Origin: a virus
Length of the DNA: 64,000 bases
Reading direction: 5' to 3' (one strand)
IMG/VR virus record: IMGVR_UViG_3300010885_081999
Location: 39,726 to 103,725 of that record
The first letter of the stretch is position 1; every line of letters starts with the position of its first letter. Shown one piece after another: positions 1 to 64,000 of the stretch. The position numbers and the translations under genes are program-made. The notes under the pieces are model-generated. The model was not told the origin of the DNA and did no database searches. It saw only the letters and a list, made by a program, of their open reading frames with translations.

Positions 1-392
1 TTCGCAGAAAGGCCAGAATAAGACGGCGGAAGTATGTGTCCGCTGAGGGCAACAACCCACTCTCTCGGGGCCGAAGAGAAAGAGTCTATGTATTCGAGGA
101 CCGCGGAGGTCATGTTGGCCTCGGTCGCTCCCTGGGAGATCCAGTCCGCCATCCTGTCGACGATTGGATCGGTCTCTTTAGGGGGATACATGACGCCTGG
201 GAGACCACGAAGATACGACCAGGCTTCAACGGCAGCGCCGTATGCATTGCCTGTCTTAAAGGCCTTGACGAACCCTGCGTTGGCCAATACCCTCTTGACG
301 ATCTGTGCACTGACGTCGGTTCCTTCGCGGAGGGCGACCTTCTGCACTTCTTCCTTGATGATTCTGCGAAGCTGACTGACTGTGATCTTCAT
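1..392 (-). CDS. N-terminal-tag protein, truncated by the window edge
   Basis: The frame stays open to base 1, so the C-terminus is missing; 130 codons are visible. It opens with MKITVSQLRRIIKEEV, the tag shared by about ten proteins of this window, then an unrelated helical body. The ATG at 392-390 is preceded by AAAGGAAA, a good ribosome binding site. Function is unknown. The tag resembles a capsid-targeting peptide (I-K-E matches the T4 gp21-type cleavage consensus), so a virion-internal protein is an inference only. Confidence 0.8.
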   Translation of the reverse strand, partial: MKITVSQLRRIIKEEVQKVALREGTDVSAQIVKRVLANAGFVKAFKTGNAYGAAVEAWSYLRGLPGVMYPPKETDPIVDRMADWISQGATEANMTSAVLEYIDSFSSAPREWVVALSGHILPPSYSGLSA

Positions 393-435
393 GCGTTTTT
401 CCTTTTGATCGAAAGAAATGCAAATAAATATTCCG

Positions 436-1428
436 TCAGGCCGGAAAGTGCTGCAGCAGGTCCACTTTCTTTGCGGCTGCCTCGTCGAGGTACTTCAGCG
501 GGTTGTAGTCCTCGGATCCCCTGATCCACTCCAGGGTCTCTCGAATACCCTGCGACAAATCAAGTTCTGGTTTCCACCCAAGCTTTTCCCTGATTTTCTG
601 AGAGGACAATCGGTGGTTACCGAGGTAGTCCGTCTTGGGATGCCACACCAGCCGTCCGCTCGTGCCAGGGAGGTGGGCATCGACTTCGGACACGACCTCG
701 GACGCGGGACGGGCAGTCTCCGCCGCAACGTTCCAGTCGGTTCCCCATCCCTGACCCATGGGATCTCGGCACACGACCTCGATCGCCTTGCAGAAGTCCG
801 ACACGTGGAGGTAGTCCTTCACCTTGGTGGGATCGAGGAACATGTCGATCGAAGGTCGACCTTTCAGGGAGGCATAGATCGACTTCGCGATGAGGGAGTT
901 CATGTCACCGAGACCTCCGAAGGCGAAGAGGGGACGCACGATCGTCCATCGATTCGCCATCGCGGTGACGATCTGCTCGGCCGCGAGCTTCTGGACGCCG
1001 TAATATGTCCGCGGGCACTTGTCAGAGGCTTCCGTGATCCACTCGTCCTGGTATTTCGGAGTATCGTAGATCACCGTCGTGCCGAGGTAGCAGACAGCCG
1101 CCTTGGCCCTGTTCGCAGCCCGGACGATGTTGTAGGTGCCTTGCACGTTGGAAAGCACAGCTTCCTGAGGATCGAGCGCGACGACGTCTGTACCTACGAC
1201 GGCCGCATTGTGCACGACGACGTCGATGTCGTTACCGTAGAGAACGTTGTACCATGCATCTTCTGAGTTCTGCCAGATGCATGCCTCCCCCGTCTTCGGA
1301 ACCTTCTTGGGTTCTGCTGCGTCGGAGAAGAGCTCACCGTCAGTGACGACCTCGTGCTTACGAGACTCGAGGACGACCTTGAGGTTGCGTGAGATCAGCC
1401 CGTTTTGGCCCGTGATGTAGAACTTCAT
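436..1428 (-). CDS. NAD(P)-dependent sugar-nucleotide epimerase/dehydratase (extended SDR)
   Basis: A 330-residue extended short-chain dehydrogenase. The Rossmann motif TGQNGLIS (residues 6-13), NAA at 74-76 and the catalytic Y143-x3-K147 pair are visible. The family interconverts nucleotide-activated sugars, for example GDP-fucose or dTDP-rhamnose pathways; the substrate cannot be read here. The start is set by GGAGGT just upstream of the ATG at 1428; a longer open frame to 1593 overlaps the neighbour and is rejected. A 13-bp hairpin separates it from the upstream gene. In a phage it may modify surface glycans or DNA bases (inference). Confidence 0.85.
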   Translation of the reverse strand: MKFYITGQNGLISRNLKVVLESRKHEVVTDGELFSDAAEPKKVPKTGEACIWQNSEDAWYNVLYGNDIDVVVHNAAVVGTDVVALDPQEAVLSNVQGTYNIVRAANRAKAAVCYLGTTVIYDTPKYQDEWITEASDKCPRTYYGVQKLAAEQIVTAMANRWTIVRPLFAFGGLGDMNSLIAKSIYASLKGRPSIDMFLDPTKVKDYLHVSDFCKAIEVVCRDPMGQGWGTDWNVAAETARPASEVVSEVDAHLPGTSGRLVWHPKTDYLGNHRLSSQKIREKLGWKPELDLSQGIRETLEWIRGSEDYNPLKYLDEAAAKKVDLLQHFPA

Positions 1429-1445
1429 TGTACCTCCATCATAAA

Positions 1446-1481
1446 CGGCTCGGGCGGCCATTTTCACAGCCGCCCGAGCCG
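1446..1481 (-). terminator. Strong hairpin, probable terminator
   Basis: Perfect 13-bp GC-rich arms (CGGCTCGGGCGGC and its complement) with a 10-nt loop, 9 nt after the stop of the deoxyribosyltransferase. On the minus strand it is followed by GTTTATGAT, a weak U tract, so termination may be partial. Confidence 0.6.
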
Positions 1482-1489
1482 AAGCTATC

Positions 1490-1945
1490 TCACTCAATTT
1501 CCTTGTCGTACGGTTCGTAGAGCATCTTTCCTGCGGCCTTGCTGCGATCGAGATAATCCTCGAGCTCTTCGAATGAAGTACACACGCGTGCACCTGATCT
1601 ACTCAACATGAGGTTGAATTTTGCTCCAGCTGGGAGTCCGGCGCAGAAGTAGATGATGTGCTTGTCGAAGGCTGTTGCATATCCGCACTCCATGATAGTG
1701 CCCAAGTCCTTATCGCGAGTGTTGACGACAAGGAAGTCAGATTCGCGGATGTGTTTCAAATTACCCTGATAAGTCGCATCCTGAACCTCACGGGAAGCAT
1801 TTGGTGGGCAAATGAAGATTCGTCGTGGAGACGCCATGTCAATCCAGTCCTTACGTGCCTCCATGATTTGTTCGAGTCTGGTGAGCTCGGCGTCTTGAAC
1901 GGGGTTGAACCAGCCTGCGGCGAGGTACATCTTTTTGCGATTCAT
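1490..1945 (-). CDS. Nucleoside 2-deoxyribosyltransferase-like protein
   Basis: 151 residues matching the nucleoside 2-deoxyribosyltransferase fold: the N-terminal strand MYLAAGWFNP and the core motif DKDLGTIMECGYA (residues 78-90), with E86 in the place of the nucleophilic glutamate. The family transfers or hydrolyses deoxyribose on nucleosides and nucleotides, serving salvage or pool cleaning. Its ATG overlaps the stop of the upstream HNH gene (ATGA), so the two are translationally coupled. It fits the surrounding nucleotide-metabolism cluster. Confidence 0.8.
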   Translation of the reverse strand: MNRKKMYLAAGWFNPVQDAELTRLEQIMEARKDWIDMASPRRIFICPPNASREVQDATYQGNLKHIRESDFLVVNTRDKDLGTIMECGYATAFDKHIIYFCAGLPAGAKFNLMLSRSGARVCTSFEELEDYLDRSKAAGKMLYEPYDKEIE

Positions 1946-2835
1946 CTTTGATTTGCCTTTCTAGTTGTGTATTCCAATAGTAGCATGTCTTTATCAATTG
2001 AACAACGTGACTGTTTACGCACGTTGTCAACTGCAGGAATGAATTCTAAGTTAGAAATGTCACCAATGACTTCTGGTGGCAGGCCTTGCCTAAAGCCTTC
2101 GGCAACAGAGAACTTGTGATCTAGGTGATACTCACCTCGCTTATCGTGGTTGTCGAGTTGATCTATCGGTTGCATACGAGTGAAATGATCAACTCTTCTT
2201 CTATAGTCCTGAAATTCAGGTAGATCATCGACGTACTGTTGCCAAGTTTTTCCATGCGTCTTGAGCAGCTTCTTGTCCATAGAAGAAGAGATAAACGCTG
2301 GCGATAAGACGATGTTGTGCACTCCAAACTTTTCGACACAAGTTTCTTCTGCTCGAGATCGTAGAATAGGAGATTCGAAAGTCGATGGGCCACCCCATCT
2401 ATCAGTCATCGTTTGGCGCCGCCGGGCAAGCACTTCGGGATTTTCAATCGGAGACTTATAGCCGTATCTCTTCAAATTTGTCTCTTCGATCTTGGCCCTA
2501 AACTCTTCCGTCTGAGAGTAAACATCGACTCCATAACGCTCGCGAGTAGTCTTCTTCGACTTCTCTTTGGTTGAGTCAAGCTCAAATGTGCTAGCAACAC
2601 CATACTTTCTAATGTTGTTATTTTTGCGTTTTTCTTTTATCTCATCGCAAGACATTGGAAAGTCTGTCCCGTGCTTCTCTAAACTCTTCTTTCGACGAAG
2701 CTCGTATGTGATACCGCCTTTCTTCTGGGCAAGGTAGATGCACTCTTTCGAGCAAAAGAAGAAGCCAGATTTGTTGCTAAGCGGATTCTTTGGCACGAAT
2801 ATCGTCTTGCACTGCGAGCAGATTTTCTCTTTCAT
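1942..2835 (-). CDS. HNH endonuclease with Zn-finger and tandem YG repeats (putative homing endonuclease)
   Basis: About 297 residues. An N-terminal CxxC...CxxxC zinc finger (C6, C9, C28, C32) is followed by about five spaced repeats of the form (K/R)YG(V/Y)xxxxxxxE(I/F)xxK, and the C-terminus carries an HNH-like core (HLDHKFSVAEGF ... NLEFIP ... N). The region is visibly more AT-rich than its neighbours, suggesting recent transfer. The ATG at 2835 follows GAGAGGA; a TTG six bases upstream is rejected. It shares its zinc-finger/repeat module with the endonuclease at 26772-27701, which has a different nuclease domain. Confidence 0.8.
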   Translation of the reverse strand: MKEKICSQCKTIFVPKNPLSNKSGFFFCSKECIYLAQKKGGITYELRRKKSLEKHGTDFPMSCDEIKEKRKNNNIRKYGVASTFELDSTKEKSKKTTRERYGVDVYSQTEEFRAKIEETNLKRYGYKSPIENPEVLARRRQTMTDRWGGPSTFESPILRSRAEETCVEKFGVHNIVLSPAFISSSMDKKLLKTHGKTWQQYVDDLPEFQDYRRRVDHFTRMQPIDQLDNHDKRGEYHLDHKFSVAEGFRQGLPPEVIGDISNLEFIPAVDNVRKQSRCSIDKDMLLLEYTTRKANQR

Positions 2836-2956
2836 CGCCAATCCTCTCTCGAATGATCTCGGCGACGAATTGACTCATCAGTAATCCATGTTGAGCACAA
2901 TACACCTTCAGCGCTTTGTGAGTCTCTTCGTCCACCGAGATCTTCGATTGTTTCAT
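2777..2956 (-). CDS. Small ribbon-helix-helix (CopG/Arc-like) DNA-binding protein
   Basis: 59 residues. The sequence ISVDEETHKALKVYCAQHG and the following helix (LLMSQFVAEIIRERI) match the beta-helix-helix pattern of RHH repressors. It overlaps the 5' end of the HNH endonuclease gene by 59 nt in another frame. The palindrome AAGTAC-TAAA-GTACTT lies 18 nt upstream of its ATG, a natural candidate for its own operator. It may control the endonuclease or itself (inference). Confidence 0.65.
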   Translation of the reverse strand: MKQSKISVDEETHKALKVYCAQHGLLMSQFVAEIIRERIGDERENLLAVQDDIRAKESA

Positions 2957-2962
2957 GGCTAT

Positions 2963-2968
2963 ACGTAT
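2963..2968 (-). promoter_or_regulatory. -10-like hexamer ATACGT, 6 nt before the RHH start
   Basis: ATACGT ends exactly 6 nt before the ATG at 2956 and no Shine-Dalgarno is visible. It fits the leaderless-type spacing seen at other unit-leading genes. Confidence 0.35.
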
Positions 2969-2974
2969 CTAAGC

Positions 2975-2990
2975 AAGTACTAAAGTACTT
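2975..2990. promoter_or_regulatory. Palindromic operator-like site upstream of the RHH gene
   Basis: Perfect inverted repeat AAGTAC-TAAA-GTACTT, extending imperfectly to about 26 bp. It lies between the ThyX-like stop (2993) and the RHH start (2956). RHH repressors typically bind such short dyads. Confidence 0.45.
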
Positions 2991-2992
2991 AG

Positions 2993-3976
2993 TTACTTAC
3001 CTACCTTCCAATCGTTGTGCTGCCTCTTGATGGCATTCCAGTCTGTCATGTCTGCGTTCCACAGCTCGGTGAATCGCTTCTGTGGTCCGTTGCCGTGGGT
3101 GCCGTTGATGTCCTCGCGGGTCGACTGATAGATCGTGTCCTGTGGATGGAACTCGAACGTGTCGTTCTTCGGGATGGGCCAGTAGAGGTTCGTGCCTCGC
3201 GACACGAACTTGTCACCTTCCTTGACGCGGAAGGTCTTGATGTAGTGCATGTCGGGCTTGTTGAAGTCGATCACGGACGTGAACTCGGGGATCACCTTCG
3301 CCACCTCGACTGCCATGCGAGACGCGAGGAGGTTGTCGGCAGCCGGCTGGATCTGGGTGTCCATTCGCTGGTAGATGAAGCCGATGAGCTCCTTGAGTGG
3401 GAGGCGCATGTAGTAGAACGACGTCATGCACTTCGGGAGGATGAGTCGGGCATCCATCATCGACACGACCTTCGAATCCGTCATGTCGGCATAGAGCTGC
3501 TTCGAGTCCTCGACGAGCTTCTTCCATCGAGCGTGGAACTCAGGAGAGTTCTGGACGGGCTCGGGAATCACAGCGTCGTCGTCTCGGAGGTCACGGTCGC
3601 CCGTGCACTGGGCGGCGAAGGTGCCGGCACGATGGCGGATGATGTGTGTCACCTCCTGAAACGAGAGGCCGCTGAGACGGAAAGTGAAGCCGAGGCACTC
3701 CATGGGAGCGGGAAGCGTGCGGCCGCCGAACACGTCCTCGAGGTTCTTCGACAGCTCACGCTGGGTGACGCCGCTGGTGGGATCGATGTCCGGGCGGTCT
3801 GCCCACGTCGCCTTGACGTAGTGCCACGCGACGTTCCAGGCCTGCTGACGCGTGGGAGCGTCGACTAGCTCCACCTTGAGGGCATCGAGGTTGTTGTGGA
3901 ACTGGGTCTTCGGTTCTTGACCGAACTTGAGGACCATGGGAAGCTCAATGGGTTGAAGATCACGATTGATGGGCAT
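2993..3976 (-). CDS. Divergent ThyX-family protein
   Basis: 327 residues, longer than the canonical ThyX at 16989-17675. The fold is suggested by IIRHRAGTFAAQ (R114-H115-R116) and by a C-terminal segment with LKELIGFIYQR and MAVEVAKVIPEF, which is ThyX-like. However, the signature RHR-xx-S-x-N-xx-S-x-R is not kept: the serine and asparagine positions are Thr/Phe and Ala. It may act on another pyrimidine nucleotide, for example as a hydroxymethylase, or be non-catalytic (inference). The start is set by GAGGTAAG before the ATG. Confidence 0.65.
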   Translation of the reverse strand: MPINRDLQPIELPMVLKFGQEPKTQFHNNLDALKVELVDAPTRQQAWNVAWHYVKATWADRPDIDPTSGVTQRELSKNLEDVFGGRTLPAPMECLGFTFRLSGLSFQEVTHIIRHRAGTFAAQCTGDRDLRDDDAVIPEPVQNSPEFHARWKKLVEDSKQLYADMTDSKVVSMMDARLILPKCMTSFYYMRLPLKELIGFIYQRMDTQIQPAADNLLASRMAVEVAKVIPEFTSVIDFNKPDMHYIKTFRVKEGDKFVSRGTNLYWPIPKNDTFEFHPQDTIYQSTREDINGTHGNGPQKRFTELWNADMTDWNAIKRQHNDWKVGK

Positions 3977-4052
3977 TCTTACCTCTGTGTTTGAATTGAT
4001 GCAGACTCTTGTATCCTAAACAGACAAGTCGTTTCTTTGCATCGTCGGGACG

Positions 4053-4994
4053 TCAAATGACGTAATCGACGAAACTGATGGGGTCGCTGCCCTCTGGGAC
4101 ATACACGACGTTCTTCATTCCCTCGACCTCGGCGTTGTAAGTCTTTTCGGGAACGATCACAGGCACTCCGTGTTTCGCGTATTCCGCTGCGTGCTTCGCA
4201 GAATCATCGACGGCGAAATACTTGCCGGTGGAGTAGTAGGGTTGGTCGGTGAGCCACACGTATTTCTCAGGCGTGAATGTCACGCCGTCGGCCGCGATGT
4301 CGTGCCTCGAAAGCCAGGAGTACGTGTCGTAGAAGGCGGTGAGATTGGAGGCAGGACGTGCAGTGACGATCTGGATCCAGTATCCTCTGTCCTTGAGGTG
4401 CCTCAGGAGACCCGTGTACTTTTCGTTGCGTTCGAGCAGGAGAAATCCGTGTGTGTCGATGAAGGTCTTGAAGAGGACCTCGTTGTTGAGTCCGCTCTTC
4501 TTCAGTTCTTCTGTGGCATAATACTGTTTGCTCTTGGGATCGAGAAAGCAACCCGTCGTTTCGGTCACCCATCCACAGAATGAAGACCTGAACTCGGCGA
4601 GGACGTCGTCCATGTCGAACAGGGCGACAGGCTGTCCGGCCCACTTCTTTGTGGAAAGCTCGTGCCTGTAGTGGAGGAAGTCGTCCTTCTGCGACAAGGC
4701 GGCCTCGAAAGTGGAGGCGCCGATTCCCCAGAGGTTCAACATCGCGAGGATGTAACGGTATGCGTCGACGGACTTGTAGAGTATCTTCTGCACGTCGACG
4801 GGATGCTTGACACCTCGATGATCCTTGTAGTTGACGCCCTCAACGATTCCGCTTGCTTCGGCGTGAAGTGCAAGAACGAACGTCTTGAGAAGCTCTTGCT
4901 TCTGCCAGTCGTCCAGCTTCTCAGGATCGAAGAAGATGTCTGAGAAGGCCTTCTGACGCCCTAGGGCTTCGTGCAGCTTCGACCAGTCGTTCAT
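4053..4994 (-). CDS. Fusion of an alpha-helical NTP-PPase-like domain with a HAD 5'-nucleotidase
   Basis: 313 residues in two parts. Residues about 20-105 form a helical segment with acidic pairs resembling dUTPase/MazG-type pyrophosphatases, partly like the adjacent gene. Residues about 122-310 are a HAD phosphatase: FDMDDVLAEF supplies the nucleophile pair D127/D129, VTARP is motif II, and VDDSAK is the C-terminal acidic motif, as in 5'(3')-deoxyribonucleotidases. Such a protein could take dNTP to dNMP to nucleoside. It overlaps its upstream partner by TGATG. Confidence 0.7.
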   Translation of the reverse strand: MNDWSKLHEALGRQKAFSDIFFDPEKLDDWQKQELLKTFVLALHAEASGIVEGVNYKDHRGVKHPVDVQKILYKSVDAYRYILAMLNLWGIGASTFEAALSQKDDFLHYRHELSTKKWAGQPVALFDMDDVLAEFRSSFCGWVTETTGCFLDPKSKQYYATEELKKSGLNNEVLFKTFIDTHGFLLLERNEKYTGLLRHLKDRGYWIQIVTARPASNLTAFYDTYSWLSRHDIAADGVTFTPEKYVWLTDQPYYSTGKYFAVDDSAKHAAEYAKHGVPVIVPEKTYNAEVEGMKNVVYVPEGSDPISFVDYVI

Positions 4995-5371
4995 CAATAG
5001 TCCTTCTTGATTCGATCGTTGATGATCTTGTCCTTCTTGAGATAGGCTTCGAACAGCTCATCCGCCGTGATTCCCAGCATGATGGGCACCGCGAGAAAGA
5101 AGTTGAACGCATCCACGTACTCCTCGAGGAATGCCTCCTGATCGAAGTCTTTCACCTCTGTCGCACGATGCGGCTTCCAGTTCTTCAGGTGCTGAAGCGC
5201 CTCGAACATCTCCTCGACGCCCTTCAGGACGTTGTCGCGCACTGCGATCTGACCCTCCTTCGAGGTGATGTCGACGGGCCACTTCTGCAACACGGCGGGC
5301 CTCGCAGCAGCGAGGTCTTTCATGAACTTCTCTCGAAGCTCCAGCATTTTCGATAGACGGTCTTCTTGCAT
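4994..5371 (-). CDS. Dimeric dUTPase-like / all-alpha NTP pyrophosphatase
   Basis: About 125 residues. The pattern GVEEMFEALQHLKNWKPHR followed by FLEEYVDAFNFFLAV matches the metal-binding EExxE...EExxD helices and W-K signature of dimeric dUTPases (PF08761 type). It would hydrolyse dUTP or a related nucleotide. Upstream in-frame ATGs at 5392, 5386 and 5383 exist; I prefer 5371 because a TTGTAC-18-TATGAT promoter lies across the earlier ATGs. It is translationally coupled to the downstream fusion gene. Confidence 0.7.
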   Translation of the reverse strand: MQEDRLSKMLELREKFMKDLAAARPAVLQKWPVDITSKEGQIAVRDNVLKGVEEMFEALQHLKNWKPHRATEVKDFDQEAFLEEYVDAFNFFLAVPIMLGITADELFEAYLKKDKIINDRIKKDY

Positions 5372-5381
5372 GACTAAGTTC

Positions 5382-5411
5382 ATCATACACATGGGTCAAA
5401 CTGCAGTACAA
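5382..5411 (-). promoter_or_regulatory. Sigma-70-like promoter TTGTAC-N18-TATGAT
   Basis: -35 TTGTAC at 5406-5411 and -10 TATGAT at 5382-5387, 18 nt apart, driving the dUTPase-like/HAD operon. It is divergent from the plus-strand gene at 5428. Confidence 0.45.
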
Positions 5412-5414
5412 TCG

Positions 5415-5421
5415 ATATTTA
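5415..5421 (+). promoter_or_regulatory. ATATTTA motif, 6 nt before the plus-strand start
   Basis: A variant of the ATA(C/G)TTA motif, oriented with the plus-strand gene. It ends 6 nt before the ATG at 5428, which lacks a Shine-Dalgarno. Confidence 0.35.
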
Positions 5422-5427
5422 CGGTAC

Positions 5428-5733
5428 ATGAGAAACGTCCGAAACATCGCGAAGATCCTTCAGGAGAGATTCGGTGACCCGATAGGAAGCTATGCAGGAG
5501 ACGCACCCGTCGGTGTGAGAGACGAAGTTTCCGTCTGTCCACACTGCGGAATGATGCCGGTCGGCGGTCGATGTGGATGTTCTGAGGACTGTGGATGCGG
5601 AGCACCTTCGGGCGAATGCAGCTGCGGCATGAAGACAGAGGGCGCCGACGTGACGGACGAGGGCCTCTCGACGTGCGACGAATGCGGAATGCTCGAGGTC
5701 GAAGGCGGGTGCGGATGCACCCACGAGATGTGA
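5428..5733 (+). CDS. Cys-rich protein with two zinc-ribbon-like repeats
   Basis: 101 residues. After a short helical N-terminus it carries twelve cysteines, including two copies of CxxCGM-x(3-4)-G-G-x-C-G-C (CPHCGMMPVGGRCGC and CDECGMLEVEGGCGC) separated by a CGC/CSC-rich stretch. These are likely metal-binding knuckles. It is one of only two supported plus-strand genes, divergent from the dUTPase-like operon. Function is unknown. Confidence 0.6.
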   Translation: MRNVRNIAKILQERFGDPIGSYAGDAPVGVRDEVSVCPHCGMMPVGGRCGCSEDCGCGAPSGECSCGMKTEGADVTDEGLSTCDECGMLEVEGGCGCTHEM

Positions 5734-5742
5734 GAGGACCAC

Positions 5743-6375
5743 GTGAAGTTCTCTGTCGGCGTCGTGAAGTACGGTGACATGCCATCGAAGCAGTGGTACA
5801 TGTCGCCACAACACAAGGCGTGGTACTACCACACTCCCAGGACATCGCCTTCGGAGGAGCTGACGCCAAAGTTCCTCGAGGCGACGCTCGATGCTCCGCT
5901 GCGTCTCTTGGCACTGGGACTCAACTCCCTAGGATACACGACACTGCCTTCTTGCAGCGGACACTACAAGTCAGCCGACGAACTGAACGAGGCGTACGAC
6001 GCCCTGGTTGACGACGCAAGAAAGATCAGAAAATCGGGCTTAGAACTAATCGACGTTGAGACGGGGAATATTCTGACCCATCACGACGAGTCCTGGCACC
6101 TTCCCTGGGACCGACGGGAGTTCGCTGCAGCAGCGAGCGGTACCGATGGACGTCCTGAAGGCTACCTCGGATTCTGCGTTCCGAAGAACGACGGCTACAA
6201 GGTGGGCAAGGCAGTGGACGACGCCGTCTCCTCAACGATGGGTACCCGTTATGAGACGAAGAGGTCCCCGACGGGCTACGTGTTCGAGCTGAGGGTCCAC
6301 ACCGGAAAACAGAAATCCCAGGACGACGCATGGCGTGACCTGGGAGATTCCGTGATGTTGGGACTGTTGAAGTAG
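5743..6375 (+). CDS. Conserved-looking hypothetical protein
   Basis: 210 residues starting with GTG after GAGAGGA. It lies 9 nt downstream of the Cys-rich gene and is probably co-transcribed. A central motif LGLNSLGYTTLPSCSGHY may contain ligand-binding Cys/His residues. No signal peptide or membrane helix is seen. I do not recognise the family. Its stop lies 1 nt from the stop of the convergent gene at 6377, so the two units meet tail to tail with no room for a separate terminator. Confidence 0.7.
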   Translation: MKFSVGVVKYGDMPSKQWYMSPQHKAWYYHTPRTSPSEELTPKFLEATLDAPLRLLALGLNSLGYTTLPSCSGHYKSADELNEAYDALVDDARKIRKSGLELIDVETGNILTHHDESWHLPWDRREFAAAASGTDGRPEGYLGFCVPKNDGYKVGKAVDDAVSSTMGTRYETKRSPTGYVFELRVHTGKQKSQDDAWRDLGDSVMLGLLK

Positions 6376-6376
6376 A

Positions 6377-7039
6377 TCAGAGCATCGCGAGAGCAGACTG
6401 TAGAGTGGTTCTGTCCACCTTTCCAGCAAGCTGGTCGCCGACGTACTCCTTGAACACCGGATCGCTCACGTCATCGCATCCCAAATCGGGGCAATGTCCT
6501 TCGTAGTTGCGAATGATGTAGTCAACAAGCTTGACTGGGTCGGCAGGTATAACGTCCATCGACCGTCTACGAGGACCGCCGCCGTCGTGTTCGGCAACGA
6601 AGCCCCAATCGCCGCTCTTCCATGCCGCGAACTCCTCTTGGGTGATGCGAGCGTGGCCCTCTTTCAACGACTTCGCCTTGCGCTTGCGAGACTCGCCCAT
6701 TGGTGCAGCGGGCATCGAAACCGACGGCTTGTCGTAAGCACGAAGCTTCTCGTCACCCTCAAGGTAATCCTTGACGTGCTCCAGGTCGGTGTGAGCAGAG
6801 GCCACGAGGTCCTGCACCCAAGCAGGAAGCTGGTCTCCCATCTCGATGAGACCGCAGATGGTCTCGGCCATGTCCTTGACGTCTGACATGCGAGACTTCA
6901 CCATGTAACCCTCGTCGTCCATCGGGTGACCGGACTCAAAACCGTGGAGGAAGCGCTGGGGATCCTTGCCTCCGGCAGGCATCATGGACTCGACTTCTTC
7001 CTTGATGATCTTGCGTAGTTGTGTTGCTGTGAGCTTCAT
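6377..7039 (-). CDS. N-terminal-tag protein, 220 residues
   Basis: Opens with MKLTATQLRKIIKEEVESM, the shared tag. The body contains a short helical region (residues 50-90) and an acidic C-terminus with a DLGCDD segment. AAAGGA lies upstream of the ATG. It is the last gene of a run (9457 to 6377) that includes two more tag proteins and the Dps-like protein, led by an ATACTTA motif. Function is unknown; packaging inside the head is inferred only from the tag. Confidence 0.75.
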   Translation of the reverse strand: MKLTATQLRKIIKEEVESMMPAGGKDPQRFLHGFESGHPMDDEGYMVKSRMSDVKDMAETICGLIEMGDQLPAWVQDLVASAHTDLEHVKDYLEGDEKLRAYDKPSVSMPAAPMGESRKRKAKSLKEGHARITQEEFAAWKSGDWGFVAEHDGGGPRRRSMDVIPADPVKLVDYIIRNYEGHCPDLGCDDVSDPVFKEYVGDQLAGKVDRTTLQSALAML

Positions 7040-7051
7040 TGTAGTCGTCCT

Positions 7052-7510
7052 TTACTTCTTCCTTGTTGCCTTGAAATCCGCAGTCGCCTTGCCTGTGGGT
7101 TGGAATTTCTGACCGAAGCCGGCCTTCCACAGCATGCCTGTGGCCGTCTCGGCGTAGTAGAAGTCGCCGTCCCTGAAGAACTTCACGAGCTTGTTCTTCT
7201 TTGCCTCTGCAGGAGTCGTCCTCGTCGCACCGAATGCCTGCTCCGCGGGCACCGGTTGGAGCCTCTGACCCAGAGGAGTCGTCGCGACGTACTCATCGCG
7301 ACGATTCTTGCGTAGCGTCTCGGCAGCTCGGGCTGCGGCCACGACGAGGTCAAGTTGCTCGTCGTCGATATCATCGAGAGAAGATACACCAAAGAGGCTG
7401 AGAAGCGGCGTCTCGTCGACTCTCGCGCCGTATTTGTCCTTGATGACCTCAGTGATAGAAGTCATTTCTTCTTTGATGATCCTGCGAAGTTGTGTTGCTG
7501 TGAGTTTCAT
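7052..7510 (-). CDS. N-terminal-tag protein, 152 residues
   Basis: Begins MKLTATQLRRIIKEEM; the start at 7510 is preferred over a GTG at 7519 because it preserves the tag. The C-terminal half (GDFYYAETATGMLWKAGF, then basic lysines) could be a small beta domain. The start lies 2 nt from the stop of the upstream tag gene, with GGTGGTGA as ribosome binding site. No family recognised. Confidence 0.75.
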   Translation of the reverse strand: MKLTATQLRRIIKEEMTSITEVIKDKYGARVDETPLLSLFGVSSLDDIDDEQLDLVVAAARAAETLRKNRRDEYVATTPLGQRLQPVPAEQAFGATRTTPAEAKKNKLVKFFRDGDFYYAETATGMLWKAGFGQKFQPTGKATADFKATRKK

Positions 7511-7512
7511 CG

Positions 7513-7758
7513 TCACCACCGGCTCCCTCTACGGCCGTAACTTCCGCCTGAGCTTCCGCCCTCAAAGGGAGTCGCCTCCCCGTCCTCGAGCCACGAGTAT
7601 TCGGGGCTCTCAGCAGAGTCGAAGTACTCCTCATTGCCCTCGTCGTCCACGAGGTATAGCTCAGTGCCGCGGCGCACGATCGACTGTTCGTGCTCGAGCA
7701 GCACCTTCTGCAGTTCTTCTTTGATGATACGGCGGAGTTGTGTCGTTGTGATCTTCAT
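7513..7758 (-). CDS. N-terminal-tag protein, 81 residues
   Basis: Begins MKITTTQLRRIIKEELQKVL, followed by an acidic stretch and a Gly/Ser/Arg-rich tail (GGSSGGSYGRRGSRW). The ATG overlaps the stop of the Dps-like gene (ATGA), indicating translational coupling; an upstream in-frame start is rejected. The small size and charged tail suggest a structural or DNA-associated accessory protein (inference). Confidence 0.7.
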   Translation of the reverse strand: MKITTTQLRRIIKEELQKVLLEHEQSIVRRGTELYLVDDEGNEEYFDSAESPEYSWLEDGEATPFEGGSSGGSYGRRGSRW

Positions 7759-8309
7759 TGCGGTAGCACCCTTTGCTTCAGTAGATATACGTGTCCTTCG
7801 TGCTTGTCCTCGATGCCCTGTAGCATGTTGTCGAGGCCACGCGTCATCGTGCCGCACTCCTTAAGGAGCTCGGCGAGGTGGGACATCACCTTCAAGAAGT
7901 TCATCTCGGCGAGATACGACCGCTTCGCGAGCTCGGTGGGCTGCGGGATGGTCGACGTCATGCCGTATCCCTGGACGAGTTTCATGAGCTGTGAAGTGAC
8001 GAGGACGAGGTCCACACACGCGGTGGAGCCGAGACCGATCGACTTCTCGGCGACTGTGTCGACGTCCTCGACTGTCGCCTCGTGGATGCGCTGAAAGAGG
8101 AGGTGATCACCGTAGAAAGGATCACCCTTCGTGATCCAGTGGTGGTTCTGGTGCACCGCCGCGAGGAACTTGAGGTGGACGAGAGCCACCGAGAGCTGTG
8201 CATAGGGCGTGGATCCCCACTGTGCGACCATGTTGTCGGTCATGATGTCGAGGTTCGGCTCGACGACGATCGCCATCTCGAGAGTCTCTGAAAGCCTTCT
8301 CTTTGTCAT
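7755..8309 (-). CDS. Dps-like ferritin (DNA-protection protein family)
   Basis: 184 residues. The Dps ferroxidase pattern is clear: H57 (NHHWITKG), H69 (GDHLLFQ), D84 and E88 (EDVDTVAEKSIGLG), at the spacing of H51, H63, D78 and E82 in E. coli Dps. The residue matching D67 is Q73. Dps proteins form 12-mers that oxidise iron and bind or protect DNA. The ATG overlaps the upstream stop (TGATG). It sits in an operon with three tag proteins behind a late-type promoter motif. Confidence 0.75.
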   Translation of the reverse strand: MTKRRLSETLEMAIVVEPNLDIMTDNMVAQWGSTPYAQLSVALVHLKFLAAVHQNHHWITKGDPFYGDHLLFQRIHEATVEDVDTVAEKSIGLGSTACVDLVLVTSQLMKLVQGYGMTSTIPQPTELAKRSYLAEMNFLKVMSHLAELLKECGTMTRGLDNMLQGIEDKHEGHVYLLKQRVLPQ

Positions 8310-9457
8310 CACTTCAGCTCCAAGTTAAAGCCAACGAGGTCCACGCCAAGGGGATGAGGTCCCCACGTGATCCTGTACGGTTCGCCACGCAGCGACTGCT
8401 GGTTGTTCCAATGCGACACATAAGCGTCGAGAGCCTTCTCGGCTTTCGCATCGAAGCCACCCGGAACGGATGCCTTGACGGGCACGAGAGTCTCGGAGTT
8501 TCGGCCCTCGCCGATCCGATACTTCTTGATGCCTGCTGGAACCGTCGACTTGCGGACGGAGAATATCTTCTCCGCCTTCTCGATGTACTCTGAGGACGAG
8601 AGCGACGCCTCGAGGAGGTCTGCGACGGGATTCGCTGGTACTTCGATGACGGGCATCACGGCCTCGTCGAGGTGTGCCTCGGACCGAAGCCGGCGGACGA
8701 TCGACATCAGCGATCCTTCACCGAGGACCTCCTTGTCGCGGTCCTCGATGCACTTGTATATCGCCTTGAGAAGCTTCTCTCTGTCCACCTTCACGCCTGA
8801 AGTGGCGTAGTGCGAGGCGGAGACCCGAGTCGCGAGGATCTCTTCCCACTGTCCCTCCAGGTTGGTGCCGTATTCCTTGCACAGCTTGTGTGCGAGCCTC
8901 TCGTACCAAGTGTCGGGCAGGTCCTTCAGGGGATCGGGAGACTTGACTGCGTCGCCGAGCGGGCCGTCGCCGTACATGTCGAAGGGCTCGTCCTGGGTCT
9001 TCGGCGTCGGAAGTCCTCCTTCTGCGAGGCGCTTCTCACGGGCGATCGAACGAAGCTGATCGTCACCGGGATTCATCTTGACGGCCTCCTTCACGAGGGA
9101 GAGGGGGAGGCGGCGTGCAGCGGCACATCTCACGGAAGACGCTGCGTCTTCGAGGAGCCTGGCTGCGTGTCTCTCTGGAAGGAGACGGGCTGCGACCTTG
9201 CGGAGGACGACGGACTTGCTCGATGCCGCCTCGATGAGGACGGTGGTCTTTATCGCGGTGCGGTTGACTCCTCGTCCCGTGGACTCGAGGAGGTCGAGTT
9301 GTTCGATGGCGGCCTCTGCGACTTTCTCGCAGTTGCTTGAGACCATCACCGGAGGCCCAAATACTCTGAAAAGCTCGTCGCGAAGTGCGGTTCTGCTCTT
9401 CTCTTCTCTAATTGTGTTCTTCGCTACTCGCTGCAGCTCTTGAAGCTTCAGATGCAT
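8309..9457 (-). CDS. HEAT-like repeat protein of unknown function
   Basis: 382 residues. The N-terminal helix (LQRVAKNTIREEKSR) loosely resembles the shared tag. Residues about 80-135 contain two or three HEAT-like helical repeats (KVAARLLPE..AARLLEDAASSVRCAAARRLP). The rest is helical, with no catalytic motif recognised. AAAGGAG precedes the ATG and ATACTTA lies 20 nt upstream, so it heads the operon running to 6377. Confidence 0.7.
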   Translation of the reverse strand: MHLKLQELQRVAKNTIREEKSRTALRDELFRVFGPPVMVSSNCEKVAEAAIEQLDLLESTGRGVNRTAIKTTVLIEAASSKSVVLRKVAARLLPERHAARLLEDAASSVRCAAARRLPLSLVKEAVKMNPGDDQLRSIAREKRLAEGGLPTPKTQDEPFDMYGDGPLGDAVKSPDPLKDLPDTWYERLAHKLCKEYGTNLEGQWEEILATRVSASHYATSGVKVDREKLLKAIYKCIEDRDKEVLGEGSLMSIVRRLRSEAHLDEAVMPVIEVPANPVADLLEASLSSSEYIEKAEKIFSVRKSTVPAGIKKYRIGEGRNSETLVPVKASVPGGFDAKAEKALDAYVSHWNNQQSLRGEPYRITWGPHPLGVDLVGFNLELK

Positions 9458-9477
9458 GTTGAATAGACTCCTTTGCG

Positions 9478-9484
9478 TAAGTAT
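9478..9484 (-). promoter_or_regulatory. ATACTTA late-promoter-like motif
   Basis: Minus-strand context CGGATACTTACGC, 20 nt before the ATG at 9457, followed by the ribosome binding site AAAGGAG. Confidence 0.5.
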
Positions 9485-9505
9485 CCGACAAGGAGTAAAT
9501 CATAA

Positions 9506-9694
9506 TCACTTAGAGGACAATTTCATGTCCTTTGCCCATGCCCTGATCTTCTTCTTCGCCCAGTTGGGGACATAGACGCTGTCCTCTTCGAAGGCAGGAT
9601 CGTCCATGAGCTCCATGGTATAGGTCTCGTCAGGCTGTGATCCTCCGAAGACCTTCCTCACTGTCTCGCGTAGTTGTCCTATCGTCATCCTCAT
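9506..9694 (-). CDS. Small protein with tag-like N-terminus, 62 residues
   Basis: Begins MRMTIGQLRETVRKVF, a diverged version of the shared tag. It then has an acidic middle and ends in WAKKKIRAWAKDMKLSSK. It overlaps the upstream HNH gene by ATGA. An ATACTTA heptamer ends 6 nt before the ATG but lies inside the upstream coding region, so it may be fortuitous. Confidence 0.6.
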   Translation of the reverse strand: MRMTIGQLRETVRKVFGGSQPDETYTMELMDDPAFEEDSVYVPNWAKKKIRAWAKDMKLSSK

Positions 9695-10227
9695 GACTGG
9701 TAAGTATCGCTTCCGAAGAAAGCAGTCCAGTCGGGATGCCACGTGTGGTGAGGATTGTACTCCCAGAAGTGGAGTACGCTAGGATCTGTCGGGTTCTTTC
9801 GAAGCTGCATTCCGACCTCCGACAGCGTCCGAGACCCCTTCTTCCAGTTGCACCGCTTGCACGACGCGACGCAGTTCTTCCAGTTAGTCGGTCCGCCTCT
9901 GGATCGCGGCATGACGTGGTCGATCGTGATCGTCTTCTGGTCGAGCTTGATGCCGCAGTACTGACACTGCCAGTTGTCACGATTGAACAACACCCACTTC
10001 CTGAAGCGAGGCGCGGTGTACTTCCTGTTGACTCTCTCGAGGAGTCGAAGAGTCGCAGGCATCTCGAACGACCTCGAGGGTGAGGACACCCTCTCGTTCC
10101 ACAGACTTGGCCTCTCGCTCATCGAGATGACCTCGGCACGTCCCTTGAAGATGAGGTTGAGGGCTCTGAAGCCCGACACGAAGTTGAGAGGCGACCAATC
10201 TGCGTTGAGGAGGAGTACTCTGTTCAT
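9691..10227 (-). CDS. HNH endonuclease-family protein
   Basis: 178 residues. The C-terminal HNH domain is complete: CQYCG knuckle, ITIDHVMPRSRGG, NCVASCKRCNWKKG. The N-terminus (VLLLNADWSPLN ... IFKGRAEVI) is typical of stand-alone HNH proteins found in many bacterial and phage genomes. It lacks the YG-repeat module of the other endonucleases, so homing is less certain; roles in packaging or DNA processing are possible. It overlaps the upstream carboxypeptidase gene by ATGA. Confidence 0.85.
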   Translation of the reverse strand: MNRVLLLNADWSPLNFVSGFRALNLIFKGRAEVISMSERPSLWNERVSSPSRSFEMPATLRLLERVNRKYTAPRFRKWVLFNRDNWQCQYCGIKLDQKTITIDHVMPRSRGGPTNWKNCVASCKRCNWKKGSRTLSEVGMQLRKNPTDPSVLHFWEYNPHHTWHPDWTAFFGSDTYQS

Positions 10228-11180
10228 GACATCATCTTGAAGTCGAAGAAGACCTCGCCGGTATCCGCGTCTACGTGAGTGATGGCACCGATGGGAATCG
10301 GGCTCGTGTGAGGACCATGTGAGAAGCTGTAGCCGTACGTGCAAGGAACACCTGCACCGAAGTATTCGAGTATGACGTCCTCCACGGAGGGCACCTTGGG
10401 ATCTGTCCTGCAGTCGACGTCCTCGAACTCTCCGATCACGACGGCGGAGAGGCACGTGTAGAAGCCTGCGAGGCGAAGATGGAGAAGCTCACGTGAGATC
10501 TCTTCGCCGCCCTTGTGGACGTCCTCGATGAACAAGACCTTCCCACCGGGATCTGGCATGTATGGGGTTCCGATGAGATGCACGAAGGTGTCCATGTTGC
10601 CTCCCACGGCGATGCCGACCGCGGAGCCCGGCGACACCACCCTGGGAAAGTGAGGATTGAAGTCGAAGGGACGAGAGCCCCACACCTGATCGGACTTCAG
10701 CAGCTCCAGCGTCAGCTTGAAGGACTCAGAGTCTGCCTCGCGGATCTTCCGCCCCTTGTCGAGCCTTATCGACGGTGTCTGGGCATTGAAGCTGATGAGA
10801 CCCGATTTCGAGAGGATGCCCGTGTTGATGGCGGTGAGGTCGGACATCCCGACGAAGGCCTTGCGAGATGCACGAATCGTGTCGTAGTCGAGGTAGGGAA
10901 GGAGCGCCGCACTTCCCTCGCCGCCCACCGCGCCGATCACACCTGCGACGCTGGGATTCGAGAAGGCCCAGTTGAGCTCGTCGACCCTGTCCTTGACGGA
11001 GGCAGCATGGGCTGCCGTGGTCTTCAACGACTTGACGCAAGGACCGAGAACGGGTTCGAGTCCGCACTCTCTGATGATGTCTATGCCTGCCTGAACCTCA
11101 TCTGTGATGATAGGACCGGAAGGTGCCACGATCGCGACTCTTGAACCCGAACGCAATCGCTTAGGTGAGATGATGTTCAT
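10224..11180 (-). CDS. LD-carboxypeptidase / MccF-like peptidase (S66 family)
   Basis: 318 residues. The S66 Ser-Glu-His triad is visible: S113 in FVGMSD, E219 in LFIEDVHKGGEEI, and H288 in GYSFSHGP followed by PIPIG. The family cleaves LD-peptide bonds of murein tetrapeptides or inactivates microcin C-type aminoacyl-nucleotides. There is no signal peptide, so it acts in the cytoplasm. ATAGTTA ends 5 nt before the ATG with no ribosome binding site, suggesting a near-leaderless transcript. In a phage it could serve murein recycling or microcin immunity (inference). Confidence 0.85.
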   Translation of the reverse strand: MNIISPKRLRSGSRVAIVAPSGPIITDEVQAGIDIIRECGLEPVLGPCVKSLKTTAAHAASVKDRVDELNWAFSNPSVAGVIGAVGGEGSAALLPYLDYDTIRASRKAFVGMSDLTAINTGILSKSGLISFNAQTPSIRLDKGRKIREADSESFKLTLELLKSDQVWGSRPFDFNPHFPRVVSPGSAVGIAVGGNMDTFVHLIGTPYMPDPGGKVLFIEDVHKGGEEISRELLHLRLAGFYTCLSAVVIGEFEDVDCRTDPKVPSVEDVILEYFGAGVPCTYGYSFSHGPHTSPIPIGAITHVDADTGEVFFDFKMMS

Positions 11181-11185
11181 GTCGT

Positions 11186-11192
11186 TAACTAT
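11186..11192 (-). promoter_or_regulatory. ATAGTTA motif, 5 nt before ATG
   Basis: Minus strand GGATAGTTAACGACATGAA, nearly identical over 17 nt to the site before the gene at 63674. No Shine-Dalgarno. Confidence 0.5.
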
Positions 11193-11995
11193 CCTTGGAT
11201 CTCGACCTTTTCGTTCGAGCCGAAGCGGGTCCTCATCACGTCGATTGCATGCTGACTTTCGTCGCACACGATGAAATTTCGACCTGTCTGTAGGGCGGCG
11301 TCGGCCGTCGTGCCGCTGCCTGCGAAAGGATCCACGACGAGCTCGCCGGCGTTCGAGGATGCGAGCACTGCCCTCTTCACGAGTTTCACGGGTTTCTGAT
11401 TGGGATATCCCAAGCGTTCCTTCGAGGCGGTACCGACGATAGACATCGACCAGACATCGGTAGGTACCTGACCCTCCATTATCCTCTTCTCGGCTTCCTC
11501 ACGAGTCCGGCCGACGTACTGTAGTTCCGGGGCTGCATAGGGCACCCTATCGATGTCGCCCCAGTTGAAGGTGTGTCGACCCTTCTTCTTGACGTAGACG
11601 AGGATGTTGTCATGCTTCGTGGGCCACTTGTCCTTTCCGCGACCGCCGAAGTTATACGACCACACGACGTCGTTGAGGAAGTTCTCCATTCCGAAGATCT
11701 CGTCGCACATCACCTTCGCATAGTGGACCCAGCGCCAGTCCAGGTGAAGGTAGAGAGTTCCTGTCTCCTTGAGGACCCTGTGCATGTCTCTCAGGTGAGG
11801 CTCCAAGAAATCGAGATAATCTTCGTACTTATCACAGTATTGTATTTTGGAGACTATGTTGCCGAGTTTGCGGCGAGCCATTGTCTGCATGTCACCCGTC
11901 CCAAACGGTGGGTCGGTATAGATCATGTCGACAGAGTCGGTCTGGAGCGACTCGAGAAGCTCCGACGCCCTGCACCGACGTATCGTGCCGCTCAT
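11189..11995 (-). CDS. Adenine/cytosine-N DNA methyltransferase (beta class)
   Basis: 268 residues. Catalytic DPPF (residues 28-31) precedes the AdoMet-binding VDPFAGSGTT near the C-terminus, the order of beta-class N4-cytosine or N6-adenine methyltransferases. GYPNQKPVKL is the conserved motif just before it. It probably protects phage DNA from restriction. The ATG overlaps the stop of the second methyltransferase gene (ATGA). No cognate restriction endonuclease is seen. Confidence 0.9.
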   Translation of the reverse strand: MSGTIRRCRASELLESLQTDSVDMIYTDPPFGTGDMQTMARRKLGNIVSKIQYCDKYEDYLDFLEPHLRDMHRVLKETGTLYLHLDWRWVHYAKVMCDEIFGMENFLNDVVWSYNFGGRGKDKWPTKHDNILVYVKKKGRHTFNWGDIDRVPYAAPELQYVGRTREEAEKRIMEGQVPTDVWSMSIVGTASKERLGYPNQKPVKLVKRAVLASSNAGELVVDPFAGSGTTADAALQTGRNFIVCDESQHAIDVMRTRFGSNEKVEIQG

Positions 11996-12777
11996 CGCTT
12001 CCTCTTGCCGTTTCTCAGTGCCTCGACGGCCTCGTCGAACATCTTCGTGTCTCGCTCGACGCAGATCCAGCGCCTGTCCAGCTTCCTCGCGGCGAAGGCA
12101 GCAGTCATGGATCCTGCGAAGGGATCGAGGACCCAGTCGCCCGGGTTCGTGTTCGCCTCGATGGGAATCTCGTACACCTTCAGCGGCTTCTGTGTCGGAT
12201 GGACCTTGCCGCTGAAGATCTCCGTGGTGTCCATCCACACGTTGGTTCGACGGTAGAACTCGCTCTTCGCCGGGTATTTGGCGTTGTAGCCGGCGTAGCC
12301 TCTCTTCGTCTCGAGGTACGGCACGTTAAAGACTGCAGGCTTCTTGACGTTTCCCTTCACGAGGTAGAGTACGTCCTCCCGCGTTGCGAGGTAGTTGTGT
12401 TGAACTCCGTACGCCCTCTTCTTCGACCACGTGATGATGTTCGCCATGCGGAGAGGTGTCTCACCCTCGAGACGTGCAGCATATTCGAAAAACGGCCTGA
12501 ATCCCGGCACGCCGTAGCCACCCCAGACATAGAACGCCCCTCCGTCCACGAGAAGGTCCGTGTAGGAATTGGTCCAGCCCATCATCCAGTCGACGAAGGC
12601 CTTCTGACCCTTGTTCCACTTGTCCCATTCTTCATCGATGATGTTTCCGTAGGGAGGGTCGGTGACGACGAGGTGGGAAAGCTTGTCGCCCATTCTGGAC
12701 TTCACCTCATCGAGGACGTCCTGTTGTGTACAGTCACCGTTGATGGCGACGCCATCGTTGAAAACTTCGACTCTCAT
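11992..12777 (-). CDS. Second beta-class DNA methyltransferase
   Basis: 261 residues with DPPYG (40-44), HPTQKPLKVYE and VLDPFAGSMTAAFAA, again in beta-class order but with GS-M in place of GSGT. It is only distantly similar to its neighbour, so a different recognition site is likely. The start is the ATG at 12777 after GAGAGG; an upstream TTG is rejected. It is coupled to the first methyltransferase by ATGA. Confidence 0.9.
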   Translation of the reverse strand: MRVEVFNDGVAINGDCTQQDVLDEVKSRMGDKLSHLVVTDPPYGNIIDEEWDKWNKGQKAFVDWMMGWTNSYTDLLVDGGAFYVWGGYGVPGFRPFFEYAARLEGETPLRMANIITWSKKRAYGVQHNYLATREDVLYLVKGNVKKPAVFNVPYLETKRGYAGYNAKYPAKSEFYRRTNVWMDTTEIFSGKVHPTQKPLKVYEIPIEANTNPGDWVLDPFAGSMTAAFAARKLDRRWICVERDTKMFDEAVEALRNGKRKR

Positions 12778-12827
12778 GTGCCTCTCATCGTCATTATAGT
12801 CAACGCGGCTTCGATGTTCAGATCCTG

Positions 12828-13691
12828 TCAAGGCAGCTGGATCGTGCCAATCATGCGAGGATTTCCGTACTCCGCCCCGCCGACGTGACAGAACAAGTTC
12901 TCCTCGATCTGATCGTCGAACTGTCCGTGGGTGTGGCCACAGAACACCTCGAACCTCGTCTGAGGGTTTGCTGCAGCGACATCAGTCAATGCGTCGCCCA
13001 TCAGCTTCGAAGTGTACCACGGCATCGCCGCGGCGGAACCCGATTTCCCGTTGTGACGATGCACTTGTGGAAAAGGCGGGACATGCGTGAGGACGATCAC
13101 TATCCGATGATCGCGAGCAGCAGCAGATGCGACTTCTCTCACGTGCTCTGCGGCCTCGAACGAGGCCTTCCTGGAGATCGAGACGATGTTTCCAATGGAG
13201 AAGTTCGCTAGCGGTAGAAGACGGGCCCAGGGAAGTCCCGTGGAACCCGCATTGACGTAGTCCTCGATCTTGTGCCAGTCCGTCATGACGATGTTGGAAC
13301 GGGCGACATCTCCCCAGTAAGCATCGTACCAACCGTCGTGGCCCACCACGGCAGTGTTCTCCGTGAGCGAAACGTGTCTTTCGTTGGTGAGATACCGAAG
13401 GTTCTTGGAGTCCTTGCAAAGGGAAACGACTTCACCCCTCACTCTCTCGAAAGATCCACCGTAGAAATCGTGGTTGCCGAGGACGAAATAGATGGGTTTG
13501 TCCACGACCGAATCGAGTATCCTGAGATGGCGAACGATGTCGTTTGCCAAGGAGATGTCACCTGTCAAGAAGACGCCGTCCACGCCAGAATTCGACAGAG
13601 GACGTGCGAATTCCTCGTGGACCCGCCCGGTTTCGTTGGGACCGTCGATGAAATCGAGATGGATGTCGGTGCACCATGCGAATTTCTTCAC
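12828..13691 (-). CDS. Calcineurin-like metallophosphoesterase
   Basis: 287 residues with all family motifs: D9-x-H11 (CTDIHLD), LTGD, LGNHDF, LTHVPP and CGHTHG, which bind two metals. The family covers phosphatases, nucleases and cyclic-nucleotide phosphodiesterases; substrate unknown. It begins with GTG overlapping the upstream stop (GTGA). It belongs to a run with the methyltransferases (14173 to 11189). Confidence 0.9.
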   Translation of the reverse strand: MKKFAWCTDIHLDFIDGPNETGRVHEEFARPLSNSGVDGVFLTGDISLANDIVRHLRILDSVVDKPIYFVLGNHDFYGGSFERVRGEVVSLCKDSKNLRYLTNERHVSLTENTAVVGHDGWYDAYWGDVARSNIVMTDWHKIEDYVNAGSTGLPWARLLPLANFSIGNIVSISRKASFEAAEHVREVASAAARDHRIVIVLTHVPPFPQVHRHNGKSGSAAAMPWYTSKLMGDALTDVAAANPQTRFEVFCGHTHGQFDDQIEENLFCHVGGAEYGNPRMIGTIQLP

Positions 13692-14173
13692 TTCGTGGTT
13701 CCTGTAGTCCAGCGTTGAGCCCGCTTCTTTTCATACTCCTCACGGCAAGGAGCACAGAGGGTTCTGATCCAGCCGTCGTTGGACGACTTTCCTGGGTTGC
13801 CGCATTCCTCACAGAGCTTGTATGACATCGCCTCAGTCATTCGAATCATGCCGTGCACCTCTTCGTCAGCATATCCGACGTAGAAGCGAAGGCCTCCGAA
13901 CTTCTCCTTCACCTGTGCGGCGACGACCTGAAGGTCTTCCTCGGGCACGAGGTCTTCTTCTTTGACCTCGCCCCGGGCGTGAGCATACTTTTGTCTGCTG
14001 ATCTTTTGATCGACGTGTTGCTGGATCTGGTAACAAAGGGTGTCGATCAGGTCGTACCAGCCGTCGGCGCATGAAAATCCCCAGCACATGCAGGTCGCTT
14101 GTGGAGAACCGTTTCGGTCACGAAAGATCTTGGGATACTTCTCGCAGAGCTGTGCGTCTTTCTCGGGAGTCAT
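13688..14173 (-). CDS. Conserved phage protein with CMCWGF...GWYDLID motif
   Basis: 161 residues. The N-terminal YPKIFRDRNGS, then CMCWGFSCADGWYDLID, VKEKFGGLRFY, and a C-terminal zinc knuckle (CEECG...CAPC) make up a pattern recurring in many phage and bacterial hypothetical proteins; the function is unknown to me. The hexamer TATCAT ends 6 nt before the ATG and there is no ribosome binding site, so leaderless expression is plausible. It leads the operon through the phosphoesterase and methyltransferases. Confidence 0.8.
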   Translation of the reverse strand: MTPEKDAQLCEKYPKIFRDRNGSPQATCMCWGFSCADGWYDLIDTLCYQIQQHVDQKISRQKYAHARGEVKEEDLVPEEDLQVVAAQVKEKFGGLRFYVGYADEEVHGMIRMTEAMSYKLCEECGNPGKSSNDGWIRTLCAPCREEYEKKRAQRWTTGTTK

Positions 14174-14179
14174 AGAATC

Positions 14180-14185
14180 ATGATA
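14180..14185 (-). promoter_or_regulatory. -10-like TATCAT at leaderless spacing
   Basis: TATCAT-GATTCT-ATG: a TANNNT hexamer 6 nt before the start codon at 14173. Confidence 0.4.
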
Positions 14186-14248
14186 TACCAAACAGTGTCA
14201 GTTATACACTGAGTGAAGAAATATCGAGATCGTTGCGGCAAAACAAGA

Positions 14249-14277
14249 GTGCCTCTGAGCGGGGTACTCAGAGGCAC
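14249..14277 (-). terminator. Rho-independent terminator
   Basis: Perfect 11-bp stem (GTGCCTCTGAG / CTCAGAGGCAC), 7-nt loop, followed on the minus strand by TCTTGTTTTG. It sits directly after the stop of the 14283-15455 gene. Confidence 0.75.
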
Positions 14278-14282
14278 ATCTG

Positions 14283-15455
14283 TCAGGCAGCGATCTTAAT
14301 CGCGTCCAGATCGTCAAGTGCTGCAAGAATCTTGGCGATGGATCCCTCGTCTGCCTCGGGTCCAACTGCCTTCTTGACGTCTTCTAGCGCTGCGCCGTAT
14401 TTTTTCTTGGCTTCTTCGGCAGCTTCTTTGGCCTTTTCGTCGCTCTTGCCTATGTTCTTGAGGTCTACGCCTGCATCTTTAGCTGCCTTCTCGATAGCCT
14501 CGGGCTTCTTCTCGCCGATCTTCGCAATGACTCCTTCGAGTCCTATGTCGCCGATCTGCTTCTCGAGCTCATCCACATTTATCTTCAAGGCTTTGGCAAG
14601 GTTTTCTCTGAAGCCGTCGTACATCGCTGTCTTCTGCTGAAGACCCTTGGCAAGGTCTTCTGCCTCTTCTTTCCAATTGTGATCGTCTTCTGTCAACAAG
14701 CCTCTTCTGCCGCCGAAGCCTGCAAGCTGCTGCCACCTCTCAATGATTCTTTTCCCTCTTTCTTGAGAGGCACCGACTTCTTTCGCCGCCTTGAGCAAGT
14801 CTTTGGCGTTAGGTCTGAAGATGCCTTCCGCCACAAGATGTCCAGACTTCATCAGCGCTTGGATGACTTGCGAAGTCAACTTGACATCCGTCCCTGTTTG
14901 CTTTGAGATGGATTTAGCAAGAACTTCTGTGGCTTTTTCGGGAGTGACCTTCTTTTCTTCAGCATCAGCAAGTGCTTTGTCGGGATCTATGTTCGCTGCC
15001 TGCGCAGCGCTTCTGACAAGAGCAGGAGTCGCCTGTTCTGGCTTGCCAGGATCGATTGCTGTGCCTGGCTTTGGCCCGCCAGATTCACCCTTGTCTCCGC
15101 CCTCGCCGCCTGTGGGCTTCGCAGAAGCGACTGCGGCGGGATCCACGCCGGCACCATCCAGGACTCCTTTGAGGAATTCATTCACGACTCCTTCGTCAAC
15201 GCCTGCTTTTGACGCAACGTCCTTGAGATCCTTCACCGCCTTGGTGATGTTGTCCTTGGCAGTGGCGAAGAGCTTCTGGTTCGCTTTGTCCTTGAAGAGC
15301 TTACCAAGATCAGCACCTACTTCCATGCCGCCTCCGAGAAATGCCTTGACCTTGTCAAGGAATCCCAGCTCGAGGAGCATGTCGTACTGCCTGTTGCTGA
15401 TATTGCCTTCAAGAAGTTGCGTGTAAAGCTTGTACTTCAGTGCAGCGTTATTCAT
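14283..15455 (-). CDS. Helical, low-complexity late protein with ERWQQLAG motif
   Basis: 390 residues, Ala/Lys/Glu-rich and mostly predicted helix, with a Gly/Pro-rich linker (residues about 105-140). The motif IIERWQQLAGF near residue 247 is shared with the C-terminus of the ParB-like protein at 62345. ATACTTA lies 21 nt upstream with GAGGAAA between, and its own terminator follows, making a single-gene late unit. An internal head or scaffold-associated protein is possible (inference); no family recognised. Confidence 0.75.
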   Translation of the reverse strand: MNNAALKYKLYTQLLEGNISNRQYDMLLELGFLDKVKAFLGGGMEVGADLGKLFKDKANQKLFATAKDNITKAVKDLKDVASKAGVDEGVVNEFLKGVLDGAGVDPAAVASAKPTGGEGGDKGESGGPKPGTAIDPGKPEQATPALVRSAAQAANIDPDKALADAEEKKVTPEKATEVLAKSISKQTGTDVKLTSQVIQALMKSGHLVAEGIFRPNAKDLLKAAKEVGASQERGKRIIERWQQLAGFGGRRGLLTEDDHNWKEEAEDLAKGLQQKTAMYDGFRENLAKALKINVDELEKQIGDIGLEGVIAKIGEKKPEAIEKAAKDAGVDLKNIGKSDEKAKEAAEEAKKKYGAALEDVKKAVGPEADEGSIAKILAALDDLDAIKIAA

Positions 15456-15476
15456 TGCGTGTTTCCTCATCAGAAC

Positions 15477-15483
15477 TAAGTAT
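15477..15483 (-). promoter_or_regulatory. ATACTTA late-promoter-like motif
   Basis: Minus-strand AAGATACTTAGTT, 21 nt before the ATG at 15455. Confidence 0.5.
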
Positions 15484-15492
15484 CTTGCAATC

Positions 15493-15535
15493 AAAAAAAG
15501 AAAGCGACAGGAGTACAGAAGAGCCCCTGTCGCTT
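15493..15535 (-). terminator. Rho-independent terminator after hsp20
   Basis: 10-bp stem AAGCGACAGG / CCTGTCGCTT followed on the minus strand by TTCTTTTTTT. It ends the hsp20 unit just before the next promoter motif. Confidence 0.85.
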
Positions 15536-15555
15536 CGGTATCGTATCTGTGATTT

Positions 15556-15939
15556 CTACTTCAGTTTGATCTCAATGTTCTTGACTGACGCAGCTGCCGT
15601 CTTCTTGAACGATAGGGTCAGGACTCCGTCCTCAAGCGAGGCATCAGCAGTGTCAGCGTCGTATTCTCTAGAGAGTCGATAGGTGTGCTTGAAGTCTTCT
15701 CCTCGAAGCTTGCCGGTCACCTTCACGTCCCTCCCCGTGACCTGCACGGAAAGGTCAGTCGATTTGACGCCGGGAAGATCGATCGACAGTCTGAGTCCTG
15801 AGTCAGTGGCTTCTGTGCGATATGCCGACGACGTCCATTTCTTCGATCTCGACGCTGTCCCATAGTAGTCGTCGAAGAGGCGAAAAGTGTCGAAGAGGTC
15901 GGGTGTCTTCAGCATCGAATCGTAGTAATTGACAAGCAT
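15556..15939 (-). CDS. Small heat-shock protein (Hsp20/alpha-crystallin)
   Basis: 127 residues. The alpha-crystallin domain spans about 40-127: LRLSIDLPGVKSTDLSVQV, LSREYD and LEDGVLTLSFKK are the classic strands and G-x-L motif. It acts as an ATP-independent holdase chaperone. Hsp20 genes are common in marine T4-like phages. AAAGGAG precedes the start, a small hairpin (ACGAGG/CCTCGT) lies in the leader, and a terminator follows. Confidence 0.9.
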   Translation of the reverse strand: MLVNYYDSMLKTPDLFDTFRLFDDYYGTASRSKKWTSSAYRTEATDSGLRLSIDLPGVKSTDLSVQVTGRDVKVTGKLRGEDFKHTYRLSREYDADTADASLEDGVLTLSFKKTAAASVKNIEIKLK

Positions 15940-16036
15940 GACGTTTCTTTCTCCTTTGTTCTGACGAGGTTGTCTCCTCGTTGGAATGCAAGATAATCAC
16001 CTCGCGGAAGGAGGTAACCCCTCGAGAGAAAACTTT

Positions 16037-16117
16037 TTACTCGTCGTCGTCCATTACGAAGAATCTTACGTAGAACAACACGGAAAACATGCACACGAGA
16101 ACGATGAAGGAGATCAC
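16037..16117 (-). CDS. Possible 26-residue membrane peptide
   Basis: GTG start overlapping the stop of the upstream gene (GTGTGA). It encodes a hydrophobic helix (ISFIVLVCMFSVLFYV) followed by RFF and an acidic DDDE tail. The coupling and single membrane span are the only support. Confidence 0.35.
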   Translation of the reverse strand: MISFIVLVCMFSVLFYVRFFVMDDDE

Positions 16118-16353
16118 ACGAAGAACTTGCCTCTCAGGTCCTTCTTCTCGGCGGCCTCTGATTCGTACTTCTTGTGCATGTCCTCGACCGACTTGACGTA
16201 CTCGGGATCCAGAGTGAGACAGTTCTCTTCTGTCTTGTCCTCTACGAGGCGAACTTGACGAAAGAGGTCAGCGCCATCGATCCCAAAGATGACGGCTTCT
16301 TGAAAGATCTGGATCATGCGCATCGCGACGGCGTCTGAAATCTTGTAGCTCAT
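16114..16353 (-). CDS. Small hypothetical protein, 79 residues
   Basis: An ATG after CAGGAG with good spacing. It is mostly helical; the C-terminal half is a charged coiled helix (VEDMHKKYESEAAEKKDL). It lies between the thymidylate kinase and hsp20 genes and may be coupled to the membrane peptide that overlaps its stop. No family recognised. Confidence 0.65.
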   Translation of the reverse strand: MSYKISDAVAMRMIQIFQEAVIFGIDGADLFRQVRLVEDKTEENCLTLDPEYVKSVEDMHKKYESEAAEKKDLRGKFFV

Positions 16354-16398
16354 TGGTAAACTCCTGTGTGTCGATACTACACTGTTGACGATTTTCGG

Positions 16399-16992
16399 TC
16401 AAGCTGGGATGCAACGGACAGTTGCGAGGATCGTCCTAATCTCCTGTGCGACTTTCTCCTTCGACTTCTCACAGTCTACGACGTGGACCTTCTCCTCTTG
16501 AGCGTCCACCCACTTCGCGTAGAGATCCCTCACTTTTTGCTGCAGGACGGTGTCTTTCTCGTAGGCGTCCTCGGCCTCGTGGGCATGTGCCTTGCCGAGA
16601 AGGACGAGCGTGAAATCGGGACAACGTAGAAGTCGATACATCTTGTCGATCGTGGCCTCATCGATCCCCTCGGCCATTCCGTACACAGAAGTCGAAGGAC
16701 TCCACCTGTCGAAGATGATGTAGTCGTACTCGTGCTCGAGTTTGACGAGCTGGAAGCTCTGAAAAATCCATCTATTCAAGACCTGTAACCACTGGAAAGT
16801 TTTTGGAAACTTTTTCGCAGACCCATTCCGCAACATCCAGTAGATCAATCGATAGGTGACGTTGTCGTGGATCGGCACCTCGACGACGCATGCCCTCTTC
16901 TTGAGGGCTCCCGTGATGTGATCGCAGAGCATTTGGCTCTGTGTCGCCTTTCCGACACGGTCCGGTCCCTCGATGACGATGATCCTGCTCAT
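16399..16992 (-). CDS. tmk: Thymidylate kinase-like dNMP kinase
   Basis: 197 residues. P-loop IEGPDRVGKATQSQ (residues 7-20) and the DRW/S motif in IIFDRWSPS are characteristic of thymidylate kinase (dTMP to dTDP). The LID region is weakly defined. The ATG overlaps the thyX stop (ATGA), so both are one unit: ThyX makes dTMP and this enzyme phosphorylates it. Slightly shorter than the typical 205-215 residues. Confidence 0.8.
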   Translation of the reverse strand: MSRIIVIEGPDRVGKATQSQMLCDHITGALKKRACVVEVPIHDNVTYRLIYWMLRNGSAKKFPKTFQWLQVLNRWIFQSFQLVKLEHEYDYIIFDRWSPSTSVYGMAEGIDEATIDKMYRLLRCPDFTLVLLGKAHAHEAEDAYEKDTVLQQKVRDLYAKWVDAQEEKVHVVDCEKSKEKVAQEIRTILATVRCIPA

Positions 16993-17675
16993 TCGAACGG
17001 CTCCCTGAGAGTGCTCACATACTGTCCGTGTGGAACCATTTCCTCGAAAGTCAACTTGAACGCCTCCAGCGTGGCATCGAACACGCCGAGGTCGGACACC
17101 TGTGCGAGCATCTCGTGTGCAAGCTCCCTGACTTCGAGTTGTGCGTGCTTAGAATAGCGCAGCTTGAGAAAGTGATAGAAGCTGCGGAAGTTGAACATGA
17201 CGTCTGCTGTGATCTGGTTTCCGTAGGGGAGGTAGAATCGGGCAGATTCCTTTGCCCTCTTGCGAGGCATTCCTTTCGAGACGAGTCGTTCTAGCGTCTC
17301 GTGATACTTGTGGAGAGAATACTCGAGGTGTGTGATGTACTTCTCTCGTTCCTCGGTGTCCCAATCGACAGGAACATAGTACTTGTCGTCTTTCAACTCC
17401 TTGTATCGGGCCGACTCCGCATTGACGGAGACGCCGATTCGATGCTTCAAGATGTGAATGTGTGTCGCTACGTCCGTGGTGACGAGGAAGTGCAACGCAC
17501 TCTTCTCGAAGGGCGTCTCGTGACTGTTCTCAGCCAGCATCTGCAAGAGAGAAGGAATTCGGGCTCTCTTCTCTTCTGTCAAGTCTCTCGACGTCGACGT
17601 CCAAGCAGAGAGCCCGTGTGTTTCGTCGGAACCATAATGTCCGACAAGCTCTACTTTGTTTTCTTGTGCAGGCAT
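16989..17675 (-). CDS. thyX: Flavin-dependent thymidylate synthase
   Basis: 228 residues. HILKHRIGVSVNAESARY (residues 74-91) carries the ThyX signature with Lys for the first Arg and one extra residue. An FAD/dUMP-binding C-terminal helix is present (FLKLRYSKHAQLEVRELA). It converts dUMP to dTMP using methylene-THF and FAD. It is followed by the kinase gene. There is no ribosome binding site; a TTGAAC-17-TAAGAT promoter ends 6 nt before the ATG. Confidence 0.9.
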   Translation of the reverse strand: MPAQENKVELVGHYGSDETHGLSAWTSTSRDLTEEKRARIPSLLQMLAENSHETPFEKSALHFLVTTDVATHIHILKHRIGVSVNAESARYKELKDDKYYVPVDWDTEEREKYITHLEYSLHKYHETLERLVSKGMPRKRAKESARFYLPYGNQITADVMFNFRSFYHFLKLRYSKHAQLEVRELAHEMLAQVSDLGVFDATLEAFKLTFEEMVPHGQYVSTLREPFE

Positions 17676-17681
17676 GTTCCG

Positions 17682-17710
17682 ATCTTACACCGGAATGCGC
17701 CAAAGTTCAA
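17682..17710 (-). promoter_or_regulatory. Sigma-70-like promoter TTGAAC-N17-TAAGAT for thyX
   Basis: -35 at 17705-17710, -10 at 17682-17687, 17-nt spacer. The -10 ends 6 nt before the ATG, so transcription would start at or next to the A of the start codon. Confidence 0.5.
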
Positions 17711-17731
17711 ACGTGAGGTGTCTTCTCAGTC

Positions 17732-18013
17732 TCAGAGAACGGCGTCGATCGCATGCATCATGATGCTGAAAATTGCCTCTGAGCGGACGTCGCCTCGTTC
17801 TGCCTTCTCAGCGTATGCCTGCATGAAGGCTTCTTCGAGACCCGGAAGCGAAAATACCTTGGGAGCATCCGTCGTCGTCGTGTAGAGGTCCCAGTAGTGT
17901 TTCGCCTCACGTGAGATTCGAGGATCAACGGGAGGTGCCACGTCGGCTTCGCCTAGAGCCTTCTGAGCTTCTTCTCTGATTATCCTGCGGAGTTGTGTCG
18001 TAGTGATCTTCAT
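17732..18013 (-). CDS. N-terminal-tag protein, 93 residues
   Basis: Begins MKITTTQLRRIIREEAQKAL. The body is helical (AKHYWDLYTTTTDAPKVFS ... FMQAYAEKAERGD). It has its own ATAGTTA motif 11 nt upstream plus GGAGAAG. It lies at the end of a run of small genes (18767 to 17732). Unknown function. Confidence 0.75.
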   Translation of the reverse strand: MKITTTQLRRIIREEAQKALGEADVAPPVDPRISREAKHYWDLYTTTTDAPKVFSLPGLEEAFMQAYAEKAERGDVRSEAIFSIMMHAIDAVL

Positions 18014-18024
18014 GACGCTTCTCC

Positions 18025-18031
18025 TAACTAT
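18025..18031 (-). promoter_or_regulatory. ATAGTTA late-promoter-like motif
   Basis: Minus-strand CACATAGTTAGGAGAAG, 11 nt before the ATG at 18013. Confidence 0.45.
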
Positions 18032-18321
18032 GTGCTCCTGATGAATTGTAGCATCTTGTCCTCGAGAACTTTCTTGATGTCTTCTTCAATCTCTTCGAGG
18101 ACTTCGTTCGCTGCAGCGAGCATCTCTCTCTGACGTACCGAATCCGATGCTGTTATCTGTATGTGACGTTTGAGGTGACGCTTGAGTCCCTCGGCTGCGT
18201 CGGATGCCACCTGCGACAGAGCGAAGTCAGGTATGCCACGAGCATAGTCTTCCGCAAGGACAGTTCGAATTTCTTCGACGACCAAACGCCTCAGTCCTGC
18301 CCTCGCGTCTTTCAAGGTCAC
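18028..18321 (-). CDS. Small helical protein with tag-like start, 97 residues
   Basis: GTG start overlapping the upstream stop (GTGTGA). The N-terminus (DARAGLRRLVVEEIRTVLAE) resembles the tag helix, with V-E-E in place of I-K-E. The remainder is amphipathic helix, Glu/Lys-rich. Co-transcribed with the gene at 18318. No family recognised. Confidence 0.65.
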   Translation of the reverse strand: MTLKDARAGLRRLVVEEIRTVLAEDYARGIPDFALSQVASDAAEGLKRHLKRHIQITASDSVRQREMLAAANEVLEEIEEDIKKVLEDKMLQFIRST

Positions 18322-18767
18322 ACCTCTTCAGTGTAGGCGAGCTTGGAGTTGTGGACGAGCAAAGCTATCTGATCGACGTATCTCTCAGCAGCTGCCGTGA
18401 TGTCAGAGACGAGTTCCTGTTGGACTTCCATGACTCCGTCCTGGTCGAAATCCTCCAGGTCGTTGCTGAGGGTCGTCGGAGACATCTTCTCGACTCCGTA
18501 CTTCTTCAGGGTGTCGGCAAGGACCTTGTACATGGCCTTGTCGAGGTCCTTCAAGAAGGCCTGCGCCATCTCGACAGACTTCTCGCTGACGATCCCCGAG
18601 ACTTCCATCTCAAAGTTGTCAGGATTCTCTGCTTCGAACATGAGCGTCTCGACGAGACGTGACTGAGACTGCATGCGATTTCTGGCATGATAGGCAGCAG
18701 AGATTTCTTCACGACCCTCGTTGAGGATGTCGGAGATGCTCAAAGCCTGACGTCTTCCTAGTTTCAT
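18318..18767 (-). CDS. Helical hypothetical protein, 149 residues
   Basis: ATG after AAGGAG; ATACTTA lies 18 nt upstream. Predicted almost entirely helical, acidic, with SISDILNEGREEI at the N-terminus. It starts the short operon 18767-18028. Unknown function; probable late gene by its promoter motif. Confidence 0.7.
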   Translation of the reverse strand: MKLGRRQALSISDILNEGREEISAAYHARNRMQSQSRLVETLMFEAENPDNFEMEVSGIVSEKSVEMAQAFLKDLDKAMYKVLADTLKKYGVEKMSPTTLSNDLEDFDQDGVMEVQQELVSDITAAAERYVDQIALLVHNSKLAYTEEV

Positions 18768-18785
18768 TTCTGTGACTCCTTCGTC

Positions 18786-18792
18786 TAAGTAT
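18786..18792 (-). promoter_or_regulatory. ATACTTA late-promoter-like motif
   Basis: Minus-strand ACGATACTTAGAC, 18 nt before the ATG at 18767. Confidence 0.5.
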
Positions 18793-18832
18793 CGTCTCCA
18801 TCGTGATTTGGTGATCTAAGATTCCACTTGGA

Positions 18833-21430
18833 TCAGCCGCATTTGCTCGCGCCGCAGTTGACGCAGGTCACGCAGCCCTCCTTGTAGACGAGGCCATCGA
18901 CTCCACAATTGCTGCAGTTCTTGTCGGAAGCCGACTTTGTTCCGTCCGGGATGTATCCCTTCAGGACTCGGGCGAGGACCCGCGAGAAGCTCTGCATGTC
19001 ACTGTGTTTGTCCTTCTGCAGCTGCTCCACGACGTAACTGACGGGAACACCATGACGAAGCGCCAGTGAAAGCGTGCGAGTGAAAGCACCGTGATTCGGA
19101 TTCGCGAAGAGCTCCACGACGTCCTTGAAGAGGAGGTGGTCGTCGTCGCCCAGAGGAATGGAGAGATTGTACGTCGCGACGCCGTCCTTCTTTCCGTTCT
19201 TGACGAGGACTCCGCTCTTCACCTTCTTGGGCACTTCGACGTGTGAAGAGAGACCACAGAACACCTCGTAAGGAGCTCCATCGAGCTTACCCACGAGCAC
19301 GAGATAGCTCTCAGGTCCCCCAGAACCCTTCACGTTAATGCGGTGAATATCACACGGTAATTCCTTCGGACGTTTTGGTGCATGATTCTCTGTGACCTTC
19401 GACGGCTGCTCGTCGGTCGGGGCGGCCTCAGCCTTCTTTGGCTCGTCGGCAACGAGTACTCCAGTCCTGCAACCGTCGCGATAGATCGTGACGCCCTTGC
19501 AACCCGTCTCCCAACCGCGCATGTAGATCTCCTTGACAACGTCGACCGACGTGGAGTTGGGAATGTTCGTAGTGTTGGAGATCGAGTGGCAGATCCATTT
19601 CTGCGCTGCCGCCTGGAGGTCGACCTTCTTGACCCAGTCGATGTCGTTGGCGGTACCACCGAAGTACGGTGACTCCTTGACGTCCGTCTCGGTCTTGTGG
19701 TTGGCATCCATCCACTTCTTGAAAGCGTGGTGATAGACGGTGTACTCCTGCCACTTGTCGCCCATGGGATCCACGAAGTCGACACGAGCTGTAGGGTCTG
19801 CAGACGTCACCTTCTTCCGACGCTTGTAGAAGAGCATGAAGGCAGGCTCGATTCCCGAGGTCGTCTGCGTGAGGCACGAGACGGAACCGGCCGGAGCCGT
19901 TGTGGTCAGAGCGATGTTTCTGCGACCGAACTTGTCGTAGTTCGCTGCAAGCTCTGGGTCGGCCTCGAGCACCTGGAGGATGAACGGGTGCTTCGACTCG
20001 AAGTTGTGCGAGTACACCGGGAACGCTCCGCGTTCCTCTGCCATCTTGACGGAAGAACGGTAGGCGTTGAGGCACAGTCCCTTATAGAGAGTCTCTGTCA
20101 TCGTGATAGAGATGTCGCTACCGTACACGAAGTTCATGGCAGCGAGTGCGTCTCCGAGGCCCGTCACGCCAAGTCCGGTCCTACGACCACCGAGAGCCGC
20201 CGACTTGATCTTGTTCCACAACTCGAGCTCGGACCTCTTCACATCCATCGGCTCTGGATCCGCCTCGATCTTTGCGATGATCCTGTCTACCGCCTCGATC
20301 TCCAGGTCGATGAGGTCGTCCATGAGCCGCTGGGCCTTCTGAACTGTTGCGTGGAAGCGAGGCATGTCGTAAGCTGCCTCGGATGTGAACGACTTCTTGA
20401 CAAACTTGTAGAGGTTGACGAGAAGAAGACGACAAGAATCGTACGGAGAAAGGACGATCTCCCCACAAGGATTGGTCGACACCGACTTGTAACCGTCGTA
20501 GCACTCGGTGGGTGTGCGCTTCTTGACCGTGTCCCAGAAGAGGAGTCCAGGCTCAGCCGAAGCCCATGCTGCCTCGATGATCTCGTGCCATAGTTCCTTG
20601 GCGTCTACCCAGCTCTCCACGGTGTGGACCGCATCCGCTTGAACAGGGAAGCGTAGATGGACCTTGCCACCGTCCTTCACCGCCTGCATGAACTCGTCAG
20701 TGAGACGGATGGAGATGTTTGCGCCAGTCACCTTCTTGAGGTCGCGCTTGATGTTGATGAAGGTGCGAATCTCGGGGTGGTGGACATCGATCGTGAGCAT
20801 CAGGGCTCCTCGACGACCACCCTGCGCAACCTCACGGCAGGTGTTGGAGAACCTCTCCATGAAGACGCTGATGCCGTCGGTGGTACGTGCAGCGTTGGCA
20901 GTGACCAAGCCCTTGGGTCGAATCGTAGAGATGTCGAAGCCGACGCCGCCTCTACGCTTCATGATCTGCGCCTGCTCCTGGTCGGCCTTGAGGATGCCGG
21001 CATAGGAGTCGTAAGGTGACTCCACGACGAAGCAGTTGGAGAGTGACTGGTACTGATAGGGATTCCCGACCGCAGACATGGGAGAACCCTGCGGGACGAC
21101 AGGTCCCAGACCGCGAGACTCCGCAGCCAGCTCATCCAAGGTCATGACTTCACGTCGAGAAGCATCGATGTGCTCAACGTCGGCGAGGAGACAGAAGATC
21201 TCCTTCTCCGACATCGGGTTGGGATACTTTGCCTCGATTCGTGCGAACTCTCGTGCGAGTCGTCGGTGCATGTCCGACGGCGTCTTCTCGAGAATGTTGC
21301 CTGAGTTGTCCCTCAGCGCGTACTTGGACACGAAGACAGAGGCGGCGAGTTCGTCACCGCCAAAGTATTCCAACGTCGCGCTGTAAGCCTCGTCCTGTGT
21401 GTACTTGGTCATGATTTGCGATTGCTCCAT
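18833..21430 (-). CDS. nrdJ: Adenosylcobalamin-dependent (class II) ribonucleotide reductase
   Basis: 865 residues. SNCFVVESP (about residue 133, active-site Cys), RRGGVGFDIS, NPCGEIVL (about 323, thiyl-radical Cys), TAPAGSVSCL and the C-terminal CSNCG...CVNCG cysteine tail fit NrdJ. It reduces ribonucleotides to deoxyribonucleotides using coenzyme B12, which the host must supply. TATAGTTA lies 12 nt upstream with GGAT before the ATG. An internal ATG seven codons in is an alternative start. It is the last gene of the replication cluster. Confidence 0.92.
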   Translation of the reverse strand: MEQSQIMTKYTQDEAYSATLEYFGGDELAASVFVSKYALRDNSGNILEKTPSDMHRRLAREFARIEAKYPNPMSEKEIFCLLADVEHIDASRREVMTLDELAAESRGLGPVVPQGSPMSAVGNPYQYQSLSNCFVVESPYDSYAGILKADQEQAQIMKRRGGVGFDISTIRPKGLVTANAARTTDGISVFMERFSNTCREVAQGGRRGALMLTIDVHHPEIRTFINIKRDLKKVTGANISIRLTDEFMQAVKDGGKVHLRFPVQADAVHTVESWVDAKELWHEIIEAAWASAEPGLLFWDTVKKRTPTECYDGYKSVSTNPCGEIVLSPYDSCRLLLVNLYKFVKKSFTSEAAYDMPRFHATVQKAQRLMDDLIDLEIEAVDRIIAKIEADPEPMDVKRSELELWNKIKSAALGGRRTGLGVTGLGDALAAMNFVYGSDISITMTETLYKGLCLNAYRSSVKMAEERGAFPVYSHNFESKHPFILQVLEADPELAANYDKFGRRNIALTTTAPAGSVSCLTQTTSGIEPAFMLFYKRRKKVTSADPTARVDFVDPMGDKWQEYTVYHHAFKKWMDANHKTETDVKESPYFGGTANDIDWVKKVDLQAAAQKWICHSISNTTNIPNSTSVDVVKEIYMRGWETGCKGVTIYRDGCRTGVLVADEPKKAEAAPTDEQPSKVTENHAPKRPKELPCDIHRINVKGSGGPESYLVLVGKLDGAPYEVFCGLSSHVEVPKKVKSGVLVKNGKKDGVATYNLSIPLGDDDHLLFKDVVELFANPNHGAFTRTLSLALRHGVPVSYVVEQLQKDKHSDMQSFSRVLARVLKGYIPDGTKSASDKNCSNCGVDGLVYKEGCVTCVNCGASKCG

Positions 21431-21442
21431 GATGTGGATCCT

Positions 21443-21449
21443 TAACTAT
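21443..21449 (-). promoter_or_regulatory. ATAGTTA motif upstream of nrdJ
   Basis: Minus-strand AGTATAGTTAAGG, 12 nt before the ATG at 21430. Confidence 0.45.
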
Positions 21450-21450
21450 A

Positions 21451-22887
21451 CTACAATGCTCGTGCTTCTTCAGCGACGTTCGGGCTGGTTTTCTGAGGAG
21501 GGAATTCGTTCTTCATTTCCTTCCACTTCGCGCGAAGAGCTTGACGTTGGGCCTCTTCTTCGGACACCACCGCCGTGTCAGGAGCGTCTGACTCTCCTGT
21601 GATCTCAAACTTACTACGTGCCGTGTTCATCTTCAGAGGAAAGACAAGGCCGTCTCGGCCTGCACGATTCTTAGCCACATAGAGGCGACCCCAGCCGCTT
21701 GCTTTCTCGTGTGGTCGCCTCGAGACCGAGACGATGAGGTCGCAAATCATCGCCTTGCCGTAGGCCTCTGACATGTTCGTCATGTCGATCACCTCGGCAT
21801 TCGCACCCTCTTTGTTCGACTGTGATGCAGTCCAGATGGGTACGCCAAGCTCCATCGCGAGGCCTCGTAGCTCCTCGTAGACGAGCTTGAGCTCGTGTCG
21901 TAGAGAGTCGAACTGTCGAGTCGACCTCATGATGTCAGCGTAGTCGATGATGATGATGTCTGGCTTGAATCCCTTTAGGTCGAGACGTTCGATGTGCGAC
22001 TTGATCGTGTAGATGGATGCTGTATTTGTGGGATATTCTTTGATGAACAACCGACCAAGTCGATTGTCCTCGTAGAACTTCTTGACCTCCTCCTTACGGT
22101 CCATCACCTCGTTCGAGTCGATGTCACAGAGATTGGAGTCGTACCTGATACCGACTGCCGTCTCGGACAGCTCGAAGGTGTAGTGGAGGACGTTCTTGCC
22201 TTCACGAAGGGCGTTGGCTCCAATCATGGTGAGCCAGTGAGACTTGCCGCTGCCGGAGGCACCGACGACGCAGAGGAGTTCACCCTTGCCGCTGCCGCCG
22301 TTGAGGATCTCTTTCTTGTCGAGCTCCGGGATTCGAGTCGGAATGGTGTCACGCTTCAACTTCGTGAAACGTGCGTCCATCTCGTTGAAGAAGTCGTGTC
22401 CCACAGAGGGAGCAGTACCGACTTGGACGGCCTTCTTGATCGTCTCCACGATGGACTCATATTTGTTCGCCTGCATCTGGTCGACTGCAGACTCGAGAGC
22501 CTTCTTGAGTGCCTGCTTCCTGCAGAACTCGAGCGACTTCTCCTTGACGTACTGAAGGTCGCCAGGATCTGGGTTCGCCTTCATTCTCTGGAGGTAGTCG
22601 ATGATCTGGTCCCGCAGGATGACGTCCGTTCCCGTCTTCAGATCGTCACGAATGATCGTGACGAGAAGCTGTAGCGTCGGAAACACCTTGTATTTCTTCG
22701 AATACGCAAAGTAACGATCCGCCAAGAACTTGAGATAATTCACCTCGAAGTAGGAGATGTCGACCACCTCCGTCATCTGTTCGGCCCATTTGTGATCGGT
22801 CAGAAGAGCTTGTCCGAGTTTCTCCTGGAAGGACTTGCCGAACTGACCGAAAGTTACGCCTGAGTGCTTATTGTCGTTTTCTAGCAT
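21451..22887 (-). CDS. Replicative DNA helicase, DnaB/T4 gp41-like
   Basis: 478 residues. RecA-fold helicase core: Walker A VVGASGSGKSHW (about residues 207-218), FELSETAVGIRYDSN (DnaB H1a-type segment), Walker B IIIIDYADIM, and TASQSN as H3. The N-terminal 200 residues are helical, as in DnaB-family hexamers. It unwinds DNA at the fork. It overlaps the upstream exonuclease gene by 7 nt. Confidence 0.9.
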   Translation of the reverse strand: MLENDNKHSGVTFGQFGKSFQEKLGQALLTDHKWAEQMTEVVDISYFEVNYLKFLADRYFAYSKKYKVFPTLQLLVTIIRDDLKTGTDVILRDQIIDYLQRMKANPDPGDLQYVKEKSLEFCRKQALKKALESAVDQMQANKYESIVETIKKAVQVGTAPSVGHDFFNEMDARFTKLKRDTIPTRIPELDKKEILNGGSGKGELLCVVGASGSGKSHWLTMIGANALREGKNVLHYTFELSETAVGIRYDSNLCDIDSNEVMDRKEEVKKFYEDNRLGRLFIKEYPTNTASIYTIKSHIERLDLKGFKPDIIIIDYADIMRSTRQFDSLRHELKLVYEELRGLAMELGVPIWTASQSNKEGANAEVIDMTNMSEAYGKAMICDLIVSVSRRPHEKASGWGRLYVAKNRAGRDGLVFPLKMNTARSKFEITGESDAPDTAVVSEEEAQRQALRAKWKEMKNEFPPQKTSPNVAEEARAL

Positions 22888-23858
22888 TGACTCTCCGAAG
22901 TATATCTCAGCTTCTCAATGCACTTGAGGTCATAGAAGAACCCCTCAGCATCAAAGTCGTTGATTCCTTCCTTTACAAGGATCTTTAGTAGGCCCATCTT
23001 ATTGATCACGGGAGCAAATGTATCGACCACATAATCCACCTTCTTCATCTGGTCAGGCGACATCATGTTTCCGTCGAGGTGGACGAGTTGCCAGTTCCTC
23101 TTCACGTCACCTGAGGACTCGTCGACCCTCTTGTATGCCACGCTGTCGTCCCTGTGACTCGTCGCATAGTCGAGGAGGTCTTGAAGCACGATCGTGTCGT
23201 CGCTTCCCAGCATGGGAAACTTCTTCGCGATGCTCTTGAAGCCCAAGCCTTTGACACCGGGAATGTTGTCGGAGTCGTCGCCGCAGAGGCACTTGGCGAG
23301 GGCAAAGTTGTGCGACTTGATGCGAAATTCTCCGAAGAGGTCATCGTTAGTGATGAACTTCTTCCTGTAGAGCGAGTAGATCTTCGTCCTTTCGTCCAGC
23401 AGCTGATACATGTCTTTGTCGGCAGAGACGATGACCTTGTCTACTTCCCGAAAAGTCGACCTGCAGAGATATGCGACGACGTCGTCACCCTCGCAGTCAG
23501 ACACGTAGATCTGGCACACGGGAACGTTCTTGAGAACGTTGAGGAGAGTGATGAGCTGGTGTTGCTTGTTCTCCTCAGAGTCTGGGATGTCGTCCTCGTA
23601 GAATCGATTGAGTCTTCCGGGCTTTCGATTCATCTTGTATTCTGAGTAGATCTTTCTTCGTCTCTGGGATCCTCCGCCTTCCCAAGTGACGTAGACCTGC
23701 GACGGCTGATATTCCCTACAGAGGCGTTGAAGCGTCTTGAGAAAACCGATGCATCCTCCCATCTGATAGCCATGGGAGGACATCTGTGGAAACGCACTGT
23801 ATGCCCTGAGGTATGCGTTCATTCCGTCAATGATGAAGATGGGTCGCTCACTCGACAT
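22881..23858 (-). CDS. 5'-3' exonuclease / FEN-like (T4 RNase H-type)
   Basis: 325 residues. IIDGMNAYLRAY (N-terminal metal-binding Asp), SDCEGDDVVAYL, VIVSADKDMYQLL and CGDDSDNIPGVKGLGFKSI (acidic cluster then helix-hairpin-helix) are the FEN signature. It removes RNA primers and flaps. There is no ribosome binding site; TAAGTT ends 6 nt before the ATG and an 11-bp inverted repeat spans the start codon. Confidence 0.9.
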   Translation of the reverse strand: MSSERPIFIIDGMNAYLRAYSAFPQMSSHGYQMGGCIGFLKTLQRLCREYQPSQVYVTWEGGGSQRRRKIYSEYKMNRKPGRLNRFYEDDIPDSEENKQHQLITLLNVLKNVPVCQIYVSDCEGDDVVAYLCRSTFREVDKVIVSADKDMYQLLDERTKIYSLYRKKFITNDDLFGEFRIKSHNFALAKCLCGDDSDNIPGVKGLGFKSIAKKFPMLGSDDTIVLQDLLDYATSHRDDSVAYKRVDESSGDVKRNWQLVHLDGNMMSPDQMKKVDYVVDTFAPVINKMGLLKILVKEGINDFDAEGFFYDLKCIEKLRYTSESQC

Positions 23859-23887
23859 GGGTAGAACTTACCACACGTCGAGTGAGC
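23846..23887 (-). promoter_or_regulatory. Inverted repeat spanning the exonuclease start codon
   Basis: 11-bp perfect arms GCTCACTCGAC / GTCGAGTGAGC with a 20-nt loop that contains a further GGTA/UACC pairing. In the mRNA the AUG sits at the loop-stem junction. No U tract follows, so a translational operator or regulatory dyad is more likely than a terminator. Confidence 0.5.
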
Positions 23888-23894
23888 AGTACAA
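23865..23894 (-). promoter_or_regulatory. Sigma-70-like promoter TTGTAC-N18-TAAGTT
   Basis: -35 at 23889-23894 and -10 at 23865-23870, 6 nt before the exonuclease ATG. Same -35 and spacer as the promoter at 5382-5411. Confidence 0.35.
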
Positions 23895-23903
23895 AGGATC
23901 GTC

Positions 23904-24908
23904 TCAAAGGATTTGCGATGCGATGAGACAGCCTCTTGCCACCGCGTGGAGAGGATCGGCGGCGTGGCGGACTTCCTTTACGGGAAGTGGGAATCCGTTT
24001 GCGATCAGCTTCTTCTCGAAGTGTGCCACGAATCCTTTCGCCTTCGACGTTCCTCCTGCCACGATCACGGGCAGGGGATCCTTGAAATTGGGGAGCGACT
24101 TGTGACCTTCCATCGAGGCAGCAAGCTGCTTCGTGGTGTAGTCGATGAGACGGTCGTAGTAGGACGACACGGCTGCGAGCACCTGGTTTTCGTTTGGTTC
24201 TGCGACAGTAAAGTCGCCCTGTTCTTTCTCGGCCTGAACGACGGAGTCAGACTCTCCCGTCGCGACGGCGGACATCCTGTCGATCCAGTCGCCACTCTTC
24301 GTGGTGGAGAACGTGACAGTGGGCTCGCCGTTCAGCATCACGCAGACGTTCACCATGCCTGCACCCCAAGAGAGAGCGACGCCCGTGTAGTCGTCGTCCG
24401 ACAACTCAGAATAGCAGAGAGCTTCTGCCTCGTTGATGGCACGAGAGTCGTAGCCGCACTCCTGAAGCACCTTCTTCACGACGTCCTCGTGGTAGCCTAC
24501 GTCGAAGTCGTCGTCCTCTTGGTCGACTGGCTGTGCAGGGATGCAGAAGACGAGCTTCTCTCCCTGCGTCGTCGCCTTGCCTGCGACTTCCTTGAGGATG
24601 TAGGAGAGGACACGGCGAGCATCCTTTTCCTTCGCAGAGACGACGCCTCTGTACATGGGACGCTTCGCAGAGTCATTTCTCTCAACTGCTTTCTCGATCG
24701 CGTCTTGCCCCAAGATGATGAAGGACCCGTCTGTGTCCTTGACGAAGACTTTGCCCGTGAGGCCCTTCTCGATCATCTTCGTCGCGATGGGTGTCGTCGG
24801 CTTGATGACGTAGAAAGCGTCACGAAAATCCTTGTACTCTACGGTTCCTTCGGTACCCTCCGAGGAGAGGACGATGAACGATGTGCCTACGTCTAGTCCC
24901 TTTGCCAT
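23904..24908 (-). CDS. Actin-like (ParM/MreB/Hsp70-fold) ATPase
   Basis: 334 residues. Phosphate-1 motif GLDVGTS (4-10), phosphate-2-like LSWGAGMVNVCV (about 180), and adenosine motif VIVAGGTSKAKGF (about 277-289). The phosphate-2 Asp of the DxGG pattern is replaced by Ser, so hydrolysis may be altered. Filament-forming relatives move plasmids or phage DNA. AAAGGA precedes the ATG. It lies 5 nt downstream of a small membrane-anchored protein gene, suggesting a filament-adaptor pair (inference). Confidence 0.8.
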   Translation of the reverse strand: MAKGLDVGTSFIVLSSEGTEGTVEYKDFRDAFYVIKPTTPIATKMIEKGLTGKVFVKDTDGSFIILGQDAIEKAVERNDSAKRPMYRGVVSAKEKDARRVLSYILKEVAGKATTQGEKLVFCIPAQPVDQEDDDFDVGYHEDVVKKVLQECGYDSRAINEAEALCYSELSDDDYTGVALSWGAGMVNVCVMLNGEPTVTFSTTKSGDWIDRMSAVATGESDSVVQAEKEQGDFTVAEPNENQVLAAVSSYYDRLIDYTTKQLAASMEGHKSLPNFKDPLPVIVAGGTSKAKGFVAHFEKKLIANGFPLPVKEVRHAADPLHAVARGCLIASQIL

Positions 24909-24913
24909 GTCGT

Positions 24914-25216
24914 TTATCCTTTCATCTTCTTCAGTTGTGCGAGCTTGCTCGTCGCAGAAGCGATATCGTCAGACGTCTGTGAGACCTTTCCCAGAGGCTC
25001 CTTGCTGAGAGTCTGCATCCCGCTGGTGGACACGTCTGTCACAAACTTGGCGTCGTCGATGTCGATCTTCTTGCGTTGCTTCTGCTCCTTGGCGACGGTT
25101 GCCACGAAGGAAGTGGACTCGGTCCCCCGCAGGATCCGGAAGATGCTGTCCACCCGACCTGTGAGGTAACCGAGACCGAATCCCAAACCTAAGCCACCGA
25201 GTAAGTATTCGATCAT
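24914..25216 (-). CDS. Small membrane-anchored protein upstream of the actin-like gene
   Basis: 100 residues. The N-terminus IEYLLGGLGLGFGLGYLTG is a glycine-rich single membrane segment; the rest is soluble, with a basic KEQKQRKK patch and a helical C-terminus. AGGAAAG precedes the ATG at 25216; a longer frame to 25390 runs into dut and is rejected. Position suggests it could tether or regulate the actin-like ATPase. Confidence 0.7.
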   Translation of the reverse strand: MIEYLLGGLGLGFGLGYLTGRVDSIFRILRGTESTSFVATVAKEQKQRKKIDIDDAKFVTDVSTSGMQTLSKEPLGKVSQTSDDIASATSKLAQLKKMKG

Positions 25217-25217
25217 G

Positions 25218-25652
25218 TCACTTTCCTGTCGAACCAAAGCCGCCGCTGCCTCGCTCCGTCTCCGAGAGGCTGTCCACATTGCGCAGGTTGACCTGTAGCG
25301 TTGGCGAGAAAACGAGTTGGGCAATCCTATCGCCCTTTTTGACGGAATAAACCTCGTGACCGTGGTTGATGAGGAGGACCTTGACTTCACCTCGATAGTC
25401 GGCGTCGATGGTGCCTGGGGTGTTGAGGACTGTCACCCCGTGCTTCAGCGCGAGGCCCGACCGAGGCCTCACCTGACCCTCGAAACCCTCAGGAATCTCG
25501 AGGTACAGGCCTGTCGGCACCAGAGCCCTTTGTGCAGGAAGGATGTCGACGTCGACGGTCGACCTCACGTCGACCCCAGATGCACCCTTAGTGGCATACT
25601 CGGGGACGTACTGCCCCTTGAAGGGAACGTTGGGTCTAATCAGCTTACTCAT
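25218..25652 (-). CDS. dut: dUTP diphosphatase (trimeric)
   Basis: 144 residues with the five trimeric dUTPase motifs: [44 protein letters not shown] and the C-terminal GSGGFGSTG. It hydrolyses dUTP to dUMP, feeding ThyX and keeping uracil out of DNA. It overlaps the end of uvsX by 8 nt. A second, unrelated dUTPase-like gene lies at 4994-5371. Confidence 0.95.
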
Positions 25653-26835
25653 CTGATGTGATCTCCTCCTCGATTAGTTGCTCGATCGTCCCAGGATTGA
25701 TGGTGAGTGCAGCATCGATTGCCGTCATGATGTACTTCCTGTACTTCTCGTCCCTCATCAAGGCACCGAACTCGCTCTTGTAGAACTTCTTCTCGGCGAG
25801 GACCTCACCCGTCTTCTCGTCGTTAACGGTGAGCTCTTTCCAGGCACCGTCACCGCTGATGTTGATGCGGAGGTTGTCGCGCAGGACGCCCTTGTTCTCC
25901 TTGCAGTAAGTCCTCACCTCGTCGAAGATGTAGTCGTCCTCGACGATGCCCTTGCCGAAGATGATGTCGAACTCGCACTTCTTGAAGGGCGGTGCCACCT
26001 TGTTCTTCTTCACGGTGCAGATGACGTGGATTCCGATGATGTTTCCCGCCTTGTCCTTGACAGGATTGCCGCTCGTGAGAGAGACCCTCACAGAGGCGTG
26101 GAAGGGGATCGCCTTTCCACCAGGCGTCGTGGTCGGGTCTCCATACATCACACCAATCTTGTCTCGAATCTGGTTGAGGCACAGGAGCGTGACGTTGTTC
26201 TGACCGATGACACCAGTGATCTTGCGCATGCCCTTGGAGATGACTCGGGCCTGCAGACCGATCGTGTTGTCCTCGTACTCACCGTCGAGCTCCATCTTGG
26301 GAGACGTGGCGGCGACTGAGTCCCAGATCACGACGATGGGGACGTTCTTCTCCACGATGGCCTTCGCCTTCGTGATGGTGGACTCGATGATGGAGAACAC
26401 CTCCTCTGTCATGTGGGAGTCGCAGTACACGAAACGCTTCCTGATGTCGATCCCCATGTCAGAAAGCTTCTGAACGGGCACGGAATTCTCCGTATCTACG
26501 TAAACAACAAGACCTCCCAATTTCTGGGCGACTGATGCTGCGTGGTAAGCCAAGTGCGACTTACCGCTCGAGGGAGGACCGCTAATTTCGATGATTCTAC
26601 CCTCAGGGTAACCGCCCTCAGAGGCGTTTCTGATGGCATAGTTAAGCTGAAGTGAGCCGGTGTCTATCCAGCGCTTCACAACGGTAGGCGCATCCATCTC
26701 TGAAAGATTGTATGCGATTCGCGTTCCAAACTCTTTGTTGATGTCTCTAATCAACTCAGCTGTCAAGTCAATTACGCTGTCTTTTGACTTAAGCGTTGAA
26801 GAATCATCATTTTGAGCTCGTTCTTTTTTTGCCAT
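25645..26835 (-). CDS. uvsX: UvsX/RecA-type recombinase
   Basis: 396 residues. Walker [15 protein letters not shown] (residues 85-98), [12 protein letters not shown], Walker [11 protein letters not shown], and [10 protein letters not shown] are the RecA/UvsX core. It mediates strand invasion for recombination-dependent replication. GAGGAC precedes the ATG. Its first 64 nt overlap the 3' end of the endonuclease gene, and its 5' third is more AT-rich than the rest, hinting at co-conversion. Confidence 0.92.
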
Positions 26836-27701
26836 GTGTTTATGTCCTCGTCCGTTATTCTAACCAGGCGGATACCTGATTGTTCAGCCCACTCGTCTTG
26901 TTCGCGGTCTTTAACATAAGTCTTGAGAATCCTCGCGTCTTTTGACGACTTGCTCTCTCTTATGAGCTCGTGAGGTCGGTTTAGCCCATGCCAATAAACA
27001 CCATCTACCTGAAGATAGACGTTCAATGACGAGATGAAGAAGTCAATAGACCAACGATTGTTAACACTAACTTGTGTCTTGACGTCTTCGTCACCAAAGA
27101 TCTCTTTTAAGGTCTCACCTACGAAGTTTTCGATTTTAGAACTGTACGAACCCGTACGTGTCTGACGTCTTGTTTCTTGTGACTTCCTATAAACTTCAGA
27201 CCAGTCGAAGTTCTTCTTCACTTCTTCTATTTGCATGGGATATGCAACGCCGTAGCGTGTCATGTTGGTCTCAACTCTCTTTTCAAGAATCGAGGTTTTT
27301 TCTTCGATCGACTTTCTCTTATAAGTCTCACTTTCTTTGTCTTTGACCTGTTGAGACTTTGCTGGATTGTCTACACCGTACTTCTCGATGCACGTTCTCT
27401 TGACTTTGTCAGAGATGACTTTACATCGCAAAGGATTATCGGCACCGTATCTCTCTTCGAGAACAGATCTGATCTTTTCCTTTATCACAGGACTTTTGAA
27501 AACATTTTCTGTGCCGAATCGTTCGAGCGTAGTCTTCTTAGTTTTTTCGAAGATTTTTCCGCCTTCTTCTTTTGCTTTTCTGATGCATTCCTTACAACAA
27601 AAATGCAGGTCGCCGCATTGTGAGATGTATTTGATGAAAGTGGTATTGCATGTGTCACATGCAACTTCACACTTAGTGCGTGTAACGTTTCTGATAAACA
27701 T
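26772..27701 (-). CDS. EDxHD/Vsr-like endonuclease with Zn-finger and YG repeats (putative homing endonuclease)
   Basis: About 309 residues. N-terminal zinc finger (CDTCNTTF ... CCKEC), then repeats such as RYGADNP, KYGVDNP and RYGVAYP about 35 residues apart. The C-terminal nuclease (SKIENFVGETLKEIFG ... WSIDFFI...YLQVDGVYWHG ... SGIRLVRITDEDI) resembles Vsr/EDxHD enzymes. AT-rich, free-standing next to uvsX. ATACTTA ends 5 nt before the ATG at 27701; an ATG at 27728 lies upstream of that motif. Confidence 0.8.
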   Translation of the reverse strand: MFIRNVTRTKCEVACDTCNTTFIKYISQCGDLHFCCKECIRKAKEEGGKIFEKTKKTTLERFGTENVFKSPVIKEKIRSVLEERYGADNPLRCKVISDKVKRTCIEKYGVDNPAKSQQVKDKESETYKRKSIEEKTSILEKRVETNMTRYGVAYPMQIEEVKKNFDWSEVYRKSQETRRQTRTGSYSSKIENFVGETLKEIFGDEDVKTQVSVNNRWSIDFFISSLNVYLQVDGVYWHGLNRPHELIRESKSSKDARILKTYVKDREQDEWAEQSGIRLVRITDEDINTWQKKNELKMMILQRLSQKTA

Positions 27702-27706
27702 GCATC

Positions 27707-27713
27707 TAAGTAT
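27707..27713 (-). promoter_or_regulatory. ATACTTA motif, 5 nt before the endonuclease ATG
   Basis: Minus-strand AGCATACTTAGATGCATG, directly after the terminator at 27732, so endonuclease and uvsX would start a new unit here. Confidence 0.45.
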
Positions 27714-27726
27714 GCTATGCTTGTGC

Positions 27727-27763
27727 AAAAAAGAAGGGGGACAGCATATGCTGTCCCCCTTCT
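27727..27763 (-). terminator. Rho-independent terminator (32-bp perfect palindrome)
   Basis: AGAAGGGGGACAGCAT and its exact complement at 27732-27763, followed on the minus strand by TTTTT. It ends the gp32-like transcript 9 nt after its stop codon. Confidence 0.9.
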
Positions 27764-27771
27764 CATGTCTG

Positions 27772-28611
27772 TTACTCGTCCATCAGCTCGGCGAAGGCGT
27801 CATCAAGCGATGACTTCTTCGTCTCGGTCTTCTTTGGAGCAGGCTTCTTTTCCACCTTCTCCGAAGAAGGCTTCAGTTCGGCGGCGAGAGAGTCGAGCTC
27901 GTCGGTCGGTGCAGGACCTCGAGTCGAGCCACCCTCGTGGACCGGCTCAGGAGAGCTGCCGCCGTTGAGCCAGTTGTTGAGGACGGCCTCGATCTCTTGC
28001 GTCGTCTTGAGACGATACATGTCGTCGATGTTCGGGATCGAGTCAAGCCACTTCTGGGCGGTGGCGGAGTCCTCGTGAAGCTTCGAGGGACGACGGGCCG
28101 GATCGACCGTTGTGTCGTTGAACTGCTTGCCTGGTGCCTTCGTGATTGACACCTTGAGGTCGAAACCCTCCGTCGGAGAGAGGATGTCGCCCACCTCCTC
28201 GTCGAGGAAGAATCCCAGCATGCGCTGGTACACCTGCTTGCCGAAGGACCACACCTGTACGCCCTTGTCCTCTTCGCCACGAACGATGACGGGAGCGTAG
28301 CATCGCATCTTTGCAGAAAGCTTCTTCGCGAGGACACGGTCGTCGGGCTTGCCGCTGCTGTACAGCTTCCTCATGAGGTCGTTGATTGGGTCCGGCTTTC
28401 CGAACTGATTCGGTGCCAAGATTCCGCTGTTCTCACCGATGTAGTAGAACCACCGCTCCATGAACGGCTGACCGTCAGAAGCGTTCTTCCAAGGCAGACA
28501 GCGGACCTTGTGTTCACCGAGACCCGGCTTCCACATCTGCACAGACGAGGTCTTCTTCACACCACTGAGCTCAGCGACACGCTTCTTGATTGCTTCGAGA
28601 TCGATAGCCAT
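27772..28611 (-). CDS. ssDNA-binding protein, T4 gp32-like
   Basis: 279 residues. An OB-fold core (RCLPWKNASDGQPFMERWFYY ... VGDILSPTEGFDLKVSI) is followed by a flexible Pro/Ser/Lys linker and an acidic C-terminal tail (SLDDAFAELMDE), the layout of T4 gp32. It coats ssDNA and recruits helicase and UvsX partners. It has repeated TAGGAAT ribosome-binding elements, a structured 145-nt leader and a strong terminator. Confidence 0.85.
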   Translation of the reverse strand: MAIDLEAIKKRVAELSGVKKTSSVQMWKPGLGEHKVRCLPWKNASDGQPFMERWFYYIGENSGILAPNQFGKPDPINDLMRKLYSSGKPDDRVLAKKLSAKMRCYAPVIVRGEEDKGVQVWSFGKQVYQRMLGFFLDEEVGDILSPTEGFDLKVSITKAPGKQFNDTTVDPARRPSKLHEDSATAQKWLDSIPNIDDMYRLKTTQEIEAVLNNWLNGGSSPEPVHEGGSTRGPAPTDELDSLAAELKPSSEKVEKKPAPKKTETKKSSLDDAFAELMDE

Positions 28612-28644
28612 ATTCCTATTCCTATTCCTTCTTGTTCTCCGAAA

Positions 28645-28678
28645 GTCGACGATTCATCGCACCGTGCGATTTGTCGAT
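28645..28678 (-). promoter_or_regulatory. Structured leader of the gp32-like gene
   Basis: Hairpin ATCGCAC-C-GTGCGAT at 28656-28670, flanked by GTCGAC and GTCGAT elements that can extend the pairing. It lies in the leader about 35-65 nt before the start codon. T4 gp32 represses its own mRNA through a structured leader; an analogous role is inferred. Confidence 0.35.
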
Positions 28679-28756
28679 CGACGTCCTTTGAGTCTTCAAC
28701 TTATCAGGTCGAGACGTAACTGTTCACATCGTGACGCAACAAAGAAACACAGACGA

Positions 28757-29029
28757 TCACTTCCAGCGGACGAAGCCCTTCTTGGACTTCTTCAGCTTCT
28801 TGCCGGGAGCCGTGGGATTTCTTCCCATGTCTTCCGACGATGCCCCCAAGGGGCCAGTGAATCCTGCGATGTTGGCGACGACGGCCATCTCTTCCATCTC
28901 TTCCGTCTCCTCTTCCTTTTTCTTGCTTTGCTTCGACGATCCCTTGCTTGGGATCAGCTGATTGGGCACGCGGGGGTCCTGGATCTCCGCCAGGGCCTCC
29001 GCGATGAACTTCCTCAGTAAAGCGCTCAT
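28757..29029 (-). CDS. Small charged protein, 90 residues
   Basis: Begins MSALLRKFIAEALAEIQD, an amphipathic helix with E-A-L-x-E spacing similar in style to the tag family. It then has a KKKEEETEEMEEM stretch and ends in a Lys-rich tail. The ATG lies 5 nt after ATACTTA with no ribosome binding site. Function unknown. Confidence 0.65.
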   Translation of the reverse strand: MSALLRKFIAEALAEIQDPRVPNQLIPSKGSSKQSKKKEEETEEMEEMAVVANIAGFTGPLGASSEDMGRNPTAPGKKLKKSKKGFVRWK

Positions 29030-29034
29030 GCCGA

Positions 29035-29041
29035 TAAGTAT
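29035..29041 (-). promoter_or_regulatory. ATACTTA motif, 5 nt before ATG
   Basis: Minus-strand CGAATACTTATCGGCATGAGC, between the HD gene stop and the start at 29029. Confidence 0.5.
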
Positions 29042-29045
29042 TCGG

Positions 29046-29636
29046 TCAGTCCGAGTTCTTCTCCTGTTTTGTGGAGATGTAGTCGGCAAGATGCACGACG
29101 TCGGCGAGCATGGGCTCCTTCATCTTGTAGGGAGCGTTCTCCTCGGCATACTGCCCGTCGTTCAGCTTAATCGCGAGGAACTCTGCCTGCGTGAGCTTGA
29201 GACTGAAATGCTGACAGAGCCACACACCGCGGTCGGGAACGGTCATGTACTGCATCGCACGATTGTGCGTGTAGTTCTCACCCAACTTTTCCACCCTCCA
29301 ACCGTCCGTCTGTGGCAGGTAGTAGTCCTGTTCGTGGTCACCCACCTTGCCGATGTCGTGGAGGAGGCATCCGATGATGAGCGACTCTCTCGGAATGTCC
29401 CAGCCGAATGCCTTGACGAGACGCATCGCGTTGCCGAGGACGCGGATGGAATGATCCACGAGACCACCCGGAAAAGCTGCATGATAATCCTTGCGCGACG
29501 ACGCTGGGCACAAAGCAAGACGCTCACCGAGGTGGTCAACCAGGGCGAGCGCTGCCTCGGATCTGTCTCCGAGCTTCTCCATGAAGGAGCGATACTTGTC
29601 GAAATTTGAAGCGATGTCTTCGGGACTTAGGGTCAT
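29046..29636 (-). CDS. HD-domain phosphohydrolase
   Basis: 196 residues. H...HD...D metal site: GGLVDHSIRVLGNAM, IIGCLLHDIGKVGD, and a downstream Asp. HD enzymes hydrolyse phosphoester bonds in nucleotides or nucleic acids; substrate unknown. No ribosome binding site; a TTGATA-17-GATACT promoter sits directly upstream. Flanked by replication genes, so a nucleotide role is plausible. Confidence 0.85.
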   Translation of the reverse strand: MTLSPEDIASNFDKYRSFMEKLGDRSEAALALVDHLGERLALCPASSRKDYHAAFPGGLVDHSIRVLGNAMRLVKAFGWDIPRESLIIGCLLHDIGKVGDHEQDYYLPQTDGWRVEKLGENYTHNRAMQYMTVPDRGVWLCQHFSLKLTQAEFLAIKLNDGQYAEENAPYKMKEPMLADVVHLADYISTKQEKNSD

Positions 29637-29642
29637 GAGACC

Positions 29643-29673
29643 ACAGTATCACACCGCGGTCTCAATGTATCAA
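29643..29673 (-). promoter_or_regulatory. Sigma-70-like promoter for the HD gene
   Basis: TTGATA at 29668-29673, 17-nt spacer, GATACT at 29645-29650; the overlapping TACTGT ends exactly 6 nt before the ATG. GAGACC/GGTCTC arms (29637-29663) lie over the same region. Confidence 0.5.
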
Positions 29674-29689
29674 GCGCTAGGCGCTGTTA

Positions 29690-30232
29690 TCAGCTAGAAG
29701 AGGCGAGGCTCTTCGCTATCTGCTTGACCTTGGCGAGCGAAGAATCGTACAAACGATCGGCTTCCTCATCGGACATCTTCCTGAACGTGTCGCTATCCCC
29801 CGTGACGTAGACGAGCGCATCGAGGAAGTCCGCTCCGTAGCCCATACCCAAAGCTCCGTCGACGGCATACTTGACAGCATCTTGCTTTGCGTAGTCCGGT
29901 CGGCCGGGAGAGGCACCTGTCCAGGACCAGTCCGAAGATCCAAAAGACTTCTGGATCTTCGAGGCGAGCGTGGCGGGATCAAGTGCCGCGGCGGCGCCCT
30001 TCATAGCCGAGAAGCTAGCTCCTGACTTCTTCTCGTTGGACGCGTCCTTGAAAGCAAGACGAAACTTGTCGAAGTCGGCGTCCGACAGCGCAAGCAGCGC
30101 CGTCTTGATCACGCCCCTGCCCACGCCGGCGAGGGTGCCAGAGGCCAAGGCGGTGCCGAAGTCCGCAGCTTCTCTCAAGTTGTTGACTTCTTCATTGATG
30201 ATTCTACGTAGTTGGGACGATGTGAGCTTCAT
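29690..30232 (-). CDS. N-terminal-tag protein, 180 residues
   Basis: Begins MKLTSSQLRRIINEEVNNL; the tag and AAAGGAAA set the start at 30232. The body is Ala/Ser/Gly-rich and helical with a Trp-containing centre (SSDWSWTGASPGRPDYAKQ). It sits alone between replication genes, showing that tag proteins are not confined to one cluster. Unknown function. Confidence 0.75.
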   Translation of the reverse strand: MKLTSSQLRRIINEEVNNLREAADFGTALASGTLAGVGRGVIKTALLALSDADFDKFRLAFKDASNEKKSGASFSAMKGAAAALDPATLASKIQKSFGSSDWSWTGASPGRPDYAKQDAVKYAVDGALGMGYGADFLDALVYVTGDSDTFRKMSDEEADRLYDSSLAKVKQIAKSLASSS

Positions 30233-30275
30233 TGTGATTTCCTTTTTGTGAGGACATTCACTACATATTCTGGGC

Positions 30276-31481
30276 CTATCCAATTGTCTCCAACTTGAGC
30301 GGTAAAGGCTTGTCGTAACCCGGCACAGACACGGAGTCGAATGTTTCCACGTCACCGAGTCGAGAAGCATCGACGTCGAGGAGTAGCGCGTCGTGGAGCA
30401 CGAAGAGGGGACGGACGCCTTCGCTTCCGAGCTTCTGGATCACAGCATCGAAGCCGAGCATCGCGACGTCCACTCCGCTCGACTGTGCGTACGTGTTGAC
30501 GAGGAGGTTGTCCTGTCCCTGTGCGACGGGGACGGGTCTACCGAATCGATTGACGATCGTCCCAGACTTCGCCGCTTCCTCGCGGAGGCGACGCTTCAGG
30601 GGCTCGACACCGAAGTGCATGCGGATGGCACCGATGAACGCGTCGATCTCCTTGTCAGACACGCCGAGGCGGGCCTTCAGCGAGGCCCGCGAGATGCCGT
30701 ATAGTTCTGCGAGGACGGCCGTCTTCACGACGTCCCGTGCGACCCGACCGCCGAAGAGACTCTGCGACACGTCCTCGTACATGTCCTCCGCGTCGGAATG
30801 GCGACCCGCCTCTGCGAGGACGATCCTCGCCTCCAGCGCCCTGAAGTCGAGGTAGGCGACGGACCCGCCCTCGAAAGACGACCGAAGGACGCTGCGGCAC
30901 GACTTCTTGAGGACGAGGATGTTGGGTCCCTCCGCCACCGTGAGACGACCCGTCCTCGTGGCGAATCGATCGTATACGACGGGATGTGCGAATCCGCTCC
31001 GCTTGGGACGAAATCCCTCGAGGGCAGCCGAGTTCTGCCCCGCAGACTCCGCACACTTGGAGAGTTCCTCAGCGTCGACTTTCGCTGGTCGGAGGGACGA
31101 GAGGACCCTGCTGCCGGCGACCCATGCGGTCTCGTAGTAGTCGAAGGGTAATCTCGGGAATGCGTCCATTGTTTCCTGCACGAGACTTTTGAAGAATATT
31201 CTGAACTCACCCTGCGGCAGCGCATGCTGCCACGGAATGGGAAAGGACCCCGTGGTGAGACACCGCATCGCGTTGACGTACCTCTCGGGAGGCGTGGTCG
31301 CCTTGTGGCCCACGAGACGGAACAGCGTGTCGAGGCACTTTGCCGAAGGTGCGGTCTTTGCCTCTCCCGAGAGGTGCCATGTGTCCCGAGGCACGGAATC
31401 CGACCATGTGAAACCCTCTGGGTCGCCGACGATGTGTCGAGAAGTTCCGAGGAGCGATGAGTCTATCGTGAAACGCCTCAC
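30276..31481 (-). CDS. Family A DNA polymerase, short form without exonuclease domains
   Basis: 401 residues. Motif A AYLDFRALEARIVLAEAG (about 207-224, catalytic Asp), motif B RDVVKTAVLAELYGIS (about 249-264, fingers Lys) and motif C VLHDALLLDV (about 359-368). Motif C is HDA instead of the usual HDE. The N-terminal 180 residues match no obvious 3'-5' exonuclease. It could be a repair or accessory polymerase. GTG start; TAGAGT ends 6 nt before it and no ribosome binding site is seen. Confidence 0.8.
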   Translation of the reverse strand: MRRFTIDSSLLGTSRHIVGDPEGFTWSDSVPRDTWHLSGEAKTAPSAKCLDTLFRLVGHKATTPPERYVNAMRCLTTGSFPIPWQHALPQGEFRIFFKSLVQETMDAFPRLPFDYYETAWVAGSRVLSSLRPAKVDAEELSKCAESAGQNSAALEGFRPKRSGFAHPVVYDRFATRTGRLTVAEGPNILVLKKSCRSVLRSSFEGGSVAYLDFRALEARIVLAEAGRHSDAEDMYEDVSQSLFGGRVARDVVKTAVLAELYGISRASLKARLGVSDKEIDAFIGAIRMHFGVEPLKRRLREEAAKSGTIVNRFGRPVPVAQGQDNLLVNTYAQSSGVDVAMLGFDAVIQKLGSEGVRPLFVLHDALLLDVDASRLGDVETFDSVSVPGYDKPLPLKLETIG

Positions 31482-31487
31482 ACCACG

Positions 31488-31493
31488 ACTCTA
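31488..31493 (-). promoter_or_regulatory. -10-like TAGAGT at leaderless spacing
   Basis: TAGAGT-CGTGGT-GTG upstream of the polymerase gene; TANNNT form, 6-nt gap. Confidence 0.35.
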
Positions 31494-31522
31494 ACACGCA
31501 GAACGAAGCGTTTACACTTCCA

Positions 31523-34500
31523 TCACTTTGACTTGCCCGCGGGTGCGGGCTTCGCCTTGTCTTTGTTTTGTTCACCCAGAGCCTTTGCCGCAGATGCCAT
31601 CGCTCCTGTAATTTGGGCACCAGAAGACTGGGACACTGAGAACTTGCCGTAGCCGTTACTGAACGAGAACGTCCACTGGGTCGTGAACTTGCCCTTCGCG
31701 ATGTTGTGCTGGATCTGGGTGCAGATGTAGAGGTTGTCGATCGTCGTTCCCGTGTCGAGGTCGATGAAGAAGTTTTGGTAGAGCTGTGCAGTGGGACATC
31801 CCAGCGACATCATCGTGAGTTGCATCGGCACAGTCCTCATGGGAAGTCCTCCGAACGGCCCGGATTCCTCGAGTCTATTCGACGACATCGTGGACTTTCC
31901 GCTCTTGGTTCCCTTGATCGAATTCATGAGATTGAGGGTACCCTGTTGACCGTCTGTCTTCGATGACGCCTGCACTGTCGACACGAGGGAACCATTGTAA
32001 CCCACGTTGATCGTGGGGACTCCTGTCTTGAGGGCTTCTTTGAGAGAGCGCCGGTCGCGGCCAAACTGGATTTTCATTCCCTGGGGTTGCTTTATGATGT
32101 CGAATTGGGCGATCTCCGTGGCCGTTGCGCCGTATTCTTGGAGAGATTTTTTATAGTCTGCGCCCGTCGCCTGGATTGCTGCTATGAGCTTGCTCTGTTT
32201 CTCTTGCTCGGCCTTCAAGGCTTCTTTTTGAAGGTTCGTCAGCTTTGATTTCAAGAACGCGCTAAACTTCGCGTCGATCTTATCAGTGTCAACCTCGCCC
32301 AGTTCGTATCCTTCGGCTGTATTGAGGATCTTCTGCGCGAGCTTGTAGGGATTGTTCTGCTTGTCGTAGATGTGGATCTTCTTGATGATCTTCGTCGTAG
32401 AAGAAGCTCCCGTGTCTGACATGAGAGCTCGAAAGTCGGCCTTCAACATGTCGATCATCTGCGTCTCGTTCTTCGCGGCGTCGTGCGTCTCGATCTGCAT
32501 CTCGATGAGAGGCAGCTGCAGAGATCCATAATCTGAAGCCCACTTTATCATGCCGTCAGCAGCCATATCTGCTGGGGATTTTCCGCCTTTGGTGGAAGCC
32601 TCCTTGGGAAGTTCCTCAACGGTGCCGAGCTTCGTGGGATCCGCGCTCTTGAAGAAGGAGTTCATTCCGTAGCCGATCGCGCGCTGGTCGGTGAATTGTG
32701 TGCCGATGACGAGCCCGAGAAACGACTGTATCGTCAAGGCATCAGTGCCCGACGACTTCACTTCCTCGGCGTATGCATAACCGAGATTCGTGAGTGCTAT
32801 GGGAAATTCTGCGATGCTGTGTCCGCTGATGGGGCCACATGAGTCGTTGAGGCCATAGAACACAACCTGGAGTTCGTTACATTTTGCGGAGCTTGCGATC
32901 CCGGGTACGACGAAATCAAGAAACAGCTTACCGAAAGAGATCACTTCTTTCCTGAAGGGAGCTAGAACAAAGGGCGGATCCTTGTCCTTGCTCTTTTTCG
33001 CCTCGTCCAACTTCTTCGCGATCTCCGCATTCCTCTCTTTTGACTTCGAGTTGTACTCATTGATGACACGGAGTAGGTCGGCGTCGTGTGTCTTAGCGCC
33101 AGAAGAGATGTTCGCGTCTGAAGGTAGAAAGGGATCCGGTCCGTCGGCAAGCTTGTCGAATTTTCCTTGTACGTAAGTCTGTACGCTGGTCACTACGCTG
33201 GCATTGTTCTTGACTTTTTCGATGGCGCTTGAGAGTGCAGACACATCCTTCTCGAGAGCGCTGTTCTTCTTCATCGCTGCGATGAGTTGTTCCTGCGCCT
33301 TGTCAACATTTACGTCCTTCTTGAGAGACGCGAAAGAACCTCCAGCGGCTGCGTTGAGGACTTGCTCAGGTGCTCCCGACAGCGTGAAAGACGATTCTCC
33401 TGAGATCTTCGCCTTGATGTCACTGATCGTCTGTAGAGCCTTGTTAAAGTCATCGAGTGCAGACGCCGGTGAGCCTGCGCCACCGTGGGCGACGGTGAGT
33501 TCGTCCATCGTCTTGGAACCCTTCAAGATCATCTCGAGAGTCATCGTCATCTGCCCGGTCTGGTCGAAAGAGTAGTTGGCGTTGATGACAGACCAGCACT
33601 CACGCATCATCATGTTGTCGTTGATGAACTTGCTGAATGGATCCTCCTCGCCGCGGCCTCGAGGGGCCAACCAGCCGTACGTGGTCCAGACCACAGCTGA
33701 GCGGAATCCAGGTGCCCCTCTGATAAACTCCGAAAATTCCGACATCCTGCTCTTGTCGTGAATTTTCATCCTTAGTGTGGCCTTCTTGTGTGTGAACTTT
33801 CCCGCACCGGCGTTGAGCACCGTGATGTCCAAGCCCTCTATCGAAGCGAAGGGTAAGAAAGGCTTGGGTCTGACGAGCCTCACAGTGCCGAGGTCGTATC
33901 CAGCGCTGTCCATGTTCGACAAGGACTGAGGCATGAGAAACATCTCCATGCCCGAATACGACGTGACCGTGCCGTTCACTTCCTTTCCCTCGACGGAAAG
34001 CGGTACGAGACTGGCGTCCACGAGGGCCCTGTCGATCGGAGACACGTCTGAGGTCGTCATGTCCCTGGATCCGAGGAGGAACCGCATCGAGGAGGGGCGG
34101 TTGGACTGAGTGGGTCCGGACTGGTCGTCGGTTATCTGGAAAGTCACGTCGAGACACGGGACTAGCTGGGCTGCGAGGATGCTCGGTGTGTAGTTGAGGA
34201 AGATGTCCAACTCGTAGACGCCTCTTCCCGAAGGTGCGACATAGGGGTCCTTGACGACGAAGGCTGAGGCTTTGAAATTGACCGCAGATTTGAGTTCTGG
34301 CACGATGTCGCCGAGGCTATTCACACCGCTCCAATACTTCTTCGAGATGTCGCCGAAGTCGACGTACGACATCTGCGCGTCCGAGCCGATGATGTGGTAC
34401 ATCGCGCCGTATTCTTGCTTGCTTTCTGCGGGTGCTTTCGTGAGGTTGTCCGTCAGCTTCTTGTGGATGTCGACGAATGAGTAGATCTTTCCGCCGGGGT

Positions 34501-34624
34501 GAAGTACGAGACCCTTCAACAGATCGGGAAGTGGCAACACTGTCGTGTCGGGCGCCTCGACGAACGACGCGCCGAGGGGATTCCGAAATTGAAAGAGGGA
34601 CTCTATCGTGTCGAAGTCGCCCAT
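31523..34624 (-). CDS. Baseplate/hub-like virion structural protein
   Basis: 1033 residues. The middle (about 390-520) is predicted coiled helix. The C-terminus (SLGCPTAQLYQNFFIDLDTGT, then a LYICTQIQHNIAKGKF segment) resembles tail-hub proteins of marine myoviruses. Its start overlaps the stop of the gp53-like gene. It is the last gene of the tail cluster in the direction of transcription. The exact T4 counterpart cannot be assigned by eye. Confidence 0.7.
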   Translation of the reverse strand: MGDFDTIESLFQFRNPLGASFVEAPDTTVLPLPDLLKGLVLHPGGKIYSFVDIHKKLTDNLTKAPAESKQEYGAMYHIIGSDAQMSYVDFGDISKKYWSGVNSLGDIVPELKSAVNFKASAFVVKDPYVAPSGRGVYELDIFLNYTPSILAAQLVPCLDVTFQITDDQSGPTQSNRPSSMRFLLGSRDMTTSDVSPIDRALVDASLVPLSVEGKEVNGTVTSYSGMEMFLMPQSLSNMDSAGYDLGTVRLVRPKPFLPFASIEGLDITVLNAGAGKFTHKKATLRMKIHDKSRMSEFSEFIRGAPGFRSAVVWTTYGWLAPRGRGEEDPFSKFINDNMMMRECWSVINANYSFDQTGQMTMTLEMILKGSKTMDELTVAHGGAGSPASALDDFNKALQTISDIKAKISGESSFTLSGAPEQVLNAAAGGSFASLKKDVNVDKAQEQLIAAMKKNSALEKDVSALSSAIEKVKNNASVVTSVQTYVQGKFDKLADGPDPFLPSDANISSGAKTHDADLLRVINEYNSKSKERNAEIAKKLDEAKKSKDKDPPFVLAPFRKEVISFGKLFLDFVVPGIASSAKCNELQVVFYGLNDSCGPISGHSIAEFPIALTNLGYAYAEEVKSSGTDALTIQSFLGLVIGTQFTDQRAIGYGMNSFFKSADPTKLGTVEELPKEASTKGGKSPADMAADGMIKWASDYGSLQLPLIEMQIETHDAAKNETQMIDMLKADFRALMSDTGASSTTKIIKKIHIYDKQNNPYKLAQKILNTAEGYELGEVDTDKIDAKFSAFLKSKLTNLQKEALKAEQEKQSKLIAAIQATGADYKKSLQEYGATATEIAQFDIIKQPQGMKIQFGRDRRSLKEALKTGVPTINVGYNGSLVSTVQASSKTDGQQGTLNLMNSIKGTKSGKSTMSSNRLEESGPFGGLPMRTVPMQLTMMSLGCPTAQLYQNFFIDLDTGTTIDNLYICTQIQHNIAKGKFTTQWTFSFSNGYGKFSVSQSSGAQITGAMASAAKALGEQNKDKAKPAPAGKSK

Positions 34625-34920
34625 CAGCCTGTCACCTTTTGCTTCACCGTCGCGAGGTCGACGACCTTTATCACGGTGCCGGGTGGGATCTGCATCCCCC
34701 AGCCTATGTCACTCGCCGCGGCGAGGACCCACCAGTAACGAGCGTCGCCGTATATGACACCCGCCAGGGTATCGAGCCTGTCGTCGCCCGTCGCGATCAC
34801 TTGACCTACGATGGGAATGAGACCCGTCTTGATGGCGGAACGGAGGTAGACGAGTGAGGTGTTCGTTCCGAGCTGTCCTCCAAGGTTCAGTCTAGGATCT
34901 TTTGCATACCTTTTTGACAT
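34624..34920 (-). CDS. LysM/gp53-like baseplate wedge protein
   Basis: 98 residues. The pattern DRLDTLAGVIYGDARYWWVLA, then IPPGTVIKV, is the gp53/LysM-like fold found in small baseplate proteins of contractile tails. It lies between two large tail proteins and overlaps the downstream one. GAGGAG precedes the ATG. Confidence 0.75.
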   Translation of the reverse strand: MSKRYAKDPRLNLGGQLGTNTSLVYLRSAIKTGLIPIVGQVIATGDDRLDTLAGVIYGDARYWWVLAAASDIGWGMQIPPGTVIKVVDLATVKQKVTG

Positions 34921-34946
34921 GATTCGCTCAACTCCTCATGGTGGTG

Positions 34947-37900
34947 TCAACTGTCCGACTTGTAAATGATGTCGTTAGCGTAGCTAGATCCGACAGGATA
35001 GATCGGTGCCCTGTTCATGCCAAGGTGATCAAGACCCGGAGTGATGTCGTGTATCGGAGAGAACGAGATGGTGACCTTGCACATCTTTGGTGCCCTTCGG
35101 CCTCGTTGAGGCTGAGGATTATCGACGCCCGCACCGATCTCCCATGTCACTCGGTCGTACCAGTCGAAGTTCATCGACTCGATGAATCCTGCGAGGCCCT
35201 TTCCGCCGGACGATCGGAAGGAACGCGAAATTGCGTTTCCTTTCTGCGGATCGTTGTCAATCATGAAGTCGTTGACGGCGTCCATGTAAGCAGTGGAGAT
35301 TCCCTTGGTTCCGAGATATTCTTGGATCTTTTCTGTTATCTTTATTTCAGTAGTGGGCGTAGGCTCCAAATTGCTGATGTGAATGTCGAAAGTAGTACCC
35401 AAGACGTTCCTCTTGCTTCCTGCAGCGCCGCTTGCGGCGGCGACGGAAACGGGTATCTGAGTAGGATCTGGTGCGGAAGCTTTTTTGTCTTCTCCCTTCG
35501 CCTCAACTACCTTGAGTTGAAACCAACCAGGCTTATCCGGTATTTCCTTGACCAATTCGAGACATAGTCCAACAGGTAACGATTGAGGCTCAGGCGGCGG
35601 CGCTGAATTTCCGACAGGTAGCGGAAGACCGATACCCTTCGGCGGTGTATAGAAGAGTTGTATTGTTGTGAAGTAAGTGTTTCCTGGTGCTGCTGTCTCG
35701 ATCTTCGCTTTCGTTCTTCCCGATTCTGTCTCCAGACGATTGACATATTCCTTCTTTTTTGCATCTACTGAAGTTTCGACTGTGTTTCCGTCGAAAGTCG
35801 TCCCCGCATAAGTGGCACCGAACAGCCTAGCGAGGTGAAACTTAGAATAGTTTGATCGTATCAGATCACCTATCCTGAGGCGTATCATCGGTGACGCCTG
35901 TATCGTCTGACTGAAGGGGGCATAGAATGAGTTTTTGCCCATTGACGCACCCCTTCCCTCCGAGAACTGTGGATACACCATCGTCGTGAGCTTGTTGATC
36001 TTCAGCCACATGGAGTTGAAGTCTGCGGGATTGGTCGCTGAAATATAGAAAGAGAAGCCTATTTTTCTTTGTGTCCCCTTGTACGTCTTGATGGGTTCCA
36101 CCCTTCCGAAGGCGTCGAAAGAGTCGTACGACGGAGAATAGTCGTCGCTCAAAGATGCCAAGAAAGCATGAAAGCTAATGATCTCGTTCGTTCGGACGTC
36201 ATGGAGATAGAAGGGAACGTATTCCGCCTCTAACGCCTCTTCCATCATCTCTCGATTCTCTGTAGGTATTCTTCCTGAATCGCTACCGACGTAGATTCCG
36301 CCGTACTTAAGACCATTCTTGCCGCCAGGATCGGGTGCAATTGTTGGTAGGAGTGAGGGGGCGCCTAACTTCTTGTTGCCGTCAATCGCTGCAGCTTGAC
36401 CATAGCCAGTGGGCATGATCAACATGTCAGGTGCACGATAGGAAGACCAAGCAAGCGTTCTCGAAAAAGCTTTTGTCTCTACGGTACCACCTAAACGTTC
36501 TCTGCTCGCAGCATCGTTCGTTCGACCATCTACGCTGTCTATCTTTGAAGGGTGCCTCCTCGTGAATCCCGTAGACACCATGTCCTTGAGGAATTCCTCG
36601 TCGACGCTCTTGTCCTCGATAATGTCGTCACCGAGGCGCGCGAAGACGTTGATGGCCCTGAAGAACTTCGACTCCCTAAAGACATCGAGCATACCGAAGA
36701 GTGCCTTGACTCCAGAAAGGGCTCCCGTCGCGAATGCCTTTCCGAGGTTGCGGAATGCGTCGCCGATCGCGACGAAAGAGCGCGAGATGTTCCTCGCCAT
36801 GATTGAGTAGTAGCCGGGCTGCTGTGCGACTGAGAGCGGTCCCTCTTTCAGAACGTCGAGAAGGAGAGCGAAGGAGCTCGTGTCGCCTGACGGGTCGATT
36901 CCAAAGAAAGCCAGAGAGCCTATCGCGATGCAGTCGCCCATCTGGTGACGGGTCTGAATGAGTCCTATCGCACGCCAGAAGTTGAACTTTCCGCCGATGA
37001 TCGCCTTGATGATTCCTGCGATGGAGGTGTAGTCGCCCTTAGAAGGATCGTCTCTAAATGCACCGTAAAATGGTCGTCCCAAATCGTCTGTCACGAATTT
37101 GTCATTTCCACCGTTGCCCGGGCTGATCAGCTTCATGAGCAGTGCGAAGACGCCGATTATCACGACGAGGGCGAGGAGCATCGCGACGGCGAGCAACTGC
37201 ATTCCCCAGTTCGTGATGCCGCTGAACTGGTCGTGCACGTTGTTGAGCGTTCCCCACGACACGCCTGCAGGACTGATCACCACCGACTCGCTGATTCCGT
37301 CCGAGATGCCGTCCTTCTTCAGGAAGTCGATGAACGAGCGTGCCTCGAGCTCTTCTCGATTGGGACGATACAGGCCGAGCTGTGCCGCTCCGGGCACGAG
37401 ACCACGAGTCTCTGCCCCGTCACCCGAAGGATTTCCAACGTCCTCAGGTGCAGAACCCAGTTCGACAGAAGACCTGAACGACAGCGCTGAGCCGAGCTGG
37501 GCGAGCTGTCCGAAAGTGACGTCGCGTTCCGCGATCGAAGTACCCATCGTGTACTTCCTAGCGAACAGCTTCGTACCGAGGCCTGCGCCTCTCGAAGATC
37601 CTCCCGTCGGATCCCAAGTGTTACGTCCCTTCTCGATGCCGGAGGCGCCGTCGGCAGAGTACTCGACCCTGGAGGCGTTGACGCCTAGACCTGTCTCGAA
37701 AGGAGCATCAGGATTGAATCTATTGTAGATGACTGACTTGCTGACGTCACCGCCGGAAGACGGTCCATAGTAGTCCTGGAGGATCTTGTTTGTCGATGTT
37801 ACGACTGTCGTCTTTAGCTGTGGGAGCGAACCACCTTGCGCCTCTGCGCCCAGTTGGTCCTTGCCGTCCAACTCGCCCGGTATAGCTTCCCGTAGTATCT

Positions 37901-39518
37901 CTTCGCCGCCGTTTCGAAGGGCGAGAGCAGCGGGAACACCCAGAGGGTCGAGTCGTGCAGCAGCAGATGACCTGCTACGGATCTTTTCGAAATCGACGAA
38001 AGTCTTCTGATTCTCAGGAGAGGCCTGAGGTAGAGTTGGCAGTCCCAGCGGATCCAGAAGCTTGAGAGTCTGTGCTGTTCCTCCGGGGTCTACGTCGACA
38101 GGATACGGGTTGCCTGCGAAATTCCACTCTGTGGGGCGGAGAATCGATGTGCTTTGACCCGGACCCGTCTTCGTGATGTTTCCGAGGTAGTCTGAAAGAG
38201 TCTTCAGGCGAGCCTTCGGGACGTCGACGCCGTTGGTGGTGAGTCCAACGAAAGGCTCAGACGCTATCTTGTTGGCAGGACGCAGCGGGACCGTCTTTCC
38301 CGCTTCGAGATAGTTGCTGCTGGGCGTGTAACTGTTGCCGCCGAGCACACCGTCGGTGTAGATCTTCACCGGGCTCGCCTTGGGAGCGTCGACGAGCTTC
38401 GAGAAGTTCGCGGTGCCTCTGGGAGGGGGCGAGGCAGCACCGGACGACACGACCGCGGAAGTCAACAGGAAGTTTCCGTCGACTGATTTGTCCTTCGTCG
38501 CGTCTGTGGAGGGTTCTGGTTTCTGACGTCCCCTGAGGATGTTGAACTTCTCTGCGAACGAAGACCTGCTCGACCACGACCAAGAAGCGGCGAGGTCCTT
38601 CGCGAAGATCGTCTGACCGGGCGTGAGGTTGGATATCGGAAGGGTGGGATATCCTGCTGTCTCAAGAGACGCAGCTTGGATCGTCACTGCGTCGATCGGA
38701 TAGATGTTTCCGACCGACATGGGAGACTCACCGTTCTTCGTGATGTTGACGAGGTACGATGAGGCGACGGCGAGGTCAGCAGGAGTCTTGTCCTGCTGCG
38801 GCATCGGTGAGAACGTCGTCGTCTTCAGGGTATTTGCGAGACGCAGAACGAAGGGCTGGCCGGCCTGGAGGAACAACTTGTCGACGCTATAGGTGTTCTT
38901 GCCGATGACACCCTCAGTGTAAGTCTTCACTGGACTTACAGGTGTGTTTGGGTCTATTCCTTGAAGCTTAGAGAAGTTGAGAGTGCCGGGCGGCGGCGGA
39001 TTTTCTGGTGCGGGGGCAAAGGCGACGGCCGCCGGAAGGAGGGTGTTTCCGTCGTATACAGCACCGTTAGGAGGCTCGGCTGCACCTCGGACGATGTTGA
39101 GATTAGCAGCGTCAGACGACCTGCTGTCGCCCGGTGTGACGTCTGCGAAGTGTGGTTGTGAGTTTCCAAAAGAATAAGGCGTGAGAGGCGCTGTGTTTCC
39201 CGCAGCATCACGGAGCGTCCCTGGGATTGGTACTTCCGCAGGCGCGTGATAGACTGGGTACTTGTTGGGCTTTTGTCCTCCCGAGGACCTTGTGGAACCG
39301 AGTGTGGTGGAGCTGAGATACGATGCCAGAGTCTGCCTAGTACCGGGAGACAAGTCGACCATAGACTTGCTCACTTTGACCTGACCGGGGCTCCAGTCGA
39401 CCTGAGACGGTTCGTCAACTCCTATGTCGTAGGTGTGAGCCTTTCCGTCAGAGGCGGGGAATCCTCCCGTTCCTGTATCTAGACCCTGTCCGGGACCGGG
39501 GTATTTGGGATCGGCCAT
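34947..39518 (-). CDS. Very large virion protein with tandem N-terminal repeats and a membrane segment
   Basis: 1523 residues. Residues about 55-520 hold about three diverged copies of a roughly 180-residue unit (landmarks: SRSS..F, ILRGRQKP/IVRGAAEP, GTLNFSKL/GTANFSKL, SPVKTYTEGV/SPVKIYTDGV, YLVNITK/YLGNITK). A hydrophobic helix (LLAVAMLLALVVIIGVFAL) lies near residue 775. The C-terminus has IHDITPGLDHLGMNRAPIYP, a motif of marine phage tail proteins. CGGAG precedes the start. Probable baseplate or tail-tip component. Confidence 0.7.
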   Translation of the reverse strand: MADPKYPGPGQGLDTGTGGFPASDGKAHTYDIGVDEPSQVDWSPGQVKVSKSMVDLSPGTRQTLASYLSSTTLGSTRSSGGQKPNKYPVYHAPAEVPIPGTLRDAAGNTAPLTPYSFGNSQPHFADVTPGDSRSSDAANLNIVRGAAEPPNGAVYDGNTLLPAAVAFAPAPENPPPPGTLNFSKLQGIDPNTPVSPVKTYTEGVIGKNTYSVDKLFLQAGQPFVLRLANTLKTTTFSPMPQQDKTPADLAVASSYLVNITKNGESPMSVGNIYPIDAVTIQAASLETAGYPTLPISNLTPGQTIFAKDLAASWSWSSRSSFAEKFNILRGRQKPEPSTDATKDKSVDGNFLLTSAVVSSGAASPPPRGTANFSKLVDAPKASPVKIYTDGVLGGNSYTPSSNYLEAGKTVPLRPANKIASEPFVGLTTNGVDVPKARLKTLSDYLGNITKTGPGQSTSILRPTEWNFAGNPYPVDVDPGGTAQTLKLLDPLGLPTLPQASPENQKTFVDFEKIRSRSSAAARLDPLGVPAALALRNGGEEILREAIPGELDGKDQLGAEAQGGSLPQLKTTVVTSTNKILQDYYGPSSGGDVSKSVIYNRFNPDAPFETGLGVNASRVEYSADGASGIEKGRNTWDPTGGSSRGAGLGTKLFARKYTMGTSIAERDVTFGQLAQLGSALSFRSSVELGSAPEDVGNPSGDGAETRGLVPGAAQLGLYRPNREELEARSFIDFLKKDGISDGISESVVISPAGVSWGTLNNVHDQFSGITNWGMQLLAVAMLLALVVIIGVFALLMKLISPGNGGNDKFVTDDLGRPFYGAFRDDPSKGDYTSIAGIIKAIIGGKFNFWRAIGLIQTRHQMGDCIAIGSLAFFGIDPSGDTSSFALLLDVLKEGPLSVAQQPGYYSIMARNISRSFVAIGDAFRNLGKAFATGALSGVKALFGMLDVFRESKFFRAINVFARLGDDIIEDKSVDEEFLKDMVSTGFTRRHPSKIDSVDGRTNDAASRERLGGTVETKAFSRTLAWSSYRAPDMLIMPTGYGQAAAIDGNKKLGAPSLLPTIAPDPGGKNGLKYGGIYVGSDSGRIPTENREMMEEALEAEYVPFYLHDVRTNEIISFHAFLASLSDDYSPSYDSFDAFGRVEPIKTYKGTQRKIGFSFYISATNPADFNSMWLKINKLTTMVYPQFSEGRGASMGKNSFYAPFSQTIQASPMIRLRIGDLIRSNYSKFHLARLFGATYAGTTFDGNTVETSVDAKKKEYVNRLETESGRTKAKIETAAPGNTYFTTIQLFYTPPKGIGLPLPVGNSAPPPEPQSLPVGLCLELVKEIPDKPGWFQLKVVEAKGEDKKASAPDPTQIPVSVAAASGAAGSKRNVLGTTFDIHISNLEPTPTTEIKITEKIQEYLGTKGISTAYMDAVNDFMIDNDPQKGNAISRSFRSSGGKGLAGFIESMNFDWYDRVTWEIGAGVDNPQPQRGRRAPKMCKVTISFSPIHDITPGLDHLGMNRAPIYPVGSSYANDIIYKSDS

Positions 39519-39527
39519 TTTGCTCCG

Positions 39528-39779
39528 TTACTCAGATGAGATGCTTCCGCTCTTAACTAGGCTTGTGTTCATTTCTTCCATCGCTTTCTTTAGCGATTCC
39601 GGTCCAGCGTTGCCTGATCTGACGATGGGATCGAAGAGATTGTCGTACGTCCGCAGGAGGAAGTCCTCCGTGTGTGCCTTCACAGCTCGACGTTCCTCTG
39701 GGGTCGATGCCCTGTCGAGTATCATCTTGAAGTGAGGATTCTCACGAAGCATCTTCAACATTTCTTCACGTGACACCAT
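39528..39779 (-). CDS. Small hypothetical protein in the tail cluster, 83 residues
   Basis: Helical protein (EEMLKMLRENPHFKMILDRA) with a mixed-charge middle. AAAGGTGA precedes the ATG. It lies between the tape measure and the 1523-residue protein, 9 nt from the next start, so it is part of the tail operon. Could be a small assembly factor (inference). Confidence 0.65.
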   Translation of the reverse strand: MVSREEMLKMLRENPHFKMILDRASTPEERRAVKAHTEDFLLRTYDNLFDPIVRSGNAGPESLKKAMEEMNTSLVKSGSISSE

Positions 39780-39792
39780 TTCTATTCACCTT

Positions 39793-42700
39793 TCATGTAA
39801 CACTGCGTGCGATGAGGCCGTGGCCGCCAGCAGACGAGAGAGATGCAGGGGTCGGCTTGTTTTCGCCATTGCCATTGCCGAGTGCAAAGTTGATTCTATC
39901 ACGTATGATGGAGTTGGAACGATATACGATTGCCCTTTCGACCTTGTCAGCGTCCATCGTCACAGTGAAGGAGACGTTGATGACGACTTCCTTGCTCTGC
40001 ACCGTGTAGACGCCGCTGCTTCCCAGACCCAGCTTGCCTGCGGCCTCACCCATCCTCGCTGAGAGGTTTATCTTGGGAAGCTTGGTGAGAGAATCGTCGA
40101 TCTTCTGGATGAGACTGACCATCGCCTCGAAGTCTTTGATCGACTTCTGCGCAGCTGCGATGGGGAGGTTCGAGAAATCCTTGCTCGTGATCGCTTCCAT
40201 GATGGGTCGAATGTGTTCGGGAAGGACCTTGATCTGATAGGCTATTCCTGCTGCCTCTTCGTTGAGAGCCCAGATCTTTCCCGTGAGTCCCTTCGATTTT
40301 TCTGCCTGCTCGCCCAGGGAGTTCATTGATGTGAGAAGAGAGGTGAGCCGCGTCGCGACGTCGAGGGTCTTCTTTCCCGTGTCTGCCGTGAGAGTCTTTC
40401 CGATCTCGTTCAGGTTGACGATTATCTCTTGGAGCGGGTTCTTGCCGTAGTCTGAGACGAGGCGCCCGAGGAACGTCTTGATGTTGCCCACTGAACCGAG
40501 GATCGCGTCGACCGGAGCAGGACCTCCTGACGTGGCCGCACCGGACAGCTTGCTGGAGAGTTCGGGAATCTTGCCGAGGAACTCGAATAGTTTCAGACCG
40601 ACGTCGAGCGTCTCCTTGAACTTCGCGTCGGTCGGTACTGACTTCACGACGTCGATCATCGCCTTCACGAGAGGCCCTGCCTCTTGCTTGATGCCGTTGA
40701 CGAGCTGCATGATCGAAGGAACGGCGGCAGTGATCGCGCTGACGGTCGCGGGATTGATGTCGCCTTCCGGCTTCTTACCGCCCACGGCGTGTGAGATCGC
40801 AGTCACGAGGTCGGTGATCATCTTGATGATCTTCGTGGCCATCTCGATGGAGGCAGGCGACGCTTCAGTCGCACCTCCAGAGGGAGGCGGCGTTGCAGCC
40901 TGCTGTGCGACGGCGTTCGGTGCAGCAGCTGACTGAGGAGCGAGAGAGTTCATCTGCTTGCTCATGTCCTTCGCCTCGACGACTGTCTTGTCGAACGCCT
41001 TGCCTGCGTTCTTCGGGATCTGAGACATCGACTTGTCCATACCCTCGGTGATGTTGTCTCCTATCTCCTCGAACACCTTGGAGGGCGAAGCAATCTTGAA
41101 GATCTTCTTGGCGACAGTGATGAGGTCCTTGAACGGGCCTACGTCTGCGAGCTTGCCGAGGGATTCTTTGATGGAGTCGATGAGATTGACGAAGACGCTC
41201 TTGACGTTTTCCCAATTGAAGATCTTCCTGATCTCGGCTATCACGTCAGTGAAGGGCTTCGTGAGCTTGCCCAAGACCTCGGCGCCCCAGGCGACGAACT
41301 TGCCGGGAAGCTCTGAGAACACGGTCCAGACGTATTCTCCTGCAGCCTTGAGTCGGTCCATCGCCGTGGTCCCTGGTGCTGTCAAGATCTTGACGAGGTC
41401 TTCACCGATCTTCTTTATGTTCTTGACGAGGCCGGTGATCGTGCTCCAGACCACATCGACCTGTGCTTCGATCATCCTGAAGGGCGTGAGAACGATGTTG
41501 GTGAGAGTGTCCCAATTAGACTTGATGAATTCGATGACTTTCGAAACGATGTCCTTGAGGAAATTGAAGGGGGCGACGATCAATGCGAGCACTGCACTGC
41601 CCCAATACTTGATGAAGTCCACGACAGGCGATATCACCTTGTTCATCAAGAAGTCGAACGCCACCTTCGCAGCCTTCCACATCATCCTGTAGGGGAACGT
41701 GAGGACGTCAAGGATCGTCGGGCCCCACTCCATCAGCTTGTTGACGACCGGGTTTATCACGCTGTCCATCAGGAAATCGAACGCTGCCTTTACAGCCTTC
41801 CACATCATCCTGTAAGGCCAGGTTAGGAAGTCGAGGACCTTAGGTCCCCATTCCACCACCTTGTCGAACAGAGGCTTGATGGCGACGTCCCACACGGCTT
41901 CGATCACAGTCTTCACGAAAGCATAAGCTAGTCTGTAGGGAAGCGTGAGCCACTCGAAGAGCTGCTTTCCCCACTCCATGATCTTCGTGCCGAGGGCCGA
42001 TATTGCGTCCCAGGCAGGCTTCACGAAATCGATGACTGCGTCGAACACCTTCTTGATCTTGTCGCCGAGGCCCTTGAAGGAATCGGCGAGCGGTGCTGTC
42101 GCCTCGTTCGCAGACTGCAGCCCGAAGAAGATCTTGATCTTCCTTATCGCACCCTCGAAAGGAGCGAGGATGGCTGGGAGAATCTTGCTGAAGACCTCCC
42201 CTGCGGAGTCGACGATGCTGTTGAACAGCGTCTTGAAACCCTCAGCACTGAAGTTCTTCTTGATCCAGGCCCATGCATTGCTGGGTCCTTCGATGAAGAC
42301 CTTCTCGACGAGCTTCACGATCTTGTCAGCACTCTCATTGAATGCCTTCTCCAGCTCGACGATCTTGTCCTTCATGTTCTCCATGAAGGATTTCTCGGAG
42401 TTCCACGAGAAGATGATGTTGAAGAACTTACGAAGCATCTTGTAAGGCTCCTCGATGATTGCGACGAGGTCCTTGAACCATCCGATGATGCTACTGAAGA
42501 ATCCTCCTCCCTCTTTCGATCCGGAGGTGAAGAAAGTCGTCATCGCGGTCCAGGCCTTCTTGAAGAACTCGGCGATGTCGATCTTCTTGAGGATGTCCTG
42601 AAGCCATCCAAACATGTCGGCGATCTTGTTCTGTATGTCACCAAGTTTGTGGAACAAATCTGCCATGAGACCAAACAGGGGTCCAATGATAGGAATATTC

Positions 42701-45564
42701 TCAAGGGCTTGGAATAGGTCTCCGACCTTATTGAACAACCAGCCTGTCATCTTGTAGAAGCCTTGAAACATATAGACGCCAAGCTGGACGATCAACTTTG
42801 GAACCTCGATCTCTAGAAATTCCCAGCCCCAAATGATGGCCTTGAGAATGCCTTCCCCGATGTCCTTGAGGGCCTTTTCGGTCTTCGCAGAGTCTCCGTT
42901 CCAGAGACCAGAAATGAGGTTTCCTAATCCACCGAAGATCTGGAAGTAAGCAGCGAGGCGCTCCTTCATGCTCTTCGCTAGTCCAGGGCCGAACCACTTG
43001 TCCAACACCTTCGTCAAAGAGTCTGACATCGATGCTATGCCTTCGGCGATCTTTCCCTGGAAGCTCTCGGGTATGAGACCGAAGGTGAGCGTGTTGATGA
43101 GACCCGTCGTTCCTGCGGCTATCTTTGCCGTCGCAGGATCGAAGCCCTTCTTCTCGAGGACGCCGGCGTACTTGTCGATTGCTGCTCCGACGTCGACTGC
43201 GGCCGTGGCGATGGCAGCGACTAATGCAGCTTTGCCCAAGAGCTTTCCGGCGGCGCCCTGCATGAACGTGCCGACTGAACTGTACATTCCTTCCAGACCA
43301 CTCGTCAGCTTCGCCACGAAGGGACCGGATTCCGCCAATGCAACTTCTGACCCTCCCGATATGGAGTGCATCAGAGCTTTGCCCAAAGAATTCGTCAAGA
43401 CGCTAGTGACACCGCCGAGGAGACCCTTCAGAGCGGCCGGGGCCACGACAAACAACAGTCCGGTCTTCAGTGCCTCCCATCCCCACTTCATGATGTATGG
43501 TTTTACGTTCTCCCACAACACCTTGAACATGTCCGAGAGAGCAGGTACCAACTTATCCTTGACCTCCATGAAGAGCGCGATGAGCGGTTGTGCCCATGCA
43601 GGTGCTCCGCCGCCGAGATTGACTCCTGCCTTCTTCGGGTCCTTTAGGAAATCGAAGAGTTTCGGTATGAATGCCGTCACCTTCGGGATGATCTTCACCA
43701 ATTCGTCTACTATCCAGATTCCCAACTGGGAAATGATGGCGATTACTGCAGTACCGAATTTCTTGAATCCGTCGAGGAGTTGACCTGCGCCTGCCCCGCC
43801 GGCCCCGAGGAACTGATCAAAAATCTTCTTGATCGAGTTCATGAAATCTCCGATCGCAGCAGGTCCTCCCTTCTTGAGAATGTTGAATGAATTGATGATG
43901 CCGCCGAACAGTGCGGAGAATCGTCCTGGATCGAACAGCTTGGTCAGGCCTCCGAGAATGTCCTTGATGCCCGGGAACACTTCGACGAACATCTTTCCCA
44001 GCTTGTAGCCGAATTGGTAAGACAGCATGAGAACCCTGTTGAGGCCCATCATCAGCTGACGGAATTCCTTTGTGTTCTGGATTCCTGCCGTGAATCCCTC
44101 CATGATGCGGCCCATGATGCTGTTCGAGCCGCCGCCACCACCGCTGGGTACGATCCTCTTGATGGAGTCTGCGAGCTCCTTCATCGCGTCGGCCTGCGAG
44201 AGGACCTGCTTCTCGTTCTTGTCGGCCTGCTTCGACATCTTGTCGAACGTCGCACCTGCGTCCTTGTTCGCGATCATCGCGTTGAGGGCCTCGTCGGTCA
44301 TTCCCGACTGGGCCTTGATGAAGTCGCGGTCCTGTGCGGAGAGGTTCTTCAGGTCCTTGCCTGCCGCCTTGAAGCCCTTCGCGACGATCGCGAACTTCTC
44401 GGCGGGGTTCTGGGCCATCATCACCTCGGTTGCGTCGATGTTGGTGCCGTACTGTTCGTTGAGCTTGCCCATTCCCTCGGCGGCCTGATCGAACGTCTTC
44501 GTGGCGTCCATCATGCTCGTGAGCTTGTCCACCGAGATGCCCATCTTGTTCGCGAAGGCAGCAGCGAGGCCCATCTCCTTCGTGGAGAGGTGGCCGAAGT
44601 GGGCCAGGTCCTGCATTGCCTTGCCCATGTCCTTCGAGACGACCTTCGCATTGACGCCGAAGGCCTTAGACATACCGAGCGCTTGCTTCGTCATCTCGTT
44701 CTGGACGTCGGCAATTCCCTTGCCCATCCTCATTGCGTTGGACGCGAGGGAGCCCATCTGCTCGTCGGTGAGACCCAGGCCGCGCTGATAGCGCATGATC
44801 GCCTCACCGTTTTGCTTGATCTCTCCCTGGAAGACCTGGAACGTCGCACCCATTCCGGCGGCGAGTTTGTTGACCTCCTCGATCCTCTGGGCGAGGTTGC
44901 CGAAGACTCTGAAGGCGGACACTCCGCTGCTGTCCAGCTTGCCCATTCCCTTGGCGACGTCGATGACGGTGGATGCTGACTCAGACTTGAGGGACCCGAA
45001 CTGCTCTCTCACGTTCTCGTAGGCCTGGGCCAGCTCGCTTCCGCCGCCGCCCTTGCCCGCCATGTCGAAGAGCTTACCCATCATCTTGAAGGGGATCGCC
45101 AGGATGGCTTTACCGACGCTCCAAGCACCCGATGCGATGCTGCCGAAAAACCCCAAGACGCTCTTCGTCAAAGCAGCGAAGTTCTTGAAGCCTTGCACCA
45201 TGCCGTCGAGTGCTGCCGTGGCGATGATGAGACCCGAAGTCAACTTCGACTTCATCGCCTTACCGAGAGCCTCTGCCGCCTTCTGTGCGGCAGTCATCTC
45301 GGTCTTGTTCTCCTTGACCTTCCTCGTCGCCTTGTCCCAGGTCGCGGCGTCCATCGCAGCGCAGTCCTGCTTGCACATGGCAGCCATGCTCTTCGTCACA
45401 GCCTCCATCGCATCCTTCATCTGAAGGATAATCTTCAGCTGCTGGTCGAATGCAGACGTGACTGACGTGGAGGCCTCGCGGGCCGACTTCATCGCCGCGG
45501 CGAGTGCTTCCGCCTGTTTCGGGTCTATTCCGGTGCCTCCACCGCCGCCTTCACCAATAGCCAT
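39793..45564 (-). CDS. Tape measure protein
   Basis: 1923 residues, the longest gene, placed after the tail chaperones as in most tailed phages. Mostly helical with several hydrophobic segments. Residues about 1195-1370 contain tandem 41-residue repeats (PYRMMWKAxKxAFDFLM ... EWGPxxLDxLT). SKVFEEIGDNITEGM is a typical tape-measure segment. It sets tail length and is ejected on infection. No lysozyme domain seen. Confidence 0.85.
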   Translation of the reverse strand: MAIGEGGGGGTGIDPKQAEALAAAMKSAREASTSVTSAFDQQLKIILQMKDAMEAVTKSMAAMCKQDCAAMDAATWDKATRKVKENKTEMTAAQKAAEALGKAMKSKLTSGLIIATAALDGMVQGFKNFAALTKSVLGFFGSIASGAWSVGKAILAIPFKMMGKLFDMAGKGGGGSELAQAYENVREQFGSLKSESASTVIDVAKGMGKLDSSGVSAFRVFGNLAQRIEEVNKLAAGMGATFQVFQGEIKQNGEAIMRYQRGLGLTDEQMGSLASNAMRMGKGIADVQNEMTKQALGMSKAFGVNAKVVSKDMGKAMQDLAHFGHLSTKEMGLAAAFANKMGISVDKLTSMMDATKTFDQAAEGMGKLNEQYGTNIDATEVMMAQNPAEKFAIVAKGFKAAGKDLKNLSAQDRDFIKAQSGMTDEALNAMIANKDAGATFDKMSKQADKNEKQVLSQADAMKELADSIKRIVPSGGGGGSNSIMGRIMEGFTAGIQNTKEFRQLMMGLNRVLMLSYQFGYKLGKMFVEVFPGIKDILGGLTKLFDPGRFSALFGGIINSFNILKKGGPAAIGDFMNSIKKIFDQFLGAGGAGAGQLLDGFKKFGTAVIAIISQLGIWIVDELVKIIPKVTAFIPKLFDFLKDPKKAGVNLGGGAPAWAQPLIALFMEVKDKLVPALSDMFKVLWENVKPYIMKWGWEALKTGLLFVVAPAALKGLLGGVTSVLTNSLGKALMHSISGGSEVALAESGPFVAKLTSGLEGMYSSVGTFMQGAAGKLLGKAALVAAIATAAVDVGAAIDKYAGVLEKKGFDPATAKIAAGTTGLINTLTFGLIPESFQGKIAEGIASMSDSLTKVLDKWFGPGLAKSMKERLAAYFQIFGGLGNLISGLWNGDSAKTEKALKDIGEGILKAIIWGWEFLEIEVPKLIVQLGVYMFQGFYKMTGWLFNKVGDLFQALENIPIIGPLFGLMADLFHKLGDIQNKIADMFGWLQDILKKIDIAEFFKKAWTAMTTFFTSGSKEGGGFFSSIIGWFKDLVAIIEEPYKMLRKFFNIIFSWNSEKSFMENMKDKIVELEKAFNESADKIVKLVEKVFIEGPSNAWAWIKKNFSAEGFKTLFNSIVDSAGEVFSKILPAILAPFEGAIRKIKIFFGLQSANEATAPLADSFKGLGDKIKKVFDAVIDFVKPAWDAISALGTKIMEWGKQLFEWLTLPYRLAYAFVKTVIEAVWDVAIKPLFDKVVEWGPKVLDFLTWPYRMMWKAVKAAFDFLMDSVINPVVNKLMEWGPTILDVLTFPYRMMWKAAKVAFDFLMNKVISPVVDFIKYWGSAVLALIVAPFNFLKDIVSKVIEFIKSNWDTLTNIVLTPFRMIEAQVDVVWSTITGLVKNIKKIGEDLVKILTAPGTTAMDRLKAAGEYVWTVFSELPGKFVAWGAEVLGKLTKPFTDVIAEIRKIFNWENVKSVFVNLIDSIKESLGKLADVGPFKDLITVAKKIFKIASPSKVFEEIGDNITEGMDKSMSQIPKNAGKAFDKTVVEAKDMSKQMNSLAPQSAAAPNAVAQQAATPPPSGGATEASPASIEMATKIIKMITDLVTAISHAVGGKKPEGDINPATVSAITAAVPSIMQLVNGIKQEAGPLVKAMIDVVKSVPTDAKFKETLDVGLKLFEFLGKIPELSSKLSGAATSGGPAPVDAILGSVGNIKTFLGRLVSDYGKNPLQEIIVNLNEIGKTLTADTGKKTLDVATRLTSLLTSMNSLGEQAEKSKGLTGKIWALNEEAAGIAYQIKVLPEHIRPIMEAITSKDFSNLPIAAAQKSIKDFEAMVSLIQKIDDSLTKLPKINLSARMGEAAGKLGLGSSGVYTVQSKEVVINVSFTVTMDADKVERAIVYRSNSIIRDRINFALGNGNGENKPTPASLSSAGGHGLIARSVT

Positions 45565-45577
45565 GGTTCAACACCGA

Positions 45578-45871
45578 TCAAAGGGGCCAACGAACGCCGA
45601 GTACTCTTTCGAACTCGGAAGCAGACATCTGCTTGATCCTCAGCTTCTCCATGACGCTTTCGACGGAAGCACCAGGACGATTCAACTCTTCCTGGAACTT
45701 CCTCGAAGACATCAGGGCATTTGACACTGCAGTGATCTCGTCGTGACTTCCCCTTATCTTGGTGTTGACGAGCTTGCCCACAAGCCACGCGCCGAGGGAT
45801 GCGATGAACATCTTGCCCGTGAGACTGAGGTATGCTCCCTCATTCAGTGTGTCGTCTTTGCGTGATTCCAT
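45578..45871 (-). CDS. Small protein between chaperones and tape measure, 97 residues
   Basis: ATG at 45871 after AAGAGGAG (spacing somewhat long, 12 nt); a GTG at 45931 is an alternative. A hydrophobic segment MFIASLGAWLVGKLV lies near residues 20-34. The C-terminus (IKQMSASEFERVLGVRWPL) looks like a folded helical end. It lies 13 nt before the tape measure start. No family recognised. Confidence 0.6.
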   Translation of the reverse strand: MESRKDDTLNEGAYLSLTGKMFIASLGAWLVGKLVNTKIRGSHDEITAVSNALMSSRKFQEELNRPGASVESVMEKLRIKQMSASEFERVLGVRWPL

Positions 45872-45934
45872 TGCAGTGATCGCTCCTCTTGATGCTGTAA
45901 ATAAGAGGGAACCGTCAAAAGATGCCAACACTTT

Positions 45935-46204
45935 TCAAGTGAATCTTCGAAGTCTCGAGGGCGACTGCTCCCTGTTTCGACCCATCAGAGAACGAGTCTC
46001 TGGATCGTTCTGGTGAAGGGCCCGACTCTGTGTCTGGCCCGACTCACTCGTCCTCGTCAACTCCCTGTTGATCCTCTCGATGAACCAGCGCTTGTAGAAG
46101 ACGGGCATGTGCGTCGTCTCCCTCCATGTGAATCCTCCATAGTACATCAGGAGGAACGCTGGCTCGAGGATGAGTTGTTCTCTATCTGCCGGCTGAAGGC
46201 CAAA
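45935..46204 (-). CDS. +1 frameshift extension of the tail assembly chaperone
   Basis: An 89-codon frame continuing from the end of the gp26-like gene: FGLQPADREQ, then LMYYGGFTWRETTHMPV and FYKRWFIERINREL. It has no start codon or ribosome binding site at its beginning; the first ATG (46147) is internal to the conserved part. It lies between tube and tape measure, the classic place of the T extension of G/GT-type chaperones. Translation would come from a +1 shift at UUUCUUUGG, giving a fusion of about 375 residues. Confidence 0.65.
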   Translation of the reverse strand, partial: FGLQPADREQLILEPAFLLMYYGGFTWRETTHMPVFYKRWFIERINRELTRTSESGQTQSRALHQNDPETRSLMGRNREQSPSRLRRFT

Positions 46205-47063
46205 GAAAGGAGACGCCGAGAGGCATGCTCACTTCCTCCGTGTGACCACACGCGTTGCACGTGGAGTCCTGCTTCATGATGATGCCGGGCTCGTTGTCCT
46301 TCATGTAGTTCCTCAGGGCGAGAGAGTCCCTCGCAGGCATCGCCTTGACGAAGTTGGCGATCTTGGCCCTGTCTTCGACGCCGTCGATCGACACGATCGA
46401 ATAGAGGAGGTTCGTCGTGACGTTCGACTCCGTCGAGAGACCCAGCTTCTTCTGCTTCTGACCCATCTGCATGATCTCTTCCTCGTCGCGACCTGTCATG
46501 AACTTGAACTTGACGACCTTCTTGCTGAAAGGAAGGAGGAAGTCGAAGAGGTTCTGGCCTGGGATCGAGGGATCGATCTCGAGGCGCTTGATGGGAAGCG
46601 AGGCGAGGTCGAAGTCGTGGGGCGACTTCACGGAGCACTCAGGGCACTCCAGCTCCACTGCGTACTCCGGGCCGTAGCCCGTGACGCGGATCGCGACCAT
46701 CAGAGCGTTCCTGTCGCCGCTCAAGAGGTCGAGGACGTTCATCGAACGGTCCACGAGGCAGCTCTTGATGAGCTCCGTGATGACAGTGCCCTTCTTGAGG
46801 AGGGCCTGGGAGGTGAGGATGTCCTCCTCACGGGCAGTCATCGCCCTGATCTCCACGGCATCGACGCCGTAGAAGGAGGACGCCTGCGGATAGACCTTTC
46901 CGCTCGAGGGAAGCGGCACAAGCTCGTGAGGAACGTCGAGACCGAAATCTGCCTTCACCTTGTCTGCCTGCGTGATCTTTGGCATGCGAGGATCGATGCC
47001 TGCAGGCACGCCCTGCGTCGGAGTTGCGAAAACTGCGTTCTTCTGTTCTCTATCGTCGGACAT
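46182..47063 (-). CDS. T4 gp26-like baseplate/tail assembly chaperone protein
   Basis: 293 residues. Landmarks of the T4_baseplate family: VPLPSSGKVYP, MTAREEDILTSQALLKKG, GDRNALMVAIRVTGYGPEY, a zinc knuckle CPEC..., and a second CNACGHTEEV near the C-terminus. AGGAGAAG precedes the ATG. The zero-frame product ends shortly after SFLWPSAGR; a +1 shift extends it. Its position between tube and tape measure matches tail assembly chaperones. Confidence 0.8.
   Translation of the reverse strand: MSDDREQKNAVFATPTQGVPAGIDPRMPKITQADKVKADFGLDVPHELVPLPSSGKVYPQASSFYGVDAVEIRAMTAREEDILTSQALLKKGTVITELIKSCLVDRSMNVLDLLSGDRNALMVAIRVTGYGPEYAVELECPECSVKSPHDFDLASLPIKRLEIDPSIPGQNLFDFLLPFSKKVVKFKFMTGRDEEEIMQMGQKQKKLGLSTESNVTTNLLYSIVSIDGVEDRAKIANFVKAMPARDSLALRNYMKDNEPGIIMKQDSTCNACGHTEEVSMPLGVSFLWPSAGR
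46199..46211 (-). other. Putative +1 programmed frameshift site
   Basis: Minus strand TCC-TTT-CTT-TGG-C. Slippage of UUU to UUC, or of CUU to UUU (as in the prfB site CUU-UGA), enters the downstream frame. The zero-frame stop TAG follows 12 nt after the TGG codon. Confidence 0.55.
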
Positions 47064-47231
47064 GTTGTTGGTCTTCTCCTGTGTCTACATGATAAACATC
47101 TGACACGTCAAGTAAATAGAGAAGCCCCAAAAAGGGTGCCCGTATTTCGATGTGTGTAACATCGACAAGATACTTCGGATTATTCTGAGACCGTCTGGCG
47201 ATGTACCGAATCCGCAGGACCAAAAGTCGAA

Positions 47232-47262
47232 GGGGTCCGAGGCAACGAGTGCCAGGGACCCC
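47232..47262 (-). terminator. Hairpin after the tail tube gene
   Basis: GGGGTCC / GGACCCC arms with an inner GGCA/TGCC pairing, 32 nt after the tube stop, followed by TTCGACTTTTGG. Probable but not canonical terminator. The remaining bases to 47063 hold no convincing gene. Confidence 0.45.
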
Positions 47263-47293
47263 ACCGACGAGAACGCTCGACAGTGTACTTGTA

Positions 47294-47785
47294 TCAGAAC
47301 TGCAACACGCAGTTGTCGAAGCGGAGGGTCATGGAGATTTCCATCGGACCGCCGTCTTCGTACGTCACTTCACCGAAGTTAGCCTCGGTGATGAATGCAC
47401 CCTTGATGTCCCAGAGCTCGACGACCGTACCGACGGGATCAAGCATCTTCAGCTGGATGTCACGCTTGTAGAAGTCGGCGTAGCCTGCGCGGCCGGAGAC
47501 CGACTCGAAGTGTGTGCGGACCCACTCCATCACCTGCTGTGCGCCTGAGGGAGCGATGGGGTCGTGGAGGGTGACCGCGATCGTTCCGAAGCTCGTCTTG
47601 CCCGCGAGGTACCTGCGGGAGTTGATGAACGGAACCTCGACCTCTTCGGTCGTGATCGTGGGGCGAGCTGAGGTCTTGATGATGTAGGCGTCGATGCCCT
47701 CGATCATGAGGACCCAGCGGTTCTTGCGCTTCGGCTCAAACTTGGCCGGAATCATCGATGTGACGTCAAGTGTCTCTGCGGGCAT
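47294..47785 (-). CDS. Tail tube protein
   Basis: 163 residues, the size of T4 gp19. KRKNRWVLMIEGIDAYIIK at the N-terminus and FITEANFGEVTYEDGG, followed by an ISMTLRFD strand at the C-terminus, are tube-protein hallmarks. It forms the inner tail tube inside the sheath. It has its own ATACTTA motif 24 nt upstream and AGGAGAA, then a hairpin after the stop, consistent with strong separate expression. Confidence 0.88.
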   Translation of the reverse strand: MPAETLDVTSMIPAKFEPKRKNRWVLMIEGIDAYIIKTSARPTITTEEVEVPFINSRRYLAGKTSFGTIAVTLHDPIAPSGAQQVMEWVRTHFESVSGRAGYADFYKRDIQLKMLDPVGTVVELWDIKGAFITEANFGEVTYEDGGPMEISMTLRFDNCVLQF

Positions 47786-47809
47786 GTTGTTCTCCTGTTA
47801 TCCTAGCTG

Positions 47810-47816
47810 TAAGTAT
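47810..47816 (-). promoter_or_regulatory. ATACTTA late-promoter-like motif of the tail tube
   Basis: Minus-strand CGAATACTTACAG, 24 nt before the ATG at 47785. Confidence 0.55.
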
Positions 47817-47856
47817 TCGTGTTCTACCAAAATTGCTCTGAAAATCGAGTGGGACT

Positions 47857-48201
47857 CTACACGGGTCCGTTTGCTTCTTTCCACGCCTCGAGGGCTGTGT
47901 CGATCTCGTGGTTCATGCCGCCCAGTCTGTCTTCGATGATCTGTACGGCGTTGGGATTTACTTCTGCGGCCTCGCCCGAGTCGAGGAGGTCGCGAAGCTG
48001 GTCTTGAACTGCTGCTCCGAGGGAGGCATAGCTCTCTGCGAAGTCTAGAAGCTCGACGGCGTCGAGGTCGTAGAGGCCTCCGTGTCCCGTGTCTCCGTAG
48101 GAAGACACAGCCTCGACGAGACGACGGTTCTGTTTCTTGAGAAGCGCAGTTGCGATCTCATCGTCCACCATTTCTTGAAGCTGTGTCCTTGTGATTCTCA
48201 C
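47857..48201 (-). CDS. Tag-like small protein between sheath and tube, 114 residues
   Basis: GTG start at 48201 after AAAAGGAA. The N-terminus, read as MRITRTQLQEMVDDEI, is a diverged copy of the shared tag. The rest is helical and acidic. An upstream in-frame start at 48237 would run into the hairpin at 48225-48276 and is rejected. Unknown function; its location in the tail cluster links the tag family to late genes. Confidence 0.7.
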   Translation of the reverse strand: MRITRTQLQEMVDDEIATALLKKQNRRLVEAVSSYGDTGHGGLYDLDAVELLDFAESYASLGAAVQDQLRDLLDSGEAAEVNPNAVQIIEDRLGGMNHEIDTALEAWKEANGPV

Positions 48202-48224
48202 GGTTGTTCCTTTTGTCTCTACGA

Positions 48225-48276
48225 ATATTCCCCGCAAATCCCGTCAGTAAACCGGTTGGGGATTTGCGGGGAATAT
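48225..48276 (-). terminator. 18-bp perfect inverted repeat after a sheath gene
   Basis: Arms ATATTCCCCGCAAATCCC and exact complement, 16-nt loop, starting 4 nt after the sheath stop. No U tract follows, so it may act as an RNA-stabilising or processing element rather than a terminator. Confidence 0.5.
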
Positions 48277-48280
48277 CTCG

Positions 48281-51200
48281 TCACTGTACCTGCGTGAGGT
48301 TGTTGGCAACGACGAAGTCAAGCGAGACGAACTCGATGCTCTTCGTGGGCTGCACGTAGATCTTGCCACGGATCGTGTTGTTGAGGATGTCGTCCTGGGT
48401 CGTCGTCGAGGAGTCGATGATGACCTTGAACCTCTCGAGGCCGCTGAGGGCCTGGATCCTCTGCAGGCGGGGTGTGACCGCCGAGGAGAAGCGTGCGAGG
48501 GTCGCCTCACGGTTGGGCTCGAAGAGGATCGTCTGCGCGATGTCGCGGACCTGACGACGGATGTCGATGAGGAGACGACGCACGTTGACGCGGTCGAGGG
48601 CCGAGGCAGCGAACTGCAGGGTCTTCTGACCCCACACCACGATGCCGCCCTTCGGATTGAGGCCGCCCTTCGCGGCTCCTGGGAACGCCACGATAGGGTT
48701 GATGGAGTTGTCGTACAACTTGTCCATGTCCGTCTGACCCAACCTGACGCGGGGTTCGAGTGCTGCGTCCGGAAGGGCGCCGCGCGTGAAGCCTGCGGGA
48801 GCGAACCAGGGATATCCGACGGAGTCGTTGAGGGCGAGGGCGCCGAGGACGAGGACCGAGGGAGGCACCTGCATGTTGACACCGATCGGATCCCTGTAGA
48901 GGACGTCGGGGAAGTATGCCGCCGCGAACGAGGAGTCGACCGACCTGTTGACGAAGTAGTCGACCGTGTTGATGACGGACGGCAGCTGGCTGTCGGAGAT
49001 GATTGCATCGCCGTTCTCGTCCTGCTGCTCGATGTCCATGATGTAGAGCGCGTCGAACCTCTCCTGCACTGCGAGGGTCGCAGCGTCCGTGACGATGGGC
49101 TCTCTGATGCCGGGGATCGCGAGGATCTGTATGTCGAGGTTGACGACGTTCTTCATGATGTCGAGGGCCTTGAGGTACGTCCTCACGTTGGGTCCCTCCT
49201 CGGGCTTCGAGGCGCGTGCCGCAGCAGGATCCATGTCGTACATCACGGCGTTGTTGTTGATCTCCGTCTCGTTCCTGTCGAAGATGTTGACGCCGTCCTG
49301 TCCGCCCTGCATGATGAGGGTGAACTTGGCGAACTGCTTGTTGGTGGGGATGTCCTCGACCTTGAAGCCGCGGACCTTGTTCTCGTCTCCCTTGCCGTCG
49401 GTCGCAATCTGATCGAGGTTAGTCGATCCGACCGCTCCGTTCCTGACGTACACGGCCTTCGACCACTTCGTGGGGCTCGCGAGGCCGTTGCTGCCAGTGA
49501 CGACCTGGATGTTCTCGAGGGAGAAGAAGTTGTTGCAGAACCTGTCCGCGTCGAGGATGCCGAGGTCGGCCGAGTCGGGCTGTCCTGCGTTGCTTCCCGT
49601 GAGGAACGAGGCATCACTGATCGAGAAGTTGGGGAACGCGAGGGCGAAGGACTTGATCGAGGCGTTGGGAAGTATGCTTCCGTTCTTCCTGATGAGGTTC
49701 TCCGGGTGCTCGAACTGGACGCCCCAGTAGAACTTGGACTCCGTCTGCTCCTTGACCGACCACTCGTCGGCAGACGTGATCTTACGCCTGAACGGCAGCG
49801 GAGGGGTCTGTGCCTTCTTCGCCGTGTCCGTGACCGCGAGGAGGCCGTTGTCGTCGATTCCGAACTCCTGCATGGGAGCAGAGCCGCTCGTGACGAGGTG
49901 GTCGATGCCGCGGAAGCCCATGGGCAGTGCGACGGGATCGACGAATCCGTTCTCGATGTCGGGGTGGACCTCGACGCGGATGTAGTTGGAGCGGTTCTCG
50001 TAGTTGCCCTCCACGACGATCTTCTGTGAGGATTCCTCACGGTCGAAGTCGAAGTAGGCATGGACGTCGCCGATCACCTTCGCGATGTAGCGGTCGGAAG
50101 AAGGATCGAGGTTTACGCCTGCGAAGACCTCGTTGGGGAGGTTCTTCTTGTCGAGGTCCCTGTCGCCGAACTCGCGGAGAGAGACAGTAAAGGAGCCGTA
50201 CTTGTTGAGAGGATCGTTGGAGACCGTGACGTTCTCGACGGACACCTTGAACTTCGAGGAGATGCCTGCGCCGTCGTCGAGCGCGTGGATTCTGAAGAGG
50301 TCCTGCGGCTTTCCGCCGAACTTCTGTGAGACTATCCACGGAGACACTGCGTGGCTGAACCTGTCCTCGAAGGACTCGTAATCGGGAACCGTCGTGCTCG
50401 ACTCGTTGCGTCCGAGGGACGACGTGACGATGAAGGCGCTGGGCTCGAGACCGCCGTTCGAGTCGGCCGAGTAGGCGTCGTCGACGAGGCCCGATCCTGT
50501 GATGACGGCGAGCGTCGGGTGGACGTCCCAGTTCGCGTAGAGGAAGTGTCCTGCCTCCTGGAGCTTATAGGGGTCCGTGTTGAACGACTTCGCGAAGTAG
50601 TTGTTTGCCGTCGGGTCGAACGACGCCGTGAGGACCCTGGGGTACCTCGCGTCGGAGCCGAGGTGACCGTTGAGGAACATCGTGAACTCCTGACGGGGCT
50701 CGTTGTTGTTCTTCAGCACGACCGTTCCCAAGGCAGCGCCCTTCGCGTCTGCGTCCGTTCCCACCGTGGTCGCGGTGGGTGCCTCGCCGCCGTCGGCGAT
50801 GAAGGTCGAGGAGAGACGAAGCACGACGCCAGACGGTGCCATCAGCACGCCTCTGATTATGGGAAGGGCCGCGGCGCCGCCGGAGGCGCCGCCTGGTCCC
50901 TGAAGACCTGCCTCACTGAAGAAGGTGGATCCTGCCGACTCGGACATGAAGCATCCGAGGAAGTAGGTGCGTCCGAGGTCGGGTCCGAGGTAAGTATCGT
51001 CCACACCGCCGCTGAAGTCCGAAGACACGATCTCTGTGATGGAACCCGACGGGAAAGTGAGCGATCCGTTGGGGAGAGCTCCGTTGTCCTGCATCGAGAT
51101 GGTGACCACACCTGCTCCGTTGTTGCCGCCGTTGATCAGCGCACCGAGACCATAGAGTGGTGTGATACCGGCAAAGATCTTGTCTGCGAGCTTCTTTCCT

Positions 51201-51811
51201 GTGGTGACGCCGCCGCCGACCGGGATGGTCGACTGGAAGACGCCGGGCGAGGGATTCGTCACCACCGGAGCGTGGCTTCCCGTCATCGATTCGTCGAGGA
51301 CGAACTTCACGGTCTGGCTCGCAGGGGTGAGGAACGAGAAGTAACGACCGTTCTCTCCACCGCCCGGAGTATACGGCGAGCAGGTGAAGGTAGCTGAGGC
51401 TGCAGCTCCTAGCAACAGATAGGGATCAGGATTCGCGTGTGGATTGTCGGTGAGCACTCCGTTGGTACCGGGCTGACGCTCTCCGACGACGAATCCTGCT
51501 GACGTCACCTTGCCCGTGACAGTATCGCGGGCACGGCCGTCGCCGGCTCCGAGGACGCGGAGATAGGCCACGGAGCGGGCGCTCCGCAGCCACTCTACCA
51601 CGGCCAAGGGGCCGAACTTCTTGCCGTCTGTGGTGCCGAACTTGGAATACCAGTCAGACAGAGTTCCAACAGTGATGGGGACGAATGCGGGGCCCTTGAT
51701 TGAGGTGCCGATGATGCCCGCGGGGATGCCCACGGGCTGCTGCGTGATCGGACCTGAGATGTCGATCTCCCTCGATGTGACGCCTGCGCTACCGAATTTC
51801 AGTTGTGCCAT
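48281..51811 (-). CDS. Tail sheath protein, paralogue A
   Basis: 1176 residues, far longer than T4 gp18 (659). The N-terminus (TSREIDISGPITQ, then a PVGIPAGIIG.S.KGPAFVP segment) and the C-terminus (YPWFAPAGFTRG, GIVVWGQKTLQF, DRVNVRRLLIDIRR) are typical sheath segments; the middle holds large insertions. It shares both ends with the neighbouring sheath gene. Contracts during infection. ATAGTTA lies 21 nt upstream with GGGAG. Confidence 0.9.
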   Translation of the reverse strand: MAQLKFGSAGVTSREIDISGPITQQPVGIPAGIIGTSIKGPAFVPITVGTLSDWYSKFGTTDGKKFGPLAVVEWLRSARSVAYLRVLGAGDGRARDTVTGKVTSAGFVVGERQPGTNGVLTDNPHANPDPYLLLGAAASATFTCSPYTPGGGENGRYFSFLTPASQTVKFVLDESMTGSHAPVVTNPSPGVFQSTIPVGGGVTTGKKLADKIFAGITPLYGLGALINGGNNGAGVVTISMQDNGALPNGSLTFPSGSITEIVSSDFSGGVDDTYLGPDLGRTYFLGCFMSESAGSTFFSEAGLQGPGGASGGAAALPIIRGVLMAPSGVVLRLSSTFIADGGEAPTATTVGTDADAKGAALGTVVLKNNNEPRQEFTMFLNGHLGSDARYPRVLTASFDPTANNYFAKSFNTDPYKLQEAGHFLYANWDVHPTLAVITGSGLVDDAYSADSNGGLEPSAFIVTSSLGRNESSTTVPDYESFEDRFSHAVSPWIVSQKFGGKPQDLFRIHALDDGAGISSKFKVSVENVTVSNDPLNKYGSFTVSLREFGDRDLDKKNLPNEVFAGVNLDPSSDRYIAKVIGDVHAYFDFDREESSQKIVVEGNYENRSNYIRVEVHPDIENGFVDPVALPMGFRGIDHLVTSGSAPMQEFGIDDNGLLAVTDTAKKAQTPPLPFRRKITSADEWSVKEQTESKFYWGVQFEHPENLIRKNGSILPNASIKSFALAFPNFSISDASFLTGSNAGQPDSADLGILDADRFCNNFFSLENIQVVTGSNGLASPTKWSKAVYVRNGAVGSTNLDQIATDGKGDENKVRGFKVEDIPTNKQFAKFTLIMQGGQDGVNIFDRNETEINNNAVMYDMDPAAARASKPEEGPNVRTYLKALDIMKNVVNLDIQILAIPGIREPIVTDAATLAVQERFDALYIMDIEQQDENGDAIISDSQLPSVINTVDYFVNRSVDSSFAAAYFPDVLYRDPIGVNMQVPPSVLVLGALALNDSVGYPWFAPAGFTRGALPDAALEPRVRLGQTDMDKLYDNSINPIVAFPGAAKGGLNPKGGIVVWGQKTLQFAASALDRVNVRRLLIDIRRQVRDIAQTILFEPNREATLARFSSAVTPRLQRIQALSGLERFKVIIDSSTTTQDDILNNTIRGKIYVQPTKSIEFVSLDFVVANNLTQVQ

Positions 51812-51832
51812 TTCTCTGCTCCCAATTATTGC

Positions 51833-51839
51833 TAACTAT
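51833..51839 (-). promoter_or_regulatory. ATAGTTA late-promoter-like motif of sheath A
   Basis: Minus-strand GGCATAGTTAGCA, 21 nt before the ATG at 51811. Confidence 0.55.
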
Positions 51840-51856
51840 GCCTTTGAACCTGATTT

Positions 51857-54800
51857 TCAGACGAACTGCACGCCACTATTTGTGATGATGAAGTCGATGG
51901 CGATGTACTCAATAACTCTCGTTGGGACCACGACGATGCGGCCGTTCAACTTGTTGAGGTCGACGTCCTCCTGAGTGTTGTTCGACTCGTTCATGACGAC
52001 CTGGAAGGCCTCGATTCCTGCCTGGGCCTGGATGAGACCGAGCTGGAACGATGCGTCCGCCACGAACTTGTTGCGTACTGCAGGGGTGTTCTGCTCGAAC
52101 ACGATCCTCTGCGCGATTCCGATGATGATACGCTTCACCTCGAGGAGGAGGCGACGCACGTTGACGCGGTCGAGGGCCGACTTGTTGATCTGCAGGGTCT
52201 TCTGACCGTAGATCACGTAGCCGAGTCTCGGGAACGTCGCGATCGGGTTGATGCGTGATTCGTACAGCCTGTCCCTGTCCGAGACGTTGAGTCTCACCGC
52301 GACGTTCGTCACGAAGTCCAGTGCCGCGCGGTTGAAGCCTGCAGGAGCGAACCACGGGTACGACACGCGATCGTTGAATCCGAGGGCGCTCATTGCGGCG
52401 ACTGATGCGGGAACCTTCACCTTGCGGCGATTCGTCGCGTCGTCGATGAAGATCTCGGGGTAGTACACTGCGGCGTAGTTGTTGTCGATCGTGCGACTGT
52501 CGAACTGTGCCGTCGTGTAGTTGACGTTGGGCTTCGCGGTGGAGTCGTCGTACAGACGGTTTCCTTCGTCGTCATAGGACGGGATGTCCATCACGTACAT
52601 CGCGAGGCCGTAGTCCCTCACCTTCTTCATCGTCTGATCGGTGATGTAGGGCTCCTTGATGCCCGGGATTGTGAGGATGTTGTTGTTCGCCTCGAGAGGG
52701 TTCGTCATGATGTCGACCGCCGTGAGGTACGACGCGACGCCGTTGTTGTCGACGTCCTGGCCCGACGGATTTCCGTTGACGGGGAATCCCGGGATGTCGT
52801 TGTTGGACGAAGCTCCGCCGCCCGCGTCGAAGGACACCGACTTGTCGTTGAGGCGGCGCGCGTCCCTGTTGAGGAAGTTGGTGCCATCGAATCCTCCGTA
52901 CATGAAGTTCGTGAACTTCGCGTATGCGGAGAACCTGTTGAACTGCGACGCAGTTCCCGACGAGATGAGGGTGCCGAACGTGAGACGCTTGCGACCGTTC
53001 TCCGACCACGTGTAGTCAGTGGAGTCAAGCTTCGCGTTTCTCACGTATGCTGCCTCTCTCATGTGAGTGTTCACCGAGCTGGTGAGATGAGAGAAGGCAG
53101 TGTTGTAGAAGGCCACCTTCGCGAGGCTGAACTTGTTGTCGTGCAGCTTGTCGGCAGAAGATCCCGTGACGAGGGCATCGAGCTTCTCGATTCCCACGAA
53201 CTTAGTGAGAGACTCGAGGAGCATATTTTTCTCGCTCGTCACGTTGGGGTTGAGGACGTTGTTGGAGTCGGGATCCGAAGAGACGCTGTCTCTCTCGAAC
53301 TTCACACCCCAGTAGAATGCAGGATTCGCCTGTTCGGCAGCACCTGGTTCTCCCACGAATGCGGAGGACTTCGTCTCGCCTCTCGTCGCCTTGAAGCGGT
53401 GAGGTATGGGCGGGAGGAACGATCCGGAGAGGCCGAGACCCGCAGGGGCGGCGACGACGCCGAGGCGGGCGATTCCTGCGTCGAGGACTTCGTCAACTTT
53501 AAGGTTCGGATTGACGTTGAGGACCTCGGGACCGTGGAAGCCGAAGGGAAGCACGTTCGGAGGAACGATTCCGTTCTCGACCGCCTCGTTCATGACGACC
53601 CTGACGTACTTCGAGTTGTTGGGATAGTTGCCCGTGGCCACGAGACGCTTCTCCGAGGGATTGAGCGTGTCGAAGTTGTAGAACAGCTTCCTGTTTCCGA
53701 TCAGCTTCGCGATGTAGTTGCTCGACTTGGGATCGAGGCTGCAGTTGGAGAACTGCTCGATCACCTTCGGGCTCGCGTCGGTGTCGGTCCAGTCACGGAT
53801 CTGAACGTTGAACGTTCCGTACTTGTTCGCGTCGTTGGTGGACGCCTTGATGTTGCTGATAGAGATCTTGTAGAGGCTGTTCGCGTACTCTCCGTCGTCG
53901 ATCGCCTCGAACTTGAAGAGGTCGTATTCAGTCGTGCCGAAGGGCTGCGAGATGAAGAACGACGTCTGCGGCGCCTTGAAGCGGGTGTTGTAGGAACCGT
54001 ACACCTCTCGGAAGAACATACCTGTGTCGCCGTTCACCGCTGTGTTGGAGGATCCGGAGAGTACACCGACCGCCATCGAGGACGAGACGTAAGCGACGTT
54101 GGCGTCGACGGCATAGTCCGCATGGAGGTAGTGCTGCTCCTGATAGAACTTGTCCGGGTCCGTGTTGAGGATCTTGCCGAAGTAGTCCTTGCTTGAGGGA
54201 TCGAGCGACGCGGTGAGCACGCGTACTCCGTCGACGCCGTCGGTCTTGTAGAACGAAGAACCGAGGGACGAAGAGATGATGATCTTGAACTTGCCGTCGC
54301 CGTCGACGACCGTCGTGTCCTTGCGAGCATCATGGCCATACGTGACCTTTGCGGACGACGTCAGGACCATGAGACGTGCAGTGTCAGGAGTCATCACGAG
54401 GCCGCGAACGAGGTTGACGTAATCGGAGCCTCCCACGGTGTCGTTGTCCTCGAAGGAGGGGGCGCCAGTTATTCCCTTGGCAGTCTTGAAGTGGGTGGCA
54501 GCGATGAACTGAACCACGCCTGGGTTCCTCTTGTCGAGGACTCCGGCGTTAGTACCCGAGAGCTTGAAGCCTGCGTTCTTCACGATTCCATAAGTTGTCG
54601 TGGCCGTGAGGTCGACGTCTGAAGAGTTCGCACCTGCACCGAGGACCCTCATGTAGGTCAGGGCCGCGCGGTGCTTCAGGAACTCGTTGACTGCATAGGG
54701 TCCAAACTGCTTCGTGTCGAGGTTGCCGAACGTCTGCACGAAATCATTGAATTTCGCGACAGTGACGGGAACGAAGGCAGGACCCTTGTTGGAAGTACCG

Positions 54801-54901
54801 ATCACAGCCGCTGGGACGCCCACAGGGCCTTGGACTGACGGAGCGGAAAGGTCTATCTCGCGCTCATAGAAGTTGGGCGACTTAAATGTCTGCTCGGGCA
54901 T
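51857..54901 (-). CDS. Tail sheath protein, paralogue B
   Basis: 1014 residues. The N-terminus (YEREIDLSAPSVQGPVGVPA, IGTSNKGPAFVP) and C-terminus (YPWFAPAGFNRAALDFV, VIYGQKTLQINKSALDRVN) align with sheath A. The middle differs, with only scattered similarity (e.g. KYGTFNVQIRD versus KYGSFTVSLRE). AAGGAGA precedes the ATG and ATAGTTA lies 33 nt upstream, so each sheath has its own promoter motif. Confidence 0.9.
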   Translation of the reverse strand: MPEQTFKSPNFYEREIDLSAPSVQGPVGVPAAVIGTSNKGPAFVPVTVAKFNDFVQTFGNLDTKQFGPYAVNEFLKHRAALTYMRVLGAGANSSDVDLTATTTYGIVKNAGFKLSGTNAGVLDKRNPGVVQFIAATHFKTAKGITGAPSFEDNDTVGGSDYVNLVRGLVMTPDTARLMVLTSSAKVTYGHDARKDTTVVDGDGKFKIIISSSLGSSFYKTDGVDGVRVLTASLDPSSKDYFGKILNTDPDKFYQEQHYLHADYAVDANVAYVSSSMAVGVLSGSSNTAVNGDTGMFFREVYGSYNTRFKAPQTSFFISQPFGTTEYDLFKFEAIDDGEYANSLYKISISNIKASTNDANKYGTFNVQIRDWTDTDASPKVIEQFSNCSLDPKSSNYIAKLIGNRKLFYNFDTLNPSEKRLVATGNYPNNSKYVRVVMNEAVENGIVPPNVLPFGFHGPEVLNVNPNLKVDEVLDAGIARLGVVAAPAGLGLSGSFLPPIPHRFKATRGETKSSAFVGEPGAAEQANPAFYWGVKFERDSVSSDPDSNNVLNPNVTSEKNMLLESLTKFVGIEKLDALVTGSSADKLHDNKFSLAKVAFYNTAFSHLTSSVNTHMREAAYVRNAKLDSTDYTWSENGRKRLTFGTLISSGTASQFNRFSAYAKFTNFMYGGFDGTNFLNRDARRLNDKSVSFDAGGGASSNNDIPGFPVNGNPSGQDVDNNGVASYLTAVDIMTNPLEANNNILTIPGIKEPYITDQTMKKVRDYGLAMYVMDIPSYDDEGNRLYDDSTAKPNVNYTTAQFDSRTIDNNYAAVYYPEIFIDDATNRRKVKVPASVAAMSALGFNDRVSYPWFAPAGFNRAALDFVTNVAVRLNVSDRDRLYESRINPIATFPRLGYVIYGQKTLQINKSALDRVNVRRLLLEVKRIIIGIAQRIVFEQNTPAVRNKFVADASFQLGLIQAQAGIEAFQVVMNESNNTQEDVDLNKLNGRIVVVPTRVIEYIAIDFIITNSGVQFV

Positions 54902-54934
54902 TATACAATCTCCTTGAATCTGTGATTCTTGGCA

Positions 54935-54941
54935 TAACTAT
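54935..54941 (-). promoter_or_regulatory. ATAGTTA late-promoter-like motif of sheath B
   Basis: Minus-strand GTGATAGTTATGC, 33 nt before the ATG at 54901. Confidence 0.5.
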
Positions 54942-54973
54942 CACGCATAAAGCTAGGAATCACCACTTTGTGG

Positions 54974-56218
54974 TCAGATTTTCGTGAGGTCCTTGACGCG
55001 AATCAGTTCAAGACCTCCCTGCATCGAATACACCGTCTCGCCGCCGGGTGATCGGCTGAGGACCTTGGGTTCGTAGCCTCTCGGAAGTCCTGAGGCTGCA
55101 GGATCTCCGTCGACGTAGCCTTGATAGTTGGGCTGACGTGGGAAGAGACGCTGGGTGCCTGTCTGTCTCTGATCGGCTTGATTGAGCCTCGTGTCGTTGA
55201 TGGGCAGAGTGGGATCGTCTGATCCGACGACGTATTTCGATAGCTTCGTCTCCGACCCTATCTCCACAGGATCGGTCGCAGTCTCGAAGCTGATCACGGG
55301 AGACGAGACGTAGCGCTTGATGGGAATGGGTGTACCGGGAGAAGCAGACGCGAAGAAGTATGCCGGGACGCTGACGCTGAAGGTGTGCTTGATGAACCTC
55401 TCGGCCTGAGACATGTCGTCGAAGTTTGTCTCCACCGCAAAGTTGCCGTCTTCGAGCTTCGCGACGAACCAGTACCCCTTGGGCGTCGTGAGCTTCCACG
55501 ACTGGGCCTGCGGGAGGAGAGAGCTCATTATCTTCTCGATGATCTGGTTGGAGTGCTGTGTGTATTGCGTCCAGATCGTGATCTGGTACTTCGCAGTGAA
55601 GAACTGAGGCGTCGGGACGACGATCGTCTCGAAGACGTTGTTGAGCCTGCGGGGTGTGAGGTACGCTCCGTCCTTCATTTCAGGATTCGTCGAGAGTTCT
55701 CCCAGCGACCGATCCGTCGTCACCTCGCCTGGGACGACGTTCTGTCCCGGGGCCACAGCGAGGTTCTGCTGATTCTGCAGAAGAATCTTGTTAATGAGGG
55801 CCTGATAACCACGGTCAGATTTATCGAGACGTCTCCTGATGACAAACTCGCCTACCTGTTGGTTTATGCCGCGGCCCGTGAAGTCCTCTGATCCTTGGAC
55901 GAGATCCGTCCTCATGATCGTGATGAGTGGCAGGAGGAGCGAGTTGTTCCTGTCGCGGATGGGGCGTCCGTTCTTCAGCAGTGCCCACTTCTCTCCCGCT
56001 GCGAAGACGACGGGCACCTTCGACACAGGAGTCGAGTTCTTGCCTCCGTACTCCGGAACGATCTCCTTGTCGAAGAGCTCGAAGAGGGCGACGTCGACGT
56101 CCTCGACGCCACAAGGCGGAATGCTGAGGTCGGGTACTCCCGTGGAGGTCGCATAGCCTGTCGGCAGCGGACTGATGCCGTAGTTTGTTTTTGATCCTGT
56201 CTTGAATCTAGTCGACAT
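54974..56218 (-). CDS. Tail terminator/sheath stabiliser, T4 gp15-like
   Basis: 414 residues. The central segment (TPRRLNNVFETIVVPTPQFF, then YQITIWTQYTQHSNQIIEKI) corresponds to the T4 gp15 core (PRxN ... P.P..M.YELSIFTRY..D..QI.EQI). gp15 caps the tail and joins it to the neck. The position just before the sheath genes agrees. The ATG at 56218 after GAGGGAC is preferred to a GTG at 56230. Confidence 0.75.
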   Translation of the reverse strand: MSTRFKTGSKTNYGISPLPTGYATSTGVPDLSIPPCGVEDVDVALFELFDKEIVPEYGGKNSTPVSKVPVVFAAGEKWALLKNGRPIRDRNNSLLLPLITIMRTDLVQGSEDFTGRGINQQVGEFVIRRRLDKSDRGYQALINKILLQNQQNLAVAPGQNVVPGEVTTDRSLGELSTNPEMKDGAYLTPRRLNNVFETIVVPTPQFFTAKYQITIWTQYTQHSNQIIEKIMSSLLPQAQSWKLTTPKGYWFVAKLEDGNFAVETNFDDMSQAERFIKHTFSVSVPAYFFASASPGTPIPIKRYVSSPVISFETATDPVEIGSETKLSKYVVGSDDPTLPINDTRLNQADQRQTGTQRLFPRQPNYQGYVDGDPAASGLPRGYEPKVLSRSPGGETVYSMQGGLELIRVKDLTKI

Positions 56219-56226
56219 GTCGTCCC

Positions 56227-56895
56227 TCACTCGTCATAGAAAGCCGAACCCACACCGTCGGGGTCACCCTTCGCAGAAATCTCTTTGGGTCCTGTGAGAG
56301 GCTTGTCGAGGACTCCCGTCTCGACGAGGTCTCTCTTGTCTCCCGTCGGGTCACCATTCTGGTCGAGTGCCTCACCTCGCTGCTGATGGAATTCAGTCTG
56401 CACTGCATCCGCATCGGGTCGTGAAATGTCGGTCGGCCCGATCGTGGGAGCCTTGAAGAGGCCTTCGCGAGCCTTGACACCCACGAGCTTCACACCGTCC
56501 TTATGCTCGGGCAGTCCATAGATGTTCCTCATGAACACCCTCTCGGTGATCTCGTAGAACACGTCGGAGAAGGAGAAGAAGTCTCCTATGTTGACGTTGA
56601 TTCCCTTGTCGACGAGGTCCCGATGTTGGAGGAACACCTCCATCTTGAACTGCGCATCGATTCCGAACTTGTCGATCTTCGTGTCAGTCTGGAAGTTGTT
56701 GTCGACGAGGCCGTCGATCGCGATGGGATTGTCGTACACCTTCTGAAGGGCCTCGTTGTAGACGCCGTGCGTCTGAGTCTTCAGCTCAGAGATGGGATAG
56801 TAGTAGATCTTCTGACCCACTACGTCCTTGATCAGCTCCTTCGTGATGTCAGAGATGAAGTTCAGTTCTCTCGGTGTGATGAATAGACGGGCCAT
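56227..56895 (-). CDS. Neck protein, T4 gp14-like
   Basis: 222 residues. ITPRELNFISDITKELIKDV at the N-terminus and a beta region (DAQFKMEVFLQHRDL ... GDFFSFSDVFYEITERVF) fit gp14-type neck proteins, and the order gp13-14-15-sheath supports it. Assignment rests on position and a few segments. GAGGAGG precedes the ATG; it overlaps the start region of the gp15-like gene. Confidence 0.65.
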   Translation of the reverse strand: MARLFITPRELNFISDITKELIKDVVGQKIYYYPISELKTQTHGVYNEALQKVYDNPIAIDGLVDNNFQTDTKIDKFGIDAQFKMEVFLQHRDLVDKGINVNIGDFFSFSDVFYEITERVFMRNIYGLPEHKDGVKLVGVKAREGLFKAPTIGPTDISRPDADAVQTEFHQQRGEALDQNGDPTGDKRDLVETGVLDKPLTGPKEISAKGDPDGVGSAFYDE

Positions 56896-56904
56896 CGGTC
56901 CTCC

Positions 56905-58083
56905 TCAACCTATCACTATGCCCTTGCCGAGAGGCATGGGCACGAATCGAAGCTGCTTGTTGAGCGACTCGGCAGCCAGGGCGTCTGCCTCGAGGAGCTT
57001 CTGGTGCGTCAGCTGCCCCAAGAACTCCTTCATCTGCGTCTGAAGCTTGTCCTTGTCCTCCCTCGCCTGTGAGAGAAGCGCCTCGCCGTTCAGCTGGAGG
57101 TCGGCATTGGGTATCGGTATGGTCTGGAATTTCGACCTGATGAGACCGAGCAGCTCTCTGCTGAGTGCCAAGGTGTACTGCCGTATCCACTGACGACCCG
57201 GCTGATTGATCGTGGCGAAAGGAATGTTGTCGAGGGGAATCGACGCAGGACCCGATATGCCGTAGACCGAATCGTCCTTGTATGCCGAAGGATTGAGTGG
57301 GTCTTGGGGAGGAAGCACCTTGCAGAACAGCTTTCCGACCTGCAGGTCAGTGATGGGTATGGGATAGATCCTCAGCTTGCTGCCTTGTATCTCGTACGAG
57401 TAGTGTGACCTCCTCACGCGGAAGGCCGATTCCAGCATGCCTCTCCTCAGGACGTCCTCGAAGATGGGGAGGACGTAGAAGACGGAGGAGTTGACGTACG
57501 ACTCGTAGTTGAAGTTGGTGGCGAGGAAGTTGGTGATGTTCGACGCGTTGAGGAGGAAGTGCTGTGCCGCGAGAGGTTCCATGTGGAACAGCTCCACGAC
57601 TCTCATCTTTCCCTTCGATCCGGAGGGCAAGTTGTCGAATATCACAGATCCAGAAACTACGTCCTTGAGGTCCTTGTAGAGGTCGTAGTCCTGTTGCCCA
57701 CCGACGAGGTCGAAGTAACCGAACACGGGATTGCTCGATCCTCCCACGAAAGCATTCGTCGCATAGGGCTCAGCCATCCTGAGTAGGTACTCGAGAGACC
57801 GCTGTGAGTACCTGTTGGTGAGGTTCGTGGATCCCGTCGGGAGACCGAGGACGTTAGTGAGCTCCGAGACGATCTTCGTCTCGTGTATGAGACGTGAGTA
57901 CTCGCAGGTCGCCTCTTCGAAGCAGGCCCAGATCTCCTTCTTCGTCAGCTCGACAGAAAGGACGTCGTCGCCGAGCTTGCGCTTGACGTACGTAACCATT
58001 GAGTCCGCCTCAGACTGAAACGCCGAGTCGGCATCGAAGAATCCGAAGGGCGTAGGCCCGATGGTCGAGTTGAAGCTAGTCAT
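56905..58083 (-). CDS. Neck protein, T4 gp13-like
   Basis: 392 residues. VKRKLGDDVLSVELTKKEIW, ALALSRELLGLIRSKF and LNGEALLSQAREDKDKLQ, followed by a MKEFL helix, are typical of the gp13-type neck protein that closes filled heads. It leads the neck operon. ATACTTA lies 22 nt upstream; the leader has GATAGG as ribosome binding site. Confidence 0.7.
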   Translation of the reverse strand: MTSFNSTIGPTPFGFFDADSAFQSEADSMVTYVKRKLGDDVLSVELTKKEIWACFEEATCEYSRLIHETKIVSELTNVLGLPTGSTNLTNRYSQRSLEYLLRMAEPYATNAFVGGSSNPVFGYFDLVGGQQDYDLYKDLKDVVSGSVIFDNLPSGSKGKMRVVELFHMEPLAAQHFLLNASNITNFLATNFNYESYVNSSVFYVLPIFEDVLRRGMLESAFRVRRSHYSYEIQGSKLRIYPIPITDLQVGKLFCKVLPPQDPLNPSAYKDDSVYGISGPASIPLDNIPFATINQPGRQWIRQYTLALSRELLGLIRSKFQTIPIPNADLQLNGEALLSQAREDKDKLQTQMKEFLGQLTHQKLLEADALAAESLNKQLRFVPMPLGKGIVIG

Positions 58084-58105
58084 TCGTCATACCTATCCCG
58101 TGAGA

Positions 58106-58112
58106 TAAGTAT
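58106..58112 (-). promoter_or_regulatory. ATACTTA late-promoter-like motif of the neck operon
   Basis: Minus-strand CGCATACTTATCT, 22 nt before the ATG at 58083. Confidence 0.55.
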
Positions 58113-58136
58113 GCGTTTAAAGGCGATTCGACAACG

Positions 58137-58340
58137 TCAACCGCCTCGAGCCTTTATCGCCCTCTCCTGACGCTCGGCACCTTTGCGGCTCGAATGAGTT
58201 CCAAGCCGTCTACGCTTTCCCGTCTTGTGGTCCTTCTTCTTCGTGTAGAGACACCAGTCGTCTCCGCATTTCCTGATAATCTCAGTGATGAGTTGCCTCA
58301 ACAGATTCTCTGAGATTGTCTCTTCGTCTCCTCGTTTCAT
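58137..58340 (-). CDS. Small basic protein, 67 residues
   Basis: ATG at 58340 after CGGAGG; a longer frame crosses a terminator and is rejected. ISENLLRQLITEIIRK near the N-terminus recalls the tag helix. The second half (WCLYTKKKDHKTGKRRRLGT ... GAERQERAIKA) is a motif seen at the C-terminus of assorted phage proteins. Possibly nucleic-acid binding by charge (inference). Confidence 0.65.
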   Translation of the reverse strand: MKRGDEETISENLLRQLITEIIRKCGDDWCLYTKKKDHKTGKRRRLGTHSSRKGAERQERAIKARGG

Positions 58341-58354
58341 CGGAGGCCTCCGAG

Positions 58355-58386
58355 ACAAAAAGAAAGGGTCCCAGCTTGGGGACCCT
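58355..58386 (-). terminator. Rho-independent terminator in the leader of the 58137-58340 gene
   Basis: AGGGTCCC / GGGACCCT stem, 6-nt loop, followed on the minus strand by TTCTTTTTG. It lies between the ATACTTA at 58411 and the ATG at 58340, so it ends the upstream unit or attenuates this one. Confidence 0.8.
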
Positions 58387-58410
58387 GAAGACATGAAAGA
58401 ATCATGTGCC

Positions 58411-58417
58411 TAAGTAT
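58411..58417 (-). promoter_or_regulatory. ATACTTA late-promoter-like motif
   Basis: Minus-strand TGAATACTTAGGC, 70 nt before the ATG at 58340, with a terminator hairpin in between. Confidence 0.4.
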
Positions 58418-58425
58418 TCAGGACA

Positions 58426-58647
58426 TCACATTCCTGAGATGAGTGCCTGAACGGCAGTCTTAACTCTCTCCTGGAGTTCCTTCGGAAGGGCCGAGAGGAG
58501 GACATAGCTCTCGCCTTTGAGAGCTGCCTGAGGCACTCCGCCGGCAATGCTGTCTTGATTTGACGTGATGACTGCACGAACTACGACAGGCGCAGGGCCG
58601 ATGTGCGATGCGTAGATGGGTTTGAAGAAGTCTGCTCTGTTGTCCAT
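58426..58647 (-). CDS. Small hypothetical protein, 73 residues
   Basis: ATG after GAAGGG. A beta-rich middle (PVVVRAVITSNQDS, SYVLLSALP) is followed by a C-terminal helix (ELQERVKTAVQALIS). The start lies 1 nt from the upstream stop, so it is paired with the 61-residue gene. No family recognised. Confidence 0.65.
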   Translation of the reverse strand: MDNRADFFKPIYASHIGPAPVVVRAVITSNQDSIAGGVPQAALKGESYVLLSALPKELQERVKTAVQALISGM

Positions 58648-58648
58648 G

Positions 58649-58834
58649 TCAACCCTTCAGTACCGATCTGCTCTCGATGAGTGTCTCGTTTGCCTTCGCG
58701 AAGTGCTTCTTCAACTCTGAAAGCTTCACCTCGATCGACATGATCTTGACGGGATCATTGGCGAGGCGGGCCTCCAGTAAGTTGCTTTCCAACTTGACGA
58801 TCTCTTCCAATAGAAGCTCTGTAGTCGACGACAT
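58649..58834 (-). CDS. Small helical protein, 61 residues
   Basis: ATG at 58834 after AAAGGAG. The whole protein is a predicted coiled coil (ELLLEEIVKLESNLLEARLA, VKLSELKKHF). It begins 30 nt after the tRNA-Ala gene and forms a two-gene unit with the 73-residue protein. A longer frame across the tRNA genes is rejected. Confidence 0.65.
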   Translation of the reverse strand: MSSTTELLLEEIVKLESNLLEARLANDPVKIMSIEVKLSELKKHFAKANETLIESRSVLKG

Positions 58835-58863
58835 TTTTTCTCCTTTGACCGTTACGAGATGAG

Positions 58864-58936
58864 TGGACTCGGACGGGATCGAACCGACGACATCCGCCTT
58901 GCAAAGGCGGCGCTCTCCCAGCTGAGCTACGAGCCC
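58864..58936 (-). tRNA. tRNA-Ala (anticodon TGC)
   Basis: Full cloverleaf by eye: acceptor GGGCTCG/CGAGTCC with the G3-U70 pair that specifies alanine, D-arm AGCTCAGCTGGGAGAGC, anticodon loop TTTGCAA, T-loop TTCGATC, discriminator A. The CCA end is not encoded. Confidence 0.95.
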
Positions 58937-58937
58937 T

Positions 58938-59012
58938 TGGTTGCAGAGGCAGGAATTGAACCTGCGATCTTCTGGGTATGAACCAGACGGGATGCCACTT
59001 CCCCACTCTGCG
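58938..59012 (-). tRNA. tRNA-Met (anticodon CAT), initiator-like
   Basis: Acceptor CGCAGAG against CTCTGCA leaves a C1-A72 mismatch, the mark of bacterial initiator tRNA. Anticodon loop TTCATAC, T-arm GCAGG-TTCAATT-CCTGC, and an encoded CCA end. Only two of the three initiator G-C pairs occur in the anticodon stem, so the initiator call is tentative. Confidence 0.88.
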
Positions 59013-59040
59013 TCAACTTCAGTATCATACACTAGATCTG

Positions 59041-59114
59041 TGGGACGTACACGACTCGAACGTGTGACCTCAACTTTATCAGAGTTGCTATCTAACCAAC
59101 TGATATAACGTCCC
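59041..59114 (-). tRNA. tRNA-Ile (anticodon GAT)
   Basis: Acceptor GGGACGT/ACGTCCC, D-arm TATC...GATA, anticodon stem CAACT/AGTTG with loop CTGATAA, T-arm ACACG-TTCGAGT-CGTGT, discriminator A. CCA not encoded. Confidence 0.93.
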
Positions 59115-59193
59115 GACTTTCCTTCTTGCCTTCAGACACTGAGAGGTGGTGAGACTTGATCTAACTGAATCAAGTAGGAAACTCACTCTTAGG

Positions 59194-59566
59194 TGGAGGT
59201 GCCGGGAATCGAACCCGGGTCCACCACGACTCTTTCAAACACATCGTCCACAAGCTTGGAATGAGTTTATCGACCTCATCCTCGTCTAGAAAGTTCTCAC
59301 CTATGTGTTCGGGTAGAGGGCTTCCAACCTTCCCTATCCTGGGACCCACCATCCCAGTCGATCCACCCCAAACAACGGGGGTAACTACATTCTTCGGAAC
59401 GATTCTTTTTCTAGGCCGTTCCCGCCCATTCCTCAGGCCGCGAGGGCCATCGGAGCGATGCCGTTGTCGTTGGCGTCTATACGTCATTTGGGTTTTGATC
59501 GGGACCCTCATGCACCCGAGCCTGCTGCGTCTGCCTTCGTCGCGATGTCGAAACCTGATCACCCCC
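59194..59566 (-). ncRNA. ssrA: tmRNA (ssrA), one-piece
   Basis: About 373 nt. The 5' end GGGGGTGATCAGGTTTCGAC and the 3' end (GGGTTCGATTCCC T-arm, then CACCTCC-A) form the alanyl tRNA-like domain with a G3-U70 pair. The tag frame starts after TAGAC with resume codon GCC at 59474-59472 and reads ANDNGIAPMALAA-stop (59433-59474), ending in the ALAA degron-type C-terminus. The CCA is not encoded (CCT in the genome). It rescues stalled ribosomes and tags the nascent chain. No smpB gene is visible here. Confidence 0.95.
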
Positions 59567-59571
59567 GAAGT

Positions 59572-59856
59572 CTACTTCCAAGACTTCTTAGACTTCATCG
59601 ATGCGACTTTCGGTCGCGCCGATCCTGCAATAGCTATGTTCTTCTGAGAGAGCTCTTCAATCCTTTTTGACTCTGACTCTGCCCATACTCCGAACTTCTC
59701 CTTTGAGACCCTCTCGTCTTCCCTCTCGAGAGTATCGAGGATGGGATTCTTGATCTTTATGAGAAGCTTGGACTGATCTTGAGGATCTGGAAGCGGATGA
59801 TTGAGGAGTGTCTCGAGAATGTGAAGGAGTTCCGTGGCCGTCAACGTCACATTCAT
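59572..59856 (-). CDS. Small helical protein, 94 residues
   Basis: ATG overlapping the upstream stop (ATGA), with GAGGAG before it. LTATELLHILETLLNHPL forms an N-terminal helix in the style of the tag family, and DPQDQSKLLIKIKNPILDTL follows; the C-terminal half is charged. It ends 6 nt before the tmRNA 5' end, so tmRNA may be co-transcribed. Unknown function. Confidence 0.65.
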   Translation of the reverse strand: MNVTLTATELLHILETLLNHPLPDPQDQSKLLIKIKNPILDTLEREDERVSKEKFGVWAESESKRIEELSQKNIAIAGSARPKVASMKSKKSWK

Positions 59857-60434
59857 GACTCCTCCTCGTCGGGCGAACCGAAGCCATAGACCGTGTTGGA
59901 GACGATCGTCTGCCAAGACTTTGGGAACTTCCTGACTTCGAACGTGTGACACTCAGCCTCGTCGTACAGCTCGATCGAGGTAGGAGTGAGACGTACCCTG
60001 ACGACTGAATCGATGATCATGGTTCCTTCATCGAGGAGTACATCGACGGAGTTCTCCTCTCCGACGTCCTCGAACTCCAGAGTGACCTTGTCGCCCGAAG
60101 GTGACGTCACTTTGATCGCAGGAAGCTCAGCGAACTCAGCAGGTGGTGCATATAGCTGCACCTCGGGAAGATCCTCTTCTTCCTCGTCACTCTCGTCTTC
60201 TTCGTCTTCCTGGTCCTCTTCGTCCTCCTCCGACGTGTCGTCGTACGGCTCATCCGAGGAGACAGTTTCCACGTCATCTTCAGACTCGTCATCTTCGGCA
60301 GACAAGAGGAAGTCGGACATGTCGTCCAGAATGTCTTCGAGGTGCTCTGTCACGCTTTCGCTCATCTTCTGCGTCGAAGCACAGTGGAACAAGACACCGT
60401 AAAGGAACAGTGCATCAGGCTTGGTAAGTTTCAT
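59853..60434 (-). CDS. Highly acidic protein, 193 residues
   Basis: ATG at 60434 after GGGAGG. It begins MKLTKPDALFLYGVLFH, then a helix, then about 45 residues that are mostly Asp/Glu/Ser (residues about 47-92), then a beta-rich C-terminal domain. Such acidic stretches occur in DNA-mimic and chaperone-like proteins; function here is unknown. A hairpin separates it from the upstream gene. Confidence 0.7.
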   Translation of the reverse strand: MKLTKPDALFLYGVLFHCASTQKMSESVTEHLEDILDDMSDFLLSAEDDESEDDVETVSSDEPYDDTSEEDEEDQEDEEDESDEEEEDLPEVQLYAPPAEFAELPAIKVTSPSGDKVTLEFEDVGEENSVDVLLDEGTMIIDSVVRVRLTPTSIELYDEAECHTFEVRKFPKSWQTIVSNTVYGFGSPDEEES

Positions 60435-60456
60435 GTCATTGCCTCCCATTAAAGCA

Positions 60457-60484
60457 GAACGGCAAGCATTGCTGCTTGCCGTTC
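60457..60484 (-). terminator. Hairpin between small genes, probable terminator
   Basis: Perfect 12-bp stem GAACGGCAAGCA / TGCTTGCCGTTC with a TTGC loop, followed by TGCTTTAATG. It lies 19 nt after the stop of the 60504-60770 gene. Confidence 0.6.
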
Positions 60485-60503
60485 CAATCGCATCCTACTT
60501 CTT

Positions 60504-60770
60504 TCAGCAGGCCTTGTCGGCGGCCTGATAGTGCTTCTGAAGCATCCTGTAGATCGTGCGAGCAGTTCTACCATCGAAGCTGTAGGACTCGCCCGTCGGC
60601 GTGTCGATGAAGAGACGCGTCGAATCGTTGCGGGGATTCGTGCTGATAGCGACGGAGACAGTGTCCTGATCACGACGGAACGTCTCGGTGCGGAGGTTGC
60701 CTCGGCGGTCCTCGCGGGTACGAATCGAAGCGCTGCGGTTCTGGGCGACGGTGTTCTTCTTGTTAGCCAT
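60504..60770 (-). CDS. Small basic protein, 88 residues
   Basis: ATG after GAGGAGATAAAG. Basic N-terminus (RTREDRRGNLRTETFRRD), then a compact domain with strands TRLFIDTPTGESYSFDG and a helix (RTARTIYRMLQKHYQAA). A 7-bp hairpin (CGAGACG/CGTCTCG, 60785-60808) sits just upstream of the ribosome binding site. Possibly nucleic-acid binding; no family recognised. Confidence 0.7.
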   Translation of the reverse strand: MANKKNTVAQNRSASIRTREDRRGNLRTETFRRDQDTVSVAISTNPRNDSTRLFIDTPTGESYSFDGRTARTIYRMLQKHYQAADKAC

Positions 60771-60784
60771 GTTCTTTATCTCCT

Positions 60785-60808
60785 CGAGACGTATTGATTG
60801 GCGTCTCG
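60785..60808 (-). promoter_or_regulatory. Leader hairpin upstream of the 88-residue gene
   Basis: CGAGACG / CGTCTCG arms with a 10-nt loop, ending next to the GAGGAG ribosome binding site. May modulate translation. Confidence 0.35.
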
Positions 60809-60842
60809 TTGGTATGATAGTAGTCTTGGCCCCCGGTCTTGT

Positions 60843-61214
60843 TCAAGAAGTTTTGTCCTCCTCTGACTCGTAAGAACTCTGTAGATCTAGCATGGTTCCC
60901 CACACCTTTCCGCAGAGATGTGCGCGGAAGGGTCCCATCTTCGTGTAGACGGTGTCCTTGAAGTTGTCGTAGTCTATTGACTTCGCGATCGAAGAGACGA
61001 CAGTCGACCATGCGTCGTCGGACACCTCGATGCGGCTGCCGTAGTCGGCAGAAGGCGTCAACTTCACGGAAGACTTGTCGAGAGAGAGAACAGTTCCGTA
61101 CTTGTCGACAAGATTGTAGAGGTCCTGAGGGGACCGGGCACGGACTACGAGGTGATCGTGACGCGTCCTGTGACGCACGACGGAGAAGAAGCCGAAATCG
61201 GTGAATATCCACAT
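60843..61214 (-). CDS. Conserved-looking protein, 123 residues (MWIFTDFGFFSVV type)
   Basis: The N-terminus MWIFTDFGFFSVVRH, then LVVRARSPQDLYNLVDKYG, resembles a small family of uncharacterised bacterial and phage proteins. The C-terminus is helical. The hexamer TAAGAT ends 6 nt before the ATG with no ribosome binding site, suggesting leaderless expression. Function unknown. Confidence 0.75.
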   Translation of the reverse strand: MWIFTDFGFFSVVRHRTRHDHLVVRARSPQDLYNLVDKYGTVLSLDKSSVKLTPSADYGSRIEVSDDAWSTVVSSIAKSIDYDNFKDTVYTKMGPFRAHLCGKVWGTMLDLQSSYESEEDKTS

Positions 61215-61220
61215 GTGGTA

Positions 61221-61226
61221 ATCTTA
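61221..61226 (-). promoter_or_regulatory. -10-like TAAGAT at leaderless spacing
   Basis: TAAGAT-TACCAC-ATG upstream of the gene at 61214; the same -10 and spacing as thyX. Confidence 0.4.
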
Positions 61227-61245
61227 CCACGCAGGGGACGAAATT

Positions 61246-62343
61246 TCACAGAAGGCTGCTTATCAGGAGACGAAGTTCCGACTCAGAAATAACGTCGCCG
61301 TAACTCAATGCTGTTACACTCGTTCCATTTCTTCCGTTTATTCTGAGCGTCTTCTGGGCGACCTCTTGGACTCCCGACGACACCCATGCTGTCCGGTTGG
61401 CGACCCTCTTGAAGAAGTCCGCGGCGAGCTTCTTGCCTGCGGCGGCATTTCCACCTCGATAGCTGTCAGCAAGTGTCTTCAGCGAGTCGATCTCGGCAGG
61501 AGTGAAGAACACCTTGAAACCGGGACCGGGACCGCCAGAGGACATGTAGTCGATGTACTCGAGGACGTCCGAGACGGCCTTGTCGGACGAGGGATCTGCC
61601 GCGGCGGTCTTGAACCTCGCGATTGTCTCACGCTCGCGGCCGGCTCGAACGATGGCGTAGAACTTCGCCTGGCGCAGCTGTAGGTCTGCATAGGACCGTG
61701 AAGGAATCTTGAATCCCCTTCCTCCCGTCACGGTGCCGAACAGGCCCTCCATTCGGGACCCACCGAGGGTGGGAGGTATCTTGCCGCTGTCGACAAGATC
61801 CATGAGAAGTTCTTCGACTTCGAGCGTCTCCGCCTTCGTCGCGCTGCCCGAGGCGGCCTTGCGCCGAAACGACTTGAGAATCTTCTTCGTCTCGGGATCT
61901 GACACGATTCCTCCGACTGCCTTCCTGATGGAGTCCTTCGTGTAGAAGACGACGGAAGTCTGTGCTGCATTCAAGGCGTCAGCGACAGCCTTGCTCATGA
62001 CGCCACCGTATTCCACCGCCGTCACGGCGGCACTGAGGGGATAGTCGATGTAGTCAGGCCGCTTGGACTTCTTCAGCACCTCGAACTGATACCTGACCGT
62101 CTTCTTGACGGGCGGATGGTGCCGTTCGAGAGCTTCCTCGAGGTCGGGGAAATATCCGCCTCCGCCCGTAGGACTACCTGTCTTTATCGCGTAGTCGACA
62201 GACCCGTCGGGCTTCACAATGGCGGTGAGGTGCTGACCCGCCATCTTCTCGGTGAATTCGGCGGTCGTTTCTCCGCCGAGGAATGCATCGACGACGGAGG
62301 CGGCCGCCTCAGGAGACAGGTCCCTGAAGCGAGGAGTCGGCAT
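61246..62343 (-). CDS. Large hypothetical protein with ligase-like EKMAGQ motif
   Basis: 365 residues. FTEKMAGQHLTAIV followed by YAIKTG (residues about 30-55) resembles the EKxDG nucleotidyl-lysine motif of RNA/DNA ligases and of a phage family reading EKVDGQN, but the Asp is Ala here. Later ligase motifs are not obvious. The C-terminus ISESELRLLISSLL resembles the tag helix in reverse position. It lies 1 nt after the ParB-like gene. Function uncertain. Confidence 0.65.
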   Translation of the reverse strand: MPTPRFRDLSPEAAASVVDAFLGGETTAEFTEKMAGQHLTAIVKPDGSVDYAIKTGSPTGGGGYFPDLEEALERHHPPVKKTVRYQFEVLKKSKRPDYIDYPLSAAVTAVEYGGVMSKAVADALNAAQTSVVFYTKDSIRKAVGGIVSDPETKKILKSFRRKAASGSATKAETLEVEELLMDLVDSGKIPPTLGGSRMEGLFGTVTGGRGFKIPSRSYADLQLRQAKFYAIVRAGRERETIARFKTAAADPSSDKAVSDVLEYIDYMSSGGPGPGFKVFFTPAEIDSLKTLADSYRGGNAAAGKKLAADFFKRVANRTAWVSSGVQEVAQKTLRINGRNGTSVTALSYGDVISESELRLLISSLL

Positions 62344-62344
62344 C

Positions 62345-63307
62345 TCAACCCTTGATGATTCCTGCCAACTTCTGCCACCTCTCGAGGACGAAGCCTCGCT
62401 CCCTTGACTCCTGCTTCTTGACGGCGGACTCGCCAGCCGATGGTGCTACTTCGGGAGAGTACGGCGGATTGATGTCCATGATGCCTCTGCTGATGTCCTT
62501 CGCGACCTGAGCGAGCTGTTCTCCTTCGATCGCAGGCATGTCGATCTTGGCGGGCATCCATCCCTCGATCGTGCGCAAGTCAGCTGTTTCGTCCCAGTTC
62601 TTCTTGACGTGCTCCGCGGCGGCGTCGAGGCTATCGAAGCCTTGCTTCTTGAAGGACGCGAGGATGTCTTCGGGAGAGGGAAGGAACTTGCCGCCCTTCG
62701 AACACATCTCCTTAAACTTCTCTGAGACAGCATCGCCCGTGAGCGATGCGAGGTTCGTATCGGAAGGCTTGCCCTTGCCGCCGTGCGCCGCCGTCCAGAC
62801 GTTCAGCACGCCCACGAGCTGTTCACCGGGAAGGTCGACGAGGAGACCTCCCACCTTCGCGCTAGGGTCCACCATGAGCGTGGCTGCCCAACGGTGATGT
62901 CCGTCCATGATGTGACCGTCGGACGAGACGATGGCACCGAGGTCTCCTCCTGCGCCGCCCGAGAAGCTGCCCATCTTTCCCATCATCTGGATCGCCATTC
63001 CCACGAACTTTCCGAAGTCCATCGTGGTCTGACTCGCCTTCATCGCCGTCGCAGGACGAGAGACGTTTCCCGTGGGGGCAGTGTCGTCCTCCTCCTTCTT
63101 GTCTTCCTGACCCTTCGATGCGAGGCCCTTCGCGAGGGTGGGATCAACATCGCTCAGCTTCGTGGGAAAGAGCTTGGGATCGATCTTGGCGGGGTCTGCG
63201 TCCTCGAGGAGGAAACGCAGGGAGTACCTGCTGCGGCGGTTCTCGGAGACGAGCTTCCTCGTCTCTCTGGCGATGATGCTTCTCAGTCTTGTCTCGGTGA
63301 GTCTCAT
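62345..63307 (-). CDS. ParB-like (DGHHRW) protein with N-terminal tag and C-terminal ERWQKLAG
   Basis: 320 residues. Begins MRLTETRLRSIIARETRKL, a tag variant. The core IVSSDGHIMDGHHRWAATL (about residues 128-146) matches the ParB/sulfiredoxin-like nucleotide-binding motif of phage ParB-type proteins. The extreme C-terminus ERWQKLAGIIKG matches a motif in the gene at 14283. AAAGGA precedes the ATG. ParB-like proteins can be CTPases or nucleases; the role here is unknown. Confidence 0.75.
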   Translation of the reverse strand: MRLTETRLRSIIARETRKLVSENRRSRYSLRFLLEDADPAKIDPKLFPTKLSDVDPTLAKGLASKGQEDKKEEDDTAPTGNVSRPATAMKASQTTMDFGKFVGMAIQMMGKMGSFSGGAGGDLGAIVSSDGHIMDGHHRWAATLMVDPSAKVGGLLVDLPGEQLVGVLNVWTAAHGGKGKPSDTNLASLTGDAVSEKFKEMCSKGGKFLPSPEDILASFKKQGFDSLDAAAEHVKKNWDETADLRTIEGWMPAKIDMPAIEGEQLAQVAKDISRGIMDINPPYSPEVAPSAGESAVKKQESRERGFVLERWQKLAGIIKG

Positions 63308-63320
63308 GGAGGATGTCCTT

Positions 63321-63674
63321 TCAGGCGCCGACGGCCTTCGCGACCTTTGCGGTCTCGGTTGAAGAAGTCTTCTTCTCGCTCATCATACTGTCGACGATGG
63401 ACATGATCTGCGTGAAGTATTTCTTGATCTGGTCGGCGTTGATGTTGGCCGCCTTCTCGTCGATGTCTCCCAAGATGCTGCCCAGCGTCTTCATCGAAGT
63501 GGCGAAGGCGTTGAGACCCGTGGGAGGGCTGCTCGCGAAGGCCTTCAGCTTCTTCTTCTGCTGGTCGGTGAGACCCGAGGCGCCTGCCGAACCCGAGGCA
63601 GCGTCTTCGGCCTCCAGGATCCTGCTGACTTCTTCTTTGATAATTAGACGCAACTGCTGTGGTGTCATCTTCAT
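63321..63674 (-). CDS. N-terminal-tag protein, 117 residues
   Basis: Begins MKMTPQQLRLIIKEEVSRIL, then an Ala/Ser/Gly-rich linker and helices (QQKKKLKAFAS; NADQIKKYFTQIMSIVDSMM). ATACTTA ends 5 nt before the ATG and there is no ribosome binding site. A longer frame to 63722 would place the tag internally and is rejected. It heads the run 63674-61246. Function unknown. Confidence 0.75.
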   Translation of the reverse strand: MKMTPQQLRLIIKEEVSRILEAEDAASGSAGASGLTDQQKKKLKAFASSPPTGLNAFATSMKTLGSILGDIDEKAANINADQIKKYFTQIMSIVDSMMSEKKTSSTETAKVAKAVGA

Positions 63675-63679
63675 GTCGT

Positions 63680-63686
63680 TAAGTAT
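63680..63686 (-). promoter_or_regulatory. ATACTTA motif, 5 nt before ATG
   Basis: Minus-strand CGCATACTTAACGACATGAA, almost identical to the site at 11186. The bases from here to 63826 hold no gene I can support. Confidence 0.5.
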
Positions 63687-63826
63687 GCGGGGACGAAGCA
63701 TTTTTTCTTGAGGCGGAGGCACATGTCGAATATTGACTCTCTGCGAACACTTATTCGACCACTGGGTTACACAAGTATTTTGTGAAGAATATTCTGGGTG
63801 TAAGCCTGAAGACTCACAGAGACAAG

Positions 63827-63858
63827 AAGACCGCCGAACCGTGAGGCAGGGCGGTCTT
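63827..63858 (-). terminator. Probable rho-independent terminator
   Basis: AAGACCGCC / GGCGGTCTT 9-bp stem, 14-nt loop, then TCTTGTCTC on the minus strand, 20 nt after the stop of the truncated right-end gene. Confidence 0.65.
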
Positions 63859-63878
63859 CCTCGTTCCCGGTCCTAGGA

Positions 63879-64000
63879 TCACGTTACAATCGTGAGCGGA
63901 TCGTTGGTCACCGCATGGAGGAACCAGTGGCTGCCGTTGCAGACGACTTCCATGAAATCTCCTCCTTGAAGGGCTACACCGAAAGCAACGGATATTGCAG
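63879..64000 (-). CDS. C-terminal fragment of a gene entering from the right edge
   Basis: Only 39 residues are visible before the TGA at 63881-63879. The end reads ...VCNGSHWFLHAVTND, then PLTIVT, a beta-rich tail like those of small capsid-decoration or structural proteins. The frame is open to the window edge. Its own terminator follows. Product not identifiable. Confidence 0.6.
   Translation of the reverse strand, partial: AISVAFGVALQGGDFMEVVCNGSHWFLHAVTNDPLTIVT

Follow-up and report, generated by a model that had tools for sequence, protein, structure and literature searches.

A one-piece tmRNA gene in a T4-like phage record and two forms of the tRNA-like domain among its viral relatives

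INTRODUCTION

Genes for tmRNA were found in 402 of 18,146 phage genomes, or roughly 2% (PMC9004378), and a 2025 database holds a curated set of 79 unique bacteriophage tmRNAs (PMC11915505). Complete tmRNAs are described from cultured tailed phages, including Bacillus phage G, the mycobacteriophages Bxz1 and Wildcat, and Stenotrophomonas phages (PMC4131195, PMC9004378), and huge metagenomic phages carry tmRNA alongside tRNA genes (PMC7162821). Both ribosome recycling and the tagging of truncated host proteins have already been proposed as roles for phage tmRNA (PMC9004378). The original prediction for the locus studied here offered these two roles and called tmRNA rare in phages; the rarity holds for the fraction of genomes, but the class is well documented, huge phages included.

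Here, we analyzed a 64,000-nucleotide stretch of viral DNA (the window), which is bases 39,726-103,725 of a 103,725-base IMG/VR record. The record has one tmRNA gene, and it is one more well-supported case of the known phage class. Like the one-piece bacterial tmRNA (RF00023, ssrA), it matches the family model over its full length and has a tRNA-like domain with G3-U70, P2, PK1, and a tag that ends in ALAA and a stop codon. Unlike the bacterial RNA, it carries a 13-residue tag, ANDNGIAPMALAA, that was not found in cells at the patterns used, it has a covarying accessory hairpin before the 3' strand of P2, its CCA is not encoded, and no smpB was found in the record. It resembles the tmRNAs of cultured phages in being complete and in belonging to a tailed phage, but alignments to cultured-phage records cover at most 16% of it, and the matches seen are short and confined to the tRNA-like domain or tag region. 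As in the huge phages, a metagenomic phage here combines tmRNA with tRNA genes (PMC7162821). Several of its one-piece relatives share D-loop AG and T-loop GGCRGUA with the two-piece tmRNA of Alphaproteobacteria and their phages (RF01849/RF04321; phages Melnitz and RcRudolph), whereas the RNAs of the window and its clade come in one piece, and the window has the canonical loops GG and UUCGAUU.

RESULTS

The record comes from a T4-like phage

The record encodes two tandem sheath-like proteins, a tail tube, a baseplate hub, and a head-tail adaptor, as well as a UvsX-like recombinase, a DnaB-like helicase, a DNA polymerase segment, and a single-strand binding protein. Ribonucleotide reductase and ThyX are also encoded. 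These tail, replication, and recombination genes identify a T4-like, contractile-tailed phage, so the tmRNA is indeed phage-encoded as first proposed. The tail sheath gene at 51857-54901 on the minus strand (phrog_23, E 1.5e-52) marks the record as that of a contractile-tailed phage. The phage is uncultured and probably large. Records with a related adaptor reach sizes of up to 187-309 kb, and the 103,725-base record is therefore probably partial.

The head-tail adaptor or neck protein, P0001 (56905-58083, minus strand; phrog_211, E 3.1e-10), served as our lineage marker. A 418-residue neighbor protein has no match in cultured phages. Three other regions of the window can be noted. A tandem pair of tail-sheath-like genes, of 1176 and 1014 residues and both matching phrog_23, occupies 48281-54901. 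A 334-residue protein at 23904-24908 matches the actin-like family Volactin (PF25216, E 8.8e-64), here in a T4-like phage. A 401-residue frame at 30276-31481 matches a phage DNA polymerase only in part (phrog_17, profile positions 968-1195), and the polymerase may be split or interrupted there.

The tmRNA gene is complete and one-piece

ARAGORN called a minus-strand tmRNA at 59192-59566, with the coding part at gene positions 93-134 and the tag ANDNGIAPMALAA followed by a stop. The Rfam model RF00023 matched end to end (model positions 1-374 of 374) with 88 bits and E 8.6e-33, against a gathering score of 47. We place the gene at 59191-59566, with the mature 5' end at 59566 and the discriminator A73 at 59194, where the original prediction had set its lower end. 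The two strands of the P1 acceptor stem are GGGGGUG (59560-59566), which includes G3 of the G3-U70 pair, and CACCUCC (59195-59201). The 3' end reads CACCUCC-A-CCU; bases 59193-59191 are C-C-U, and CCA is thus not encoded. The T-arm, CCGGG-UUCGAUU-CCCGG (59202-59218), has a canonical T-loop and is accompanied by the D-loop GGUUUCGAC at 59547-59555. The gene has an alanyl tRNA-like domain, with G3-U70, the discriminator A, a T-arm, and no D-stem.

PK1 (59490-59519), with a stem UCGGG/CCCGA and an interleaved GGGU/ACCC, lies 5' of the tag reading frame (59433-59474). The codons of this frame are GCC AAC GAC AAC GGC AUC GCU CCG AUG GCC CUC GCG GCC UGA, and it ends in a hydrophobic degron and a stop. 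The accessory hairpin GGAUGAG-GUCGAUAAA-CUCAUUC occupies 59259-59281; RF00023 treats it as an unpaired insert. A two-piece, permuted tmRNA (RF04321/RF01849), in which the 3' part of the tRNA-like domain precedes the 5' part and the transcript is cut in two, does not fit. The order here is linear (5' tRNA-like domain, tag, and 3' tRNA-like domain), and RF00023 was the only model reported.

Three tRNA genes adjoin the tmRNA on the same strand, as was originally noted. ARAGORN and the Rfam search both found tRNA-Ile (gat) at 59040-59114, downstream of the tmRNA, tRNA-Met (cat) at 58938-59012, and tRNA-Ala (tgc) at 58863-58936. A C1.A72 mismatch is a hallmark of initiator tRNA; the phage tRNA-Met has this mismatch, while the full GGG/CCC anticodon stem is absent. 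On the other side, an open reading frame at 59572-59952 ends 5 bases upstream of the tmRNA 5' end, an arrangement that would fit processing out of a longer transcript. A consensus scan for promoters and terminators gave none beyond chance.

Compensatory changes support the RNA structure

The window tmRNA was aligned with ten related sequences of its own tmRNA type (11 distinct sequences in all) and scored over 70 named pairs, pseudoknots included. Of the cells, 91.9% were paired against a shuffled mean of 74.2%, and two-sided changes were seen in 38 of the 70 pairs against 25.2 in the shuffles; any observed value was reached by 0 of 500 shuffles, although related sequences can beat shuffles without structure. 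When partners were slid by 1-3 columns, pairing fell to only 35-46%, a control that is somewhat flattering because the structure was derived from the window and its kin. The drop is so large that it leaves little doubt that the structure is real.

P1, P2, PK1, the T-arm, and further helices are backed by compensatory changes, as expected from the proposed tRNA-like domain and pseudoknots, and G3-U70, which the original prediction had pointed out in the acceptor stem, is invariant in all 11 sequences. P2 was seen as three helices, and both P2 and the two PK1 stems (covariation helices 5 and 6) show two-sided changes. Helices 8-10 are consistent with PK2 and PK3; the PK4 stem was not made out. 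The accessory hairpin, covariation helix 11, has two-sided changes among relatives in 7 of 7 pairs. The covariance model, ARAGORN, and covariation confirm the tmRNA. The earlier interpretation was mostly right, but its statements on rarity and on the tag as a host clue went too far.

The gene probably resides in a phage lineage

A search through P0001 gave 50 related records, many of them short fragments, of which four have a tmRNA above the cut-off. Two of the four longest (187-278 kb) have none, so the lineage can do without the tmRNA. Viral contigs were also scanned separately for the 13-residue tag ANDN..A..A.AA, which gave 56 stretches. RF00023 scored above its cut-off in 44 of 50 viral records searched, 47 of them from the tag scan and three brought in through P0001. 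The aligned set holds 38 distinct one-piece sequences, window included, nearly all of which come from one tag pattern and so carry an ascertainment bias. These 38 show the class to be larger than the curated 79-member phage set (PMC11915505).

P0001 is present at 67-84% identity in 11 of these 50 records, two of which have no tmRNA. In nine records (G000, which is the window's own, G002, G003, G041, G053, G065, G068, G071, and G092), the two genes share a strand and the tmRNA sits about 1-23 kb upstream of P0001. G030 is the sole exception among records with both genes, with its tmRNA placed elsewhere relative to P0001. Position and occurrence thus point to a resident gene of this lineage that has at times been lost or gained.

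A search of 51 records detected no SmpB gene, with a control search positive in 10 of 14 genomes. Presumably, then, host SmpB is used, unlike in some huge phages, which have their own (PMC7162821). The window's record is possibly a fragment, and smpB could therefore lie elsewhere in its genome. The gene for the SspB adaptor was not found in 12 related records.

The tag marks the phages

The consensus tag of the 38 viral tmRNAs is ANDN-[GA]-x-A-P-L-A-L-A-A. Several positions are set by the search pattern, and only positions 5, 6, 8, 9, and 11 are free of this bias. Position 11 is L in 25 sequences and I, Q, K, or H in the other 13. The frame is retained with synonymous variation in this set. 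The same frame occurs in L085 (record G041), which was obtained independently of the tag pattern. In its tag, ANDNGYVPVNLAA, Ala10 is replaced by Asn and the opposite strand of helix P5 has a matching change, which suggests that the tag is constrained by RNA pairing. ALAA is the usual degron end; the window tag keeps it, and most tags of its clade end in LAA.

The middle of the tag had been put forward as a clue to host lineage, which our searches do not bear out. The fixed 13-residue pattern, ANDNG..A..LAA, had no match in 84,980 bacterial and archaeal species genomes, and a looser ANDNG..LAA pattern gave six matches, none called as tmRNA by ARAGORN; these scans cover LAA-ending tags of roughly similar length. 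The exact tag ANDNGIAPMA gave no further record in viral contigs, and many variants occur in related phages. Within the limits of the scans, the tag therefore marks the phage lineage and not a known host, and we dropped host assignment from the tag.

Function and alternative explanations

From sequence comparisons, we consider it very probable that the gene encodes a functional one-piece tmRNA and that it is a resident of a large T4-like phage lineage. Its part would be the ordinary one in trans-translation, played together with AlaRS, SmpB, EF-Tu, and proteases of the host. The tmRNA may share a transcript with the three tRNAs, host RNase P may cut its 5' end, and the host may add CCA; host AlaRS would charge it with alanine and host SmpB would bind it, a phage record without a detected smpB being in line with this. 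It would then enter ribosomes that have stalled on mRNA that is broken or lacks a stop codon. Translation would restart at GCC and ANDNGIAPMALAA would be appended, so that the ribosome is freed and the tagged product is passed to proteases of the host. The phage would probably benefit by sustaining trans-translation after host transcription has ceased and decaying mRNA leaves many ribosomes stalled, supplying tmRNA once the host gene no longer delivers it.

The main effect might instead be a change of tag rather than added rescue capacity: with the phage tag in place of the host's, rescued proteins would be treated differently during infection (by other proteases or adaptors, or stabilized). 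The absence of this tag family from cellular genomes at the patterns used would suit such a change, as would the I, Q, K, or H that 13 of 38 viral tags have at position 11, where the LAA degron has its Leu, and the SspB search that came back empty in the 12 related records. However, the window tag keeps the usual ALAA end, most clade tags end in LAA, and some of the variation tracks RNA pairing rather than peptide function, as in L085, where N10 keeps helix P5; we regard this explanation as unlikely. A role as a decoy that titrates SmpB and inhibits host trans-translation has a precedent in mycobacteriophage DS6A, whose RNA consists of a tRNA-like domain only and has been proposed to be a decoy (PMC4131195), and with no phage SmpB found, phage and host tmRNA would compete for the host protein. 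A decoy would need neither tag frame, stop codon, PK1, nor pseudoknot ring, yet all are conserved, which makes this role very improbable. We give slightly less credence still to a passenger, either a copy of a host tmRNA or an attachment-site relic of an integrating ancestor. Although tmRNA genes are common integration sites (PMC11915505), this gene is full length and not a 3' fragment, its body is phage-specific, with no cultured-phage match covering more than 16%, and it is present in 38 distinct viral sequences, with compensatory changes that already contradict a passenger.

Two forms of the tRNA-like domain

A less expected result than the functional tmRNA itself is loop switching among its kin. 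The 38 distinct sequences take two forms. In the canonical form (26 sequences, window included), the D-loop carries GG and the T-loop is UUCRANU or close to it; in the alphaproteobacterial form (12 sequences), the D-loop carries AG and the T-loop is GGCRGUA or close to it. Both loops are of the same form in 38 of 38, with no mixed cases, and the T-loop played no part in the search pattern. A tree made without the loop regions needs seven label changes, six of them forced by well-supported branches. In all six independent pairs, both loops switch together (sign test p 0.031). The P0001 tree requires at least two changes of loop form. The clearest pair, L112 and L092, has a near-identical tag and pseudoknot region and differing loops at both ends.

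Alphaproteobacteria have a two-piece tmRNA of their own. In cells, the pattern GGAC-N5-GGCRGUA-N9-UCCAC matched 67 of the 96 Alphaproteobacteria, one of 185 genomes from the Xanthomonas class, and none of the 101 Bacillota. The canonical-loop pattern gave three matches in Alphaproteobacteria, none with a paired stem. All four cellular loci of the second T-loop form that we read are permuted and have D-loop AG. Among cultured phages, those of Rhodobacter, Mesorhizobium, Erythrobacter, and Caulobacter, together with Melnitz, account for most occurrences of this T-arm. We looked there for a one-piece RNA with alphaproteobacterial loops; all five loci (Rhodobacter, Mesorhizobium, Erythrobacter, Caulobacter, and a faecal one) were read as permuted by Rfam, with ARAGORN agreeing in four. 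G030, G041, G053, G071, and G092 have a one-piece tmRNA with alphaproteobacterial loops, otherwise seen here with two-piece RNA, and the presence of the adaptor gene shows that they are phages. Canonical loops are found in G002, G003, G065, and G068.

SmpB binding requires the interaction of D-loop and T-loop (PMC3968760), so that loop fit to host SmpB would be a natural explanation. We see about an even chance that these phages have repeatedly switched dialect, keeping body and tag, as a fit to the SmpB or other factors of the current host that bind the tRNA-like domain; the loops would then be a host marker, and a one-piece RNA would work in Alphaproteobacteria. If so, the two forms would be a natural experiment on which parts of the domain must fit the SmpB and the modification enzymes of the host, and the loop sequences could point to the hosts of uncultured phages. 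We found no description of loop switching in PMC4131195, PMC9004378, PMC11915505, PMC3968760, or PMC7162821, a limited reading and thus weak evidence of novelty.

The survey also turned up permuted tmRNAs in cultured phages. In Rhodobacter phage RcRudolph (OP009285.1), an unannotated permuted tmRNA lies at 2728-3142 (L088; RF04321, 103.6 bits; tag ANDNVRMDAQALAA), and the record has the hypothetical protein RCRUDOLPH_61 annotated across it; RcSimone-Hastad (L203) has a similar one. Permuted tmRNAs without an annotated feature were likewise found in Mesorhizobium phage Cp1R7A-A1 (L202; RF04321, 99.3 bits), Erythrobacter phage vB_EliS-L02 (L204; 91.9 bits), and Caulobacter phage CcrBL9 (L205; 73.3 bits). 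Additionally, ARAGORN called permuted tmRNAs in the viral contigs L099 and L125, with the tags ANDNSYAPVAMAA and ANDNHKAPVALAA.
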